Positions 1-64,000 of a stretch of DNA of 64,000 nt are shown here, piece after piece. The stretch comes from Treponema sp. (GTDB taxonomy: Bacteria; Spirochaetota; Spirochaetia; Treponematales; Breznakiellaceae). The stretch's first letter is position 1. The number at the start of each line of letters is the position of its first letter. The notes under the pieces are model-generated. The model made no database searches. It was not told the DNA's origin and worked only from the letters and a program-made list of their open reading frames with translations. The position numbers and the translations under genes are program-made. The stretch lies in NCBI GenBank assembly GCA_031276295.1, contig JAISNI010000052.1:17566-81565 (forward strand), written 5' to 3'.

Positions 1-825
1 CGGAACTTATCAAAGCCGGAATTGGCGGAATATGCCGTAGCGTTTGAACGCTATAAAATAGAGAATCATGATGAAATCAGGAACAGGCTAAACAAATACT
101 ATAGCGAAGGCGGCGACATAAAACCCCTGAATTGCGAACTAAAAGGGCAGCGTTATACCCTGGATATTCCGTTTCTGCACGATATTTTTGAGCAGGTCAA
201 CCAGCCGCTTCTTAAAAAGTATTTTGACGAAGTTGTTCCTGAAGATGAGCGGCGGAACGGCGCGGCGGCGGAGCAGGATACCTTTAGGGTGCTCTTGATA
301 GGAGGCTTTAGCCAACTGCCCTGTGTGGAAAAAGCCGTTAAAGACTTTCTGAACATTGATTTAGCGGAACTATACGATAAGCGCATCGCCCACGTAAATG
401 TAAACGAGAAGTTCATCGCGGTTGCCCACGGTGCGGCAATATATGGGGAAAAAGCAGGGGATGCCCCGGAAATCTGTCTGTTTGAAATCGGCGTCAAAGC
501 CTTTGACGGGCAAGAAACCTATAATGACGTTATGGTACGGGAAAACACCGAATTGAAAGCGCTGCGAGAGGTTCAGTGGAGCGCTCCCTACTATATTGTC
601 GATCCGGCAAAGGGAAACGTAACCGTTTATTGCCGGACTTCCGCGGGAGGTGAACAGACTGTCCGCCTGGACATTGCTGAAGTTTGTACCGCAAGCTGCC
701 GCGTGCGGCTTGGCGTTATCACACGGGGCAGGCGCTACACGCTCCACATCCAAAACATCGATACCAACACGGAATGTATGCGGGACATTTCGGCGCTGAT
801 TGCGGACTACAGGAATCGTAATTAA
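1..825 (+). CDS. Hsp70-like (actin-fold ATPase) protein, C-terminal part, truncated by window start
   Basis: Frame is open from base 1. 'RVLLIGGFSQLPCVEKAVKDFL' and 'AVAHGAAIYG' resemble the Hsp70 phosphate-2/adenosine motifs. Confidence 0.75.
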   Translation, partial: RNLSKPELAEYAVAFERYKIENHDEIRNRLNKYYSEGGDIKPLNCELKGQRYTLDIPFLHDIFEQVNQPLLKKYFDEVVPEDERRNGAAAEQDTFRVLLIGGFSQLPCVEKAVKDFLNIDLAELYDKRIAHVNVNEKFIAVAHGAAIYGEKAGDAPEICLFEIGVKAFDGQETYNDVMVRENTELKALREVQWSAPYYIVDPAKGNVTVYCRTSAGGEQTVRLDIAEVCTASCRVRLGVITRGRRYTLHIQNIDTNTECMRDISALIADYRNRN

Positions 826-835
826 GGGGAAGCAG

Positions 836-1720
836 ATGCTGGATAAAAATACCATTAATAAGGTTACAAACGCGCTGATTGAGGCAGGCAAGAGCAGTAC
901 CCCGGAACTGGAAGATCGCCTGAATATCTGTGAATCCGTACTCGGCGCCTACATCCCCGCCGATAGGGATTTGGAGAGCCTTCAGGATGCCGATGCCCTT
1001 ACGAAGTTTTTTGGCAAATATCTTTTCCGTGCTCCGGATAAACTGTTCAAGCAGGGCAGGGGTGTAATTATCGCCTTGAATCATATTCTGGACGCCCTTG
1101 ATGAGCGGCGGCGGAGTCTGAACCTGACCGTGGAAGCACTTGACAGGGTCAAGTCGGAGCTTGCCATGCAGCAGGCACGGATAGAATCTTTTAACGCCTT
1201 GCAGGAGGAGTTTGACCATGACAAGGCTGCCTTATCGAACCTGACCAAAGAGGCGGCCCGCCTGGAGGCGCGGCAGGATGCCCAGCGGGAAGAACATGGC
1301 AAGATACAGAAAGGTATTGATGATGTCAACGAGCTTATTAAGCAAAAACAGGCGTTCATTGATGACCAAAATCAGGAAATTGCGAAATGTGAAACAGATT
1401 TTGAGGAACTACGGCGGCAATTCAATGATGAATTAACTGACGGGCAAGTCATAGAGATTATCAGGCTTTGTTCCGGTATGGGCCTGCTTGCCAAAGCCAA
1501 TCTTGACCTTTTCTGCGAGTATGTTACTGACCATGCCCTCTGCGAGCGCTTAAAAGCGGCTGCCCTGATTACCACGGAAAGGCTAAAACCTTTACAAGAA
1601 TATGAGGCGCGGTTGGATTCGGCGTTTGCGGGCTACCGGGAATGTCTCCGGGAGATAATCCGGGGCTTACCGCAGTATGCGGGTACCGGCGGCCTTATAC
1701 ATACGGAGGCGAAACAATGA
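836..1720 (+). CDS. Coiled-coil protein of unknown function
   Basis: ATG at 836 preceded by an AAGGGG SD-like sequence. Long heptad-like central region (LNLTVEALDRVKSELAMQQARIES...). Stop overlaps next start (ATGA). Confidence 0.75.
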   Translation: MLDKNTINKVTNALIEAGKSSTPELEDRLNICESVLGAYIPADRDLESLQDADALTKFFGKYLFRAPDKLFKQGRGVIIALNHILDALDERRRSLNLTVEALDRVKSELAMQQARIESFNALQEEFDHDKAALSNLTKEAARLEARQDAQREEHGKIQKGIDDVNELIKQKQAFIDDQNQEIAKCETDFEELRRQFNDELTDGQVIEIIRLCSGMGLLAKANLDLFCEYVTDHALCERLKAAALITTERLKPLQEYEARLDSAFAGYRECLREIIRGLPQYAGTGGLIHTEAKQ

Positions 1721-2937
1721 AATGCGGCGTGTGCGGAAAGCGCGTTACCGGCGCCCAAACTGCTATCTGTGAAGTCTGCGGCACGGCCGTTTTACCCGCA
1801 CCCTTACTATCGGAAGCGGATATCAAGCAATACCAGCGGACCTGCGCAATAGGTAAAGCCGCATGGGAGCACGTGTTACGCCTGCGGGAAGAGGCTGAAA
1901 AGCTGGCCCTGGATATTGAAAACATGAAAGGTGTCTCTAAACGGCTGACGCAGGAAGTCATAGAGAAGAAAACAGAAGCCGAGCGGCTGATAAAGGACGC
2001 TGAAGACAGGAAGGCGGCATCCGAACATTTGAAAAAGGAAATTAACAGCAGGAAAGATGAATACGCCGATTTGGAGCAGAAAATTAAACAGGCACAACAG
2101 GAGCTTTCTACTCTACGAGCACAGGTAAAAGAAGAAAGCAAAAGAAAGCTCGCGGCACCGCAGGCCGCGCCCACACAACAGCCGCCGGTTAATTTTGTGT
2201 ATGTGGAGGGCGGGACATTTTCCATGGGGAGCACTAACGGGGACGATGATGAGAAGCCCGTGCATACGGTAACGGTGAAGGGCTTTTACATGAGCAAGTA
2301 CGAGGTAACGCAGAAGGAATGGGCGGAGGTGATGGGGAATAATCCCAGCTACTTTAAGGGTGATAATCTGCCGGTGGAGAACGTAAGCTGGTACGATGCG
2401 ATAGAGTACTGCAACCGGCGGAGCGTAAATGAAGGGTTGACGCCCGCGTACACGATGGACAAAACGCGCGGCGATCCAAACAACCGGAGTCAATATGATA
2501 CAGTAAAGTGGGTGGTAACATGGAACCGCGGGGCGAACGGGTACCGGTTGCCGACCGAGGCGGAATGGGAGTACGCGGCCAAGGGAGGGTGCAAGGACTA
2601 CCCTGTGTATGAGTACAGCGGGAGCAACAATGTGGCTAGTGTCGGCTGGTATTACGGGACCAGCGGGGGGAGTACGCATCCGGTGGGGACCAAGACGCCG
2701 AACAGCCTGGGGTTGTACGATATGAGCGGGAACGTGTGGGAATGGTGCTGGGACTGGTATGGCGATTATACCGGCGGCGCCCAGACTGATCCAGTGGGCG
2801 CGTCCTCGGGTTCGTACCGCCTTCTTCGCGGCGGTAGCTGGGACTACACCGCGCAGTACGCGCGTTCTGCCGGCCGGAACTGCGACGCCCCGTCTTATCG
2901 GTACGACCTTCTGGGCTTCCGGCTCGTGCGCCCTTAG
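1717..2937 (+). CDS. Zinc-ribbon + coiled-coil + FGE-sulfatase/C-type-lectin-fold protein, possible DGR target
   Basis: N-term MKCGVCG...CEVCG. Coiled coil. Then 'VNFVYVEGGTFSMGS...YEVTQKEWAEVMG...YRLPTEAEWEYAAKGG...NVWEWCWDWY...LLRGGSWDYTAQYARSAGRNCDAPSYRYDLLGFRLVRP', typical of the FGE-sulfatase family. Confidence 0.85.
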   Translation: MKCGVCGKRVTGAQTAICEVCGTAVLPAPLLSEADIKQYQRTCAIGKAAWEHVLRLREEAEKLALDIENMKGVSKRLTQEVIEKKTEAERLIKDAEDRKAASEHLKKEINSRKDEYADLEQKIKQAQQELSTLRAQVKEESKRKLAAPQAAPTQQPPVNFVYVEGGTFSMGSTNGDDDEKPVHTVTVKGFYMSKYEVTQKEWAEVMGNNPSYFKGDNLPVENVSWYDAIEYCNRRSVNEGLTPAYTMDKTRGDPNNRSQYDTVKWVVTWNRGANGYRLPTEAEWEYAAKGGCKDYPVYEYSGSNNVASVGWYYGTSGGSTHPVGTKTPNSLGLYDMSGNVWEWCWDWYGDYTGGAQTDPVGASSGSYRLLRGGSWDYTAQYARSAGRNCDAPSYRYDLLGFRLVRP

Positions 2938-2957
2938 TTTAAAGGCTCAAGTTAGGA

Positions 2958-3045
2958 CGAAGCGGCGAAATGCCCGCCCCCGCCGGGCGGCGGGGGTACG
3001 AAGGGGCCGGGACGGCCCCGAAGTAGAGGGCATTGAGCCGCTTCG
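2958..3045. other. Cruciform / branched stem-loop in the intergenic region after the FGE gene
   Basis: Outer stem cgaagcggc/gccgcttcg, extended by aaatgccc/gggcatt. It encloses hairpins cccccgcc-gggc-ggcggggg and ggggccg-gga-cggcccc. Confidence 0.8.
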
Positions 3046-3156
3046 GACGGTCGGAGCAGGCGGCATGGACACTCCCCGGCGTAACGCTTTTAGATCGCAC
3101 GCCTCGGTTCTCGCTGTCTGAACAGCCCGATTCATGCCGCTCATTGCTTTTGCCTC

Positions 3157-4674
3157 CTAAAAAATATCTGTTTTAGCAAATCCAACTTCGATGCTGTTCT
3201 GGTCATTATCGTAAATATGCAACTCCAAAATTCCGTCCTGCAAAAGCCTGAATTCAGCGGCAAAGGAACGCTTTGTTGTCTCAATGCCGTCTACGGGAGT
3301 TACGGGAACTTCAACACCAAACATCGGCTCGCGCCCGTTAAAAGGCGTCCAATCAACGCCCTTGGGCTCATCCGTCTCATAAACATCAAAATGAATGGCT
3401 GTTTGCGTTTTATGAAGTGGCACATAATATTTCCGTGCACTGATATATTTTCCGTTGTCATGAATCTCCATTTCAGAATCCCGAAATAATATATTGCTAA
3501 TTTGGTTTGTATCATCATCCCGTTTGTGACTATCAACCCCGTAAGTATGAGTCGCTGTAGAAACCAGCCAATCGAACGTCGCATAAATCGCGGCCCCAAA
3601 AGCAATCGCCCGTTCGGGCTTGTCCAGCACTATCTCCTTATTGGGAAACTCCTGCCTGAGTCTGTTTATTACCTGCGGCATTTTACTGGCTCCACCAACC
3701 AACACTATCGTGTTTATGTTCGATTCATTTTCCCCGGTTCCTTCTTTATAACGGGCGATCACATCTTTAACCACGCTGACTGTCATATCAAGCAAATAAC
3801 GGGTCATGTGCTCAAACTGCTGCCTGGAAATTTTAAGTCTATATGAATCTTCGCCACTGTCGGGGAAAAAGCCCCGCTTGACTTCATCCTCTGTGGAAAG
3901 CATGTGCTTAATCTGAATAATCTCTCTCTCGAATTGCTCCTCATCTATACTGCCTTGAAGCCGTATATCATTCTCCCGGATAAAATAATCCCGTAATACC
4001 TTATCCCAGTCTGTCCCCCCGACTTTTGTATCCCCGCTTTGAATACGGGTTTTAAATTTCTGCGGTAGCGCCGTGTCATAGCGGACAATAGCGGTGTCGA
4101 AGGTACCACCCCCTAAATCGTAAGTCAGTATCGTCGTTCCATTGTTAATATTTTGATGTGTGGAAAAATAACTTAACGCGGCGGCAACCGGTTCATCAAT
4201 GATCTTAACTGATGTACGGGACAGGCCGGATGCTTCACAGGCGGCTTCCAGAATTGTCTGCCGGTATATATTGGAACCCGACATCGCCGGGACGGCTATT
4301 ACTATGTTTTCAAGTTTAGGGGAAATTGGTATATCAGTAGCCTTCTGCTGCGCAAGCTCAATAATATGCCTGATGATCTTGACGATAATTTCTTTCGCTG
4401 AAAATTTACGTCCGTCAAGGTTGTAAATAATTTTGGAAATAGGCTTCCCACTGCGCATCTCTTTCTTGATATATTTAACACCGTAAGACGGATGCGCTTG
4501 ACACCGTCTCTTGGCCTCAACACCTGTCCTTTCTCCGATTTCCGCCTCATAATAAAAAATCGAAGGAATCCCGTCCCGGTAGTCATCATCATTTGATAAA
4601 AGCGATTCAGGCGCATTGCCGCGTACCGCCGCCGGAAAAGAAAAACATGTGCCAAAGTCAATCCCAAGCTTCAT
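3157..4674 (-). CDS. Hsp70/DnaK-like ATPase
   Basis: Start at MKLGIDFGTCFS (phosphate-1 loop), 'TILTYDLGGGTFDTAIV' (phosphate-2), 'IVLVGGASKMPQV' (adenosine motif). Confidence 0.9.
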   Translation of the reverse strand: MKLGIDFGTCFSFPAAVRGNAPESLLSNDDDYRDGIPSIFYYEAEIGERTGVEAKRRCQAHPSYGVKYIKKEMRSGKPISKIIYNLDGRKFSAKEIIVKIIRHIIELAQQKATDIPISPKLENIVIAVPAMSGSNIYRQTILEAACEASGLSRTSVKIIDEPVAAALSYFSTHQNINNGTTILTYDLGGGTFDTAIVRYDTALPQKFKTRIQSGDTKVGGTDWDKVLRDYFIRENDIRLQGSIDEEQFEREIIQIKHMLSTEDEVKRGFFPDSGEDSYRLKISRQQFEHMTRYLLDMTVSVVKDVIARYKEGTGENESNINTIVLVGGASKMPQVINRLRQEFPNKEIVLDKPERAIAFGAAIYATFDWLVSTATHTYGVDSHKRDDDTNQISNILFRDSEMEIHDNGKYISARKYYVPLHKTQTAIHFDVYETDEPKGVDWTPFNGREPMFGVEVPVTPVDGIETTKRSFAAEFRLLQDGILELHIYDNDQNSIEVGFAKTDIF

Positions 4675-6292
4675 AATTGTGTCCTTTTTGCTGCCGGCTT
4701 TCTGCCTTTTCCAGGAGTCGAACGACCGCCTGTTTAATAACAATACCGTCTGCCTTATACCCTTCGGATACAAGTTCTTTTATAACATTTGTTGTAGAAG
4801 ATGATGAATTATCTACATGATCTTCATCGGGGTTATATGTATCGCCGCTTTGTGGGCGGACCGGCGTAAAGCCCCATTGTTTTATAAAATCGTCGATTTT
4901 GAGTATGATTGATTCCCACACACTGGAAAGTTTATTTAATTCTTTTTTTCTTTCTTCCGGTATTTTCGGCAAAAGCAACTGTTTTTCAATTTCAATTGAT
5001 TGTTTTCCAGCAATTTTTTTAAGGCTGATACAAAAATCAATAAGAAATTTTAAATTATCTTTATTTTTATTCCGGTACTTTACTAATTCCTCCTGTTCTC
5101 TGCGTGAACTATCAAGGGCTGTCTTGTTTTGTCTCAATTCTGCATCGAGCTTGTCTATCTGTTCCTGTAAACGCACATTCTCTGAAGATAAGACTTCATA
5201 GGTATTCTTGGCATCAGCAAGCTGGCTCTGTAAATGACTATTAGTCCAATTTAATGTACTATTGGTATGCTGAACGTCAGCAAGCTGAATCCGTAAATCA
5301 TTATTAGTCCGATTTAATGTACTATTAGTACAGTTGGTTTCATCAAGCACTGTTTGCATATCCTGAACTTGTTGTTGTAAGTCCTGGCAGCGTTTAACTA
5401 GTTTATTATACTCATTTTGCTGTAAATCAAATTCAGCCTTATTTATTTCGGCTTTCGCGGCCGGCTGTGGCTCCAAAGTTGACTGATCACTTGTTGTATT
5501 TACCGATGAGCTACGTTTGTCTTTGTTATCTTCAATAGGCTTGTTAAAAACATCAAGTGTTTCTTTAGTAGGAATTCCGATAATACAAGTAATGTCCTCT
5601 CTAACTTGGATACTTCCGATTCTCGGCGATGTACTAAAATTATACATAGGATCCGAATCTGTAGGGTTATAAGAAATTCTGTCATTATCATTTAACCTTA
5701 TCCATACACCCCCTTCTTGTTGGTGGCATAAAACTTTTTTCCCATAGTAAGAAAGGTTTCCATATAACTGCTGATTTGAAGAACCGCGCAGTCCTTTCCC
5801 GTCATCTCTCTTAGCCTGGTAGTCGCCGTCAATCCAATAATCAAGACAATTCCAAAAATCATGGAACTCATTTACATCTGTATTATAGGTGTCGGGATGA
5901 TAATAACCGCGTATTGGTTCTATATCAGCCCCCCATGAGTAACCTGTATAGAGTAATACGTTAATATTTGGATTTCTCTTTTTTACTTTTCCCATAATAT
6001 AGTACAATTCTTTCCACTGTAAAACTGGTTCGCCGCCGCTGATTGTTATACCGTCTATATTCTTCGAGCCAATAATTTCAGCAATGATGTCATCACATGG
6101 AACAAGATTGCCTCCGTCTTTCGGCTGGGCATTCGGAGCCAGGCAGCCTTCGCAGCGTTTATTACAGCCCTGTACCCAGATACCATAACGGCGGCCTGGT
6201 CCCAGATTTGTTATACCATTGCAGATAAAATGCAGCCTGAGCGTTTTTTCCCGTTTATAAGTGAGAATTTCATTGATTTCCTTACCTTCCAT
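4658..6292 (-). CDS. Radical SAM (NrdG-like activating enzyme) fused to a long coiled-coil C-terminus
   Basis: 'YGIWVQGCNKRCEGCLAPNAQ' (CxxxCxxC cluster motif) and 'GITISGGEPVLQW'. C-terminal half is heptad-rich. Overlaps the Hsp70 start. Confidence 0.8.
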   Translation of the reverse strand: MEGKEINEILTYKREKTLRLHFICNGITNLGPGRRYGIWVQGCNKRCEGCLAPNAQPKDGGNLVPCDDIIAEIIGSKNIDGITISGGEPVLQWKELYYIMGKVKKRNPNINVLLYTGYSWGADIEPIRGYYHPDTYNTDVNEFHDFWNCLDYWIDGDYQAKRDDGKGLRGSSNQQLYGNLSYYGKKVLCHQQEGGVWIRLNDNDRISYNPTDSDPMYNFSTSPRIGSIQVREDITCIIGIPTKETLDVFNKPIEDNKDKRSSSVNTTSDQSTLEPQPAAKAEINKAEFDLQQNEYNKLVKRCQDLQQQVQDMQTVLDETNCTNSTLNRTNNDLRIQLADVQHTNSTLNWTNSHLQSQLADAKNTYEVLSSENVRLQEQIDKLDAELRQNKTALDSSRREQEELVKYRNKNKDNLKFLIDFCISLKKIAGKQSIEIEKQLLLPKIPEERKKELNKLSSVWESIILKIDDFIKQWGFTPVRPQSGDTYNPDEDHVDNSSSSTTNVIKELVSEGYKADGIVIKQAVVRLLEKAESRQQKGHNYEAWD

Positions 6293-6304
6293 TAGACACC
6301 TCTT

Positions 6305-6889
6305 TCATTTATCATTCCAGTTTTCCGCAATATCCAAAGTTACTGATTTAATGTTCCTAATCGTTTCAGCATCCAGATTACAGTCAGAAAAAGCATGGGC
6401 TTTAATTTTTTTTATTCTATCAGGGATTCCTTTTATTGAACATAACTTTATACATTGAAAAAAAGCATAGTTGCCGATTGTACCAAGGCGCGATTTTCCT
6501 TCAATAAATACCTGTTCCAACTCTCGGCACGCCCAAAACGCCCCGTTATTATCCTCATCCTTGCTCTCATCCGGGTTATTGCCGATAAACTCAACGGAAG
6601 AGGGTATCAATACTTTTTTTATCCGGCTGCGCGCAAAACAATGGCCGGCAATCACACGGATATTCCCCGGCACAACGGCAATCTCTGAGTTGCCCTTATA
6701 CTTTACTATAACATCCCCATCTATCTCAAATTGGGCAGGATCAAACAGTTTTTGCCGGAATTGATTGAGTTTCTGTTTGTATTGCTCTATATCGAATTCA
6801 GAAATCAAAGGGAATTGTAAGACTGAATTACCACAAAATTCACAGGTATCGCTATTTTCAGTATTAATACCGCAGACACCGCATTTCAT
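6305..6889 (-). CDS. Zinc-ribbon + LRR_5 (BspA-like) domain protein
   Basis: MKCGVCGINTENSDTCEFCGNSVLQFPLISEFDIEQY, followed by LRR_5-like 'IRVIAGHCFARSRIKKVLIPSSVEFIG...LGTIGNYAFFQCIKLCSI'. Confidence 0.7.
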   Translation of the reverse strand: MKCGVCGINTENSDTCEFCGNSVLQFPLISEFDIEQYKQKLNQFRQKLFDPAQFEIDGDVIVKYKGNSEIAVVPGNIRVIAGHCFARSRIKKVLIPSSVEFIGNNPDESKDEDNNGAFWACRELEQVFIEGKSRLGTIGNYAFFQCIKLCSIKGIPDRIKKIKAHAFSDCNLDAETIRNIKSVTLDIAENWNDK

Positions 6890-7265
6890 TGTAATCACCT
6901 CATTTAGACTTCGTTTTATAGAGTAATACCAAGAATACTAACGATAGATTATTGACAAGAAACCAAAAAGCGTCAACTTGGTAGGGGAAGCGGCTTGAAC
7001 CTCTTCCCCTGCCTTCCTGTTCGTATCTTCCGCCTTTTGGGCATTTTGTGTCAATCCCCCGTTGCATATTGGGTATTTGTACTATTCTTTCGGGGCTAGT
7101 ATCCGGACACTAATGAAACGGTGAATTGATTTTTTCTTATTTCCTTTTTGCCCGCCCTCGCAATGTTACGCATTGCTTTATAAGGGACGGTCAACGTCAT
7201 ATCCGGCCAGAACGTTATATGCAATGCGCCCTAAATTGCTTCCGATCAACCCGCTGTCTCCGTAC

Positions 7266-8945
7266 TTACCCCCTCTTCAACCGCTTCCGCGCCGCTTCCA
7301 GACATTCCCGTTTGAAGATAACAACGGAAACGCCGCGGTATTCCATTTCTTTTTTCAGAAGCGCGGCGTTTTCTTCAACAAACTGCTTCTTCGCCTCCAA
7401 TTCTACAAGATGCTCCGGCGCTACGCCCAGGCCCAGGATAAGGCTCCGCAGTTTTGCGGACGGAATGATGGTTTCCTGGCAGCCGGTCATGGCGACAATA
7501 GAGTTGTCCAGGATGATGAGGGTCATAGGGGTATTGGCAGAAACCGCGTCGAGGAGGCCGGTCATACCTGAATGGAGGAAGGTTGAATCGCCTATGACGG
7601 CGGCGGCATAGGGAATGCCGGCTTCGGCTGCGCCCCGCGCCATACCGATGGACGCGCCCATGCAGACAATGGACTCTATGATCTGCCAGGGCGGGCTTGC
7701 ACCCAGCGAGTAACATCCAATGTCGCTCGTCAGGGCCACCGAGGGATGATTCGGCGCGGGGTCCAGTTCTTCGGTAACTTTTTTGATAACCGTATAGCTG
7801 TCTCCATGAGGGCAGCCCGCGCAAAGCTGAGGGGGCCGGTTGGGTAGCCGCGGCGGTATTGATAGGGAGGAAAGAACAGTAGGCAGCGGAGGAAGCCCCA
7901 GGGCGGCGCGTACATTATCGGGATCAAGCTCTCCGGTACGGACAACAGGGCCAGGGCTTTTTCCGTCAAAATCTTTAAGTTTCCCGGCAATTTTGACGGT
8001 AAGGGGCAGTATCCCCCGGAGCTTCTCCTCGATAAAGGGCTGGCCTTCCTCAAGCAGCAATACTTTTTCCGCCTTTTCGCAGAGATTCCTGACGGCGTTA
8101 AGCGGCAGGGGATAGGCCCCGATGTGGAGCCGGGCCGGCGCTTTGCCGTGCAAGGCCGTGAGGTCTTCAAGATTCTCCTCGTAGTAGTTCCCGCCAAGGC
8201 CGGAAGTGATCACCGCAAAACTGGTATCACGGCCTTCCATTTCGAGCCTGTTTACCGGATGCGCATCCGACCATGCGGAGAGGCTTTCCTGTTTTTCTAT
8301 AAGACGCGCGTAATTACGCCGCGCAAAAACAGGCAGAAGCATCCATTCGGTTTTATCCTTGATCTTGATACAGGGATTCTGTTCCCGTACCGGTTTCAGC
8401 ACCACCGCCGCGCGGGCATGGGCAAGACGTGTCGTAAGCCGGATCATCACCGGTACATGGAAACGCTCGGAAATATCAAAGGCGTCCCTGGTCATGTCGT
8501 AGGCTTCCTGCTGATTGCGCGGTTCCAGGCACGGGATCATGGCAAAGGATGCATAAAAGCGGGAATCCTGCTCATTCTGGGAACTGTGCATACCGGGATC
8601 ATCGGCCGCCGCAATAACAAGGCCGCCGTGAATACCAAGAAGGCTGCCGTTGATAAAGGGATCGGCGGCAACGTTAAGCCCCACGTGTTTCATGGTAACA
8701 AGGGCACGGTGTCCGGCAAAGGATGTTCCCAGCGCAGCTTCCGCCGCGGTCTTTTCGTTGGCGCACCAGCGCGCGCAAACCTCACCGTATTGCCCGCATT
8801 GGGCGATAAGGTATTCCATAATTTCGGTTGACGGCGTTCCAGGATACCCGTAAGCGGCGCTGAGCCCCGCGTGGAGGGCGCCTGCGGCAACCGCCTCGTC
8901 TCCCAGGTAGGCTTCGGTTTGTCCCGTGGAATTCGAATCGCTCAT
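7266..8945 (-). CDS. iorA: Indolepyruvate:ferredoxin oxidoreductase alpha-subunit-like protein lacking a C-terminal ferredoxin domain
   Basis: 'YLGDEAVAAGALHAGLSAAYGYPGTPSTEI', 'ALVTMKHVGLNVAADPF', 'CAGCPHG', 'AAVIGDSTFLHSGMTGLLDA'. Ends at 'ECLEAARKRLKRG*' with no CxxCxxC cluster after it. Confidence 0.8.
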   Translation of the reverse strand: MSDSNSTGQTEAYLGDEAVAAGALHAGLSAAYGYPGTPSTEIMEYLIAQCGQYGEVCARWCANEKTAAEAALGTSFAGHRALVTMKHVGLNVAADPFINGSLLGIHGGLVIAAADDPGMHSSQNEQDSRFYASFAMIPCLEPRNQQEAYDMTRDAFDISERFHVPVMIRLTTRLAHARAAVVLKPVREQNPCIKIKDKTEWMLLPVFARRNYARLIEKQESLSAWSDAHPVNRLEMEGRDTSFAVITSGLGGNYYEENLEDLTALHGKAPARLHIGAYPLPLNAVRNLCEKAEKVLLLEEGQPFIEEKLRGILPLTVKIAGKLKDFDGKSPGPVVRTGELDPDNVRAALGLPPLPTVLSSLSIPPRLPNRPPQLCAGCPHGDSYTVIKKVTEELDPAPNHPSVALTSDIGCYSLGASPPWQIIESIVCMGASIGMARGAAEAGIPYAAAVIGDSTFLHSGMTGLLDAVSANTPMTLIILDNSIVAMTGCQETIIPSAKLRSLILGLGVAPEHLVELEAKKQFVEENAALLKKEMEYRGVSVVIFKRECLEAARKRLKRG

Positions 8946-9532
8946 AGCTCCCCCCAAATGCTGTCAAAATCGATCCTCAATCCCGGTAGAATAGAGACAT
9001 CCAGGGCCTGCGGATTTTCGTATACGGTAGAGATATAATGGCCGCCCAGCGCCCCGTCCGCCTTTTCCAGAATATGCACCTGGATTATCCGTGTTTCCGT
9101 ATCGATAAGCCAGTATTCCCGTACCCCCGCCTTGAGGTATTTATGGAACTTCAGGAGCATAACATTGCCGCTATTTGACGGAGAGAGTATCTCGATAACC
9201 ATATCCGGCGCGCCGCGGCAGGAACGATTATCGGCAAGTTTGGATCTATCGCAGACCACCAGTATATCAGGCTGAACAATGGTGTCGTCGCTTTCATCTT
9301 CCTTTGGGAAAAGCCTTACGTCAAGGGGGGCCGCAAAGACCCGGCAGAGTTTTCCCTTGAGAAACATCCAAAATTGTCCGGACAGTTCCCTGCTGACGGT
9401 GTGATACGGTATCGTAGGGGCGGACATCATGTATGCCTCGCCGTCTATGATCTCATACCGTTCACCGGTATCCCATTCAAGATAATCCGCGTAGGAATAG
9501 TGGATATCCTCTTTTTCAAACGCTGTTGACAT
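8942..9532 (-). CDS. Uma2 family (DUF820) putative restriction-endonuclease-fold protein
   Basis: 'YSYADYLEWDTGERYEIIDGEAYMMSAPT', 'QPDILVVCDRSKL', 'GAPDMVIEILSPSN', 'KYLKAGVREYWLIDTE'. Confidence 0.85.
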   Translation of the reverse strand: MSTAFEKEDIHYSYADYLEWDTGERYEIIDGEAYMMSAPTIPYHTVSRELSGQFWMFLKGKLCRVFAAPLDVRLFPKEDESDDTIVQPDILVVCDRSKLADNRSCRGAPDMVIEILSPSNSGNVMLLKFHKYLKAGVREYWLIDTETRIIQVHILEKADGALGGHYISTVYENPQALDVSILPGLRIDFDSIWGEL

Positions 9533-9573
9533 ATAATCTCCTCTATAAATAGTATACTCGGTTAGAGCGCCTC

Positions 9574-11064
9574 TTAAATTCCCTCAAACGCTTTATTCAA
9601 CAACGCCTTTTCCGGCGGAAGGGTAAAGCGTGAGACAAGAGGGATCACGATAAAGGGTACGACTATAGCAATGGATGCCGCAAGCGGAGAGCGGGACGCG
9701 CCCAGGATGAAGAAGAGGCTTATGTCGGTGATCATGCCGGCAAGGAGTCCCGCGTAAGCGCCGGTTTTGGTAACCCGTTTGCTGTAGAGCCCCAGAATAT
9801 AGGGCGCCGCAAACGAGCCTGATACAACACCCCAGCTTAAAGACATAAGCGTTACGATAAAGCCTATCTGAAAGCGTGATATAAAGTAGGAAACAATGAC
9901 AAAAATTGCCGAAAGGAAGCGCATCATGGCTACCGACCTGTCCTTACCGCTCTTTGCTTCCAGGCGCGACGGGTACAGGTCTATGGCAACGGAGGATGAA
10001 GATACCAGCACCAGGGAGGAAAGCGTGGACATTGATGCGGAGAGTACCAGGAGAAGGATGAGGGCCAGGAGTACCTGTAGATTACCGGTGAACTGCTGGG
10101 TCAGAAGCGTTGGTACTATAGAATCGTAGAAGATGGTACTGCCCTCTTTAAGGCGGTTTGCGATCAGGGATGCCTCGTCGGGGAAGAACACATGGGCGTA
10201 AGTACCGGTAAGGTATGCAGAGACCCCTATCACCAGCGCGAAAACCGTCGTAACAATGGCGGCGCGGGGAATGACCTTCTCGCTTTTTATTGCGTAAAAT
10301 TTCTGCGTCATCTGGGGAAGGCCCCAGGTACCGAAGCTGGTCATAAACACCAGGGAGACGACGGTCAACAGGGAAGGCTGCATTTCAGGCGGAACATGCA
10401 CCTGGTAGTTGGCGCTTATCTTGTTTATCATCGACGTAAGCCCGCCGCCCTGTCCGGTAAGAATGGCAATCATGGCTATGGCCCCGCAGAACATGATGAT
10501 GCCCTGTATAAAATCGGTAACGGCTATAGCGAAATAGCCCCCCAGGATAAGGTAAACGCCGGTAAAGCCTATCATAATAAGGAGGGCAATATCGTAATCT
10601 ATATTGAAAACCGCTTCAAAGAGGTGCCCCAAGCCCTTAAATACCGAAGCGGAATAGGGGAGGAGAAAGAAGAAGATGATGGACGCTGCTATCGGTTTAA
10701 GATGCGTCGCGCCGTAACGTTCCTGAAGGAATTCCGGCATAGTCATGGCATCCAGGTTCTGGGTCATACGCCGTGTTCTCCGCGCCAGCAGTAACCAGGC
10801 CGCGCAGGCGCCGATGAAAGCGTTCCCCAAGGCTATCCAAAGCGCGTTAAGGCCGAACTGCCAGCCCTGCGCACCGGCAAAACCGATAAAAATAACCGCG
10901 GAAAAGTAAGAAGTACCGTAAGCCACCGCAGAAACCCAAGGCCCCATGGACCTGCCGCCCAGAAAAAAATCGCCCAAGGTCTTTGTTTTCCTCATGCCCC
11001 ATATTCCCACGCCCGTCATAAGGGCCAGGAAAAGTACCAGAAAAACAATTCCAATTCCTACCAT
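9574..11064 (-). CDS. Sodium:solute symporter family protein (PutP-like)
   Basis: 'TLGDFFLGGRSMGPWVSAVAYGTSYFSAVIFIGFAG'; many TM segments. Confidence 0.85.
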   Translation of the reverse strand: MVGIGIVFLVLFLALMTGVGIWGMRKTKTLGDFFLGGRSMGPWVSAVAYGTSYFSAVIFIGFAGAQGWQFGLNALWIALGNAFIGACAAWLLLARRTRRMTQNLDAMTMPEFLQERYGATHLKPIAASIIFFFLLPYSASVFKGLGHLFEAVFNIDYDIALLIMIGFTGVYLILGGYFAIAVTDFIQGIIMFCGAIAMIAILTGQGGGLTSMINKISANYQVHVPPEMQPSLLTVVSLVFMTSFGTWGLPQMTQKFYAIKSEKVIPRAAIVTTVFALVIGVSAYLTGTYAHVFFPDEASLIANRLKEGSTIFYDSIVPTLLTQQFTGNLQVLLALILLLVLSASMSTLSSLVLVSSSSVAIDLYPSRLEAKSGKDRSVAMMRFLSAIFVIVSYFISRFQIGFIVTLMSLSWGVVSGSFAAPYILGLYSKRVTKTGAYAGLLAGMITDISLFFILGASRSPLAASIAIVVPFIVIPLVSRFTLPPEKALLNKAFEGI

Positions 11065-11362
11065 AAATACAATCCTTATCTTATAAATTAGTCCACTATC
11101 CTAGCATGAGATACGAAAACTACTCAAGATAGTTGTTGGAGCGTTAGCGCGTCCTCTTAGCTATTCTGTAAGGATTTTGGGTAGTGGACAGGCTGCTCCC
11201 GCTCCGCTCCGGCTCGGCCCCAAACTCTGGACGGAACCGGCGGTTTCTCAACATTTTTTTATAATAAACGCACATAGGGGACATTTCTATTGGTCGTTGA
11301 CAAATCTTCCCCCCGGCCGATTGACAAGCCGCGTTATTTTTGCTAAGATAAAAACAGTTTAG

Positions 11363-11435
11363 GGCGGCATAGCTCAGTTGGTAGAGCAAACGGCTCATAT
11401 CCGTTCGGTCATAGGTCCGAGTCCTATTGCCGCTA
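11363..11435 (+). tRNA. tRNA-Met (anticodon CAT)
   Basis: Cloverleaf: GGCGGCA acceptor, GCTC...GAGC D-arm, AACGG-CTCATAT-CCGTT anticodon arm, ATAGG-TCCGAGT-CCTAT T-arm. Confidence 0.9.
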
Positions 11436-11441
11436 AACAGC

Positions 11442-11469
11442 AAGGCCCCGTTGCATGACGGGGCCTTTT
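11442..11469. terminator. Rho-independent terminator between tRNA-Met and the convergent cyclase gene
   Basis: aaggccccgt-tgcatg-acggggcctttt hairpin with T-tract. Confidence 0.75.
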
Positions 11470-12632
11470 CATTTTGAAACAGATTCGGATCCTGTCTGCG
11501 CTTCGGCGTGAGGGGCTATTTCTTCCCTGCTGGCATTGAGTCCATAGATCAGAATAGATCCTTCCCTGCCCCGGAGTTTGCCGGAAAAAACTTTGCGGCA
11601 GGGGTAATCATCTTTAACCTCGCGGTAAGTTTCTTCGTCCATCAGGACTTTTTCAGGGGCGGACTTGGTGAGTATTTGAAGCCGGCTTGCGATATTTACC
11701 GCATCCCCCAGTACGGTATATTCCTGGCGGTGTACCGAGCCTATGACCCCGGCAAAGACCGTTCCGGTGGCAAGGCCTATACCTGCTCTGAGCGGCTCTT
11801 TAAGGTAATCGGGCCTTACGTCGTTGAATGTCTTGAGGTAATTGTACATTTCCCCGGCTGCCTGCACCGCGTTGAGCGCATCGTTCTTCGTGGAGATTGG
11901 CGCGCCGAAGGTAGCCATAAGGCCGTCTCCTATAAGTTTGTTCACCGAGCCCCGGCAACCGTAAACCAGGTCCATAATATCGGTAAGTACATCGTTAAGT
12001 AAGCCCGCAAATGCGTCCGGCGTAAGACTTTCGCCTAAAAGGGTGGATCTCCGTATATCAAAAAAGAGAATGGTAACTCTGCGCTTGGCGGTTTCCAGGG
12101 GATTGTTACCGGTCCGCTTAACGTACTCCACCACGTCATCGCTCATATAGCGGGAAAGGAGCATGGTATCGGAGATAAGATTCTTCCGCTCCTCTTTGAG
12201 CTGCTGCCGTTCGGTTTTAAGCTGATTAAAAAAATTTTTAAAGGATTCGATTACATCACTGCGGGACCGGATGATCCCGTGGTAGCCTGAAATGGTTCCA
12301 TTCTGCTTCCAGACTATTGCATCAAGGAGGCAGGGGAGAGGGCTTCCGTCCTTGCGTTTGAGTACCAGGGGATACTGGTGAACCACGCCCTTTTCTCCGA
12401 TTATTTTCTGATATACGGCCCGGTCTTCGCTTACGTGAAAGGTATCAATTACCCCTATGGTAAAGATTTCTTCCCTGGTATAACCGAGCAGAGTCTCAAA
12501 AGAATGGTTGAATTCCAAAAATTTTCCGCCAACGGAAGTGATAAACATAGCTTCCTGGGAATAACGGAAAAATGTCTCAAAAAGACGATAATTCCAGCTC
12601 GCTTCTCCTATATCGGGGTATTCATTCATCAA
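11469..12632 (-). CDS. PAS domain-containing adenylate/guanylate cyclase (class III)
   Basis: PAS 'FLEFNHSFETLLGYTREEIF'; cyclase 'VTILFFDIRRSTLLGE', 'NKLIGDGLMATFGAP', 'YTVLGDAVNIASRLQ'. Confidence 0.9.
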   Translation of the reverse strand: MMNEYPDIGEASWNYRLFETFFRYSQEAMFITSVGGKFLEFNHSFETLLGYTREEIFTIGVIDTFHVSEDRAVYQKIIGEKGVVHQYPLVLKRKDGSPLPCLLDAIVWKQNGTISGYHGIIRSRSDVIESFKNFFNQLKTERQQLKEERKNLISDTMLLSRYMSDDVVEYVKRTGNNPLETAKRRVTILFFDIRRSTLLGESLTPDAFAGLLNDVLTDIMDLVYGCRGSVNKLIGDGLMATFGAPISTKNDALNAVQAAGEMYNYLKTFNDVRPDYLKEPLRAGIGLATGTVFAGVIGSVHRQEYTVLGDAVNIASRLQILTKSAPEKVLMDEETYREVKDDYPCRKVFSGKLRGREGSILIYGLNASREEIAPHAEAQTGSESVSK

Positions 12633-15439
12633 AATTGTTCATCCGTCCCTTTTATCGGTAAAATTTTTTCATCCGCCAAACCGGAAAGAGGGAATTGCAG
12701 GCTGAATTCACAGAACAAACCGGGCTGCGATTTAACCGACAGTCTGCCGCCCAACTCTTTGACCCGCGTCATAACCAGCCCCATACCGACCCCTTTGCCT
12801 GCCACCGTATCCGCTTTTTCCGCCGTAGAAAAACCTGCCCTGAAAATATAACGGATAAGGTCTTTTTCCGAAAGCGCGCGCGCCCCTTCACCCGGTACAT
12901 TTCCGTCCGCTCTTATCTTTTGCCGTACCTTTTCCTTGTCAATACCGCCGCCGTCATCGCGGTAAACGATTCTCAAATTCCTCCCTTCGGGATTTTCCAC
13001 TTCTTCCGCGGTGATGCTGATGTTCCCGCATTCGGGTTTACCCAGCATACGACGTTTCCACGGTTCTTCGATACCATGATACACTGAATTGCGGATAAGC
13101 TGCACAAAAATATCGCGCAGCGCTTTACGCATACCGCCTTCAAGTCGGATATTTTTAAAACCCGGCATTTCAAGCCTAATGACTTTGCCGTATTGTTCCG
13201 CCAAACGTCTGGCCATAGCCTCAAGGCTGTCCCCGAGGCTATGGCTCTTTTCAGCCACACCGCCGCGCACCGAATCTGAAAGTTTAAGCCATTTGTTGAT
13301 AATGGTTTCAAGTTTTTCAATAACCTGCATTAATTCAGAACAGGAAATGGTAAGGGGAAGGAAATCTTCGGTAGAAATATCGTCCCTGCCGCGGAGTTCG
13401 GCGATCCGCTGTTCCATATCCTCCGCCCGGTCGGCGAGGAAGTCCAGGGAGAGAAGCTGGGCGTCCCCCTTAACGGCATGGGAATAATGGAAGATTGTGT
13501 TTATCCGGGTAGAAAAATCCTCGCTCCCCGATCGCAGTTCGTTGTTGATAGCTTCGGCATCATTCCTGACGCTCTCAAGGAAGTCCAACAGTACTTCCGG
13601 TTCTACATGGAGGATACGCTGGAGCATCTCCATTTCCTCACGGGTCTCGTTCCTGGTTTTTTCGATCTCACCGGCCAGTTCCTTTTGTTCGGTAATATCC
13701 CGTACTACCACGAACAGGCGATCCACCGTATCGGGGCCGCCCAGACGGGCAAAGCTGAACTCCATATTCCGCTCTATAAAGCCGCCTGCATTGTCATTAA
13801 AAAAGGCTTCCACATCCCTCAGGGGATTGAGCCTTTCCAGATGACGCCAGGCAATGGACGGATCAAAGGCAGCGTCTAAAAATTCATGGGCTGCGGAGGC
13901 CGTGTTTGCATCAAAAAAAGAGTTGAAGATTTCCTTGATATTCTGGCCCGCTATATCCTCCCGCATAAAAAGACGTTCAAGGGATGCCGAATGGTAGGGG
14001 CCTATCTTCCATTCTTTATCCAGCAGGAAAAGGCCGTCCTTGACATTGGCCAGTATATTGAGGTACTCACCTTTCTCCACGGTACTGTCCTGGAGTTTAT
14101 CCAAGACGGAATTGTACAGAACGGCAATCTGTCCCGCTTCGGTAAAGGGTTCCACCGGTGCGCGGGCGCTTATATCGCCGGTTTTGGCATGGCTGTCCAT
14201 AACCGTAAAGAGATCGTTTATCTCCGTCGTAACCCCGTGTTCGGATTTGTTAAGTCCGCCTGCTTCCTGCTGAAGGTTGATCCGTAGGGGAATAAACCGG
14301 TTGATAAGCAGCATAGCGGGTATCCCTACGGCTACGCAGAGCGCGCCGCAGGACAGGATACCCAGAACCTGAATACCTGTCTGCTGCATACGGCCAAGTC
14401 CCGTTCCCAGAAGTTCCGGATCGCCGAAGATCCCGACCGCCAGGGTACCCCAGATTCCCGCGGCCAAGTGTACGGGGATAGCGTCTACCGCATCGTCTAT
14501 CCGTAGCCGGAGGAGGAGCCGCGATGCCCCCAGGGTAACAAGCCCGCCTATACCGCCGATAATAACGCTTTCCGTTTCGGTTGTCGCATGGCAGTTGGCG
14601 GTTACCGCCACAAGCCCTGCCAGCGCGCCGTTCAGCATTAGGCTGATCTCCGGCTTTTTGTAGAGCGGCCAGCCTACAACCATAGAAAAGATCATTCCCG
14701 CGCTGCCCCCCAGCATGGTACGCAGGATTATCCCCGGTACATTATCGCCGACGGCAAGCGTACTTGCGCCGTTGAAGCCTATCCAGCCGAACCAAAGCAG
14801 GAAGACCCCCAGCACCGCCAGGGGGATAGACGAACCGTTGATCGTGATGACGGAGCCGTCTTCCCTGAAACGGCCGGTCCGGGGGCCGAGGACGATGAGG
14901 AGCACCAGGCTTATCCAGCCGCCTACACTGTGTACCGCGGTAGAGCCGGCAAAATCCACAAAGCCCAGTTTGGCCAGCCAGCCTGAAGGGTGCCCCTCAA
15001 AACCACCGCCCCATATCCAGTGCCCGGCGGCAGGATAGATGATCGCGGAGAGAACTATGGTGGAAGCAATGTACGCGCTGAACCGCATACGCTCGGCCAC
15101 GGCGCCGGAAACAATAGTGGCCGCGGTGCTGCAAAACATAGCCTGGAACAGGAAGAAGGCCGCAGGCCACAGGCCCCGGGGGTTAAGGAAAAAATAGCCG
15201 GAACCGATAAGGCCCGCCAAAGAAGCGCCGAACATCAGGCCGAATCCGATCATCCAGTAACACAGGGTTGAGATGCCGAAGTCGGTCAGATTCTTGATGG
15301 CTACATTGATGCTGTTCTTGGATCTGGTAAGCCCGGACTCTACCATTGCAAAACCGGCCTGCATCATAAACACGAGGCCGCTTCCTACAATGATCCAAAC
15401 GAGGTCGGCGGCGCTTTTTTCCATATAATTATTACTCAA
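12629..15439 (-). CDS. Ammonium transporter (Amt) fused to PAS, Hpt and CheA-like ATPase domains
   Basis: N-term 'ADLVWIIVGSGLVFMMQAGFAMVESGLTRSKN', 'HSVGGWISL' (Amt). C-term 'HYSHAVKGDAQLL' (Hpt), 'LIRNSVYHGIEEPWKRRMLGKPECGNISI...YRDDGGGID' (CheA-like HATPase). Confidence 0.9.
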   Translation of the reverse strand: MSNNYMEKSAADLVWIIVGSGLVFMMQAGFAMVESGLTRSKNSINVAIKNLTDFGISTLCYWMIGFGLMFGASLAGLIGSGYFFLNPRGLWPAAFFLFQAMFCSTAATIVSGAVAERMRFSAYIASTIVLSAIIYPAAGHWIWGGGFEGHPSGWLAKLGFVDFAGSTAVHSVGGWISLVLLIVLGPRTGRFREDGSVITINGSSIPLAVLGVFLLWFGWIGFNGASTLAVGDNVPGIILRTMLGGSAGMIFSMVVGWPLYKKPEISLMLNGALAGLVAVTANCHATTETESVIIGGIGGLVTLGASRLLLRLRIDDAVDAIPVHLAAGIWGTLAVGIFGDPELLGTGLGRMQQTGIQVLGILSCGALCVAVGIPAMLLINRFIPLRINLQQEAGGLNKSEHGVTTEINDLFTVMDSHAKTGDISARAPVEPFTEAGQIAVLYNSVLDKLQDSTVEKGEYLNILANVKDGLFLLDKEWKIGPYHSASLERLFMREDIAGQNIKEIFNSFFDANTASAAHEFLDAAFDPSIAWRHLERLNPLRDVEAFFNDNAGGFIERNMEFSFARLGGPDTVDRLFVVVRDITEQKELAGEIEKTRNETREEMEMLQRILHVEPEVLLDFLESVRNDAEAINNELRSGSEDFSTRINTIFHYSHAVKGDAQLLSLDFLADRAEDMEQRIAELRGRDDISTEDFLPLTISCSELMQVIEKLETIINKWLKLSDSVRGGVAEKSHSLGDSLEAMARRLAEQYGKVIRLEMPGFKNIRLEGGMRKALRDIFVQLIRNSVYHGIEEPWKRRMLGKPECGNISITAEEVENPEGRNLRIVYRDDGGGIDKEKVRQKIRADGNVPGEGARALSEKDLIRYIFRAGFSTAEKADTVAGKGVGMGLVMTRVKELGGRLSVKSQPGLFCEFSLQFPLSGLADEKILPIKGTDEQF

Positions 15440-15878
15440 GCCCTACCGCAAGGTGGGACGGGTATCCTTTCCATTCTATAGGGATGATAAAAACCGGCGG
15501 TTTGAGCCTCATGCTGATATTGTTCACGCTGCCCTTCATCACTATAGGAACGGAAATAAGGAAGGAAGAACCGAAGATCTCCCGCATATTCCCCGCAATG
15601 GTGTTGGTCATCTCCCCCGCCAAGTCTACAAGGGATTCTTCGTCCAGCTCGCCTTCCCCCAGTATGCACTTGCCGAACTCCCGCAAGAGTTCTTTCCCCG
15701 CGGTATAGTAGACCCCGCCGCGGCGGGAACCGGAAATGCCGATGATGCCGGTATACTCAAAGGTGTTGTCATCCCCCCGTTTAATATAGGGCAGGCTCAT
15801 TCTGGCCGGATCGCTTGAAATGCTGTAAAAATAATCGGTAACAACCCTGATCAGTGTTTTTAATTCGGCTTCGGTCAT
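15432..15878 (-). CDS. CheX-like chemotaxis phosphatase
   Basis: 'LDEESLVDLAGEMTNTIAGNMREIFGSSFLISVPIVMKG' resembles CheX/CheC-type E-x-x-N motifs. Confidence 0.75.
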   Translation of the reverse strand: MTEAELKTLIRVVTDYFYSISSDPARMSLPYIKRGDDNTFEYTGIIGISGSRRGGVYYTAGKELLREFGKCILGEGELDEESLVDLAGEMTNTIAGNMREIFGSSFLISVPIVMKGSVNNISMRLKPPVFIIPIEWKGYPSHLAVGLE

Positions 15879-16240
15879 TTGGCATCCCCCAAGATTTCAT
15901 CTATCTCAGCCTGAAGTTGAACGGCGGTAAAAGGCTTGGGCAGAAACCCTTTGGCGCCTTTTTTCAGGGCCGAGAGGCCGGTAACCGGATCCTTGAGCGC
16001 CGATATGATAAGAATTTTGGTGTTGGGTTTTATCTTCAGCATCTGTTCCAGACAGGCAATGCCGTCCATTTTAGGCATAGTAATATCCAGGGTAACAATA
16101 TCCGGCAAGTGTTTTTTAAAGAGAACCATAGCGATTTCGCCGTCGGAAGCCGTACCCACCAGGGTAAACTTTTTGTTCGCCAGGTACTTTTCTATTGCCT
16201 GCCGCATGATGTTTGAATCATCCACAATCATAAGTTTCAT
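15875..16240 (-). CDS. CheY-like response regulator
   Basis: 'MKLMIVDDSNIMRQAIEKYL...LPDIVTLDITMPKMDGIACLEQML...ILIISALKD...GAKGFLPKPFT'. Confidence 0.93.
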   Translation of the reverse strand: MKLMIVDDSNIMRQAIEKYLANKKFTLVGTASDGEIAMVLFKKHLPDIVTLDITMPKMDGIACLEQMLKIKPNTKILIISALKDPVTGLSALKKGAKGFLPKPFTAVQLQAEIDEILGDAK

Positions 16241-16435
16241 GTTCCGCTCCCTTGTTCAATCCATATTTGAAGAGAAGCCTCTGAACTGCAGGGCATACAC
16301 TTGTATAAAAATACGGAAAATTCGCGTATTTATACATTTTAAAGAATTACTCAAAAAATGTCAATAGTGCGGAAGGGCAACAGGGGCATCGGCGTTTACT
16401 CTGAGAACAGGGCCTCATACAGAAAATCCGAATCC

Positions 16436-16577
16436 AGCAGTTTGTTGCGCTTCAGCGCAAAATCGTATAAAAATTCACGAAAGTGAATTTTTATACCTTG
16501 CAAACTGCATAAGCAACTCCGATTATCGGGATTTTTTGCATGAATATGAAAAAAATTCACAAGCGCAACAACCTGCT
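16436..16577. repeat. 142-bp MITE-like/palindromic repeat, copy 1
   Basis: Terminal inverted repeats agcagtttgttgcgctt / aagcgcaacaacctgct. Internal hairpins ttgcgcttcagcgcaa and tataaaaattcacgaaagtgaatttttata. Second copy of the same length at 46985. Confidence 0.75.
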
Positions 16578-16618
16578 AGAGAATCATATTCAGAATGGCC
16601 GGCCGGATGTTAAATCGT

Positions 16619-18820
16619 TTAACACCCCTCTTTTCGCAGCAATTCAGCCGCCCTTTCCTGCGAAGATGCGTTTACCACCTGCTCGCGCATATTCTCGTCC
16701 TTAAGGACGGTGCCTATGGCCGCAAGGAACTGTATGTGCGGCCCCGAAACCTTTCGGGGCGAGACCACGAGAATAAAGAGCCGCGACTTTTCGCCGTCCA
16801 CAGCCTCAAAGTCTATACCCTCTTTTTTAATGCCCACGGCAACCGCTATAGCCGAAACCCCGTCGGTCTTGCCGTGGGGCAGGGCTATACCGTGCTGCAT
16901 ACCGGTACTCATGGTCTGTTCCCGCTGCATGACGGCGGCAAGGGCCGCGTCCCGATCTTCCAGTTTGCCCTGAGCTGCAAGCAGGTCTACCAGTTCCGTT
17001 ATGACCTCTTCCTTGGTATTCCCTTTCAGGTTCAGAATGATGCTTTCGGCCCTTATCAGGGAGAGCAGATCCTCCCTGGTTCTGCCGTTTTTGTCCAGCA
17101 GTTCCAGCTTCATGGATTTGGGGTCGGAGGAATCCTTGAGATTCTGAATTGCCTCATATAGATCAAGAAGAACCTCGTATACGGCTGTTTTCACAAAAGG
17201 CATATCGGCATGGGATGTTACGATGGTTACCTTGCTCTCCTCTTCGGTAATTGAAAGGGCTATATCATCCTTCCGTGCCTGGGAAAGCCCCTCGTCTATG
17301 TTCATCATCTGCACATAAAAGCCTTCTTTTTTAAGGTTATTGAGGAGGGTGTCGATCACAAGATCGGCTATTTCATCCAACTTGAATTCCCAGACCATAC
17401 TTGCGGAGTTATCGTCCTTGACAGGCTTTTTGGTTCCCGAACCGGGAAGTTTCAGCGCGGCATTGAGGAGGGGAGGCGCTGCCAGGGTAGTGATAAGAGT
17501 CATCAGGATGACCACGCCGAAAAGCTGCTCGTTAAGTATACCCGATGCAAGACCTATACCCGCGATGATAAGGGCTACCTCGCCGCGGGGGATCATGCCC
17601 GTTCCTATACGGATACAGCCTCTCAGGTTAAAACCGAGAAGCAGGCCGGAGCCGCCGCAACCTACGATCTTGGCCGCTATTGCCATCGCCGTATAAACAA
17701 CGCCGAAGATGAGCACCGGCCCCGAAAATATCTCTTTTATATTTACCATCATGCCCATTACCGCAAAGAACAGCGGGACAAAAAATTCGTACAGTCCGTG
17801 TATGCGTTCCTGAATAACGGCGGCAATATCCGTTTTAGAGAGGGAAAGGCCGGCAATATAGGCCCCAATGATCATGGCAAGGCCCTGTTTTTCAAAAATT
17901 CCCGCCAGAATCAAGGCTAAACCCAGGGCCAGAATAGAAAAATCGAAGGTTGATTTAAATAATTTGAGAAATAACGCGATTTTTTTTGAAAAGATAAGCC
18001 CCAAAACGGTAAATCCAAGCCATATCCCCAGGGCTTTTCCTGCAATACCGAGTATCGTACCGGCACTAAGGCTCCCTCCATCTGCATTTCCGGTAAGAAG
18101 CGATACTATACCCAGCACGACGGCCAGGGCTATGATCCCCAGCACATCGTCGAATACCGCTGCGGCCAGTATCGTTACCCCTTCAGGCGAATCCATCTTC
18201 TTCTGGTCCGAAAGTATACGCGCGGTAATACCGACGGAGGTAGCTGTGGAGAGTATGCCGAGAAAGAGACAGCGCGGGTCCATAAACGGAACGCCGAGCA
18301 GTACAACCCCCACCAGGGCGCCCGTACCAAAGGAAAAAATCACCCCGCCTATGCCGATTATGCCTCCGGCCGCCGAATAGCGGAGGAAAAGCTCTAGGTC
18401 GGTTTCCAGACCCGATGCAAAGAGCAGGATGATGGAAGCTACCGCAGCAAACGAGTAGAGTTCGGTGCTGACCGCAAGGGAACCGCCGGTCAGCGGAAAA
18501 ATACCCTGGGGAAAACCCGGAAACCATAACCCGCCCAGCGCATACGGCCCTATAACCACACCGGCTAAAAGTTCCCCCAGTACCGAAGGAATGCCTAGCT
18601 TTTTCACCAGGCCGCCGCCCGCACGTACCGCAAAGAGGATGATCCCTATTTGCAGTACAAGATGCGCCATAGTTTCGGTCAGAGGCTCTGAAGCCCCGGC
18701 AGCTTCCGCACCTTCCTGGGCTGCCGCCTGAAATACCGGCCCCAATGCCAGAAGGATTATCGTTACAAGAAGAAGTCTTACAGTTTTAGTAACCTTACCG
18801 GTACCGTTCGATTTTTTCAT
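16619..18820 (-). CDS. CPA2-family cation:proton antiporter with C-terminal PTS EIIA-like domain
   Basis: Na+/H+ exchanger-type TM region 'LGELLAGVVIGPYALGGLWFPG'. C-term EIIA-like 'KEEVITELVDLLAAQGKLEDRDAALAAVMQREQTMSTGMQHGIALPHGKTDGV'. Confidence 0.85.
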   Translation of the reverse strand: MKKSNGTGKVTKTVRLLLVTIILLALGPVFQAAAQEGAEAAGASEPLTETMAHLVLQIGIILFAVRAGGGLVKKLGIPSVLGELLAGVVIGPYALGGLWFPGFPQGIFPLTGGSLAVSTELYSFAAVASIILLFASGLETDLELFLRYSAAGGIIGIGGVIFSFGTGALVGVVLLGVPFMDPRCLFLGILSTATSVGITARILSDQKKMDSPEGVTILAAAVFDDVLGIIALAVVLGIVSLLTGNADGGSLSAGTILGIAGKALGIWLGFTVLGLIFSKKIALFLKLFKSTFDFSILALGLALILAGIFEKQGLAMIIGAYIAGLSLSKTDIAAVIQERIHGLYEFFVPLFFAVMGMMVNIKEIFSGPVLIFGVVYTAMAIAAKIVGCGGSGLLLGFNLRGCIRIGTGMIPRGEVALIIAGIGLASGILNEQLFGVVILMTLITTLAAPPLLNAALKLPGSGTKKPVKDDNSASMVWEFKLDEIADLVIDTLLNNLKKEGFYVQMMNIDEGLSQARKDDIALSITEEESKVTIVTSHADMPFVKTAVYEVLLDLYEAIQNLKDSSDPKSMKLELLDKNGRTREDLLSLIRAESIILNLKGNTKEEVITELVDLLAAQGKLEDRDAALAAVMQREQTMSTGMQHGIALPHGKTDGVSAIAVAVGIKKEGIDFEAVDGEKSRLFILVVSPRKVSGPHIQFLAAIGTVLKDENMREQVVNASSQERAAELLRKEGC

Positions 18821-19026
18821 AAGAATCCGCCTTATAGAAATAATATGAAAACCTTGGAAAAGCATTACATATATTAGAAAAATTATCAAGAGAAAAGGCG
18901 GATATTCACAAATAGGCGCGGGACTTTGACCGTAAACAGTCCTGTCCTGCGATAGATATTGGCTACATTTACTATTATGATTTATAATATCCCCTGCGGG
19001 AAAAACAAGGTGCGTTGAAATTTTCT

Positions 19027-19764
19027 TTAGTTATTTTTAGACGGTTCCATAATAAGAAGATGCCGTTCTTCGTCAAGAAACGGTACTTCAAGCGGGATAA
19101 GTTCCCAGCGGGCAGTACGATTTTCAACAAGGCGGAGTTCCTCCAGGGCTTTGTCCTTGAGTCCCTTGTATGCGGCAAGTATACCGCCGGGAGCAAGCAG
19201 GCGGACAAGTTCTGTGAACAGATTGTTGTCCAGGGGCTTAACGGCGCGAAAAACAATAACGTCAAAACGGCCCGGCGCAGCCTGTTCCAGTTCGATTTCC
19301 TCAAGCTGAACATTGGGCAGACCCAGTACCGCAAGGGTATTGAGGAGAAAGCCTGCCCGCCGCCCCATCCTTTCAATAAGGGTAAAACGGTAACCGGGCA
19401 AGGCGATTGCCAGGGGTATGCCGGGGAGACCCGCCCCGGAACCGACATCGGCAATGGCGGGATAATCCAAAGCACGCCCCGCTTCTGCGCCTCCTTTCCC
19501 CATGCACCGCTCTTCGGCGATGCGCCCTATGATGTCCACCGGGGCAAGCGAATCGAGAATGTGCTTAACAACAATTTCACAGGAGCCCGCGGCCTTCACC
19601 AGCCCGTAAGCCCTGTTAAAAAGTTCTATCTCTGCAAGGTATCTGTTGAGCAATCCTGCAATACGACCGCTATCCTTTAAAGGGCCGCAGGCAGGGTATA
19701 ACTCCTGTAAACGGATAAGACCCTGCTCCAGGAAATAATCGGGGGACTTATGACGATCTACCAT
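19027..19764 (-). CDS. rsmG: 16S rRNA (guanine527-N7)-methyltransferase RsmG
   Basis: 'HILDSLAPVDII', 'IADVGSGAGLPGIPLAIALPGYRFTLIERMGRRAGFL'. Confidence 0.9.
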   Translation of the reverse strand: MVDRHKSPDYFLEQGLIRLQELYPACGPLKDSGRIAGLLNRYLAEIELFNRAYGLVKAAGSCEIVVKHILDSLAPVDIIGRIAEERCMGKGGAEAGRALDYPAIADVGSGAGLPGIPLAIALPGYRFTLIERMGRRAGFLLNTLAVLGLPNVQLEEIELEQAAPGRFDVIVFRAVKPLDNNLFTELVRLLAPGGILAAYKGLKDKALEELRLVENRTARWELIPLEVPFLDEERHLLIMEPSKNN

Positions 19765-19805
19765 AATAATTACAATATATAATGAAATTATTACAAGACC
19801 ACCGC

Positions 19806-22283
19806 TTATTTACGGTTTTTTTCGGGTTTCTTTTCCTGACGTTTTTTCAGCAACTCCGCAAAGGGGTTATACATGGTCCCGTCATCATCGCGGTCCGGCC
19901 TGGAGTAAGGCGGCGGCGAAGGGTGCGTATTCTGCGGCGCAGACCCATCGCCTCTGCCGGCGGGTTTTACGTTGCGGGATTGCGGGCCTGGCGGCGCGGG
20001 ATGCTGGGCCGGCGCGTGTTCCGGCGTTTCATGCCTTTTCACCACAACTTTCTTCTTGCCATCGGCCTTCTCAGGCAAAGACGCCGCCTGTTTTACCGTT
20101 TCTGTTTGAGTCTTCCGCGACAGGCTGATCCGCCTCCGGTCAAGGTCAAGACCGATCACCCTGAATTCCAATACATCCCCGACTTTTACCGCTTCCAGGG
20201 GATCCTTAATATACCGATCACTCATCTCGGAAATATGCACCAAGGCTGTTTCTTTAATTCCCAGATCAACAAAAGCGCCGAAATCAACCACATTCTTGAT
20301 CTTGCCGGTTATCATCATACCTTCTTTAAGGTCCTCAAAAGTAACAACTCCCTTTTGCATAATAGGCTTGGGGTATCCATCGCGGGGATCGCGGTTCGGT
20401 TTTCGCAGTTCCTCCGCAATATCGTTGATGGTTGTATCCCCTATCCCGTGCTCTTTCTTTAACTGCTCGATAAGCCCGGCGGAAAGGTTCCCCGTTACCG
20501 TAGCCGTACCGGACGTGGACATTCCTGCCCCCAGCTTTTCGCGGATAACACGGGCCACCGTGTAGTTTTCAGGGTGAACCCACGTATTATCCAGCGGATC
20601 ATCACTTTCAGGTATCTTGAGGAAGCCGGCGCACTGTTCAAAGCTCTTGGGCCCCATGCCGGGGATAGCGTTCAGTTCTTCCCTTGAAGCTATCTTCCCT
20701 TTCTCCTCGCGGTACTTGACAATCTTCCTGGCAAGGGAACTGTTGATCCCCGATACATAACGGAGGAGGGAAGCGCTTGCCGTATTGAGGTTGACCCCTA
20801 CGTTGTTCACCACGGAAGAAACCACCTCGTCAAGCATCTCTGAAAGCCGTTTTTGGTTTACATCGTGCTGGTAAAGTCCAACCCCAATGGACTTGGGGTC
20901 TATCTTGACCAGTTCCGCAAGCGGGTCTTGCAGGCGGCGGCCTATGGAGATAGCCCCGCGTATGGTCAGGTCCAGTTCAGGGAATTCCTCACGGGCAATG
21001 TCGCTGGCGGAATACACCGAAGCGCCGTCCTCGTCAACCACGGTGTAAAGTACCTCCAGGTTGTTTTCTGCTATCACCGCGCTGACAATTTCCTGAACCT
21101 CCCGTGTGCCGGTGCCGTTTCCCACCGCGATAAGCTGGACATCGTAGGTCTTGATTCCCGTGAGGAGGCGATGTTTGGCGTCTTCAACCTTGTGGTTGTA
21201 GATAACCGTACTATCCAGATATTTCCCCGTATCGTCAAGGAAGGCGCATTTGGTTCCGGTGCGTATACCGGGGTCTATACCCAGTACCCTGGTACTTTTG
21301 ATAGGCTGCTGCATGAGGAGATTCCTGAGATTCTGGCTGAATATTGAAATACCGTGATCATCGGCGGCATCGCTCTGATCCCCCCGTATCTCGCGGAGTA
21401 CCGCCGGGGAAAGCAGGCGTTTAAGGCCGTCTTCAATGGCCGTGCGGTGATAATCGTTATGGATTTCGTACTTGTTCTGCAGCATCTGCGCCGCGGTGTT
21501 TTCGTCAACATCAAGGGTTATTTCAAGAATTTTTTCCCGCTCGCCCCTGTTTATGGCAAGTATCCGGTGCGCTTTAATCTGGGAGAGCGGTTCGTTGTAG
21601 TCCCAGTACATCTGGTAGGTGGAGGTCTTCTTTGCTTCTTCATCGCCTACGCCTTTAACTATGACCCTTCCGTCCTTCAGGTAGAAACTCTTTACCGCGC
21701 CCCGGTTCTCCGTATCCTGGGAAACCCGCTCGGCTATGATGTCCATAGCTCCCTGCAAGGCCTCTTCGACGCTTGTAACCGAAAGCTCAGGCTGTTCGGC
21801 ATTCTCTCTGATAAATTCAGCAGCCTTTATCTTGAGGGCTTCGGCATCCAGCTTCAACATTGCTTCTGCAAGCGGTTCAAGCCCCTTTTCAACGGCTATC
21901 ATGCCCCTGGTTTTCTTTTTCCGCTTGTAGGGGGCGTAGATATCCTCAAGCTCCGTAAGCGTCGCCGCCTTCCTGATGTTGTCGAAAAGCTCCTCATTCA
22001 GCTTACCTTGGTCAAAGATACCCCGAATTATTTCCAGACGCCGTCCTTCCAGGTTCTTGCCCGCGGCAAACAGGTGATCCACATCCCGTACCTGAACCTC
22101 GTCGAGGGTCCCCGTCATCTCCTTGCGGTAACGGGCAATAAAAGGTACGGTGCAACCTTCGGCAATGAGGCTTGTTACCGCCTCAACCTGCCCCTGCCGT
22201 ATGCCAAGTTGCTCTGCGATACGCTTCCTCAAATCCGCTTCGTCTATAACAAGACCGTCAATAAATTCCTTTGTTAATTCCAT
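19806..22283 (-). CDS. tex: Tex family S1 RNA-binding transcription accessory protein
   Basis: 'TVPFIARYRKEMTGTLDEVQVRD', 'GIDPGIRTGTKCAFLD', 'GVGLYQHDVNQKRLSEMLDEVVSSVVNNVGVNLNTAS', C-terminal S1 domain. Confidence 0.95.
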   Translation of the reverse strand: MELTKEFIDGLVIDEADLRKRIAEQLGIRQGQVEAVTSLIAEGCTVPFIARYRKEMTGTLDEVQVRDVDHLFAAGKNLEGRRLEIIRGIFDQGKLNEELFDNIRKAATLTELEDIYAPYKRKKKTRGMIAVEKGLEPLAEAMLKLDAEALKIKAAEFIRENAEQPELSVTSVEEALQGAMDIIAERVSQDTENRGAVKSFYLKDGRVIVKGVGDEEAKKTSTYQMYWDYNEPLSQIKAHRILAINRGEREKILEITLDVDENTAAQMLQNKYEIHNDYHRTAIEDGLKRLLSPAVLREIRGDQSDAADDHGISIFSQNLRNLLMQQPIKSTRVLGIDPGIRTGTKCAFLDDTGKYLDSTVIYNHKVEDAKHRLLTGIKTYDVQLIAVGNGTGTREVQEIVSAVIAENNLEVLYTVVDEDGASVYSASDIAREEFPELDLTIRGAISIGRRLQDPLAELVKIDPKSIGVGLYQHDVNQKRLSEMLDEVVSSVVNNVGVNLNTASASLLRYVSGINSSLARKIVKYREEKGKIASREELNAIPGMGPKSFEQCAGFLKIPESDDPLDNTWVHPENYTVARVIREKLGAGMSTSGTATVTGNLSAGLIEQLKKEHGIGDTTINDIAEELRKPNRDPRDGYPKPIMQKGVVTFEDLKEGMMITGKIKNVVDFGAFVDLGIKETALVHISEMSDRYIKDPLEAVKVGDVLEFRVIGLDLDRRRISLSRKTQTETVKQAASLPEKADGKKKVVVKRHETPEHAPAQHPAPPGPQSRNVKPAGRGDGSAPQNTHPSPPPYSRPDRDDDGTMYNPFAELLKKRQEKKPEKNRK

Positions 22284-22599
22284 AGATTGTTATTTTACCA
22301 AGAGAAAGGGGCGCTGGGCAAGAGGAGTTTGCTTGACAAGCAGGGCATCGGCACTTACTTTTTTGAATTTAATATATCCTAAACATCGCCATCTTTTTGA
22401 AGAAGAATTAGCCGCGAACCTGCCGAACTATCACGAACATAAGAGAAAATCGTAAATATTGAACAATAAATTCGTGTTGTTGGTGTGGTTCCTGGTAAAA
22501 TTCTTGAATTTCTTGGTGATTTCCCGATGTTGGAAAGTCGGTACTGCTGTCCTAACCCGATACTTGCGCGAAAAGACGTTTGGCGCTATAGTATGGAAC

Positions 22600-25500
22600 A
22601 TGACGGATTTTGTTCACCTGCATGTACATTCGGATTTTTCCCTGCTTGACGGCGCCGCTTCGGTTGAAAACCTCGCTGATAAGGCGGCTTCTCTGGGGAT
22701 GAAGCATTTGGCCATTACTGACCACGGAAATATGTTCGGGGTGCTGGATTTTATCACGGCCTGCCGGGAGGACCGGGATCACAAGCCGCGGGAGAATCCT
22801 ATTCACCCCATCATAGGCTGCGAATTCTACATGGCTTCCGGATTGCGGTTTGAAAAGAAAGGCTCGGAATCGGGGAATAAGTACTACCATCTGGTGCTCC
22901 TCGCGGCTTCCAGAGAGGGCTACCTCAACCTGGTGAAGCTCTCCTCCTATGCCTATACCGAGGGCTTTTACTTTAAACCCCGCATTGACGAGGAATTGCT
23001 CGTTAAATACCACACCGGTCTTATCGGGCTTTCGGCCTGTATAGCCGGCGAGATACCCAACCTGCTTCTTGAGGGGAAGGCTGAAGAGGCCGAAAAGCGG
23101 GCGCTCTGGTTCCGCGATCTTCTGGGGCAGGATAATTTCTATCTGGAACTTCAGGATCACCGCCTGGACGCCCAGAAAAAGGTCAACCCGCTTATCGCGG
23201 GTATTTCCCGGCGCACGGGCATACCCCTCGTTGCCACCAACGACATACATTACCTGGAACGGGACGATTCCGTTGCCCAGGACATACTTCTGTGCATATC
23301 CACCAACAAGAAACGTTCCGATGTAAAGCGGATGCGCTTTGACTCCGATGAATTCTACTTTAAAACCGGCGACGAGATGGCCGCCCTCTTCAAGGAATAC
23401 CCGGAAGCCGTCAGCAATACCGTTAAAATAGCCGAACGCTGCATTACCGACGTGCCCAAGCCCGGCCCCCTGTTGCCCGACTTTGTTATTCCCGCGGATT
23501 TCGCCGGCAACGCGCCGCCCTTTGAGGACAAGGTGCGCTCCGTACTGGCGTCGCGCCCGCGGAAAAAAGGCGATCCGTCGGATAAGGCGCTTTACGGTGA
23601 AGATGAAATTCCTGCCGGGCAGTACCTGTGGCACTTGACCATGAAGGGCCTTGAGGAACGTTACGGCAGCCGTTTTGAGGATGTAAAGGAAAGGGCCGAA
23701 TACGAACTGCGCGTCATTATCCAGATGGGCTTTACCGGTTACTTTCTGATTGTGGCGGATTTTATCAACTGGGCAAAGGAGAACGCCATACCGGTAGGGC
23801 CGGGGCGCGGTTCCGGGGCGGGATCCATTGTGGCCTATTCCCTGCGGATAACCGATATAGACCCGCTCAAGTACAACCTGCTCTTTGAACGCTTCCTCAA
23901 CCCCGAACGTATCTCCATGCCGGACTTTGACGTGGACTTCTGCTTCGAACGGCGTGAAGAGGTTATCAAATACGTTACCGAAAAATACGGCAAGGACAGG
24001 GTTGGGCAGATCATAACCTTTGGGACGCTCAAGGCCAAGGCTGTCATCAAGGATGTGGCGCGGGCGCTGGGCATTAGCCTCAATGACTCCAACATGATAG
24101 CCAAACTCATCCCCGATGATCCCAAGATGACGCTGAAAAAGGCTTTTACGGCTAACCCCGCGCTCCGCGAATTGGAACAGGATGCAAAATACAGGGAACT
24201 TTTCGCTATTGCCGGCAAACTTGAAGGTAAAAAACGGCATTCCAGCCTCCACGCGGCGGGAATAGTGATAGGCAAATCGGAACTTTCCGACTACGTGCCC
24301 CTCTACCGCGACGCCAAGACCGGCATTGTGGCAACCCAGTTCACAATGGGCCTTATCGAGGACAGGGGCCTTGTCAAAATGGACTTCCTCGGTCTTAAAA
24401 CCCTTACCCTCATAAAGCATACCGAGGATCTTATACGGCTACGGGGCGGAAAGTACGCCGGTTTCAATATTACGGATATTGACGAACACGACGAGGCCAC
24501 GTTCCGTATGCTGGGAGAGGGGAAAAGCGCCGGGGTCTTCCAGTTTGAATCTGATGGTATGCAGAAGATACTGAAAGACGCGCGGCCTTCAAGCATCGAG
24601 GATCTTATCGCCTTAAACGCTCTCTACCGGCCCGGGCCTATGGACAACATCCCCCAGTTCATCAATTCAAAATGGGGTAGGCAGGCGATCAAGTACCCCG
24701 ATCCAAGCCTTGAGGGGATACTGAAGGAAACTTACGGGGTCATAGTCTACCAGGAACAGGTAATGCAGGTAGCGCAGATCATAGCCGGTTACAGCCTGGG
24801 CCAGGCCGACCTTCTGCGGCGGGCTATGGGGAAGAAAAAGATGGAGGTTATGGTCAAGGAGAAGGCGAAATTCATCGCGGGCGCGGTAAAACGCGGCTAC
24901 CGGGAAAGCGACGCCGACCGTATCTTTGAAATACTTATCCCCTTTGCCGGTTACGGCTTTAACAAGAGCCATGCCGCGGCCTATTCGGTGCTGGCCTACC
25001 AGACGGCCTATCTCAAGGCCAACTTCCCCGCGGAATTTATGGCGGCAAACCTTACCAACGAAATCAACAATACCGACAAGCTGCCCGAATATATTGACGA
25101 GGCGCGGCAGATGGGTATCACGATAGCGTCGCCTGATGTCAACCGGTCGGACAAACTCTTTACCGTTGTTGACGGTCGTATTATCTACGGCTTTCTGGGG
25201 ATTAAAGGCATAGGGACAAAGCCCGCCGAGGAAATTGTTTCATGCCGCAGAAACGGGCCCTACCGGGACTTTATCGACTTTCTAAACCGCGTGGATATTC
25301 ACAAGGTAGGCAAGAAGGTGATTGAGCTTCTCATTCAGACCGGCGCCTTCGACTCGTTGGGACAAACCAGGGAATGTCTGATCGGTAATCTGGAAAAAGC
25401 CGTTGAATATACGGAAAATATCAAGGATGATAAAAAATTCGGCCAAACCAGCCTCTTTGGCGATACCGAGGAAAAGGAATATCCTGATTTTCAGTTTGAG

Positions 25501-26430
25501 GAATACCCCGCGGACAGCCGTGAAAACTGGCTTAAAGTAGAAAAAGATCTTATCGGCTTTTATTTTTCGGGCCACCCTATGGATAACTACAAGGACGTGT
25601 GGAAGTACGCCTGTACCCTGAACCTTGCCGAAATCGAAAAGGCTGAAGACGGCGAGTATACCCTTGTAGGGATCATCAAGAGCCTGCGTACTCTCATGGA
25701 TAAGAATAAAAACGAGATGGCCTTTGTGTCCATCGCGGATTACCGGGGGGAAGCGGATCTGGTATTCTTCTCAAAGGCATGGGAAAAATGCAAGGCGGAG
25801 ATCGAAGCGGAAAAGATCGTCGCCCTTAAAGGGAGGATACGCCGCTCCGCCGACAAGAAACGGGATAAACCTTCGGTCGAAATTACAGCCGTTCTGGACA
25901 TGGACCGCCTTGAACGCGCCGCCGCCCGCGCTTTGGCAAAAAACCAGGGGAATGACAAAACCAATACGGCTCCATCCGCCGTACCCTCCGGCAGCAGCCA
26001 GCAAGCCCCCGGAGCGGCAAAAAGCGGCGCTTCCGAACTCGGCACGGGCGGAAATGCGGGTTCACTCGGAGCTTATAGCTCCGATCCATACCGGCAGCTC
26101 AGGGACCCGGCGGCCCGTACCGCGGAAGGGGCAGGCATGATGCATCCGCTGATGGAGGAGGAGCCTCCGCAGACAGACAGTGGCACGGCGGCCTACCGCG
26201 AATTGCACATACGATTGAACAGCAACGCGGTACAATCCGATGAAAACCTCTACCCAATCCGCAACTACCTTACCGGCAATCCCGGTTCCTGCACCGTCTT
26301 TATCCACGTACCGCTTAAAGAGGGTGAAGCTATTATCCGCACGCTGCCTGAGTTTAAAGCGGCGGCAGGCGCCGATCAGATCGGTAGCTTACGGCGTTAC
26401 ACCGGCGTCGCAATGGTCTGGGGTGAATAG
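22600..26430 (+). CDS. dnaE: DNA polymerase III subunit alpha
   Basis: 'MTDFVHLHVHSDFSLLDGAASVENLADKAASLGMKHLAITDHGNMFG' (PHP); 'GPGRGSGAGSIVAYSLRITDIDPLKYNLLFERFLNPERISMPDFDVDFC'. ATG at 22600 chosen over upstream starts. Confidence 0.97.
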   Translation: MTDFVHLHVHSDFSLLDGAASVENLADKAASLGMKHLAITDHGNMFGVLDFITACREDRDHKPRENPIHPIIGCEFYMASGLRFEKKGSESGNKYYHLVLLAASREGYLNLVKLSSYAYTEGFYFKPRIDEELLVKYHTGLIGLSACIAGEIPNLLLEGKAEEAEKRALWFRDLLGQDNFYLELQDHRLDAQKKVNPLIAGISRRTGIPLVATNDIHYLERDDSVAQDILLCISTNKKRSDVKRMRFDSDEFYFKTGDEMAALFKEYPEAVSNTVKIAERCITDVPKPGPLLPDFVIPADFAGNAPPFEDKVRSVLASRPRKKGDPSDKALYGEDEIPAGQYLWHLTMKGLEERYGSRFEDVKERAEYELRVIIQMGFTGYFLIVADFINWAKENAIPVGPGRGSGAGSIVAYSLRITDIDPLKYNLLFERFLNPERISMPDFDVDFCFERREEVIKYVTEKYGKDRVGQIITFGTLKAKAVIKDVARALGISLNDSNMIAKLIPDDPKMTLKKAFTANPALRELEQDAKYRELFAIAGKLEGKKRHSSLHAAGIVIGKSELSDYVPLYRDAKTGIVATQFTMGLIEDRGLVKMDFLGLKTLTLIKHTEDLIRLRGGKYAGFNITDIDEHDEATFRMLGEGKSAGVFQFESDGMQKILKDARPSSIEDLIALNALYRPGPMDNIPQFINSKWGRQAIKYPDPSLEGILKETYGVIVYQEQVMQVAQIIAGYSLGQADLLRRAMGKKKMEVMVKEKAKFIAGAVKRGYRESDADRIFEILIPFAGYGFNKSHAAAYSVLAYQTAYLKANFPAEFMAANLTNEINNTDKLPEYIDEARQMGITIASPDVNRSDKLFTVVDGRIIYGFLGIKGIGTKPAEEIVSCRRNGPYRDFIDFLNRVDIHKVGKKVIELLIQTGAFDSLGQTRECLIGNLEKAVEYTENIKDDKKFGQTSLFGDTEEKEYPDFQFEEYPADSRENWLKVEKDLIGFYFSGHPMDNYKDVWKYACTLNLAEIEKAEDGEYTLVGIIKSLRTLMDKNKNEMAFVSIADYRGEADLVFFSKAWEKCKAEIEAEKIVALKGRIRRSADKKRDKPSVEITAVLDMDRLERAAARALAKNQGNDKTNTAPSAVPSGSSQQAPGAAKSGASELGTGGNAGSLGAYSSDPYRQLRDPAARTAEGAGMMHPLMEEEPPQTDSGTAAYRELHIRLNSNAVQSDENLYPIRNYLTGNPGSCTVFIHVPLKEGEAIIRTLPEFKAAAGADQIGSLRRYTGVAMVWGE

Positions 26431-26520
26431 GCCCTCCGGCCATACCGTCAAACCTGACTGCCAAGAGGGCCCCCAGGAGCAAGCTCCTGGGGATGATGGT
26501 CCGCCCCTCCAATCAAGCCC

Positions 26521-27600
26521 TTACCGTATCCCGACCAGTTCCATCTCGAATACCAGAAAGCTGTTTTCGGGAATGGCGCCCCCGCCCGCGCCCCTTTCGC
26601 CGTAGGCAAGTTCCGGTGGGATAACCACAAGGCGTTTTTCACCCAGCTTCATGTCCAGAACCGTTTCTTCCCAACCGGGGATAATAAGGCCTACACCGGC
26701 CTGAAATTCCAAAGGGCCGCCCTGAATATCGGAGGAGTCAAAGACCTCGCCCGAAAGGAACATACCCTTGTAGTTCACTCGGACAATTTTCCCCCGCGCG
26801 GGTTTCGTGCCCGTCCCCTGCTTCTGAATGATATAGCGCAGGCCGGAAACTGTTTCTACCGCATTGGGGTATTTTGTCTTTATCTGGGTCAGATCGGCAT
26901 CCCGTTTTGCCTTGACGCGGTTTGACCGGGCCGCGTTTGCCCCTTTGAGGAGGGCGTCAAACGCAGCCTGATCGGTCTTAAAGGCATTTGCCATAGGGCC
27001 GTTACGGATTATCGTAATTTTTTCTATTTTATCGCCCTGCTGAATGGCATTGACCACCTTTTGACCCTCTACCACCCTGCCGAAAACCGTATGCCTGCCG
27101 TCAAGGTGGGGGGTCGCCGTATGGGTTATGAAGAACTGGCTGCCGTTGGTTCCCGGCCCCGCGTTGGCCATAGACAGTATGCCTGCCCGGTCGTGCTTGA
27201 GGGTATAGTCAATCTCATCGGGGAAGCCGTACCCCGGACCGCCCGTACCGTTACCAAGCGGATCGCCGCCCTGGATCATAAAGCCGGCGATAACACGGTG
27301 AAATTTCAGGCCGTCGTAGAAGGGTTTACCGCCGGTTACGGCCATTTTCCCTTCGGCAAGGGCTACGAAATTACAAACGGTAAGGGGCGCCTTCTGGTAT
27401 TCAAGACGGAGCACGATATCGCCGCGGGATGTCGCTATCCAGGCGAAGAGTCCGTCCCCCAAGGCCGCATCATTCGGAGCGGGAAAAGCCGTATTGGCTA
27501 TAAGAAACAGCAAAAAAACGGCTATACCGGCCCATCGAGGCTGTTTACCCGAAAAAAAATTCCTGCAATATTTATGGATATTCATACCATATAATATCAT
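26521..27600 (-). CDS. Exported dual-family peptidylprolyl isomerase (cyclophilin-FKBP fusion)
   Basis: Hydrophobic N-terminus. Cyclophilin '[36 protein letters not shown]...NGSQFFIT', then FKBP '[19 protein letters not shown]...[25 protein letters not shown]'. Confidence 0.92.
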
Positions 27601-27804
27601 AAAAAGATGAAAAAGTTACAAGAAGTTTAGAATTATACGGGCCTGTTTATTGGCCGATACTGGGTATATGTAAGTAGTGTCTTATCGGTAATGGAGATAC
27701 ATTATTAGTCAAAACTGCGGATCCGCGGCTCCCTTAAAAAGTATACCGGTTCGTTTGAGGTAAATATTGATACTATACCGGTATGATTGTATGATTGATT
27801 TATT

Positions 27805-29442
27805 ATGAATATAAATGAAATTCGAGAAGAACTGTTCCGCCGGGACTATCCTGCCTTGCGGCCCAATTCGGATCCTGATATCGAACGATACTGCTACCTC
27901 CGTACCTCGGGTTTCCCCAGAGAAGCCCTTAACCTTTACGAATCCCGGTTAAGGCCCCGCTATCCCAACGATGAATTCCGTACAGCCTTGCTGCGTACCT
28001 ACCGCAACAGGGACCCTGTCTTTTTACAGCTTTTGTCCGCCGCATACCGGCGGCTGGCTGAAATTTCTTTGGATAGAACCAGGAAGATCATAGATTTTAT
28101 TGCAAAAAAGATCGAAACCTATAACCCCAAGGATGTGTATTCAACCTTAAAAACGGTGGAGGATATTTTAAAGGTACTCCCCCAGGAGAGATACGCCGCA
28201 ATGTCGGGGATAGACCGATACTACGAATACGCGCGCGCGCTGAAGTTCCAGGTCAAACTTACCGGCAAAGCCGCCAACCTGGTACACGCCTATCTTGATC
28301 AGTCCCTCGGTGTGATTGGGAACGAACTGCGCCGCCGCGAGAATAAAAAACGGCAGGAAGCCGAGCGTGAACGGCAACGCCGCCTCATGGAGGACTGGAA
28401 TGATTATGAATGGCAAAAAAAACACGGCATCCAGGCGGAATCGATTCCGTTTCTGGATATGTCTTCGATTGTTTTTTCGCCCCAGGACCTTGCCCGCATT
28501 GAAATTCCCTCCACTTTTACCCGCCTTGAAGATAAGACGCTTGCCTACTGCCTGAAGTACTGGCATCTTGTCCATGACGACGCATTTGAACGGGTACTCT
28601 ACCTCTATTCAAAGAAGTACGGCGTCAAAAATTATGACGCTTATAAAATTATCCGCGTAGGCCGATTCAGGAATATGCGGGATGACGAGATACTTACCCA
28701 GGTTATGTCGTCCCTGATGACCGGCTACTATTATTCCGTTCAGGGGGATAGATACCTCCAGCAGCAGTGGAATGTCATGAAGGGCTATCTCAGCAAGCCT
28801 TCCACCGCCGTAACGGCGGGAATGCCCAGGCAAAAAAAGGTAAAACAGGACAAAAAAGCCGCCGATGTAAAGAGTAAACCGAAAAAGGCGGAACAGGGCA
28901 GAAAAATTACCGTTCCTTCCAAAACAGATGCGGGCCGTACCGCCAAGAAAGTACGGCAGCCTGTTCATACCGCTTTACCCCGAAAACGGGGAAAACCTGC
29001 CGCGATCCCCGCGGCGCCGACGATCAGGGGAGAGATTCCTTTGCAGGCACAGGACAAGAAAAACAAGGCGGGGCCCCTGCCGGCGGAAAAAGGAGGAAGC
29101 ATCTATACCATAAAAACCCATCTTCCAAAACCGGAGATAAAGGCCGGAGGCTCCGTCGCAGACCGGCTCCGCGAGCTATCAGGGCGTTCCTACGATATTT
29201 ACCAGGATCGCTTCCTTGCCAACGCGCTCTCCGCCATCCGCAAAGTATTGGGCGCCAAAAAGGGGATTTTCTTTACCCTGCCGGAACGGGTTGAAACGCT
29301 TATCTTTACGTTTTTTAAAGAACACTATTCGGACCCCTATATGAACTGGGCCGAGAGCAGGGAAAGGGCAGAAGCAGCCTCATTGGGGTTTGACATTCCC
29401 TCCCTGGACCCCATTATCAGGGAATGTTTCAGGAAGCTGTAG
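27805..29442 (+). CDS. Conserved hypothetical protein, function unknown
   Basis: Long uninterrupted 545-aa ORF with coding-like composition; no recognised domain. Confidence 0.7.
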   Translation: MNINEIREELFRRDYPALRPNSDPDIERYCYLRTSGFPREALNLYESRLRPRYPNDEFRTALLRTYRNRDPVFLQLLSAAYRRLAEISLDRTRKIIDFIAKKIETYNPKDVYSTLKTVEDILKVLPQERYAAMSGIDRYYEYARALKFQVKLTGKAANLVHAYLDQSLGVIGNELRRRENKKRQEAERERQRRLMEDWNDYEWQKKHGIQAESIPFLDMSSIVFSPQDLARIEIPSTFTRLEDKTLAYCLKYWHLVHDDAFERVLYLYSKKYGVKNYDAYKIIRVGRFRNMRDDEILTQVMSSLMTGYYYSVQGDRYLQQQWNVMKGYLSKPSTAVTAGMPRQKKVKQDKKAADVKSKPKKAEQGRKITVPSKTDAGRTAKKVRQPVHTALPRKRGKPAAIPAAPTIRGEIPLQAQDKKNKAGPLPAEKGGSIYTIKTHLPKPEIKAGGSVADRLRELSGRSYDIYQDRFLANALSAIRKVLGAKKGIFFTLPERVETLIFTFFKEHYSDPYMNWAESRERAEAASLGFDIPSLDPIIRECFRKL

Positions 29443-29645
29443 CGAACTAACCCCGCATCTAAAAAGCGATGCCTCCTGTTTTAAGCGCCGCGTTATTGAG
29501 CCGGAGCAGAACTTCGGGATAGTAAACCCCGAAGCGCGAATAAAACCGCGTAAATGTTTTCATCCCGCTACGCCCTTCTTCAGGGAACAAGTCCCCTGTA
29601 CTTTCAACGATTTTGTATAGGAAAAACAAGTTCTACCCCAAACCG

Positions 29646-30233
29646 CTACAGTTTTACCCGTCCGCGGAAGCTACGCGATAAGGTAAGGCGATCCGTGTAC
29701 TCAAGATCCCCGCCTACGGGCAGGCCCGAAGCCAGACGGCTGATTTCGACGGGGACGCCGGTAAGCATTTTTTGCAGGTAGAGGGCCGTTGTGTCCCCTT
29801 CTACGGTAGGGTTCATGGCAAGGATAAGTTCGCGTATACCCTCGCCGCGAACCCGGTCTATAAGCCGGTTTATACCGAGATCGCCGGGGCCTATGCCTTC
29901 CAGTGGGGCAATAAGGCCGCCCAATACGAAAAAAAGGCCGCGGAATTCCCTGGCTTCCTCAATGATCCTCACGTCCTGGGCTTTTTCTACCACGCAGATA
30001 AGACTCCGATCGCGGTCCGGATCGGTGCAGATGGGACAGGGGTCGGTTTCGGTATAGTTGCCGCAGAGCGAACACTGATGGATAGCGTCGCGGAGGCCGC
30101 CGAGTTCGTGTACCAGGGCCGCGGTGTAGGCGGGATCGGCATCCAGCATATAGTAGGAAAGTCGGGCGGCAGTTTTTTTGCCTATTCCCGGCAGTCGTGC
30201 AAGAAGGGCTGTAAGCCGGTCAAGGGCATTCAT
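29646..30233 (-). CDS. recR: Recombination protein RecR
   Basis: 'LLARLPGIGKKTAARLSYYML', 'CSLCGNYTETDPCPICTDPDRD', Toprim 'FFVLGGLIAPLEGIGPGDLGI'. Confidence 0.96.
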   Translation of the reverse strand: MNALDRLTALLARLPGIGKKTAARLSYYMLDADPAYTAALVHELGGLRDAIHQCSLCGNYTETDPCPICTDPDRDRSLICVVEKAQDVRIIEEAREFRGLFFVLGGLIAPLEGIGPGDLGINRLIDRVRGEGIRELILAMNPTVEGDTTALYLQKMLTGVPVEISRLASGLPVGGDLEYTDRLTLSRSFRGRVKL

Positions 30234-30544
30234 AATTTCCCCATGAGATTAGGGAATCCCCCCGCCTTACTTATTTCCTGCGTTGCCAGCACACGGGCTT
30301 TATCGTAGGCCTGACTATGGGCCGCCTTGATCAGATCCTGAAGCATATTCTTATCCTGCATATCTATCATTTCCTGGCTTATTCTCACGGCGGTAAGCTC
30401 CAGCTTCCCGTTCATGTCTACTTCGACGAGACCGCCGCCAGCCGTTCCCGTAACAACCGTATTGGCAAGCTGTTGCTGCACCGAACCCATCTCTTCCTGT
30501 AGTTTCTGGATATTTTTAAGCATATCCAAAGGATTGAAATTCAT
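30230..30544 (-). CDS. YbaB/EbfC family nucleoid-associated protein
   Basis: 'MNFNPLDMLKNIQKLQEEMGSVQQQLANTVVTGTAGGGLVEVDMNGKLELTAVRIS'; adjacent to recR and dnaX. Confidence 0.92.
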   Translation of the reverse strand: MNFNPLDMLKNIQKLQEEMGSVQQQLANTVVTGTAGGGLVEVDMNGKLELTAVRISQEMIDMQDKNMLQDLIKAAHSQAYDKARVLATQEISKAGGFPNLMGKL

Positions 30545-30614
30545 ATCCTCATTCCTTATCGTCCAATTTAGTGGAACGCGGGGTATACTGCCTTGCCCTG
30601 TAGGGTGAGGCAGT

Positions 30615-32120
30615 TCATTTTTCTATTAGAGTTCCGGGGAATATGCGGAGCACCCTTTCAAGTTCCGGCGCAATTCCCGGCGCGGCGGATTTGGTTAAAC
30701 CGCCGCCTTGTATCGACGGTACAAAACCGCTATCCTGTACGGCATGGGGCCGGCGATCTTCAGTCGTCAATCCGCTGTTTTCCGCACTCCGCTGAGTTGC
30801 CATGTACCGGTCAAACCCTTCTACCAGCCCCCCTGCCCCGGCCTCGGGTACGTTCCGCGCCGGCTCTTCCGGAGGCTCAGGCTGCTTTCCCCCAAGCCGC
30901 GCCGTTTCGGCATAAACCGGCTGCGGCGGATCGGCATAACCTGGAGGCGGCAAATCGGCGCCCGCCGGGGAACGGCCTTTCCCCAGGGCTTCCCTGGCTG
31001 CGGTTATTGCGTTCCGCAATTCCAGCGGGGAAACCCACTGCGTAAGGGCGCAGAGCCTGGCGATAACGAGTTCAAGCTCAAAACGCGGCGACAGGGAAAT
31101 TTTTATATCGCGGTAGAGTCTGAGAAGCATATCCAGAGCCTCCTCGATACGGACAGAGTCAAGGGATCCCACAACCTTTGCCGAGAAACGGCCGGGACTG
31201 TAACCAAGTATCGACTCGCGGGTGATGCCTGCTTTGATGAAGAGGATATTATGGTAATACTCGGCAAAGTCGATAACGAACTGTTCGATAGACACACCGT
31301 TTGAAAGTATATCCCCTGCCTGGTTAAAAGCCGCCGCCGTATCGCCTAAAATACAGGCTTCGGCCAGGCTGTTCAGCATGTCAAGACCGACAAGGCCGAG
31401 CTTCTCCCGAATCAGGGCGGAACTGATATGCCCGTCGGAAAAGGACGCCACCTGGTCAAAGAGGGTATACGCATCCCGCATACTGCCCGTCGATTCCTTG
31501 GCTATCCAGACCAGGGCTTCTTCTTCGGCGTCTATCCCCATTTCCGCGCAGGTGTCCCTCAGAATAGCGGCAATAGTTTCCAGCGCAATAAGGCGGAAAT
31601 TGAACTGCTGACAACGGCTCTTGATGGTGGCAGGCACCTTGTGCAGTTCGGTAGTGGCGAAGATAAAGACAATGTAGGGCGGCGGCTCTTCAATGGTTTT
31701 AAGGAGCGCGTTGAAGGCGTTTGTGGAGAGCATGTGCACTTCGTCGATGATGTATACCTTGTAGCGCCCCGAATTGGGAGGAAAGAGAACCTCATCCTTG
31801 ATCTGCCGGACATCGTTGACACCGGTATTGGAAGCCCCGTCTATTTCTATAACATCAAGGCCGGCCCCCCTGCTGATCTCGATACAGTTTGAGCATACCC
31901 CGCAGGGAATTGCGGTGGGCCCCTTTTCACAGTTAAGGGAACGAGCGAGAATACGGGCGGCGCTGGTTTTGCCGCAGCCGCGGGGACCTGAAAAAAGGTA
32001 GGCATGGGCTATACGCCCGGTTTCCAGGGAATTTTTCAACGTAGCCGCAACGAATTCCTGTCCTGCCAGTTCATCAAAGGTTTTTGGACGCCGCCTTGTA
32101 GCGGTAACTTCATAGGCCAT
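30615..32120 (-). CDS. dnaX: DNA polymerase III subunit gamma/tau
   Basis: 'MAYEVTATRRRPKTFDELAGQEFVAATLKNSLETGRIAHAYLFSGPRGCGKTSAARILARSLNC'. Confidence 0.95.
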   Translation of the reverse strand: MAYEVTATRRRPKTFDELAGQEFVAATLKNSLETGRIAHAYLFSGPRGCGKTSAARILARSLNCEKGPTAIPCGVCSNCIEISRGAGLDVIEIDGASNTGVNDVRQIKDEVLFPPNSGRYKVYIIDEVHMLSTNAFNALLKTIEEPPPYIVFIFATTELHKVPATIKSRCQQFNFRLIALETIAAILRDTCAEMGIDAEEEALVWIAKESTGSMRDAYTLFDQVASFSDGHISSALIREKLGLVGLDMLNSLAEACILGDTAAAFNQAGDILSNGVSIEQFVIDFAEYYHNILFIKAGITRESILGYSPGRFSAKVVGSLDSVRIEEALDMLLRLYRDIKISLSPRFELELVIARLCALTQWVSPLELRNAITAAREALGKGRSPAGADLPPPGYADPPQPVYAETARLGGKQPEPPEEPARNVPEAGAGGLVEGFDRYMATQRSAENSGLTTEDRRPHAVQDSGFVPSIQGGGLTKSAAPGIAPELERVLRIFPGTLIEK

Positions 32121-32154
32121 AATCGTAATATACACCCTAGCGTAAACAAAAAAA

Positions 32155-32260
32155 ACCCCGTAACCAGAGAATTCACGGCGCAGCAACCAACCGCTTACCG
32201 TTGCTTCCTTCCGGACCTGGCGGGGTTGGGCGGCGGTTACTCGCATGGTTCCTGGCTACA
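32155..32260 (-). ncRNA. ffs: Bacterial small-type SRP RNA (4.5S-like)
   Basis: Minus strand 'GCCAGGTCCGGAAGGAAGCAACGGTAAGCGG' core, paired flanks 'gccaggaaccatgcgagtaaccgcc...ggcg...ggttacgggg', then T-run; upstream of dnaX. Confidence 0.88.
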
Positions 32261-32416
32261 GGGATATAAATACCATACAATACTTGTAAAAAATGATCAA
32301 TACGGAATGCGCGCCGCCTCATAATTATTCCAGCCGAAAAGGGGCGGCTGCCCGGTAACATACCCCGCCTGTGGGAGTTGTAAAAAAACAATTTTAGTTA
32401 TATTCTCCATTCTAAC

Positions 32417-33229
32417 ATGGAACAGGAATTGATAAATACGATTGTTCTTCTTTTAAAAGAAGAACTTACCAAACTGCATCTACACTGGAAGCAGGAAGCA
32501 GGCGATCTCTTTGAAATTTACGCACGGGAGTATCTGCTGAACCTGCCGGAAGAAATCGACAGGGATACGATGGTAAAGGAAATGGCCGGGGCTATACGGA
32601 ACAGGCAGATAGAAAGGTTGAGCCGTACCGATGCCCTTTCATCCCTGAATTTAGGGGAGATCCTGCAAGAGGATATTCTCTTTCAGGATAGTCCCCGTTC
32701 AACAGAAGATATTCTTGATGAACTTGAGAATCTGGAGGGGCTTTCCCGGGTAAAGCACCGTATCCGCAACATAGCCCAGGCAATAGAAATGCAGAAATTC
32801 CGCGAGAAGCGGGGCTCAACGGAGCCGCTTGCGCTTCACCTTATCCTTAAAGGAGCTTCCCCTGAAAAAAGAATGCTTACGGTACGCCTTTTGGGGGAAC
32901 TTTTCTTCTCTATGGGCTATCTCTCCAGGACAGGTTTTACGGAGTTCCCTCCCGCGGCCTCTGAAACATCCGCCGCCGGAGACCCCGCGCCGGGTTCAGG
33001 GGAAGCGTTGAACCGCAGGCCGGGAGGTATACTCCTCGTTGATGCGGATACGATACTGCGCGGGGATACGGCTTCCCTCTCCGGGGAACTTACCGAACAG
33101 GCTTCAGCCGCCGGGGGAAAACTAACGATGATCCTCTACGGGGAAGAGATGTCCATAGAGAAACTACTTGGAATAAGCCCCGTTTTAAAGAAATGTTTCG
33201 CCTTTACCCTGGATTTTGATCCGCATTGA
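32417..33229 (+). CDS. CbbX/SpoVK-like AAA-domain protein with apparently degraded nucleotide-binding motifs
   Basis: 'LEGLSRVKHRIRNIAQAIEMQKFREKRGSTEPLALHLILKGASPEKRMLTVRLLGELFFSMGYLSRTGFTE' aligns by eye with CbbX/SpoVK; GxxGxGKT replaced by KGASPEKRM. Confidence 0.55.
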   Translation: MEQELINTIVLLLKEELTKLHLHWKQEAGDLFEIYAREYLLNLPEEIDRDTMVKEMAGAIRNRQIERLSRTDALSSLNLGEILQEDILFQDSPRSTEDILDELENLEGLSRVKHRIRNIAQAIEMQKFREKRGSTEPLALHLILKGASPEKRMLTVRLLGELFFSMGYLSRTGFTEFPPAASETSAAGDPAPGSGEALNRRPGGILLVDADTILRGDTASLSGELTEQASAAGGKLTMILYGEEMSIEKLLGISPVLKKCFAFTLDFDPH

Positions 33230-33256
33230 GGCATTTGACCACCGCGGATCCGGACT

Positions 33257-34504
33257 TCAGCCTCTGGTTTCCAGATAGGATCGCGCGACGGGATCGTCGG
33301 GGGCAAGTTCCAGGACGGTACGGAAAAAACCCGCGGCCTCGTCGTCATCGCCGTTTTTCAGGGCCAGGACTCCCAGGTTGGAGATGATCTTGACGCTATC
33401 GGGGTCTTTCCAGAGGGCCTTTTCCAGTTCACGGCGGGCATTTTTCAGATCGCCGCCTTCCATCAGACAGATGGCAAGTTCATTCAGGGTATCGCTGTTA
33501 TCGGCCCCCAACTCAAGGGCCTTACGGAAGGCCGCCGCACCGTCCTCCCAGCGACCCAGCCTGCGTAGCGCCCAGCCCAGGAGGAACCACGCATTCCAGA
33601 CCGTACTTTGGATCGTGAGGAATTCCCGAATCTTAAGGAGGCCCTCCTGTTCCCTTCCCATACGGATGCAATCGTAGGCTTCTTTAAAAAGGGCGTCATC
33701 CAGGCCGGATTTGCTTATCTCCCCTATCGCGGCCTCCGCTTCCGCTTTTCTTTCGGTATCATTGGACAAGGAGACAAACGAGGTAAAACATTCCCTGGCC
33801 CTTGCAAAATTCCGGCGGTACATAAAGAACTTACCCGCGTTAAAAAATGCAAGATCAAAGGGAGTATCCGCCTTGAGAAGGTCCTCCCAGGCTGTCTGAG
33901 CAAGCTCGAACCGGCTTTCGGCATCAGCTTCCCGCCCGGACGATTCCAGGGCCTTAGCCTGATTTTCAAGGATCACGGCGCGGTTAAAGCGCGGAAACGG
34001 GGATTCGGGGAAGAGTCCCGCAAGGGCGCTGCATATCTCCAGTGCCAAGTCATACTCGCCGTTCTCCGCTTTCAGGATAGCGGCGTCGGTAAACTCCCGG
34101 TCTATGTTCGGCTTGAGGGCAAGGACAAAACGGCGGTAATACTCTATATCCCCCCAATTCAGCTTTCTTTTGTTCCCCGTCCCGGCGCCTTCAAGGCTGA
34201 ATTCCAGATCAAGGGGAGGATCGCAGATAACCCGAATCATACCCGAAAGTATTTGCTCGGACGAGAGGGTTTCCGCTTTCAGCATAGTTTTACCAGCGGG
34301 CAGTTCTACCGGAATAGGAATAGAGGGATCGAGGGAAAAATCTTCCACCGGAGGTTTTTCCGCCGCATCTTCAGGACCGCCCCCGCCGTGAACATGGGAA
34401 CGGCCCGCATGGGAACGGCGGCGCTTCTTCCAAAAGCTATCCAGACGATCCTTCAGAGCCCCGGATAGCGCGATATAGACAATACGGTTTGGTTCGTCAA
34501 TCAT
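33257..34504 (-). CDS. TPR repeat protein
   Basis: Repeated TPR-like helices, e.g. 'WNAWFLLGWALRRLGRWEDGAAAFRKALELGADNSDTLNELAICLMEGGDLKNARRELEKALWKDPDSVKIISNLGVLALKNGDDDEAAGFF'. Confidence 0.85.
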   Translation of the reverse strand: MIDEPNRIVYIALSGALKDRLDSFWKKRRRSHAGRSHVHGGGGPEDAAEKPPVEDFSLDPSIPIPVELPAGKTMLKAETLSSEQILSGMIRVICDPPLDLEFSLEGAGTGNKRKLNWGDIEYYRRFVLALKPNIDREFTDAAILKAENGEYDLALEICSALAGLFPESPFPRFNRAVILENQAKALESSGREADAESRFELAQTAWEDLLKADTPFDLAFFNAGKFFMYRRNFARARECFTSFVSLSNDTERKAEAEAAIGEISKSGLDDALFKEAYDCIRMGREQEGLLKIREFLTIQSTVWNAWFLLGWALRRLGRWEDGAAAFRKALELGADNSDTLNELAICLMEGGDLKNARRELEKALWKDPDSVKIISNLGVLALKNGDDDEAAGFFRTVLELAPDDPVARSYLETRG

Positions 34505-34518
34505 ATTATCTCCGGAAA

Positions 34519-35463
34519 TCAGATGCCGGATACAGAGCTTACACCGGAACCGTCTTCAGGCTGAATATCCAATCGTGCCGAACTTAAATAATCGTTGATG
34601 CGTATCTTATACCCCATAGGGATCGAAGCCTCGTCAAAATCTATGGCAAGGGCTACCAGTTCCTTTCGGCCTTCAACGCTTTCAGCGCGGACAAACTTAC
34701 CTTTAACAAGGAAACTCTTCCTCGGTTCTTCAAAATCGAAGCGCATACTGACTTCCTTGTTCAGAAGAAATTTTGAAACCCCCATCATAATGAGCTTTGC
34801 CCCTGAAAACGATATATCCCGCAGTATACAGCGCCGGGGCACTCCCTGAATAAAAACCGCACATTCCTTGGACAGAAGGTTAAGACGGCGCAGGGAATCG
34901 GACGTAATTAAAATCCGTTCGGACCGCCGTTTTGCCGAATTTACATTGGCGTCAAGAAGCCGCCCCATAATCTCAATGAGATCATCCGGCGGTCTCTGGG
35001 TAAACTGGAGGGTAAAAAGGGCTACCTCTTCAGACCCCCCATAAGGATTGTAACCCATGATACGCGCCGATACAAAAAAAGTAACCGGATTTCCCGTGTC
35101 AGGGTTCATAAAACTTAAACGCAGACTTATGGAGTTATTTGCATCTTTAAGTTTCTGAATTAACCCCGATTTGGTATTTGCAACTATCTTTGCACCTTGA
35201 AAAGAAGCAGAGTACAGCACACAGGGCCAAAAATCACCTATACATTTAATGTATACCTGCTGAGTAATGAGCCCGGTAACCTGAATTATTTCCTTGGTAA
35301 AGGTAACTTCAATTCCCTTATAGCGCTCATAGTAAGTATTTATTTTCTGACTGGTTAAAATCCCCATTATACATAATATAAGAAGGATATCCATGAAGAT
35401 CAAGACAATAAAATCAAATCTCTCCTGTTTACCGACAAGCTCCCGGGTATCTTCATCTTTCAA
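34519..35463 (-). CDS. PilZ domain membrane protein (c-di-GMP effector candidate)
   Basis: 'RRCILRDISFSGAKLIM...VSMRFDFEEPRKSFLVKGKFVRAE...ALAIDFDEASIPMGYKIRINDYL'. Likely TTG start overlapping the kinase stop (TTGA). Confidence 0.75.
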   Translation of the reverse strand: MKDEDTRELVGKQERFDFIVLIFMDILLILCIMGILTSQKINTYYERYKGIEVTFTKEIIQVTGLITQQVYIKCIGDFWPCVLYSASFQGAKIVANTKSGLIQKLKDANNSISLRLSFMNPDTGNPVTFFVSARIMGYNPYGGSEEVALFTLQFTQRPPDDLIEIMGRLLDANVNSAKRRSERILITSDSLRRLNLLSKECAVFIQGVPRRCILRDISFSGAKLIMMGVSKFLLNKEVSMRFDFEEPRKSFLVKGKFVRAESVEGRKELVALAIDFDEASIPMGYKIRINDYLSSARLDIQPEDGSGVSSVSGI

Positions 35464-37184
35464 TTCCGGGCGGAACCTGCCGGTACGGCCGGTAAGACAA
35501 GCAGGAACCGGCAGCCGCCGCTGCATGAAGGTTCGGGGTGGCGGTTGGTAAGGCTGCAATATCCGCCGTAACCCTGGACGATGGCGCGGACTATGGCAAG
35601 GCCAATGCCGGAATGATCCTGCTTTTCCTCCTGGGGCCGTTCGGAATAAAAACGCTCAAAATACCGGCCGCCGCTTTCCTCACGTATACCCGGTCCCTGG
35701 TCATCCACGGTGATGAGCCAGCCTTTTATTCCGCCCGCTTCTCCCCGGCTCAGGGTAAGGGTTACTTGGCTTGCAGGCGGCGCAAAGGAAAGGGCGTTAT
35801 CCAGGGGATTGAGCAGGGCCTGGCCAAGCCGGTCCGGGTTGATAAGGACAAGGACCTTTTCCGCCGGAGCCTGTTCATCAGTACATTCATTTTTAAAAAC
35901 AATAGAAACGCCGGAAGCATCCGGTGCCAGGTTCTGATTCCGGTACGGTTCCAGAAGCAGCGGAATAAACTGCGCAAGATCGACAAACTCGCTTGCTTCC
36001 TGTTCCAGGGAATTGTCAATACCGCTTAGTTCACGCAGACGTGCCAGGAGGCGTTCCATGCGGTTTTCTTCCCGGGCAATTCTTGACAAGAGCTGTTCTT
36101 CGCGGACGGGGGAACTGAGGGAAAGTTCCACAAGGCCGCGGATAGCGGCAAGCGGGTTTTTAAGCTCGTGGAGCAGGTCGGCGGTAAAGGTATCAATAAA
36201 GGAAATACGTTTTTCCAATTTAAGGGAAAGCGCGGAAAGACTACGGGAAAGATCGCCGATTTCGTCCTTGCGTCTCAGGCCCCGGAAACGGGAACGGAAA
36301 TGCCCGGACTTATCAAGCATCCCTTCAGCTTGCTCCTTGAGCTTTTTAATGGGAATCGTAATGGTGAATGAAAGCCCCAGGGAAAGGACAAGGGAAACCA
36401 GCAGTGAAACAAAAAATATTCTAATAATATCCAGGCGTATCCGGTAGAGGTTGAGGAGTATGCCGTAAGAAGATCGGGATACAAGAACCGCTCCGGTGAT
36501 CTTGCCGGGATCGCCGCCCCATACAGGAATTGCCGAGTAGAGGTTGAGCGAAACCTGTCCGCCTGAAGAGTACCGTGTCGCCGCACCGTATCGTCCTTCC
36601 AGAGCCGCGCGTATTTCCGGGCCGAGCAGCATCTTCTGCCCCGAATAGAATTCGCCGGCTGTGAACTGAATCCCCGGCGGGAAAAACAGCCGCTTAAAAA
36701 CATTGACCGGATACACCGCCATACGGTACAGAAACGAATCGTTGGGGCTGGCATCTTTCCTTGTTTCATCCGCCGCCGTCTGCATCTCCGCCCCGGCTTC
36801 AGCGGAACCCTCTGTTTCCGCCGGAACTGCGGGTTCATCTTCATCCTGTCCGGGCTGATACTGCACGGAATTTTCTACCGGGGAACCGGCGGAAATCACG
36901 GCGGAATCGGCAACCAGATTTCCCCGAGTATCCACAACACGTAGCCGCGAATCAACCCGTCCGCCTAAATTGACAAGAATACGGAGCGCTTCGGCTGCAA
37001 GCTCCGCGCCGGAAAAGTCCCGGCCGGAAAGCGCGGAACTGAGGAGCCGCCCCTGCTGTATCATGGAATTTTCCTGGGAGGCAAGAAGCTGATTTTCGTA
37101 GGTATCCAGATAGAGCAGGCTTCCCAAGGGCAGGAAAAGGAGCAGGATATTAAAGAGGAGCAGCCTGACCGAAAGGCTTTTCAT
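35460..37184 (-). CDS. Membrane sensor histidine kinase (CreC-like)
   Basis: 'FTADLLHELKNPLAAIRGLVELS' (H-box), HATPase 'GQALLNPLDNALSFAPP...VDDQGPGI...RYFERFYSERPQEEKQDHSGIGLAIVRAIVQGYGG'. Confidence 0.9.
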   Translation of the reverse strand: MKSLSVRLLLFNILLLFLPLGSLLYLDTYENQLLASQENSMIQQGRLLSSALSGRDFSGAELAAEALRILVNLGGRVDSRLRVVDTRGNLVADSAVISAGSPVENSVQYQPGQDEDEPAVPAETEGSAEAGAEMQTAADETRKDASPNDSFLYRMAVYPVNVFKRLFFPPGIQFTAGEFYSGQKMLLGPEIRAALEGRYGAATRYSSGGQVSLNLYSAIPVWGGDPGKITGAVLVSRSSYGILLNLYRIRLDIIRIFFVSLLVSLVLSLGLSFTITIPIKKLKEQAEGMLDKSGHFRSRFRGLRRKDEIGDLSRSLSALSLKLEKRISFIDTFTADLLHELKNPLAAIRGLVELSLSSPVREEQLLSRIAREENRMERLLARLRELSGIDNSLEQEASEFVDLAQFIPLLLEPYRNQNLAPDASGVSIVFKNECTDEQAPAEKVLVLINPDRLGQALLNPLDNALSFAPPASQVTLTLSRGEAGGIKGWLITVDDQGPGIREESGGRYFERFYSERPQEEKQDHSGIGLAIVRAIVQGYGGYCSLTNRHPEPSCSGGCRFLLVLPAVPAGSARN

Positions 37185-37894
37185 TGCTCCGCTCTGCGCC
37201 AGCGGTAGCCCAGACCGTAGACCGCTTCCAGCGCGTTGAAATTTTCATCACATTCCAGGAATTTTTTCCGTATGCGTTTAATGTGGCTATCCGCGGCGCG
37301 CTCGTTCGGAAAATTATCTTCGGGGAATGCCGCCGCCATAAGCTGTCCGCGGGTTTTGATAAAACCGGGATTCGCGGCAAGGTTTATGATAATTCTGAAT
37401 TCGGTAACGGTAAATTCCAGGGGGGTATTCTTCCAAAAAACAGCATAGCGGTTTTCATCAAGCAAGAGTTCGCCGCAGTGCGCCGTACCTGTATGACGGC
37501 TTGCCCCGTTGTCTTCCCGGTTTTCAATTCTCCGCAGGGCGGATCGTATACGCGCCGTCAATTCCCGTATGCTGAAGGGCTTGGTAACATAATCATCCGC
37601 GCCCGATTCAAGCCCCAGCACCTTATCGATTTCTTCATCGCGGGATGAAAGAAATATAAGGGGCACCTTTTTCCCCGCGGGAATGTTCCGTATATTTTTG
37701 CACAATTCTATGCCGTCCATCTTCGGCATCAGAATATCCAGGATGATGAGATCGGGCATCTCCCGCCGAAAAAAATTCCAGGCTTCAAGGCCGTCAGGGT
37801 ATTCAAGGATATCGTAGTATTCCCGTTCCAGAGCGATACGGATTAACTCGCGTATGTTTTTTTCATCATCGACTACGGCAATACGGCTCATCAC
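37181..37894 (-). CDS. OmpR/PhoB-type response regulator
   Basis: 'IAVVDDEKNIRELIRIALEREYYDILEYPDGLEAWNFFRREMPDLIILDILMPKMDG' plus winged-helix C-term; overlaps kinase start. Confidence 0.93.
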   Translation of the reverse strand: MMSRIAVVDDEKNIRELIRIALEREYYDILEYPDGLEAWNFFRREMPDLIILDILMPKMDGIELCKNIRNIPAGKKVPLIFLSSRDEEIDKVLGLESGADDYVTKPFSIRELTARIRSALRRIENREDNGASRHTGTAHCGELLLDENRYAVFWKNTPLEFTVTEFRIIINLAANPGFIKTRGQLMAAAFPEDNFPNERAADSHIKRIRKKFLECDENFNALEAVYGLGYRWRRAEQ

Positions 37895-37968
37895 GGGAAA
37901 TATAGCGCAATTATTCCATTCTGTACAGGCTGCTTTATCCCTTCATCATTTTGAAATATCTTGAAAAA

Positions 37969-39540
37969 TCATCCCCGGCTGTACAGGGTAATGAGCGCTG
38001 CCAGTTTTTCCGCAATACCGGCGGGCAGAACGGAAAGCCTCCATGACCAGTTCTCGCTTCTGCATGTTGAGGGGAGGTTCATGCGGCACTCCCCGCCCAG
38101 GCCGAGTATGTCCTGCATGGGGAAGACGGCATATTCGGCGTGGGAGGCCGTTACCGCGCGGATCATTGCCCAGGCTATGTCCCTGCCTTCACAGTTAAAA
38201 TACTCGCAGACCTTTTTTCTGTCGGCGCTGCCAAGCGCATTGAACCAGCCGACCGTCGTGTTGTTGTCGTGGGTACCGGTATAGGCGGCACAGCGGTAAG
38301 GATAGTTATGCGGCAGGAAGAGATGGCGGCTGTCGAGTTTGCCGTCCTTCATGTCTTCAAAACCGAACTGGCATACCTTCATGCCCGGAAAGCCCGCTTC
38401 GTCCCTAAGCCGTATGACGGACTCCGTAAGGAAGCCCAAGTCCTCGGCTATGATGGGAAGTTTACCGAATTGCGCGTGCAGGCTTTTGAAGAAATCCATA
38501 CCCGGCCCTTTTTCCCATACGCCGTGTTCGGCGGTTGTATTTTCCGCGGGAATAGCCCAGTAGGTGTCGAAGCCGCGGAAATGATCGATGCGGAAAATGT
38601 CGGTTTGTCTTAAAAGCGCTTTGATGCGCAATTTCCACCAGGCATAATCTGTTTGTTTAAGTTTTTCCCAATCGTAGACCGGATTACCCCAAAGCTGGCC
38701 TGTAGCGGAGAAATAATCAGGCGGGACGCCCGACACGGTTGAATAGGAGCCGCCGCTCTTTGTTTTAAAAAGCTCAAGATTAGCCCAGGCATCAACGCTG
38801 TCAGGCGCAACAAATATCGGTATATCCCCGATAATTTTAATACCTTTTGAACGGGCATAATCATGCAGGTTGTTCCATTGCCTGAAGAAAAAATATTGAA
38901 GCATCTTCCATTGCCGTATTCTCTTTGCATGATCCCGCCGTGTTTTATCCAGGGCCTCGTTTTTCCGCGCGCCCAGGTCCTTATCCCAGACCGTATGCCA
39001 GCGGCTGTCGCGGTAGTGTTCGTAGATCACCATGAAAAGGGCATAGTCGTCAAGCCAGAAAGCCTCTTCCGCACAGAAAGCCTCGAAGGAAGCGGCCAGG
39101 GAAGGATTGTTCCCCAGGCAGCCGAGGCAATGCTCCGCGGCGCGGTGAAGCAGGGGGAGCTTTTCCTCTTCAACCTTGCCGTAATCAATGCGGTTGACAA
39201 CCGAAACCGGCATATCGGGGCACTCTGAATCCGTATCTGCCCGCCGGTCGCCGTCTTGCCAAGCGCCGGGTGCTTCCAGCCAGCCGTCGCGGATAAGCAG
39301 GCCGGGGCTTATAAGGTACTCGTTACCGGCAAAACTGGACCTGGCGGCATAGGGCGAATTGCCGTAGCCGGTAGGCCCAAGGGGGAGTATCTGCCAGAGG
39401 GAGACTTTTGCCTCCGCAAGAAAATCCACAAACCGGTAAGCTGCGTCCCCCAGATCGCCTATACCCCAGGGACCGGGAAGACTGGTTGGATGCAGCAGAA
39501 TACCGCAATAGCGCGGGTCAACCGCATAATTACTGTTCAT
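37969..39540 (-). CDS. malQ: 4-alpha-glucanotransferase
   Basis: 'RYCGILLHPTSLPGPWGIGDLGDAAYRFVDFLAEAKVSLWQILPLGPTGYGNSPYAARSSFAGN', 'FRIDHFRGFDTYWAIPA'. Confidence 0.95.
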   Translation of the reverse strand: MNSNYAVDPRYCGILLHPTSLPGPWGIGDLGDAAYRFVDFLAEAKVSLWQILPLGPTGYGNSPYAARSSFAGNEYLISPGLLIRDGWLEAPGAWQDGDRRADTDSECPDMPVSVVNRIDYGKVEEEKLPLLHRAAEHCLGCLGNNPSLAASFEAFCAEEAFWLDDYALFMVIYEHYRDSRWHTVWDKDLGARKNEALDKTRRDHAKRIRQWKMLQYFFFRQWNNLHDYARSKGIKIIGDIPIFVAPDSVDAWANLELFKTKSGGSYSTVSGVPPDYFSATGQLWGNPVYDWEKLKQTDYAWWKLRIKALLRQTDIFRIDHFRGFDTYWAIPAENTTAEHGVWEKGPGMDFFKSLHAQFGKLPIIAEDLGFLTESVIRLRDEAGFPGMKVCQFGFEDMKDGKLDSRHLFLPHNYPYRCAAYTGTHDNNTTVGWFNALGSADRKKVCEYFNCEGRDIAWAMIRAVTASHAEYAVFPMQDILGLGGECRMNLPSTCRSENWSWRLSVLPAGIAEKLAALITLYSRG

Positions 39541-39664
39541 GGTTTAAGTATAGACGGCTTTACAGGGGACTGCAAATAAAAAAGGAGGGTAAAACAATAC
39601 GGCAACAAATGAAGATATAGCGGAACGCAACAAACTGCCAAAGCAGCCTCGATAATCGGGGCTG

Positions 39665-40627
39665 CTAACCTACCACTTCCTTCCGGGCCGATTCGGAAAT
39701 TCGCCAGCGGTTGTCCACCTTTTCAAAACAGGCGGAGGGTATCTGGATCATACGGCCGTCTTCGGATGCCATGCGTATCTTCCCCATTACTACGTTGACT
39801 TCCACTACTCTCCAGGCCGTATTGTCGTAAAGTATCTTGCAGCCTTCCTGCGGAATAATACGGCGCTGTTCATTGTAGAAATTAAATTCATACGCAAGGC
39901 AGCACAACAGGCGTCCGCAGGGGCCGGATATCTTCATGGAATTAAGGGATAGGTTCTGATCCTTTGCCATTTTAATTGAAACGGGTTTGAGCTTATCCGA
40001 TATTGTATGGCAACAGTATCCGCGGCCGCAGACACCCAACCCTCCCACAACACGGGATTCATCCCTGACGCCTATCTGCCGCAGTTCTATCCGTGTCTTA
40101 AAGATGCTCACGAGGTCCTTAACCAGGTCACGGAAGTCTACACGGCTTTCTGCGGTAAAGAAAAAGAGAACCTTTGGTTCATCAAGCAGGTAATGAACCG
40201 ATACCAGTTTCATATCAAGTTTATGAAGGGCAATCTTCTCTTTACAGATATTGAAGGCTTCCTTTTCCTGCTCGTGATTATATCTGGCTTTATCCAGGTC
40301 TTCAGGGCCTGCAAGCCGATCTATACGGGCAATCTCCGAAGGCAACGCGGGCGCGGCGGCGTTACGTTCAATACGGCTGATAATCTGGGCCAGATCGCGG
40401 CCATAACGGGTAGGTACCAGTACCATGCTCTTCGGACTTAAAGGTTCCCCGTGAAAGGCCGCAAAGAATGTCTCGTGCGAGTAAAAAAGTCTAAGCCGAT
40501 AGACCGGCGTATCGGGAGCAAGAGATTCAAGACCTTCACCAACAATAATGGTGGTTCCCCCCATGTCGGCTTCTGCCGGGTTATCCTCCAACGAAGAAAT
40601 ATCTTCCATCTCATCTGAATCGTTCAT
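39665..40627 (-). CDS. PSP1 domain protein (RicT/YaaT-like)
   Basis: 'VHYLLDEPKVLFFFTAESRVDFRDLVKDLVSIFKTRIELRQIGVRDESRVVGGLGVCGRGYCCHTI', 'ISGPCGRLLCCLAYE'. Confidence 0.9.
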   Translation of the reverse strand: MNDSDEMEDISSLEDNPAEADMGGTTIIVGEGLESLAPDTPVYRLRLFYSHETFFAAFHGEPLSPKSMVLVPTRYGRDLAQIISRIERNAAAPALPSEIARIDRLAGPEDLDKARYNHEQEKEAFNICKEKIALHKLDMKLVSVHYLLDEPKVLFFFTAESRVDFRDLVKDLVSIFKTRIELRQIGVRDESRVVGGLGVCGRGYCCHTISDKLKPVSIKMAKDQNLSLNSMKISGPCGRLLCCLAYEFNFYNEQRRIIPQEGCKILYDNTAWRVVEVNVVMGKIRMASEDGRMIQIPSACFEKVDNRWRISESARKEVVG

Positions 40628-40777
40628 GTGTTTCCTCTAAGGTTCCGGCTGTTTACGACGGTTTGACTGGGCGGATAAACATTTGCGCAGCAAACGCGGG
40701 ACCAAATCGCCGTTAGGCGGCGGCGCGTAAACAGTCCGCGGCAGCAAAACTGCCGGGTTATGCGCAGTACGCCCTTT

Positions 40778-41044
40778 TTATATGAGCACAGTTCTTAATG
40801 ACGCACTGACCGATGGATTATCTGTATTTATATACTTTATTTTGTTATTAAATTCTGCTCTTATTCCTGTTATAAATTCATCCAGCCAAGATGGAGTCAT
40901 TACTTTTATGTCATCAAAATCCAGAATTATTTCTTCCGATGGCGTAATGTCCTTAAATATATATGCCTTTACCATTAAAAAGGCTTCCCGTCCGGTGGGC
41001 CGATTAAGAAGATTTTCTCCAAAATTATCTATTTTTATATTCAT
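40778..41044 (-). CDS. STAS-like (DUF4325) domain protein
   Basis: 'RPTGREAFLMVKAYIFKDITPSEEIILDFDDIKVMTPSWLDEFITGI'. Confidence 0.65.
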   Translation of the reverse strand: MNIKIDNFGENLLNRPTGREAFLMVKAYIFKDITPSEEIILDFDDIKVMTPSWLDEFITGIRAEFNNKIKYINTDNPSVSASLRTVLI

Positions 41045-41196
41045 ATTTCTGTATCCTATAGTATATATTATATCATTCTTTAGTTTTTATCAAGTACCCG
41101 CGTTGCCTCATCGAAAATGTAACCCAAAAGCCCCGATGCCTCATTTTGAACATATAATCACGGAGACTATCTGATAGCAACAACTCGGAGGTCAAA

Positions 41197-41499
41197 ATGG
41201 GGTTAACCATAACGAAAAAAAAGCCGTTACCAGGCAGATCCGTTCCCCCTACCCAAGCACAACGGAAAGAAAAATCAGACATCCTGAACGAATTTATCCA
41301 GATCACCGGTTACAACCGGAAGGGCAAAAAAATCTATACCGATAAGGTCATCGCATCCTGGCCTGCCTTCGCCATCACCCCGGCTGTCAGGGAGAAACTC
41401 ATGGTCGTACCTCACCGGCGCGGAAATTCCCCGGCTTTATCCACCTTTAGTCAGTTTGCGGTAAATACATATAGGGGATGGGCTTCAACGGTCGCGTAA
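41197..41499 (+). pseudogene. Probable degraded N-terminal remnant of a DDE (integrase-core) transposase
   Basis: 'KSDILNEFIQITGYNRK...GKKIYTDKVIASWPAFAITPAVREKLM' resembles the N-terminus of transposases with 'EFxxxTGYxRKYAxxxL', with a deletion and no catalytic domain downstream. Confidence 0.4.
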
Positions 41500-41621
41500 T
41501 ACCGCATCCCCCGAAGCATCACGGTATCAATGTACCTTGCGGTGTGCATCGGGGCTTTTCGTGTGGCACAGCTTCCGGTATTCGGTCAGACAATTCTTTG
41601 CTATACAAGCACATACGTTTT

Positions 41622-41694
41622 GGGCGCTGGGGGATTCGAACCTCCGACTTCCACGGTGTAAACGTGGCGCTCTAACCAGCTGAGTTAAGCGCCC
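41622..41694 (-). tRNA. tRNA-Val (anticodon TAC)
   Basis: Reverse complement GGGCGCTTAACTCAGCTGGTTAGAGCGCCACGTTTACACCGTGGAAGTCGGAGGTTCGAATCCCCCAGCGCCC; anticodon arm CCACG-TTTACAC-CGTGG. Confidence 0.9.
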
Positions 41695-41782
41695 ATACAG
41701 GCTTCTGAATGAACCTGTATTCTCTTACCATAGCAAATAACGGGCTTTTACGTCAATACACCCTTGAATAAAATTTTTTTAT

Positions 41783-41803
41783 ATCCTATAATTTTAATAG
41801 GAT
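41783..41803. promoter_or_regulatory. Inverted repeat upstream of tandem Rrf2 genes, candidate autoregulatory operator
   Basis: ATCCTAT-aatttta-ATAGGAT, perfect 7-bp arms, in the promoter region of the 41847 gene. Confidence 0.5.
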
Positions 41804-41846
41804 AAATCATCTAATCAATTTATAGGAAATAGGGTAAGAAGAAAGT

Positions 41847-42278
41847 ATGAGAATTTCCACCAAGGGCCGTTATTCCCTGGAGGCCTTACTTTATATGGCC
41901 TTGCTTCCCCATGATCAGTATTCCAGTACCCGTTCCATTGCAGAGAATACAGGTATTTCCGACGGATACCTCGAACAGCTTTTTATCCCCCTGCGCAGGG
42001 CGGGGATAGTGCATGGGATACGGGGTCCGCAAGGCGGCTATATACCGGGCAGAAGTCTGGACAAGATCACCGTAGGGGAAATACTCAGATCGGTGGAAGG
42101 CGCGCTGGAGCCGGTAGACTGTGTAAATACCAAGTTCTGTCCCATAAAGGAAAGCTGCATGTCCCTGCACACTTGGGAGGAGCTTTACCGTGAAATCAAT
42201 GATTGCGTGGATTCTATTACCCTTCAGGATCTGGTTGAAGCCTACGAATCTATGGATAAAGAGGAGTATGCAATATGA
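41847..42278 (+). CDS. Rrf2 family transcriptional regulator with IscR-like Cys motif
   Basis: 'MRISTKGRYSLEALLYMALLP...SIAENTGISDGYLEQLFIPLRRAGIVHGIRGPQGGYIPGRS'; C-x5-C-x5-C (DCVNTKFCPIKESC). Confidence 0.92.
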   Translation: MRISTKGRYSLEALLYMALLPHDQYSSTRSIAENTGISDGYLEQLFIPLRRAGIVHGIRGPQGGYIPGRSLDKITVGEILRSVEGALEPVDCVNTKFCPIKESCMSLHTWEELYREINDCVDSITLQDLVEAYESMDKEEYAI

Positions 42279-42709
42279 AGATATCAACCCGGGGACGTTA
42301 CGGTGTGCGCCTCCTTATAGACCTTGCAGAGCATACCGGGGAAGACCATGTATCCCTTGCCAGCGCGGCGGAACGTCAGCATATATCCATACGTTACCTG
42401 GAGCAGGTGGCGGTGATACTCCGCCGTTCCGGTTTTATCCGTTCGGTCAAAGGCGCATCCGGCGGTTACGCTCTTGCCCGCGCCCCTCAGGACATCATTA
42501 TAGGCGATGCCTTGAGGGTTCTTGAAGGCGATATGTTCGTGATCGATCCTCCCTGGCCCGGTAACGACGAAACCTCTCTCCAGCGGTGTATCAGGCTTAC
42601 CGTTTTTAACCGGCTTAATGAACGTATCGCCTCGGTCATAGACAGGAAAACCCTCGCATCACTTATCGGGACGGTTGATCCCAACGAATCGTATATGTAC
42701 TTTATTTAA
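42275..42709 (+). CDS. Rrf2 family transcriptional regulator (second, lacks the Cys triad)
   Basis: 'MKISTRGRYGVRLLIDLAEHTGEDHVSLASAAERQHISIRYLEQVAVILRRSGFIRSVKGASGGYALAR'. Confidence 0.92.
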   Translation: MKISTRGRYGVRLLIDLAEHTGEDHVSLASAAERQHISIRYLEQVAVILRRSGFIRSVKGASGGYALARAPQDIIIGDALRVLEGDMFVIDPPWPGNDETSLQRCIRLTVFNRLNERIASVIDRKTLASLIGTVDPNESYMYFI

Positions 42710-42757
42710 CTATGCCGAGCAGTTTGTTGTGCTTCATCACAGAATCTGCGGGACGCG

Positions 42758-44143
42758 CTATAAAGGTTCGCTTATCAGCTTTCCACTTGATTTTTCCAGC
42801 CGTATCCGTACTTTTTTGAGGGGCTCCGAAACAAAAAGCGCAACCTGGCATATCTCGATGAGGGTGCCGGGGGCGATTTCCCCCAGAACTTCCACCACGG
42901 CATCCTGGTTTACGTCTATACGGCCCATAAGCTCCGCTACCTTGGCGCTTGCCTTCTGCCGTTCATCCTCAAGACGGTGCAGCAGTTCTTCAAGTTTTGC
43001 CCGTTTTTCCTGAATAAGTTCGGACCGTTCCAAAACCTCATGGATGCCGGCAATTTTTATTGCAAGGATGCGCATCATGCTGTTGTTCTTTTGCTTTTCC
43101 TGCTGGGCCGTAAAGTCTATACCGCAGTGTATATGGGTTCTTTTACCCGATTTTTTGCCTATGCCGCCGGCCTTCAGTCCCTGTACCGCGTAGATATCCC
43201 CCCCAAGGATGCGTCCTTTTTCCCCAACGTCAAGGCGCTCCATAGTAAAAACATTGGAATTGATTATGAGCGTATCCACCGAGATGCTCTTGCGGGCCGC
43301 CACATGGCAGTTTTCGATAAACTTGGTTTTCAGGCATCCGCCTACTTTTACCAGGGCAGGCCCCCTGCCTATAATACCGCCTCCTACAATAAGGTCCTCT
43401 TTGGTAACCACATCGGTAACATCAAAAGTCTGCTTTATGGTAACCGAACCGCCCGAGTATATTTTGAAGCCGTCCGACACCGGCCCGTCAATGAAGACAT
43501 TACCGGGAAAGATGATGTTCCCCGTAGAATAGCCCACCGCCCCCTTGATAACCAGGGAGTCCTGCACGTCAAGGACATTTCCATTTACCGCAAGCTGGCC
43601 GTTAATATTTGAAAGTATAAGCCGTTCCTCAATATGCGTATTGGCACCCGGCTGCACACCTTCGGGACGCTTTATACCGTAGGGAATCTCCTCGCCGTGG
43701 ACGTTCTTACCGGTCTTGCCCTCTTTGCGGTAACGAAATTTTGCCAATGCCTGACCCTTTTTTACAATTACAAAAGGCGAATAGGTGTGGTAGTCAATAT
43801 TACCATTCTTCACATTGGGCGGCGGCGGCATCTTTAAATGAGGATTCATCTGGTAGTATTCGCTTACCTCCTCAACCGGCAGATCGCCTTTGGCAATCAG
43901 CACATCCCTAAACTGCTTGCCCTCCAAATTACATTGCATAGCGGTATCCTGGATTATATCCATCCGAATACCGTAAACAATATTAAATTTTTCCAGTACC
44001 AAGCTGATATACGTAGGACTAATATGCTTACCGTTGCCAATAGGCGGCGTAAAATCCGCCCAGACTTCAATATCTTTTTCAGAAAAGGCAATACTTATGG
44101 TTCCGTCGTTCTTATCTTCCTGAAATACCGTCTGTTTTTCCAT
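42758..44143 (-). CDS. FapA/DUF342 family protein
   Basis: 'YHTYSPFVIVKKGQALAKFRYRKEGKTGKNVHGEEIP...' and beta-helix 'VQDSLVIKGAVGYSTGNIIFPGNVFIDGPVSDGFKIYSGGSVTI'; SD AGAAGGA before ATG at 44143. Confidence 0.85.
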   Translation of the reverse strand: MEKQTVFQEDKNDGTISIAFSEKDIEVWADFTPPIGNGKHISPTYISLVLEKFNIVYGIRMDIIQDTAMQCNLEGKQFRDVLIAKGDLPVEEVSEYYQMNPHLKMPPPPNVKNGNIDYHTYSPFVIVKKGQALAKFRYRKEGKTGKNVHGEEIPYGIKRPEGVQPGANTHIEERLILSNINGQLAVNGNVLDVQDSLVIKGAVGYSTGNIIFPGNVFIDGPVSDGFKIYSGGSVTIKQTFDVTDVVTKEDLIVGGGIIGRGPALVKVGGCLKTKFIENCHVAARKSISVDTLIINSNVFTMERLDVGEKGRILGGDIYAVQGLKAGGIGKKSGKRTHIHCGIDFTAQQEKQKNNSMMRILAIKIAGIHEVLERSELIQEKRAKLEELLHRLEDERQKASAKVAELMGRIDVNQDAVVEVLGEIAPGTLIEICQVALFVSEPLKKVRIRLEKSSGKLISEPL

Positions 44144-44329
44144 TAAATCCTTCTCTTTATATAATATCGGAAAAATAGCCATTAAAAGCAATCCTTCTCC
44201 ATAACAGATATGATCTCCATAAGATGCTTTTTCTTTATTTTCCCTGTTCTGTTGTTTTGAGGAAAAGAATAAGAGGATTAAACATGAAAATGATATGTAG
44301 AGGGTACTTGACAGGAATGACAAATTTGT

Positions 44330-44345
44330 GTTAGTTTATACTAAC
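44330..44345. promoter_or_regulatory. Inverted repeat overlapping a candidate promoter upstream of the DUF4418/ABC operon
   Basis: GTTAGT-ttat-ACTAAC, downstream of a TTGACA -35-like hexamer. Confidence 0.45.
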
Positions 44346-44365
44346 TAAATTTAAGGAATAATACT

Positions 44366-44779
44366 ATGAAAGAACGTTTGTTTACGGGAATTCCCTTCGT
44401 TTTGGCTGGTTTGCTTATCGCTTTTGGACCGATCACCATTTTTCCGGTCTGCGCGATCACGCACGATATGATCATGAAATGCCATTGGACGGCCCGTGCG
44501 GAACACGGCGTTGGCCTGGTAATCGCCGCGTTGGGGCTTTTAACGGTTTTGGTGAAACTTCCGGCGTTCCGCCTGGGGCTTTCGGCGGCGGTCATTCTGA
44601 GCGCCGTTACCGCGTTGCTGCTTCCTACCGTGTTGATTGGCGTATGTTCCAGCCATAACATGGCCTGCCGGATATTGACCCTTCCCGCGCTGACCGTCAT
44701 ATCTACCCTGACAATAATCGGCGCGGCAGTAAACTCAGGTTTACTTGTAAAAAAAATCAAGAAAGGAGAGACGGAATGA
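44366..44779 (+). CDS. DUF4418 family membrane protein
   Basis: Small multi-TM protein 'FGPITIFPVCAITHDMIMKCHWTARAEHGVGLVIAALGLL...CSSHNMACRILTLPALTVI'; overlaps the ABC permease start. Confidence 0.7.
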   Translation: MKERLFTGIPFVLAGLLIAFGPITIFPVCAITHDMIMKCHWTARAEHGVGLVIAALGLLTVLVKLPAFRLGLSAAVILSAVTALLLPTVLIGVCSSHNMACRILTLPALTVISTLTIIGAAVNSGLLVKKIKKGETE

Positions 44780-45987
44780 ACCGGAAGCCGTTATCGACGG
44801 GTGCTTTATCGCTCAAAAACCTAAAAAACAAAAGAGAGCGAACCCTTTACCTGGCGGCGGTTGTGTCGATACTGGCCTTTATCCTGTTTGGCGGCGCGAT
44901 TCTAGCGGCAAGCCTTCAGACCGGAATGGAAAGTATGAACAAACGCCTTGGGGCCGATATATTGGTTGTTCCTGACGGATATGCGGCAAAGGCGCGGGCG
45001 GTACTGTTGCGGGGAGAGCCGAACTATTTCTATTTTGATAAAGCGGTTGCCGAAAAAGTCTCGCAGACAGACGGCGTGGCCTGCGCTTCGCCGCAATTCT
45101 TTCTCAGCTCGCTTTCGGAGGCTTGTTGCGACAGCCAGGTACAGTTAATTGGTTTTGACCCCGAAACTGATTTTGTCATCCAGCCGTGGATTGCCGAAAG
45201 TTCCCAAAAAAAGATTGGGGACGGCGAAATTGTGATAGGCAGCGCGATCAACGCGCGTTCCAACAATACCGTGCGGCTTTTGGGGCATGAATACCCTGTG
45301 GCGGCGAGACTTTCACCTTCCGCGACAGGGTTTGATACTTCAATCTTTATGAATATGAATACCATGCAATTTACCGTATATCTCATGCAGGAAAAGGGTT
45401 ACAACCTGCTCTCGGATCAACAGAACCCGGATGCCATATCTTCAGTATTGGTTCGGCTGCAACCCGGCGCAAGCACCAATTCAACCGCTTTCAGTCTGCG
45501 AAAGGCAATTCCGGGGGTTGAAGTTGTTACTACCGACCGGATAATGGAAAACATAACCGGAACTATAACCAAGCTCATTTCTTCCGTGCTTTTTTTTGCC
45601 CTGTTGTTTTGGATTTTAGCGGCGGCAATTCTTCAGGCGGTATTTTCGGGCATTATGAATGAACGGAAAAAAGAATTCGCCGTTCTGCGTATTCTCGGGG
45701 CAAGCCGGAAAAAGCTCATTGCACTCGTTCTCTCCGAATCGTTGGTAGTGAGCGTTGCCGGGGGCCTTGCCGGAACCGTACTTGCCGCGATTGTCGTATT
45801 TCCGTTTTCCAGCTATATTGGACACCGCCTAAATTTGCCGTATCTGTTTCCAAACGCCGCTTCTCTGCTGATTGCGCTTTTTTCAAACCTTGCCCTGTCT
45901 TTTATCATAGGGCCTTTGGCTTCATTCCGTTCCGCGCTGAAAATCAGCAGGGCGGAAACCTGGTACACCATGCGCGAGGGGGAATAA
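44776..45987 (+). CDS. ABC transporter permease (MacB/FtsX-like)
   Basis: 'GADILVVPDGYAAKARAVLLRGEP' and C-terminal FtsX TM region 'RKKEFAVLRILGASRKKLIALVLSESLVVSVAGGLAGTV'. Confidence 0.88.
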   Translation: MNRKPLSTGALSLKNLKNKRERTLYLAAVVSILAFILFGGAILAASLQTGMESMNKRLGADILVVPDGYAAKARAVLLRGEPNYFYFDKAVAEKVSQTDGVACASPQFFLSSLSEACCDSQVQLIGFDPETDFVIQPWIAESSQKKIGDGEIVIGSAINARSNNTVRLLGHEYPVAARLSPSATGFDTSIFMNMNTMQFTVYLMQEKGYNLLSDQQNPDAISSVLVRLQPGASTNSTAFSLRKAIPGVEVVTTDRIMENITGTITKLISSVLFFALLFWILAAAILQAVFSGIMNERKKEFAVLRILGASRKKLIALVLSESLVVSVAGGLAGTVLAAIVVFPFSSYIGHRLNLPYLFPNAASLLIALFSNLALSFIIGPLASFRSALKISRAETWYTMREGE

Positions 45988-45988
45988 T

Positions 45989-46678
45989 ATGGCGGAACAA
46001 AAACTTTTGGAAATAAATGAGCTTACAAAAGAATATGTCCGTAATACGGTTACGTTTTCCGCCGTAAAAAATGTGAATCTTTCCGTCAAGCGCGGGGAAT
46101 TTATCAGCATAATCGGGCGTTCGGGAAGCGGGAAAAGCACGCTTCTCAATATGACAGCGGGACTTTTACGGCCCAGCTCCGGCTTCATCAACTTTGAGGG
46201 TGTGGATATAGCTTTCTTTAATGATGAGGAGGCTTCGCATTTTAGAAATACAAAAATTGGGTTTATTCCGCAGGGCAGAAGCCTGCTATCGCATCTTACG
46301 GTATTGGAAAACATTACGCTGCCCTGTTACCTGGCGGTGCAAAAAAACAACGCTGAGGATATTACGGCAAAAGCCTTGTCATTCATGGAAGAAACTGGCA
46401 TCACTCATCTTGCGGCGTCCCTTCCAAAAGAGCTTTCAGGAGGAGAAATAAAGCGGGTAACGATAGCCCGCGCTCTTATCAACAGCCCCGCCCTTTTAAT
46501 CGCTGACGAACCGACCGGAGATTTAGACACGGCCACAACCGCCGATATTATGCGGCTTTTTAAGCGGATTGCCGAAGCGGGAACCGCGATTATTATGGTT
46601 ACTCACGAGCAGGATACCGTTCAGTACGGGAATAAGGTCTATGTAATGGACGCGGGTAATCTTACATTGCAGGGCTGA
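45989..46678 (+). CDS. ABC transporter ATP-binding protein (LolD/MacB-like)
   Basis: 'GEFISIIGRSGSGKSTLLNMTAGLLRPSSG', 'LSGGEIKRVTIARALINSPALLIADEPTGDLD'. Confidence 0.95.
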   Translation: MAEQKLLEINELTKEYVRNTVTFSAVKNVNLSVKRGEFISIIGRSGSGKSTLLNMTAGLLRPSSGFINFEGVDIAFFNDEEASHFRNTKIGFIPQGRSLLSHLTVLENITLPCYLAVQKNNAEDITAKALSFMEETGITHLAASLPKELSGGEIKRVTIARALINSPALLIADEPTGDLDTATTADIMRLFKRIAEAGTAIIMVTHEQDTVQYGNKVYVMDAGNLTLQG

Positions 46679-46984
46679 CACCGCTCCGTGCCGGCACGGG
46701 GAATTTGCTCCCGATAAATAATAGAGACGCCTACGGTACAAATATATACGGCAATTTCCTCAAAAGGACATTGAACAGATTTCCTGTACTTGCTATAATA
46801 TCCCTATGTTTAAGACAAGGGTTGGTATAAAGACAGAAAACGTCCAACTGCTCAGGTTATACACTGACAAAAAGACAGAATCACGGTATCTAACGCCTCG
46901 ATTCCCGCTTTTTGACGGAAACAACCGGAACCTTTGTCCATTTTTCCCCTTCAGAAATAAGAAAAAACCATAATGGCAGCAACC

Positions 46985-47126
46985 AGCAGTTTGTTGCGCT
47001 TCAGTGCAAAATCGTATAAAAATTCACGAAAGTGAATTTTTATACCTTGCAAACTGCCAAAGCAGCCTCGATAATCGGGATTTTTTGTATGAATATGCAA
47101 AAAATCCACAAGTGCGACAGGCTGCT
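46985..47126. repeat. 142-bp MITE-like/palindromic repeat, copy 2
   Basis: Near-identical to 16436-16577, same length, TIR agcagtttgttgcgctt ... gtgcgacaggctgct. Confidence 0.75.
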
Positions 47127-47311
47127 AGGAATTGGTTCCCCGGAACGAGAGTAAAGAAATGATTGAGTCCGGCTTCGGCGGCAGCGGAAAGACGGCGTAT
47201 TTTGCCGGGTAAGATAGAGAAGAAGGGGGCTGTGGGCCGCCGGTAGCGGTGCTGATCCCGTATATATATTGCTTTAAGAAGACTCAATTATTGATACACA
47301 AAGGGGTGGTT

Positions 47312-49492
47312 ATGAAATTAAGGTATCGTTTAAGCGTCATTGTCATTGGTATTGTGATAGTGGTAATCGCGGGCATTTCCACGGTTCTCCTGAACCGGGC
47401 CAGTTCCATGCAGATCGAAACCGCCCTGCAAAGCGAGGAAAACCTTGGGATGGGGCGGGCCTCCGATATTCAACGGCGTTATGAAACCTACCTGGGTGTT
47501 GCCCGGACCCTTGCCCATATAATGAACAGTTATGAGGATATCGATGTCGCAGACCGGCGGGATTATTTTCATGGAATTCTGAAAGGAACTTTCTCTTCAA
47601 ACGCCCGGCTTATCTGTTTGTATACGGTCTGGAAACCCAATGTTCTCGATGAGGAGTATCTTCACGCCGGCGAACAGGGTACGGGCCCCGGGGGCCAGTT
47701 CATCCCCCTATACAGTCGGGAAAATGGGGATATTGTCCTGCGGACCTGCCGGAATTATGAGGAAATTCTCTCCGGCCTTACGGAAGCTGAATACATGACC
47801 GATCCTGAACCCCGGACGGTGGTGGGTAACACAACCTACACCTTTGATATGGTGGTTCCGATTATTCCCGACGGCACAAATAATATCATCGGGGCGGTGG
47901 GCGTTATCGTTGATATTTCTTACCTTCAGCCGGTTGTTGAAGCGATCAAGCCCTATGAGGGAAGCATCTCGGCGGTTTATTCCAACAACGGCACGGTTTT
48001 GGCCCATTCCGTCAAGGAACGGATAGGGCAAAAGATTCGGGAAGCGGATAATCAGCTTTACGGCGCTCATATCGAAACGGTTGATTCCGCCATACGTTCC
48101 GGGAATCTGTACGAAATGCGGGACCATGTCGCCTCTCTGGGGATTGATTTTCAAATGGTCTTTCAGCCCGTTGTGGTTGGCGGTATGGGAAACCCCATGT
48201 CGCTGATGATCGGATCGCCTGAACGCCAGATTCTGGATTCGGTGAACAAGATGACCATTTTTACCGTCATCTTGGCGGCAATATCGGCGGTCATCACCGC
48301 GGTCATCATCTTTTTTGTGGCCGGAAGCATCACTAAGCCCATTGTCAACGTGGCCCTGACGCTGAAAGATATATCAGAGGGTGAAGGGGATCTGACCAAG
48401 ACCGTCGCTGTTAATTCAAAAGATGAAATTGGCGATCTTGCCCATTACTTCAACGCCACACTGGAAAAGATCAAAAATCTTGTAGTTACCATTAAAAATC
48501 AGGCCGTCGCCCTCTTTGACATCGGCAGCGAGCTTGCCGGCAACATGACCGAAACCGCTGCGGCCATCAACGAGATCACCGCCAACATCCAGAACATCAA
48601 GGGGCGGGTGATTAACCAGTCCGCCAGCGTTACCGAAACCAACGCTACCATGGAACAGATAACCGTGAACATCGACAAGCTCTCGGATCATGTGGACCGC
48701 CAAAGTGTCAGCGTCGCCCAGTCCTCGTCTGCCATTGAGGAGATGCTTGCCAATATCCAGTCCGTTACCCGCACCCTGGTCAAGAACGCGGACAATGTGC
48801 AGGAATTGATAAGTTCCTCCGAGGTGGGAAGAACGGGCCTCCAGGAAGTGGCCGCGGACATTCAGGAAATCGCCCGTGAATCCGAGGGCCTGCTGGAGAT
48901 CAACGCGGTGATGGAAAACATAGCCAGTCAAACCAACCTGCTTTCCATGAACGCCGCTATCGAAGCCGCCCACGCCGGGGAAGCGGGTAAGGGCTTTGCC
49001 GTTGTTGCCGATGAAATCCGTAAACTGGCCGAAAATTCCGGGGAACAGTCCAAAACTATTTCCACGGTCCTCAAAAAAATCAAAGATTCCATCGACAAGA
49101 TAACCCGCTCCACCGAAAACGTCCTCAACAAATTTGAGGCCATAGACAGCGGGGTAAAGACCGTGTCGGAGCAGGAGGAGAACATCAGAAACGCTATGGA
49201 GGAACAAGGCGTCGGTAGCAAGCAGATACTGGAAGCCCTCGGCCAACTCAACGACGCGACGCAGATGGTGAAAGGCGGTTCACAGGAGATGCTTGAGGGG
49301 AGCAGACAGGTAATCAAGGAGAGCAAGAATCTTGAAACGGCGACCCATGAGATAACCAGCGGGATGAACGAAATGGCCGCCGGTGCGGACCAGATCAACA
49401 CGGCGATAACACAGATCAACGAGATCAGCGGACAGAACAAGGAAAACATCGACATACTGGTACGGGAAGTTTCAAAATTCAAGGTGGAATAA
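47312..49492 (+). CDS. Methyl-accepting chemotaxis protein with periplasmic sensor region
   Basis: N-terminal TM, extracytoplasmic sensor-like region, HAMP, signalling hairpin '[47 protein letters not shown]'. Confidence 0.95.
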
Positions 49493-49563
49493 TTGAAGAA
49501 CGTTTTATTCGCAGTGGGGTCATACCCTGTCGAACCTTCGGTTCGCGGGGTATATCGGGGGCA

Positions 49564-49887
49564 TTAGCTGCGTTCTATATGTCTAATCTGAATCTTTATT
49601 GATTCGATGGTTTTCAGCAGTTCTTTTTCAATAATCTGGTCAATCAAAGTCAAAAAACTATCATCCGACGAATTTTCCCCACTATTATAAAATAGGGCGG
49701 AAGCAGAAATATGAAGATTCCTTGTAAGTTTTTCCAGCAGTTCAGCGGAAACAAAGGCTGTTCCGGTTTCAATCGTACTCAGATGTTTAGGGGTTATATC
49801 AACTTTTTCGGATAACTGTTCCTGTGATAAATGATTCTTTTTGCGGTAGTACTTAAGATTTGCTCCGAAAACAGTCTTTATACTCAT
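49564..49887 (-). CDS. XRE family helix-turn-helix regulator
   Basis: 'FGANLKYYRKKNHLSQEQLSEKVDITPKHLSTIETGTAFVSAELLEKLTRNLHIS'. Confidence 0.88.
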   Translation of the reverse strand: MSIKTVFGANLKYYRKKNHLSQEQLSEKVDITPKHLSTIETGTAFVSAELLEKLTRNLHISASALFYNSGENSSDDSFLTLIDQIIEKELLKTIESIKIQIRHIERS

Positions 49888-49950
49888 ATAATATAAAATT
49901 TATGGTTATATCCCGCACAGGCAACCTTGTAAAAGGTAATATTCATAAAA

Positions 49951-49975
49951 AAATATAACCTTTAAGGTTATATTT
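49951..49975. promoter_or_regulatory. 25-bp perfect palindrome, candidate operator
   Basis: aaatataacctt-t-aaggttatattt, perfect 12-bp arms, in the divergent intergenic region. Confidence 0.75.
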
Positions 49976-50003
49976 TCATTGACAAACAAACATATGGGGT
50001 ATA

Positions 50004-50049
50004 CTATCAATCAAAAAATTAACCTTTAAGGTTATTTTTTGATTGATAG
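50004..50049. promoter_or_regulatory. 46-bp near-perfect palindrome sharing the TAACCTTTAAGGTTA core
   Basis: ctatcaatcaaaaaattaacctt-t-aaggttattttttgattgatag; arms match except for one extra T. Confidence 0.75.
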
Positions 50050-50084
50050 CTGTAATGAGAAGCCGTCTATTTTCAGGAGGAACC

Positions 50085-50699
50085 ATGAAAGGAAAAGTAT
50101 TTTCTGTTGGTTTGTTAATACTTGGATTATCAAATTTTTTATTTGCCGAACAAGTTGTATCTACACGGCCCTTACTATCTTTCAGTGATTCAATAGCAAC
50201 GTCTTTTTTTAGCCTGCCGGCAAGTGAAGATTCATCAAATTATCACGGCTTCGCCGGCATCCAAAGGAACGGAGCAATAGGTCTAAACTTTCTGTTTGGC
50301 GCCGGTTCCTATTTAATGGGGGATATAGGACACGGAGTAATTTTAACACTATTAGAGGCCGGCGGCATAGCTCTGGTTGCCTTACCCTTCATAATGGGGT
50401 TGGAAGTTGGATTATCAGATAAAGGTAAAACGAATAGTTTGTCTGCCATTTCTTCTCCCGGTTCTTCCTTGTATAATGATAATCTGACTCCTGAATCAAA
50501 TATAGCGGTATGGCTGTGGGGTGGAGGCGGTTTACTTTTGATGACGGATATACTTCTTAATATTCTATACCCGCTTACCTACGACCGATATTCGGCCAAA
50601 ACCGCGATGCTCAATGATACAAGAAATTGGGATGTTTCCTTTGTACCGGGAAAAAACGGACGCGGATACGGACAGATATCTTTTACCGCGCATTTCTAA
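50085..50699 (+). CDS. Secreted/outer-membrane hypothetical protein (possibly P13-like)
   Basis: Signal peptide 'MKGKVFSVGLLILGLSNFLFA'; Gly-rich hydrophobic segments 'GLNFLFGAGSYLMGDIGHGVILTLLEAGGIALV'. Family assignment is tentative. Confidence 0.55.
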   Translation: MKGKVFSVGLLILGLSNFLFAEQVVSTRPLLSFSDSIATSFFSLPASEDSSNYHGFAGIQRNGAIGLNFLFGAGSYLMGDIGHGVILTLLEAGGIALVALPFIMGLEVGLSDKGKTNSLSAISSPGSSLYNDNLTPESNIAVWLWGGGGLLLMTDILLNILYPLTYDRYSAKTAMLNDTRNWDVSFVPGKNGRGYGQISFTAHF

Positions 50700-50881
50700 A
50701 AAAGAATAAGATTACACGGATTGGCACGGGTTTTCGTACCGAAATTCCGTGTAATTTATGGATTTCTTTTGTCCACCAGGGATAGCCGGATAAAAGTATT
50801 CCCCTTTTGTGTTCCCTCCTCCATATACGTTTTTAAGTTTTGATCATATACTTTCATATCTTTATTTAAGGAGAATTTGGT

Positions 50882-53800
50882 ATGCTGTATCCTCAGAGAG
50901 AACAGGCTTTGACGCCGGAGCGGTTTAGGAATCCTTCCGCCGAATACCGGGGAGCGCCGTTTTGGGCGTGGAATAACAAGCTGGACAAAAAAGAACTGAT
51001 CTGGCAGATCGAGCAGCTTAAAAAGCTCGGTTACGGCGGCTTCCACATGCATGTGCGTACCGGTATGGCAACCGCGTATTTAAGCGATGAATATATGGCT
51101 GTTGTGGCCGCCTGTGTGGAAAAGGCCAGGGAAGAGAAGATGCTTGCCTGGCTATACGATGAAGACCGGTGGCCTTCGGGCGCCGCGGGCGGGCTTGTAA
51201 CGCGGCATCCCCAATACCGGATCCGGCACCTGCTTGTAACGCGGACGCCGTACAACGCCGGAAGAAAGCCGGCGGCAGAACAGCGCTCACGGGTTTCATC
51301 GGGGCGTACCGAAAACGGGGAACTCCTGGCGGTGTTCGATATAAGGCTGGATGACAACGGGGACCTTGAGTCCTATAAACGTATCGGGGAAAAGGATACG
51401 GCCGGCGGAATAAAACTCTACGCATACGTCGAGACCGCCCTGCCGAACCCCTGGTTCAACAATCAAACCTACGTGAATACCCTGGACCCGGCGGCCATTC
51501 AGGAATTTATCCGCGTAACCTACGAGCGTTATGATCAGTATTTCGCAAAGGATTTTGGCGGGATAATTCCGGCTATTTTCACCGACGAACCTCAGTTTTC
51601 CCAGAAGGGAACCCTCAATTTTGCCCACGAGGATAAGGATGTTACCCTGCCTTGGACTATGGATATAGCCGAAACCTACAAGGCCGCCTACAACGGGGAA
51701 AGCCTTATCGACGGACTGCCGGAACTGCTCTGGGACCTTCCGGCGGGCGCGGTTTCCCCTATCCGCTACCATTACCACGATCATATAGCCGAGCGTTTTG
51801 CATCGGCCTTTGCGGATCAGTGCGGCGCCTGGTGCGCGCGGCACGGGTTCATGCTGACCGGCCACATGATGGAAGAGCCGACGCTGGAAAGCCAAACCCA
51901 CGCACTGGGGGAAGCGATGCGGTCCTACCGGTCATTCCAGTTCCCCGGAATCGACATACTCTGCGACCGTCATGAATTTACCACCGCAAAACAGGCGCAG
52001 TCTGCGGCCCGACAGTACGGCGCGGGCGGGGTGCTTTCGGAACTCTACGGGGTAACAAACTGGGATTTTGATTTCCGCCATCACAAACTCCAGGGAGACT
52101 GGCAGGCGGCGCTGGGCGTTACCGTGCGGGTGCCCCACCTTTCCTGGGTATCCATGAACGGCGAAGCCAAACGGGATTACCCCGCTACCTTCAATTACCA
52201 GTCCCCCTGGTACGAGAAGTATCCCTATGTGGAGGATCACTTTGCGCGGGTTGCGTTGGTACTGACCAGGGGCAAGGCCGTTTGCCGTGTGGGTGTAATC
52301 CACCCTATCGAAAGCTACTGGCTGCACTGGGGTACGCGGGAAAATACCGCGTCCGTGCGGGAGGAGATGGACCAGAACTTCCTGCGGCTCTGCGATTGGC
52401 TTCTGCGCGGGCTTATAGATTTTGACTATATTTGCGAATCTACCCTGCCCGATCAATGCGATTTTGAAAAGATAAGCGCCGCGGGCTTCCCCGTAGGGGA
52501 AATGCGTTACGAGGTGATCCTTGTCCCTGCCCTGGAAACGATCCGTGAAACTACCCTTAAACGCATCGAGACCTTCCGTAACGCCGGCGGGCGTGTTCTC
52601 TTCCTGGGAGAAGCGCCCCGGTATCTTGACGCATACGAAAACGACGGGGGGAGAAAGCTCTGGGAACGCAGCGAGCGGTGCGGGTTTGAGCGGCTGCCGC
52701 TTCTGAGAGCGCTCAAGGGTGTCCGCGACTTGGAGATACGGGACAGCTCAGGCGGGGAGGCTCAGGGGCTTCTGTACCAACTGCGGGAAGAGGCGGCCTC
52801 TGCGGATACCGGCTCATCCGGGCCCGTCCGCTGGCTCTTCATTGCCCACGCGGATAACCCCGTCAACCCCGATCTGCCCGCGGGGGATCTTATCAGGATA
52901 AGGCTCCGGGGCGAATGGGCGGCGTCCCTCTACAATACGATAAACGGGGAGATCAGCCCCCTTCCGGTGAAAACCGATACGGGCTGGACGGTCATCACCT
53001 GTCCCTTCTACGAGCACGACAGCCTCCTCTTTAAACTGGACAAATCCGAACCGGTAAGCGCCCCTGCAACGCCGAAGCCGCCCGCTTCCGATATAGGAAT
53101 CAAAGATCGCGGCGCCGCGGTCGGGGAGCGGCCCTGTACACGTTTTATCGGGCCCGTACCGGTTACCCTCCACGAGCCGAATGTCCTTCTCCTTGATATG
53201 GCCGAATATGCCCTGGATAACGAAACCTATAGACCTCTGGAGGAGATTTTACGGATCGATACTATACTCAGGCATGAACTCGGCTGGCCGGCCAGAGGGG
53301 ATGCCTTTGCCCAGCCCTGGGTAGAAAAGGACGAATCGACCCCGCATACGCTCAGGCTGCGCTACTGTTTTGACAGCGAAGCTGCCGTCCAGGGCGCGGA
53401 ACTGGCCCTTGAAAACGCCGCATCGACCGGAGTAACGTTAAATTCCCAAAGCGCGGGCGCGGTGGACGGCTGGTATGTAGATAAGTGTATCGGTAAGGTG
53501 AAACTGCCTGAAATTAAGAGAGGCCGTAATACCCTTGAACTCAAGATGCCTTACGGACGCAAGATCGATGTGGAAGCGGCCTACCTGCTCGGAAATTTTG
53601 GGGTACGGACGGCAGGAGTCTGCTCAACCCTGACGGAGCCGGCGGCCTCCCTCGGTTTTGGGGACATCACGCGGCAGGGGCTTCCCTTCTACGGCGGCAA
53701 TCTGAGCTACCACCTGGAAGCGGAAAGCCGCGGCGGAGAAATGACCATCACCGTAAGCTCTTACCGCGGGCATCTTTTAAGCGTGAGCGTAGACGGCAGG

Positions 53801-54049
53801 GATCAGGGAATCATCGCCTACTCACCCTATAGACTCGCCGTTAGGGGACTTGCCGATGGTCTTCATAGAGTAGACATTGTCTATTACGGCAGCAGGATCA
53901 ACACCTTCGGCCAGCTCCACGCCAATGTTCGGGACGAAGGCCACTGGTGGGGGCCCAATTCCTGGCGTTCGACAGGTCCGGCCTGGACCTATGAGTACCG
54001 GCTCTGGCCCCAGGGCGTGCTTAAATCGCCTGAAATTGTATCATTGTAA
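50882..54049 (+). CDS. Large glycoside hydrolase-like protein (GH106/alpha-L-rhamnosidase-like architecture suspected)
   Basis: 'APFWAWNNKLDKKELIWQIEQLKKLGYGGFHMHVRTG' and 'GIIPAIFTDEPQF'; C-terminal beta-sandwich-like 'YHLEAESRGGEMTITVSSYRGHLLSVSVDGRDQGIIAYSPYRLAV'. Confidence 0.65.
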   Translation: MLYPQREQALTPERFRNPSAEYRGAPFWAWNNKLDKKELIWQIEQLKKLGYGGFHMHVRTGMATAYLSDEYMAVVAACVEKAREEKMLAWLYDEDRWPSGAAGGLVTRHPQYRIRHLLVTRTPYNAGRKPAAEQRSRVSSGRTENGELLAVFDIRLDDNGDLESYKRIGEKDTAGGIKLYAYVETALPNPWFNNQTYVNTLDPAAIQEFIRVTYERYDQYFAKDFGGIIPAIFTDEPQFSQKGTLNFAHEDKDVTLPWTMDIAETYKAAYNGESLIDGLPELLWDLPAGAVSPIRYHYHDHIAERFASAFADQCGAWCARHGFMLTGHMMEEPTLESQTHALGEAMRSYRSFQFPGIDILCDRHEFTTAKQAQSAARQYGAGGVLSELYGVTNWDFDFRHHKLQGDWQAALGVTVRVPHLSWVSMNGEAKRDYPATFNYQSPWYEKYPYVEDHFARVALVLTRGKAVCRVGVIHPIESYWLHWGTRENTASVREEMDQNFLRLCDWLLRGLIDFDYICESTLPDQCDFEKISAAGFPVGEMRYEVILVPALETIRETTLKRIETFRNAGGRVLFLGEAPRYLDAYENDGGRKLWERSERCGFERLPLLRALKGVRDLEIRDSSGGEAQGLLYQLREEAASADTGSSGPVRWLFIAHADNPVNPDLPAGDLIRIRLRGEWAASLYNTINGEISPLPVKTDTGWTVITCPFYEHDSLLFKLDKSEPVSAPATPKPPASDIGIKDRGAAVGERPCTRFIGPVPVTLHEPNVLLLDMAEYALDNETYRPLEEILRIDTILRHELGWPARGDAFAQPWVEKDESTPHTLRLRYCFDSEAAVQGAELALENAASTGVTLNSQSAGAVDGWYVDKCIGKVKLPEIKRGRNTLELKMPYGRKIDVEAAYLLGNFGVRTAGVCSTLTEPAASLGFGDITRQGLPFYGGNLSYHLEAESRGGEMTITVSSYRGHLLSVSVDGRDQGIIAYSPYRLAVRGLADGLHRVDIVYYGSRINTFGQLHANVRDEGHWWGPNSWRSTGPAWTYEYRLWPQGVLKSPEIVSL

Positions 54050-54259
54050 TTAAAAATGGAGGGGGCGGTTTCCGGAATTGGGATTCGCCCTCACTTACTA
54101 AAGCCCTACCACACCGGCGGGAGGCGCGGGTAAACGCGTTGGCGAAATTATACTAAGGGAACAACCGTGTCCTGACGTGTACGGTATAACATCAATGGTT
54201 TGAACGTAAAGTTGGGGTCTCTAAACTGCCCCTAGTATCCGGGTACAACTTCTTTTCGG

Positions 54260-54860
54260 GTGTAATCAGGCGGCCGGGGCCTGCCGTACCTGGGTAAGCC
54301 AGAGACCGCTTTCCGCCTTTGCTCGCGGGGTCAGCAGCTTTTGGGCATTGTGTTCATCCCACATCATACCTGGCTGCCGGGGTACTTGCGGTGTCCCTTG
54401 GCGCTGATACTCGTCCGTTTCCCCGGATATATCGCCTGTAACCCTGCCCGCCTCATGATCCGCCGCACCTGTTTCTCCGTTACCTCTGTCCCCATCCTCA
54501 CCAGTTCCCGAAAAACTTTCCGGTAGCCGTAAAACGGGATTTCCTCCACTACGGCGCATATCTTTTTCAGCAGTTCAAGTTCTTGTTCGTCCTCCTTTTC
54601 TTCAGGCTGGTAATAATAGGCCGAGCGGCTGATACCCACGAAGTTTCCTTCCCTGATTTTTCAAAGATCGATACGGCGTTTTCCAGAAGCAGTGTTTTCC
54701 ACTGTCTGACCAGGTTTGGATGAACGCCGTAGGTGATTGCGATTTTCTGGAGCGTTTTCCCGCCGCGGAGGGCTTCCAGGGCAATTTTTGCCTTAAACGC
54801 CTTGTCATAAGTCTTTCTCATAGGTGGTCCTTCCTTTGCCCTTCGGAACTGCCGGTCCAC
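54260..54860 (-). mobile_element. Decayed IS3-family insertion sequence (orfA plus frameshifted/truncated orfB)
   Basis: orfA 'MRKTYDKAFKAKIALEALRGGKTLQKIAITYGVHPNLVRQWKTLLLENA'; orfB fragment 'MGISRSAYYYQPEEKEDEQELELLKKICAVVEEIPFYGYRKVFRELVRMGTEVTEKQVRRIMRRAGLQAIYPGKRT'; catalytic rve domain absent. Confidence 0.85.
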
Positions 54861-55002
54861 TTTATTGTATCATTTTTTTGTCTTAGTCCTTGGGCTCATT
54901 ATACTGTTACCCTGCCTGTTGCTGCATCTATATTGTCTTAACGCTGATTTTTTTCTATAATATCCCCTATATTTTATGATGAACCTCATCTAAAGGAAGT
55001 TT

Positions 55003-55551
55003 ATGCAGGATAATCTGAAACAGATTCCAGGAAGGATCAAAGAGTTGCGGGAGGTTTTAGAAATAAGCCTTATTGATATGGCTAAGGATATAGGGCTTCC
55101 CTACGAGACCTATGCCGGATACGAATCGGGCGCGTTGGATATACCTATCAGTGTACTCTACAGTATTTCAAACCGCTTGGGTACGGATGCAACCGTACTG
55201 CTTACCGGTGAAGACCCAAAAATGGATACCGCCAGCGTATGCAGGCGGGACAAGGGTGTAAGGGTTGAGCGGTTCCCCGGCTATGAATTTACCAGCCTGG
55301 CTTATAATTTTAAAGACAGGACCATGGAGCCCCTTATGGTGTACCTCGATCCGACGCAGGAACCGGCGCCCCTTGTAATACATTCGGGGCAGGAATTCAA
55401 CTTTGTCGTGGAAGGATCGGTAAGGGTAAAGATTGATAAACGGGAGTATATCCTCAATACAGGGGATTCCATCTATTTTAACGCACGGCTTCCCCACGGG
55501 CAGAGCGCGGTCGGCGTTCCTTCAAAATTTATAACGGTAATACAGGAATAA
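55003..55551 (+). CDS. XRE-cupin family transcriptional regulator
   Basis: HTH 'RIKELREVLEISLIDMAKDIGLPYETYAGYESGALDIPISVLYSISNRLG' plus C-term cupin 'HSGQEFNFVVEGSVRVKIDKREYILNTGDSIYFNARLPHGQSA'. Confidence 0.9.
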   Translation: MQDNLKQIPGRIKELREVLEISLIDMAKDIGLPYETYAGYESGALDIPISVLYSISNRLGTDATVLLTGEDPKMDTASVCRRDKGVRVERFPGYEFTSLAYNFKDRTMEPLMVYLDPTQEPAPLVIHSGQEFNFVVEGSVRVKIDKREYILNTGDSIYFNARLPHGQSAVGVPSKFITVIQE

Positions 55552-55558
55552 TTGAACC

Positions 55559-57259
55559 ATGAATGAAATTCTATCGCGTTACTGTCCCCGTATCGAATTT
55601 GAGAACTATGAGGATTTTTTCGGGAACTATCGCTGCACCGTGCCGGCCGATTTTAACTTTGCATTTGATGTAGTCGATGAATGGGCGCGGATACAGCCGG
55701 ACAAGCAGGCCCTCCTCTGGACTAACGATACGGGGGAGATGCAATCTTTTACCTTTGCCGATATGAAGCGTCTGAGCTGCAAGGCGGCCAACGTACTGCT
55801 ATCCCTAGGTATAGGAAAGGGCGATGTGGTCATGCTGATCCTCAAGCAGCGCCCTGAAGTGTGGATCCTCCTGACGGCGCTGATGAAGATAGGGGCCGTA
55901 GCCATTCCGGGGACGTACCAGCTTACCGCAAAGGACCTTGTGTACCGCTGCACCATAGCCGATGTAAAGATGCTTATCTCGGTTGATGACGCCGATCTGC
56001 TTGAGAATATCAAAACGGCGCGTGTGCAATGCCCGCACCTTGAAAAAATTGCCCTGGTCGGTGCGGGCCGTGCCGAATCCAATGGTTTTATCGATATGCG
56101 TGCGGCCATAGAGCAGGCTTCCGATCAATTTTACGCTCCAACAGGCGATAAGGCCGTAAAGCTGAACGATCCTATGCTGATATACTTTTCCTCCGGTACA
56201 ACCGGAATGCCCAAGATGGTTCTGCACAATTACAGTCTGCCCCTGGGACATATAGTTACGGCCAAGTATTGGCAGTGTGTTGAAGACGGCAAGGTTCACA
56301 TGACTCAGACCGATTCCGGCTGGGCCAAATTCGCCTGGGGGAAGATATACGGTCAGTGGATATGCGGCGCGGCCATAGGCGCATACGACACGGAGAAGTT
56401 TACCCCCCACGGGCTCCTCGAAGCCATTCAGCGCCTGCGTCCCGCTACGTTCTGCGCGCCTGCGACTATATTCCGCTATCTTATAAAAGAAGACCTTTCG
56501 GCATATGATTTCAGCTTTATCAAGCATACCTCGGTTGCGGGGGAGCCTTTAAGCCCGGAAGTCTACAACAAGATCAGAGAGATGACCGGCCTTGAGATAC
56601 GGGAAGGCTTCGGCCAGTCGGAAAGTTCGGTGTTGGCGGCCTGCTTCAAATGGCTGCCGGTCAAGCCCGGTTCTATGGGCAAGCCCGCGCCGCTTTTCGG
56701 CCTTAACCTTCTGGACGAAAACGGCGAGGTCTGCGACGACGGTATCGTCGGAACCATCAGCATTACCGGCGCGGGTGAGAATATGTACGGCGCTTCTTAT
56801 GACGTACTGCCGGGCCTCTTCCGCGGCTACTGGAAGGATGAGGAGATTACCCGCGATGTCTGGCATGACGGGGTGTACCGTACCGGCGACATGGCCTGGC
56901 ATGACGGCGACGGCTATTACTGGTTTGTAGGCCGCAACGATGATGTGATCAAGTGTTCAGGCTACCGTATAGGCCCCTTCGAGGTAGAAAGCGCCCTTAT
57001 GGAGCATCCTTCCGTGCTGGAATGTGCGGTTACCGCGGCCCCCGACCCCATGCGGGGGCAGGTAGTTAAGGCGACCGTAGTCCTCTCCCGCGGCTTTGAG
57101 CCGTCGGACGAGTTGAAACGGGAATTGCAGAATCACGTTAAGCGGGTTACGGCGCCCTACAAGTACCCCCGCGTTGTCGAATTTGTAGCGGAATTGCCTA
57201 AAACCATCAGCGGCAAGATACAGAGGAACGTGATACGCAAACGGGACGAAACCCGCTGA
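55559..57259 (+). CDS. AMP-forming acyl-CoA synthetase
   Basis: 'MLIYFSSGTTGMPKMVLHNY', 'REGFGQSESSVLAACF', 'YRTGDMAWHDGDGYYWFVGRNDDVIKCSGYRIGPFEVESAL', 'PKTISGKIQRNVIR'. Confidence 0.93.
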   Translation: MNEILSRYCPRIEFENYEDFFGNYRCTVPADFNFAFDVVDEWARIQPDKQALLWTNDTGEMQSFTFADMKRLSCKAANVLLSLGIGKGDVVMLILKQRPEVWILLTALMKIGAVAIPGTYQLTAKDLVYRCTIADVKMLISVDDADLLENIKTARVQCPHLEKIALVGAGRAESNGFIDMRAAIEQASDQFYAPTGDKAVKLNDPMLIYFSSGTTGMPKMVLHNYSLPLGHIVTAKYWQCVEDGKVHMTQTDSGWAKFAWGKIYGQWICGAAIGAYDTEKFTPHGLLEAIQRLRPATFCAPATIFRYLIKEDLSAYDFSFIKHTSVAGEPLSPEVYNKIREMTGLEIREGFGQSESSVLAACFKWLPVKPGSMGKPAPLFGLNLLDENGEVCDDGIVGTISITGAGENMYGASYDVLPGLFRGYWKDEEITRDVWHDGVYRTGDMAWHDGDGYYWFVGRNDDVIKCSGYRIGPFEVESALMEHPSVLECAVTAAPDPMRGQVVKATVVLSRGFEPSDELKRELQNHVKRVTAPYKYPRVVEFVAELPKTISGKIQRNVIRKRDETR

Positions 57260-57299
57260 GCGCCTCTCTAGCAGCCTGTTGCGCTGAAGTGCAACAGGA

Positions 57300-58121
57300 C
57301 TAGCCTATCTCGGTTGAACGCCGCCAGGCCGCGTGTACGGCGTTGATCACCGTGCCCCTGAATGCGCCGTTTTCCAGCGCGGCCAGCCCCTCGATGGTCG
57401 TCCCCGCCGGGGATGTTACCATGTCCTTGAGTTCTCCCGGATGCCTGCCGGTCTCCAGTACCATTGCCGCCGAACCCAACACCGTCTGAGCCGCGTATCT
57501 GAGGGCCTTGTCCCGGGGCAGGCCGGCGCGGACGCCGCCGTCGGCAAGGGCTTCGATGAAGAGGTAGACAAAGGCCGGCCCCGACCCTGAAAGGCCGGTA
57601 ACCGCGTCCATGTACTTTTCTTCAACATGATCCACGGTTCCGGCGGCCTCAAGCAGCTTTTCTATGCGGGTAATATCTTCCGCTGGTGTTTCCGGCGTTG
57701 CGCAGAGCGCTATCATTCCCGCCGATACAAGCGCCGGAGTATTGGGCATGATTCGTATCACACTCTGAGACGGGCTTTCAAGGGCCGCGCGTATCTTCCC
57801 CAGGGACCAGCCGGCAGCCATAGAAACCAGCACCCCAGGTTGGGACCGGAGCCGCCCCTTGAGGATGGGAGCTATTTCGGCAAGCACGGCCGGCAAGACC
57901 TGGGGTTTTACCGCAAGAAAGATGTACCGCGCATTTTCGGCTGCCTCGATGTTTGATCCGTACCGTGTTGCGCCCAGGGACTGCGCAAGGGCCTGCGCCT
58001 TGGGCATGGCTGCGTCGGTAAAGCCTATGTTTTCACCGCCTGCTATTTTGGCGGCGCTTTTCATCAGGGCCCCGCCCATATTCCCGCTGCCTATGCAGGC
58101 AATTAAAGGGTATTTATCCAC
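57300..58121 (-). CDS. proC: Pyrroline-5-carboxylate reductase
   Basis: 'IACIGSGNMGGALMKSAAK', 'SVIRIMPNTPALVSAGMIALC', 'VTGLSGSGPAFVYLFIEALADGGVRAGLPRDKALRYAAQTVLGSA'. Confidence 0.95.
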   Translation of the reverse strand: MDKYPLIACIGSGNMGGALMKSAAKIAGGENIGFTDAAMPKAQALAQSLGATRYGSNIEAAENARYIFLAVKPQVLPAVLAEIAPILKGRLRSQPGVLVSMAAGWSLGKIRAALESPSQSVIRIMPNTPALVSAGMIALCATPETPAEDITRIEKLLEAAGTVDHVEEKYMDAVTGLSGSGPAFVYLFIEALADGGVRAGLPRDKALRYAAQTVLGSAAMVLETGRHPGELKDMVTSPAGTTIEGLAALENGAFRGTVINAVHAAWRRSTEIG

Positions 58122-58164
58122 CGTGTTACCTTCCTCTTAGTATTGCTTGCTATTTCATCATTGC

Positions 58165-59592
58165 TTAGCCGATATTTCCCTGTGTTCCTTCACCGCTAAC
58201 CGCTATAGGATACTCGCCGGTAAAGCAGCCCAAACAGTAACCCGGCTTATCGGAGTCTTTCATAGCCCCGCAGTCCTGCCGATAGAGGGAATCGAGGAGT
58301 CCATCTACCGAGATAAAGGCCAGGCTGTCCGCGCCCAGCGATTTACAGAGTTCGTCAACGCTGTTTACATTGCTGATAAGATCGCGGCGGTGAGGCGTAT
58401 CTATGCCGAAATAGCAGGGAAAACGTACCGGCGGGGAGCACACCCGGATATGCACTTCCCTGGCGCCTGCCCGTTTCAGAATGGACACCAACCGGCGGCT
58501 GGTGGTCCCCCTTACGATAGAATCGTCAATAAGGACCACCCGTTTATCCTGAACTTCGCTTGCAACGACATTGTGTTTGACCGAAACCGCTTTTTCCCGC
58601 ATATCCTGATTGGGGGCAATAAAGGTCCTGCCTACATACTTGCTTTTAACTATGCCCATGCCGAAAGGCGTACCTGTTGAACGACCGTATCCTATGGCGG
58701 CCGGAATGCCGGAATCGGGAACGCCTATGACCAGGTCCGCCGCTACTCCCGATTCCCTTCCCAGGATCTCCCCCGCGCGGATGCGCGATCCGTATACATC
58801 AACCTTGTCTATAATGCTGTCCGGCCTTGCAAAGTAGACATACTCAAAGGCGCAGGTTGCCCGCCGGGTTTTTTCGCTGAAACTGAAGGATAGTACCTCC
58901 TCCGTATTGATGATGATGAGTTCCCCGGGCTCTATATCGCGGATAAATTCCCCGCCTACCGCATCAATGGCGCAGGATTCGCTTGCCAGTATCCACGATT
59001 CCCCCAGCTTGCCAAAGCAGAGCGGACGTATCCCGTTGGGGTCCCGCGCACCGACCAGGGCATCGCCGGTTAGCACCACGAGGGCGTAGGAGCCCTTGAT
59101 AACTTTAAGCGTGTCGGTCAGCGCTCTCTCAATACCCTTCCGGTAATTCTTTGCGATAAGATTGACTATCACTTCACTGTCGCTGGAAGAAGTAAAACCA
59201 ATCCCCGCATCCTCCAGCAGTTCGCGCATTACATCGGCATTGGTCAGTGTGCCGTTATGGGCAACCGCGATAGACCCCAGCTTGGAGCGGCTTACAAAGG
59301 GCTGTGCGTTTTCTATGCAGCTTGAACCGGCGGTAGGATACCGCACATGCCCCACTGCGGCGGAACCTCTAATCAGGGAAAGGCTCACGGGATTAAAGAT
59401 TTCCCCCACCAGGCCCATTCCCTTGCGACATTCGATACTGCGATCATGCGCCGCGGCAATCCCCGCGCTTTCCTGACCGCGGTGCTGTAGGGAAAAGAGC
59501 CCGTAGTACACCAGGGGCGCTACATCCCTGTTTCCATCGGTATCAAAAATGCCAAAAACGCCGCATTCCTCGTGAAGTTTATCATCGCTCAT
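58165..59592 (-). CDS. purF: Amidophosphoribosyltransferase
   Basis: 'ECGVFGIFDTDGNRDVAPLVYYGLFSLQHRGQESAGIA', 'KRVVLIDDSIVRGTTSRRLVSILKRAGAREVHIRVCSPP'. Confidence 0.96.
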   Translation of the reverse strand: MSDDKLHEECGVFGIFDTDGNRDVAPLVYYGLFSLQHRGQESAGIAAAHDRSIECRKGMGLVGEIFNPVSLSLIRGSAAVGHVRYPTAGSSCIENAQPFVSRSKLGSIAVAHNGTLTNADVMRELLEDAGIGFTSSSDSEVIVNLIAKNYRKGIERALTDTLKVIKGSYALVVLTGDALVGARDPNGIRPLCFGKLGESWILASESCAIDAVGGEFIRDIEPGELIIINTEEVLSFSFSEKTRRATCAFEYVYFARPDSIIDKVDVYGSRIRAGEILGRESGVAADLVIGVPDSGIPAAIGYGRSTGTPFGMGIVKSKYVGRTFIAPNQDMREKAVSVKHNVVASEVQDKRVVLIDDSIVRGTTSRRLVSILKRAGAREVHIRVCSPPVRFPCYFGIDTPHRRDLISNVNSVDELCKSLGADSLAFISVDGLLDSLYRQDCGAMKDSDKPGYCLGCFTGEYPIAVSGEGTQGNIG

Positions 59593-59671
59593 TTAAACCT
59601 GCCTGCTTTCATAAACGGCGTGGGCCGGGTACCAACAGAATCCATAAAAACGCCCGCCATTTCCGATCCTG

Positions 59672-60427
59672 TCAGCCATTTAGCCGGTGCAGAATCTCGC
59701 TATAAGCCTCTTTGACGCTTCCCAGGTCGCGGCGGAAGCGATCCTTGTCGAGCTTTTCGTTGGTCTTTGCATCCCAGAACCGGCAGGTATCCGGAGAAAT
59801 TTCATCGGCTAAAACCAGCTTTCCGTCAGGGGTTCTGCCGAATTCAAGTTTAAAGTCTATAAGCCGTATCCCCCGTTTAAGGAAAAAGGCGGAGAGCGTT
59901 TCGTTTATCTTAAAGGTAAGGCCTTTGATCTCTTGGATTTCCTCAAAGGTGGAGGCGCCTATTGCAACCGCGTGGTAGTCGTTGATAAGGGGATCGCCCA
60001 GAGCGTCGTCTTTATAAGAAAGTTCAAAAACCGTCGTCTTTAAAGCCGTTCCCTCGGCCAGTCCCAACCGCTTTGCCATAGACCCCGCGGCAACATTGCG
60101 GACTATCACTTCCAGGGGGATTATCTTCACCTTTTTGCACAGCATATCCCTGTCGGAGATACGCGAAATAAAATGCGTGGGCACACCGGATTGCTCCAGC
60201 AATTCAAAAAGGCCGGAAGCTATCTTGTTGTTCATTATCCCCTTGTCTTCAATCTGCCCCTTCTTTTCCCCGTTGAATGCGGTGGCATCATCCTTGTAAT
60301 GGATGATCACCGTATCGTTTGCTATGTCTTGACCGGCAGCGGCAAATACCTTCTTTGCCTTACCCTCGTAAAGCTGCCGTCCTTTTTGCACCGCGCTTGT
60401 ATCGTTGTTTTCTTCCCTGCTGCTCAT
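59672..60427 (-). CDS. purC: Phosphoribosylaminoimidazole-succinocarboxamide synthase
   Basis: '[11 protein letters not shown]', '[42 protein letters not shown]', '[15 protein letters not shown]'. Confidence 0.95.
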
Positions 60428-60444
60428 CTTGTCCCTTCTTTGAT

Positions 60445-60948
60445 TTAAAGATCCATAAACCAATCATCGGGCAGTTGGTTTTCCCTGGTAAAATCGGCCT
60501 TCATGGTGTTCCGAAATGCGCTTAAACCTTCCTTTAGCTTTGGATATTTAAGAGAAAGTATCTCCACCGCAAGGTAAGCGGCGTTGGCTGCGTTATTCAC
60601 CCCTACGGCGGCTACCGGTATGGGCCCCGGCATCTGGACGATAGAAAAAAGCGCGTCAAGCCCCCCAAGCCCCCCAAGCCCGCCGGACGCTATAGGCACG
60701 CCTATGACCGGCAGCGCGGTAAGGCTTGCAACCACCCCCGGCAGGTGGGCCGCAAGCCCTGCCCCCGCGATGATAAGCTCGCACCCCCCGGCTTCAAGAT
60801 GTTCTATGGTTTCCTTCAGCAACTGCGGCGTGCGGTGTGCGGAGATCACCTGCGCTGAAAAATCCACGCCGAAACTCCGCAGTACCTCCGCCGCCTTTTT
60901 CATAACCGGCTTGTCGGAAAGGGAACCGAAAATAATGGCAACTTTCAT
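60445..60948 (-). CDS. purE: N5-carboxyaminoimidazole ribonucleotide mutase
   Basis: '[40 protein letters not shown]', '[27 protein letters not shown]...[11 protein letters not shown]'. Confidence 0.94.
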
Positions 60949-61149
60949 ACCTCAAAATACCATTTTAGCAGGGGGTCGCGCAAGGGGGCGCACATTGTTG
61001 TAACGCAAGGGCTCCAGACGCCCGTATTTCTCTTGACATTATTTACAGACTGGATATAATAGTGTCTATGCAAACTTCAAAAGTTGCCGCCAACGTCTTT
61101 TTGCGCCTTGTATTCGCTCCGCCGGGGCCTTGCCGTATAAAAACGTTTG

Positions 61150-61169
61150 CCCCCCCCCCCCCCCCCCCC
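61150..61169. repeat. Poly-C tract, (C)20
   Basis: Twenty uninterrupted C residues. Confidence 0.85.
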
Positions 61170-61220
61170 GCGCAGTATATAGCATAGATTTACTACACCA
61201 TACCCCATATAAAGCGCATG

Positions 61221-61388
61221 ACTCATCCGCCCCGGAGTTGAGGTCATTCTCCCCGGAAAATGGGTCATTCTCTCTGGAGAATGTGCCGTTCTCCCCGGAG
61301 ATTGGGCCATTCTCCCTGGAGATTGGGTCATCCGCCCCGGAGCATGAGTTATTCCCCCCGGAGAATGCGCCGTTCTCCCCGGCGTTTA
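61221..61388. repeat. Eight tandem degenerate 21-bp repeats with palindromic core
   Basis: Consecutive 21-nt units such as ggtcattctccccggaaaatg / ggtcattctctctggagaatg / tgccgttctccccggagattg; most contain near-palindromic CATTCTCCCCGGAGAATG. Confidence 0.85.
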
Positions 61389-61449
61389 ACGTGTTTGCCG
61401 GAGCCTGCGGGCTCTACACTATAACCAACACCATACAGGAGGTAAGACT

Positions 61450-62148
61450 ATGAGCGACTGGATGCCCGGCAGACGGGCGGATCAGATTGTTATGTGCCGG
61501 AACTGGATAGACATTATGACCCCGGAGGTGCAGACCGCATGGGGGATCCCCGCGCCGGAGTTTACGGAACTGGGGACGCTCTTTGGGAGCGCGCAGGGCC
61601 TTTTGCAGAAAGCCCAGAGCAGCGACCGCACGCCGGTTATCACCGAGCAATGCAAGGAGGCATTCGAGGCCTTGGACGGTAAGATGAGGTTCTTCAAGGG
61701 GCATTACTTTCTTATCCCGCCGCTGACTAACGCGGACATCGTAAACCTGGGCCTTACGCCGCGCGACACGAGCCGCACACCCGTCCCCAAACCGGAAGCG
61801 CAGGTGGAGGCGGATATGACCTTTCCCGGCATTCACCTGGTGGAACTGCAAAACATCCGCGCCGTGGGAACCTCCGGCATCCCGGACCTCCGCAGCGACT
61901 ACGGGGTCCGCATCTACTACGGCCTTTCCGGGCCGCCCAGCGACGCCTTCCGCTTCCGGCTGGCGGAGGAACCGAAATCCGGCAAGGAACTGCCCTACTC
62001 GATTTTTACCCGGCGAAAGAAAGAGCGTTTTGACTTTGACGGCGAGAGCGGCAGCAGGGTGTACTTTTGCCTGCGCTACGAAAACGCCAAAGGCGGCAAA
62101 GAGGGGGAAGGGCCCTTTGGGCCGCTGTTGTCCGCCATAATCCCCTGA
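61450..62148 (+). CDS. Hypothetical protein
   Basis: 232-aa ORF with preceding 'aggaggtaagact' SD. 'MSDWMPGRRADQIVMCRNWIDIM...VYFCLRYENAKGGKEGEGPFGPLLSAIIP'; no domain recognised. Confidence 0.75.
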   Translation: MSDWMPGRRADQIVMCRNWIDIMTPEVQTAWGIPAPEFTELGTLFGSAQGLLQKAQSSDRTPVITEQCKEAFEALDGKMRFFKGHYFLIPPLTNADIVNLGLTPRDTSRTPVPKPEAQVEADMTFPGIHLVELQNIRAVGTSGIPDLRSDYGVRIYYGLSGPPSDAFRFRLAEEPKSGKELPYSIFTRRKKERFDFDGESGSRVYFCLRYENAKGGKEGEGPFGPLLSAIIP

Positions 62149-62276
62149 CAGGCGTTTAATCCGTGTATACGGTAAACGGCCTATCAGCCTGTTGCGTTGG
62201 TAAAAGAGTTTGTTCCCCGCGTATTGCGGTAGACATAAATAAAAAAGCGGCGAAAGCCGCGCAAGGAGGCTTCATA

Positions 62277-63278
62277 ATGAAGCAAAATAACATGACTAAA
62301 ACGAAAGGCGTTTTAGCAGGAATGGCGGCGCTTCTGCTGGCATTCGGATTAATTCTGACGGGGTGCGGCGATAGCGATGACGGCGATCCATCCAGCCCAT
62401 CCACCCCGCCCGGCCCGTCAGCGGCGGTGGTGGAATTCCAAAACACCCTCAAGAAGCTGGGTGATACTACGGCTGAGAAACCGTCCCCGGTTGTTCTGCG
62501 AGCGATTGTCATCAGCAAAGATGATGATGATGATACCAGCGACTGGGGAAAGGTCAACAAGGCAGTAGAGGATGCCCAAAAGTATGTGATTCTTAGCTTG
62601 AGCGACTGCACATTCAGGAACAATACGGTGGAAGGTTCCTCGTCCGGCGATACAGGTATGAATCTTTTCAAGAACAATCCTTATATCAAAGGCATCATAC
62701 TCCCTGAAACCGTTACCAGCATCGGGGAATCCGCTTTTAAGGACTGCTCTGGGCTTACCAGCGTAGACATACCGAAAAAGGCACAAGTTACCAGCATCGG
62801 GGCCTCCGCTTTTTACGGCTGCTCTGGGCTTACCAGCGTAGACATACCGTCAAACGTTGCCAGCATAGGGGTCAACGCTTTTAACGGCTGCTTTGGGCTT
62901 ACCAGCGTAAGCATACCGGCAAACGTTACCAGCATCGGGTCGGGCGCTTTTACCGACTGCACCGGGCTTACCAACGTAAACATACTGACAAGCAGCAATC
63001 TCGCCAGCATCGGGTACAACGCTTTTTACAACTGCACCGGGCTTACCAGCGTAAAAATACCGGGCGGCGTTACCAGCATCGAGAGCTACGCTTTTTACAA
63101 CTGCACCAATCTTGCCACTGTAGAGTTGCCGGCAAACGTTACCACCATCGGGAACTTCGCGTTTCCAGGTAGCAACAATGCTCTGAGAACTAAGTATCAG
63201 GAGAGCGGAAGCGTGGCCAGTATCTACACGTGGACCCCGGGCAGCAGCAGCAGCAGCAGCTGGACAAAGCAGCCGTAG
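62277..63278 (+). CDS. BspA-like LRR_5 lipoprotein
   Basis: Lipobox 'LLLAFGLILTGCGDS'; tandem ~23-aa repeats 'ltSVdIPsnVtSIGasAFygCsGLT'. Confidence 0.92.
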   Translation: MKQNNMTKTKGVLAGMAALLLAFGLILTGCGDSDDGDPSSPSTPPGPSAAVVEFQNTLKKLGDTTAEKPSPVVLRAIVISKDDDDDTSDWGKVNKAVEDAQKYVILSLSDCTFRNNTVEGSSSGDTGMNLFKNNPYIKGIILPETVTSIGESAFKDCSGLTSVDIPKKAQVTSIGASAFYGCSGLTSVDIPSNVASIGVNAFNGCFGLTSVSIPANVTSIGSGAFTDCTGLTNVNILTSSNLASIGYNAFYNCTGLTSVKIPGGVTSIESYAFYNCTNLATVELPANVTTIGNFAFPGSNNALRTKYQESGSVASIYTWTPGSSSSSSWTKQP

Positions 63279-63368
63279 TCGCAGGTCGGTAAGGTAGTTT
63301 GTCCCGGGTATACAGCATTGCATACACCGGCGGACAGGAATGACCGGAATATAACCGGAACATCCACA

Positions 63369-63396
63369 GCCCGCCCCCACGGGGGCGGGCTTTTTT
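63369..63396 (+). terminator. Rho-independent terminator downstream of the BspA-like gene
   Basis: gcccgccccc-ac-gggggcgggc followed by tttttt. Confidence 0.85.
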
Positions 63397-63615
63397 AAGC
63401 GATGCACGCACGGGTGCCAGGCACCAAAAGGCGTTGGGCGAGCGGGTTTGCAAGGTATACGCTGGTGAAGCGGATCAGAGGGGATTCATAGACGGTATAG
63501 CCCCGTAATGACTTTGCCGTCATCAAGGTTCCCGCTTAACACATAAATGGCGGGGTAGTAGTCCCCCGGTATAAAACGAAAAAATACGTAGGACTTTTTC
63601 TCATTGAAGGTGTTA

Positions 63616-64000
63616 ATGATCGAAAACAAAGAAACCTTTTTCGTTCTGGCGGAATCCCTGCCGGGTTATACCTGCTTTCTCTACACCGGGGGCCATCCCA
63701 ACCGGGCGGTTCAAGCCCTGGTATCGCTCCTCGCCAAAGCGGGGTTTAGCTTTTCCCATGCCGGCGACCTGGACCCTGACGGCATCCTCATCCTCCAGGA
63801 GCTGGGGAACATCACGGGGAAAAAGATACGGCCCCTGGGGATGGACGCGGCCACCTTTGACCGTTACCGAAACTGCGGCAGAAAACTGGAACCCACCATG
63901 CTGCGGCGAATCGCGCTTATCACCGGTGAAACCCGGTCCCTTCCGGGGATGGAGGAACTCATCCGGCGCATAGAAGAAACAGCCCTCGGGGTGGAGCAGG
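63616..64000 (+). CDS. JetD/DUF2220-like (Toprim-fold) C-terminal domain ORF, continues past window end, apparently N-terminally truncated
   Basis: Open frame from the TAG at 63589 to window end: 'MIENKETFFVLAESLPGYTCFLYTGGHPNRAVQALVSLLAKAGFSFSHAGDLDPDGILILQELGNITGKKIRPLGMDAATFDRYRNCGRKL'. Not in the supplied track. Confidence 0.5.
   Translation, partial: MIENKETFFVLAESLPGYTCFLYTGGHPNRAVQALVSLLAKAGFSFSHAGDLDPDGILILQELGNITGKKIRPLGMDAATFDRYRNCGRKLEPTMLRRIALITGETRSLPGMEELIRRIEETALGVEQ

Follow-up and report, generated by a model that had tools for sequence, protein, structure and literature searches.

What does an NrdG-like activase do in a setting that contains no NrdD? NrdD is the ancestral kind of partner for NrdG-like activases. 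In a 64,000-nucleotide stretch of DNA from Treponema sp. (contig JAISNI010000052.1 of assembly GCA_031276295.1; this whole stretch is called the window below), an intact gene encodes an NrdG-like radical SAM domain joined to a long coiled coil, and nrdD was not found near this fusion gene. A preliminary description had proposed that the activase was redeployed to a different substrate. The genome examined comprises 3.38 Mb in 247 contigs and is 83% complete. The features of the window considered here are as follows.

1-825, (+) strand: 3' part of Hsp70-A, operon A (full gene, L008:16810-18390)
836-1720, (+) strand: helical/coiled-coil protein downstream of Hsp70-A (open reading frame, gene order)
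1717-2937, (+) strand: zinc-ribbon, coiled-coil, FGE-sulfatase-domain protein of operon A (FGE-sulfatase, 190.2 bits)
2816-2937, (+) strand: variable part of the FGE domain, comprising the final 122 bases of the gene (adenine-biased variation among copies)
3157-4674, (-) strand: Hsp70-B, 505 aa (Pfam HSP70, 146.4 bits; aligned with Hsp70s of other sets)
4658-6292, (-) strand: radical SAM-coil-GrpE-like fusion gene (intact open reading frame, ATG start, 544 aa)
Residues 1 to about 245 of the fusion protein, (-) strand: NrdG-like radical SAM domain (Pfam Fer4_12, tree)
6143-6166, (-) strand: cluster motif CNKRCEGC, residues 43-50 of the fusion protein (C43, C47, C50)
6026-6037, (-) strand: GGEP motif of the fusion protein (G86-G87-E88-P89)
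About residues 277-439 of the fusion protein, (-) strand: predicted coiled coil
4718-5197, (-) strand: GrpE-like stretch, residues 366-525 (Pfam PF01025)
6305-6889, (-) strand: zinc-ribbon/LRR protein (LRR_5, 56.7 bits; N-terminal CxxC pairs)

Two paralogous operons abut in the window

Operon B lies on the (-) strand in the order zinc-ribbon/LRR gene (6889-6305), fusion gene (6292-4658) and Hsp70-B (4674-3157), in agreement with the neighbours named in the preliminary description. The zinc-ribbon/LRR gene, for which an alternative GTG start is possible at 6898, precedes the fusion gene at a distance of 12 bases, and the first 17 bases of Hsp70-B are at the same time the last of the fusion gene. 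A paralogous operon A on the (+) strand, which begins 6.5 kb ahead of the window, abuts operon B. It encodes a radical SAM enzyme, a coiled-coil protein, an AAA+/trypsin protein, Hsp70-A, the helical protein (836-1720) and the zinc-ribbon/FGE protein (1717-2937), in this order; the start codon of the last gene was inferred from an ATGA overlap with the preceding one. The radical SAM enzyme of operon A (279 aa) shares 49% identity with the fusion enzyme, and the AAA+ protein (1116 aa) is a tandem CbbX/SpoVK protein with a trypsin domain. By gene order, the helical protein has counterparts in loci L014, L016 and L017. It was considered as another GrpE and rejected, as no GrpE match was obtained.

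The radical SAM domain belongs to a clade separate from NrdG

All radical SAM motifs (CX3CX2C, GGEP and RGSxNQ) are present in the fusion protein, which matched Pfam Fer4_12 with 91.9 bits (cutoff, 22), so that its earlier assignment as an NrdG-like radical SAM domain, made on the cluster and GGEP motifs, stands. Its best NCBIfam model was NrdG (TIGR02491) at 77.1 bits, below the cutoff of 126.1, and the paralogue in operon A, at 94.8 bits, was also under this cutoff. PflA is the top solved-structure match of the fusion enzyme in both sequence and fold, and a PFL-activating enzyme was recovered when an AlphaFold model of the N-terminal half was searched with Foldseek. The score against the PflA model, however, was weak (45 bits; cutoff, 232), and a glycyl-radical partner such as that of PflA was not detected in the gene set. 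The epimerase EpeE was also among the fold neighbours of this domain.

A tree was constructed from 43 sequences, including 14 NrdGs, among them that of the genome itself, and 28 relatives of the fusion enzyme. Two sequences obtained in the Bacillota search (G870 and G1125) lie beside nrdD and are true NrdGs; they were counted in the NrdG group. All 28 relatives, both copies from this genome among them, formed one clade with support of 100/99, and all 14 NrdGs fell outside it; the tight grouping with NrdG orthologues that, together with the lack of another activase for NrdD, would have refuted the preliminary description was therefore not observed. NrdG, the nearest group in the tree, was paraphyletic relative to the clade, consistent with the clade having arisen from NrdG-like activases. 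The three cluster cysteines and GGEP are kept in 28/28 members, and SxNQ is conserved as well. Unlike NrdG, clade members carry L30 (28/28) in place of N or D, have lost N52 (present in 13/14 NrdGs), and have an additional C-terminal GIP segment that is absent from 14/14 NrdGs.

The clade is patchily spread over the phylum of the window, Bacillota, Pseudomonadota and plasmids, including Rhizobium plasmids, on which it adjoins AAA+ and kinase genes. In an even sample of the window's phylum, 3/393 genomes carried a member, the present genome included, compared with 6/399 in the sample of the Thiocapsa phylum and about 10/399 in that of the Oscillospiraceae phylum after two true NrdGs were taken out. 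A single-sequence scan of the viral collection found no clade member, and an alignment scan of it gave mostly NrdG-scoring loci with one clear set member, L106.

The genome's NrdD has its own activase

The sole nrdD of the genome is located at G000:C176:2884-4839 with a canonical nrdG beside it (C176:2399-2806), and a PFL-like enzyme with its own activase is encoded on contig C220. Could the fusion protein be a spare NrdG for this NrdD? It has the superfamily and motifs of NrdG, and NrdG is its top NCBIfam model. However, it belongs to a separate clade with a score under the NrdG cutoff, NrdD already has its own NrdG, and NrdD was undetectable in 9 of the 20 clade-bearing genomes, several of which may be incomplete drafts. 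We rejected this explanation, and consider it extremely improbable.

The preliminary description had also suggested a search for a glycyl-radical motif in operon-linked proteins. Matches to R[VIL]xG[YFWH] in the partner proteins of the set were scattered and shared no position, and a glycyl-radical partner inside the operons was rejected on this basis. Among the proteins scanned, the glycyl-radical motif was present only in NrdD and the PFL-like enzyme. The separate clade, the genome's own nrdD-nrdG pair, the clade genomes without nrdD and the absence of a recurring glycyl-radical motif together provide good support for the fusion enzyme being part of an activase branch redeployed away from NrdD. 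Redeployment, as previously proposed, is thus well supported; the different substrate of that proposal is putative.

The fusion protein ends in a GrpE-like region

The C-terminal half had been described as coiled coil. The predicted coil does account for part of it, but the protein also ends in a GrpE-like match that overlaps the coil. Residues 366-544 matched Pfam GrpE with 26.2 bits (cutoff, 25.8); the score of the whole 544-aa protein was 21.1 bits, under the cutoff, and that of the last 105 residues alone was 20.1 bits. The match disappeared in 5/5 Pfam controls of the C-terminus (one reversed sequence, two with the post-coil part alone shuffled and two in which the last 105 residues were shuffled). 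In a genome-wide GrpE search, the fusion protein ranked third with 24.8 bits, and the next protein scored 12.6. The two higher-ranked proteins were the canonical GrpE beside dnaK/dnaJ (contig C140) and a second GrpE on contig C162. The latter belongs to a second, dedicated GrpE-Hsp70-DnaJ/TPR gene group (L084:9328-13492, G000:C162), present besides the canonical group.

The C-terminal GrpE pattern was visible when the fusion C-terminus was aligned with GrpEs, and a two-sequence local GrpE profile gave a weak score of 7.1 bits versus 6.6 for the top of 2000 shuffles. AlphaFold models of the C-terminus, built from one to five sequences and of low confidence, contained helices only and did not confirm a GrpE fold with its beta wing; Foldseek with these models returned no GrpE among its matches, and a single-sequence search of solved structures did not recover GrpE. 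From its sequence pattern, we consider the C-terminus quite probably a GrpE-like domain. Like GrpE, it has an Hsp70 gene alongside; it differs in the attached radical SAM domain and long coil. This GrpE-like C-terminus would tie the fusion enzyme to the adjacent Hsp70-B. The radical SAM-GrpE fusion was met only once, and other clade members carry separate genes. We know of no earlier fusion of a radical SAM enzyme with an Hsp70 exchange factor.

The clade is the constant member of a recurrent gene set

Neighbours of the clade were counted from open reading frame calls and home-made profiles, and zinc ribbons by a simple motif scan that misses some of them and has no genome-wide background. Beside the enzyme, a core of AAA+ proteins that have their N-domain in common, coiled-coil proteins and N-terminal zinc-ribbon proteins was found, together with Hsp70, kinase/FHA/PP2C or TerD. 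Type 1 sets consist of Hsp70, a helical protein, the radical SAM enzyme, a coiled-coil protein, a CbbX-type AAA+ protein and zinc-ribbon proteins with varying payloads (FGE, LRR, RCC1 and Sel1); they occur in this genome, L017 and Thiocapsa (L016), and in part in L014. In type 2 sets, a ClpB-type AAA+ gene adjoins the radical SAM gene (19 loci, 16 of them with a kinase), and several of these loci also encode zinc-ribbon/FHA and PP2C proteins. AAA+ proteins of the CbbX type were found beside the enzyme in 4 loci. The N-domains of both AAA+ types align (hhalign probability, 96.7), and zinc-ribbon proteins recur near the clade irrespective of AAA+ type or payload. In a third setting, the IMG/VR contig L106, the enzyme is accompanied by a P-type ATPase and several TerD-type genes. 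No typical set neighbour was recognised in L044 and L020, and NrdG control loci, several of them covered by 2.5 kb flanks only, contained no AAA+, Hsp70 or kinase.

Some loci have further neighbours, several of which are linked to defence. Type III-A CRISPR genes are present in L063 and L065 (L063-L065 are close relatives and represent one case), a piece of cas1 in L057 and a dCTP deaminase gene in L020. In the type 2 sets of rhizobial and Caballeronia replicons (L019, L018, L021 and L041), a giant zinc-ribbon-kinase-helicase-nuclease protein of about 2100 aa is encoded directly 3' of the enzyme gene, and the rhizobial giant protein gave a PADLOC candidate match. L106 also encodes a three-AAA CbbX-like protein, and a P-type ATPase gene accompanies the enzyme in L015 as well as L106. 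In L017, a PqqD-type radical SAM gene (L017:2343-3959) lies amid zinc-ribbon/RCC1 genes beside the set, which suggests peptide modification nearby.

The zinc-ribbon/FGE gene has an adenine-biased variable region

The variable region of the FGE gene was compared among at least five genomic copies (window 2816-2937 and L087-L091). Among five genomic copies, A was one of the alleles in 32/42 variable columns, and it occupied 2/80 invariant columns of the region versus 14/57 upstream (p = 9e-5). The gene ends in an invariant G+C-rich tail at its 3' end. As read from these aligned copies, such adenine-biased variation with an invariant tail is characteristic of the targets of diversity-generating retroelements. 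A template repeat was not found in the 83% complete assembly. Related reverse-transcriptase genes, each with a small conserved gene ahead, are present on contigs C177 (L098) and C187 (L097), and that on C177 adjoins phage-tail-like genes; these are perhaps prophage retroelements, and neither locus contained a match to the FGE variable region. The sequence following the FGE stop codon (2938-2993) is a dispersed repeat of about 85% identity, also found behind other FGE genes and on C135.

Proposed function and comparison with known systems

In the reading that we favour, though tentatively, the enzyme may be a radical maturase that is coupled to chaperone and AAA+ proteins, acts on zinc-ribbon proteins and serves in responding to stress or in defence. 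Since the cluster and GGEP motifs are kept, cleavage of SAM is expected, which would yield a 5'-deoxyadenosyl radical. The GrpE-like domain would dock on Hsp70-B and place the radical site beside its cargo. The client would probably be an N-terminal zinc-ribbon protein, here the zinc-ribbon/LRR and zinc-ribbon/FGE proteins, which co-occur with the enzyme. NrdD has a C-terminal zinc site that has been proposed to hold the glycyl-radical loop in place (PMC5704485); its location near this loop, together with the recurring zinc ribbons, favours a zinc-ribbon client. The radical step would modify or activate this client, which the AAA+ protein, fused in operon A to a trypsin-like protease, would then remodel or cleave. 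From the genomic context, the purpose could be to respond to stress or to phage by means of diversified recognition proteins.

The proposed change of substrate may point to glycyl-radical formation, to some other modification or to sensing; the partners have no common glycyl-radical motif, so that either of the latter two could apply. That same observation, EpeE among the fold neighbours and the PqqD-type gene amid zinc-ribbon genes in L017 would suit another peptide or protein maturase, for epimerisation or crosslinking, with the zinc ribbons merely docking modules between set members. However, the closest sequences and the top fold match are glycyl-radical activases, and no small precursor-peptide gene was recognised in a non-systematic inspection; we regard this alternative as unlikely, while giving it some weight. 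Alternatively, the Fe-S cluster or SAM binding may report redox state or infection to Hsp70 or AAA+ without any substrate. Linkage to chaperones and kinase/FHA/PP2C signalling genes would agree with such a sensor, but full conservation of the catalytic motifs (28/28) suggests catalysis and makes it very doubtful. A general proteostasis or metal/oxidative stress system, in place of phage defence, would explain the Hsp70, GrpE, AAA+ and protease components and the TerD and P-type ATPase genes beside the L106 enzyme. The CRISPR, dCTP deaminase and nuclease-helicase associations, the adenine-biased variable FGE and the patchy distribution argue against it, and we consider it rather unlikely.

The gene set resembles conflict systems of the MoxR-vWA ternary and GTPase/HSP70/GrpE kinds, as described in passages of Kaur et al. 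2020 (PMC7159879). There, too, NTPases of the chaperone type occur with variable sensors or effectors, FGE domains are associated with retroelements, some GTPase systems combine HSP70 with GrpE, and one FtsH ternary subtype includes a radical SAM gene. Relative to them, the AAA+ proteins here are CbbX/SpoVK- or ClpB-like, and the radical SAM enzyme is the constant member; MoxR, vWA and TRAFAC GTPase were not found among the operon proteins with Pfam and NCBIfam, and the passages do not contain the present gene set. Nor was this set described in the open-access full-text literature searched. TerD-type tellurium/stress sets are similar in that TerD and P-type ATPase genes accompany the L106 enzyme, but this likeness is confined to one sub-branch of the clade (L015 and L106).

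More speculatively, and with little probability, the whole NrdG-like branch would act as the radical switch of an immune or stress machine guided by chaperones, turning on zinc-ribbon-tagged sensors and effectors, some of them retroelement-diversified, presented by Hsp70/GrpE or AAA+. L30 and the GIP segment provide a simple handle for finding this multi-gene set, and through the clade, reuse of NrdG-type activation to control sensors or effectors becomes testable. The fusion of a radical SAM enzyme with an Hsp70 exchange factor, if true, would provide a direct connection between a dedicated chaperone and radical chemistry.
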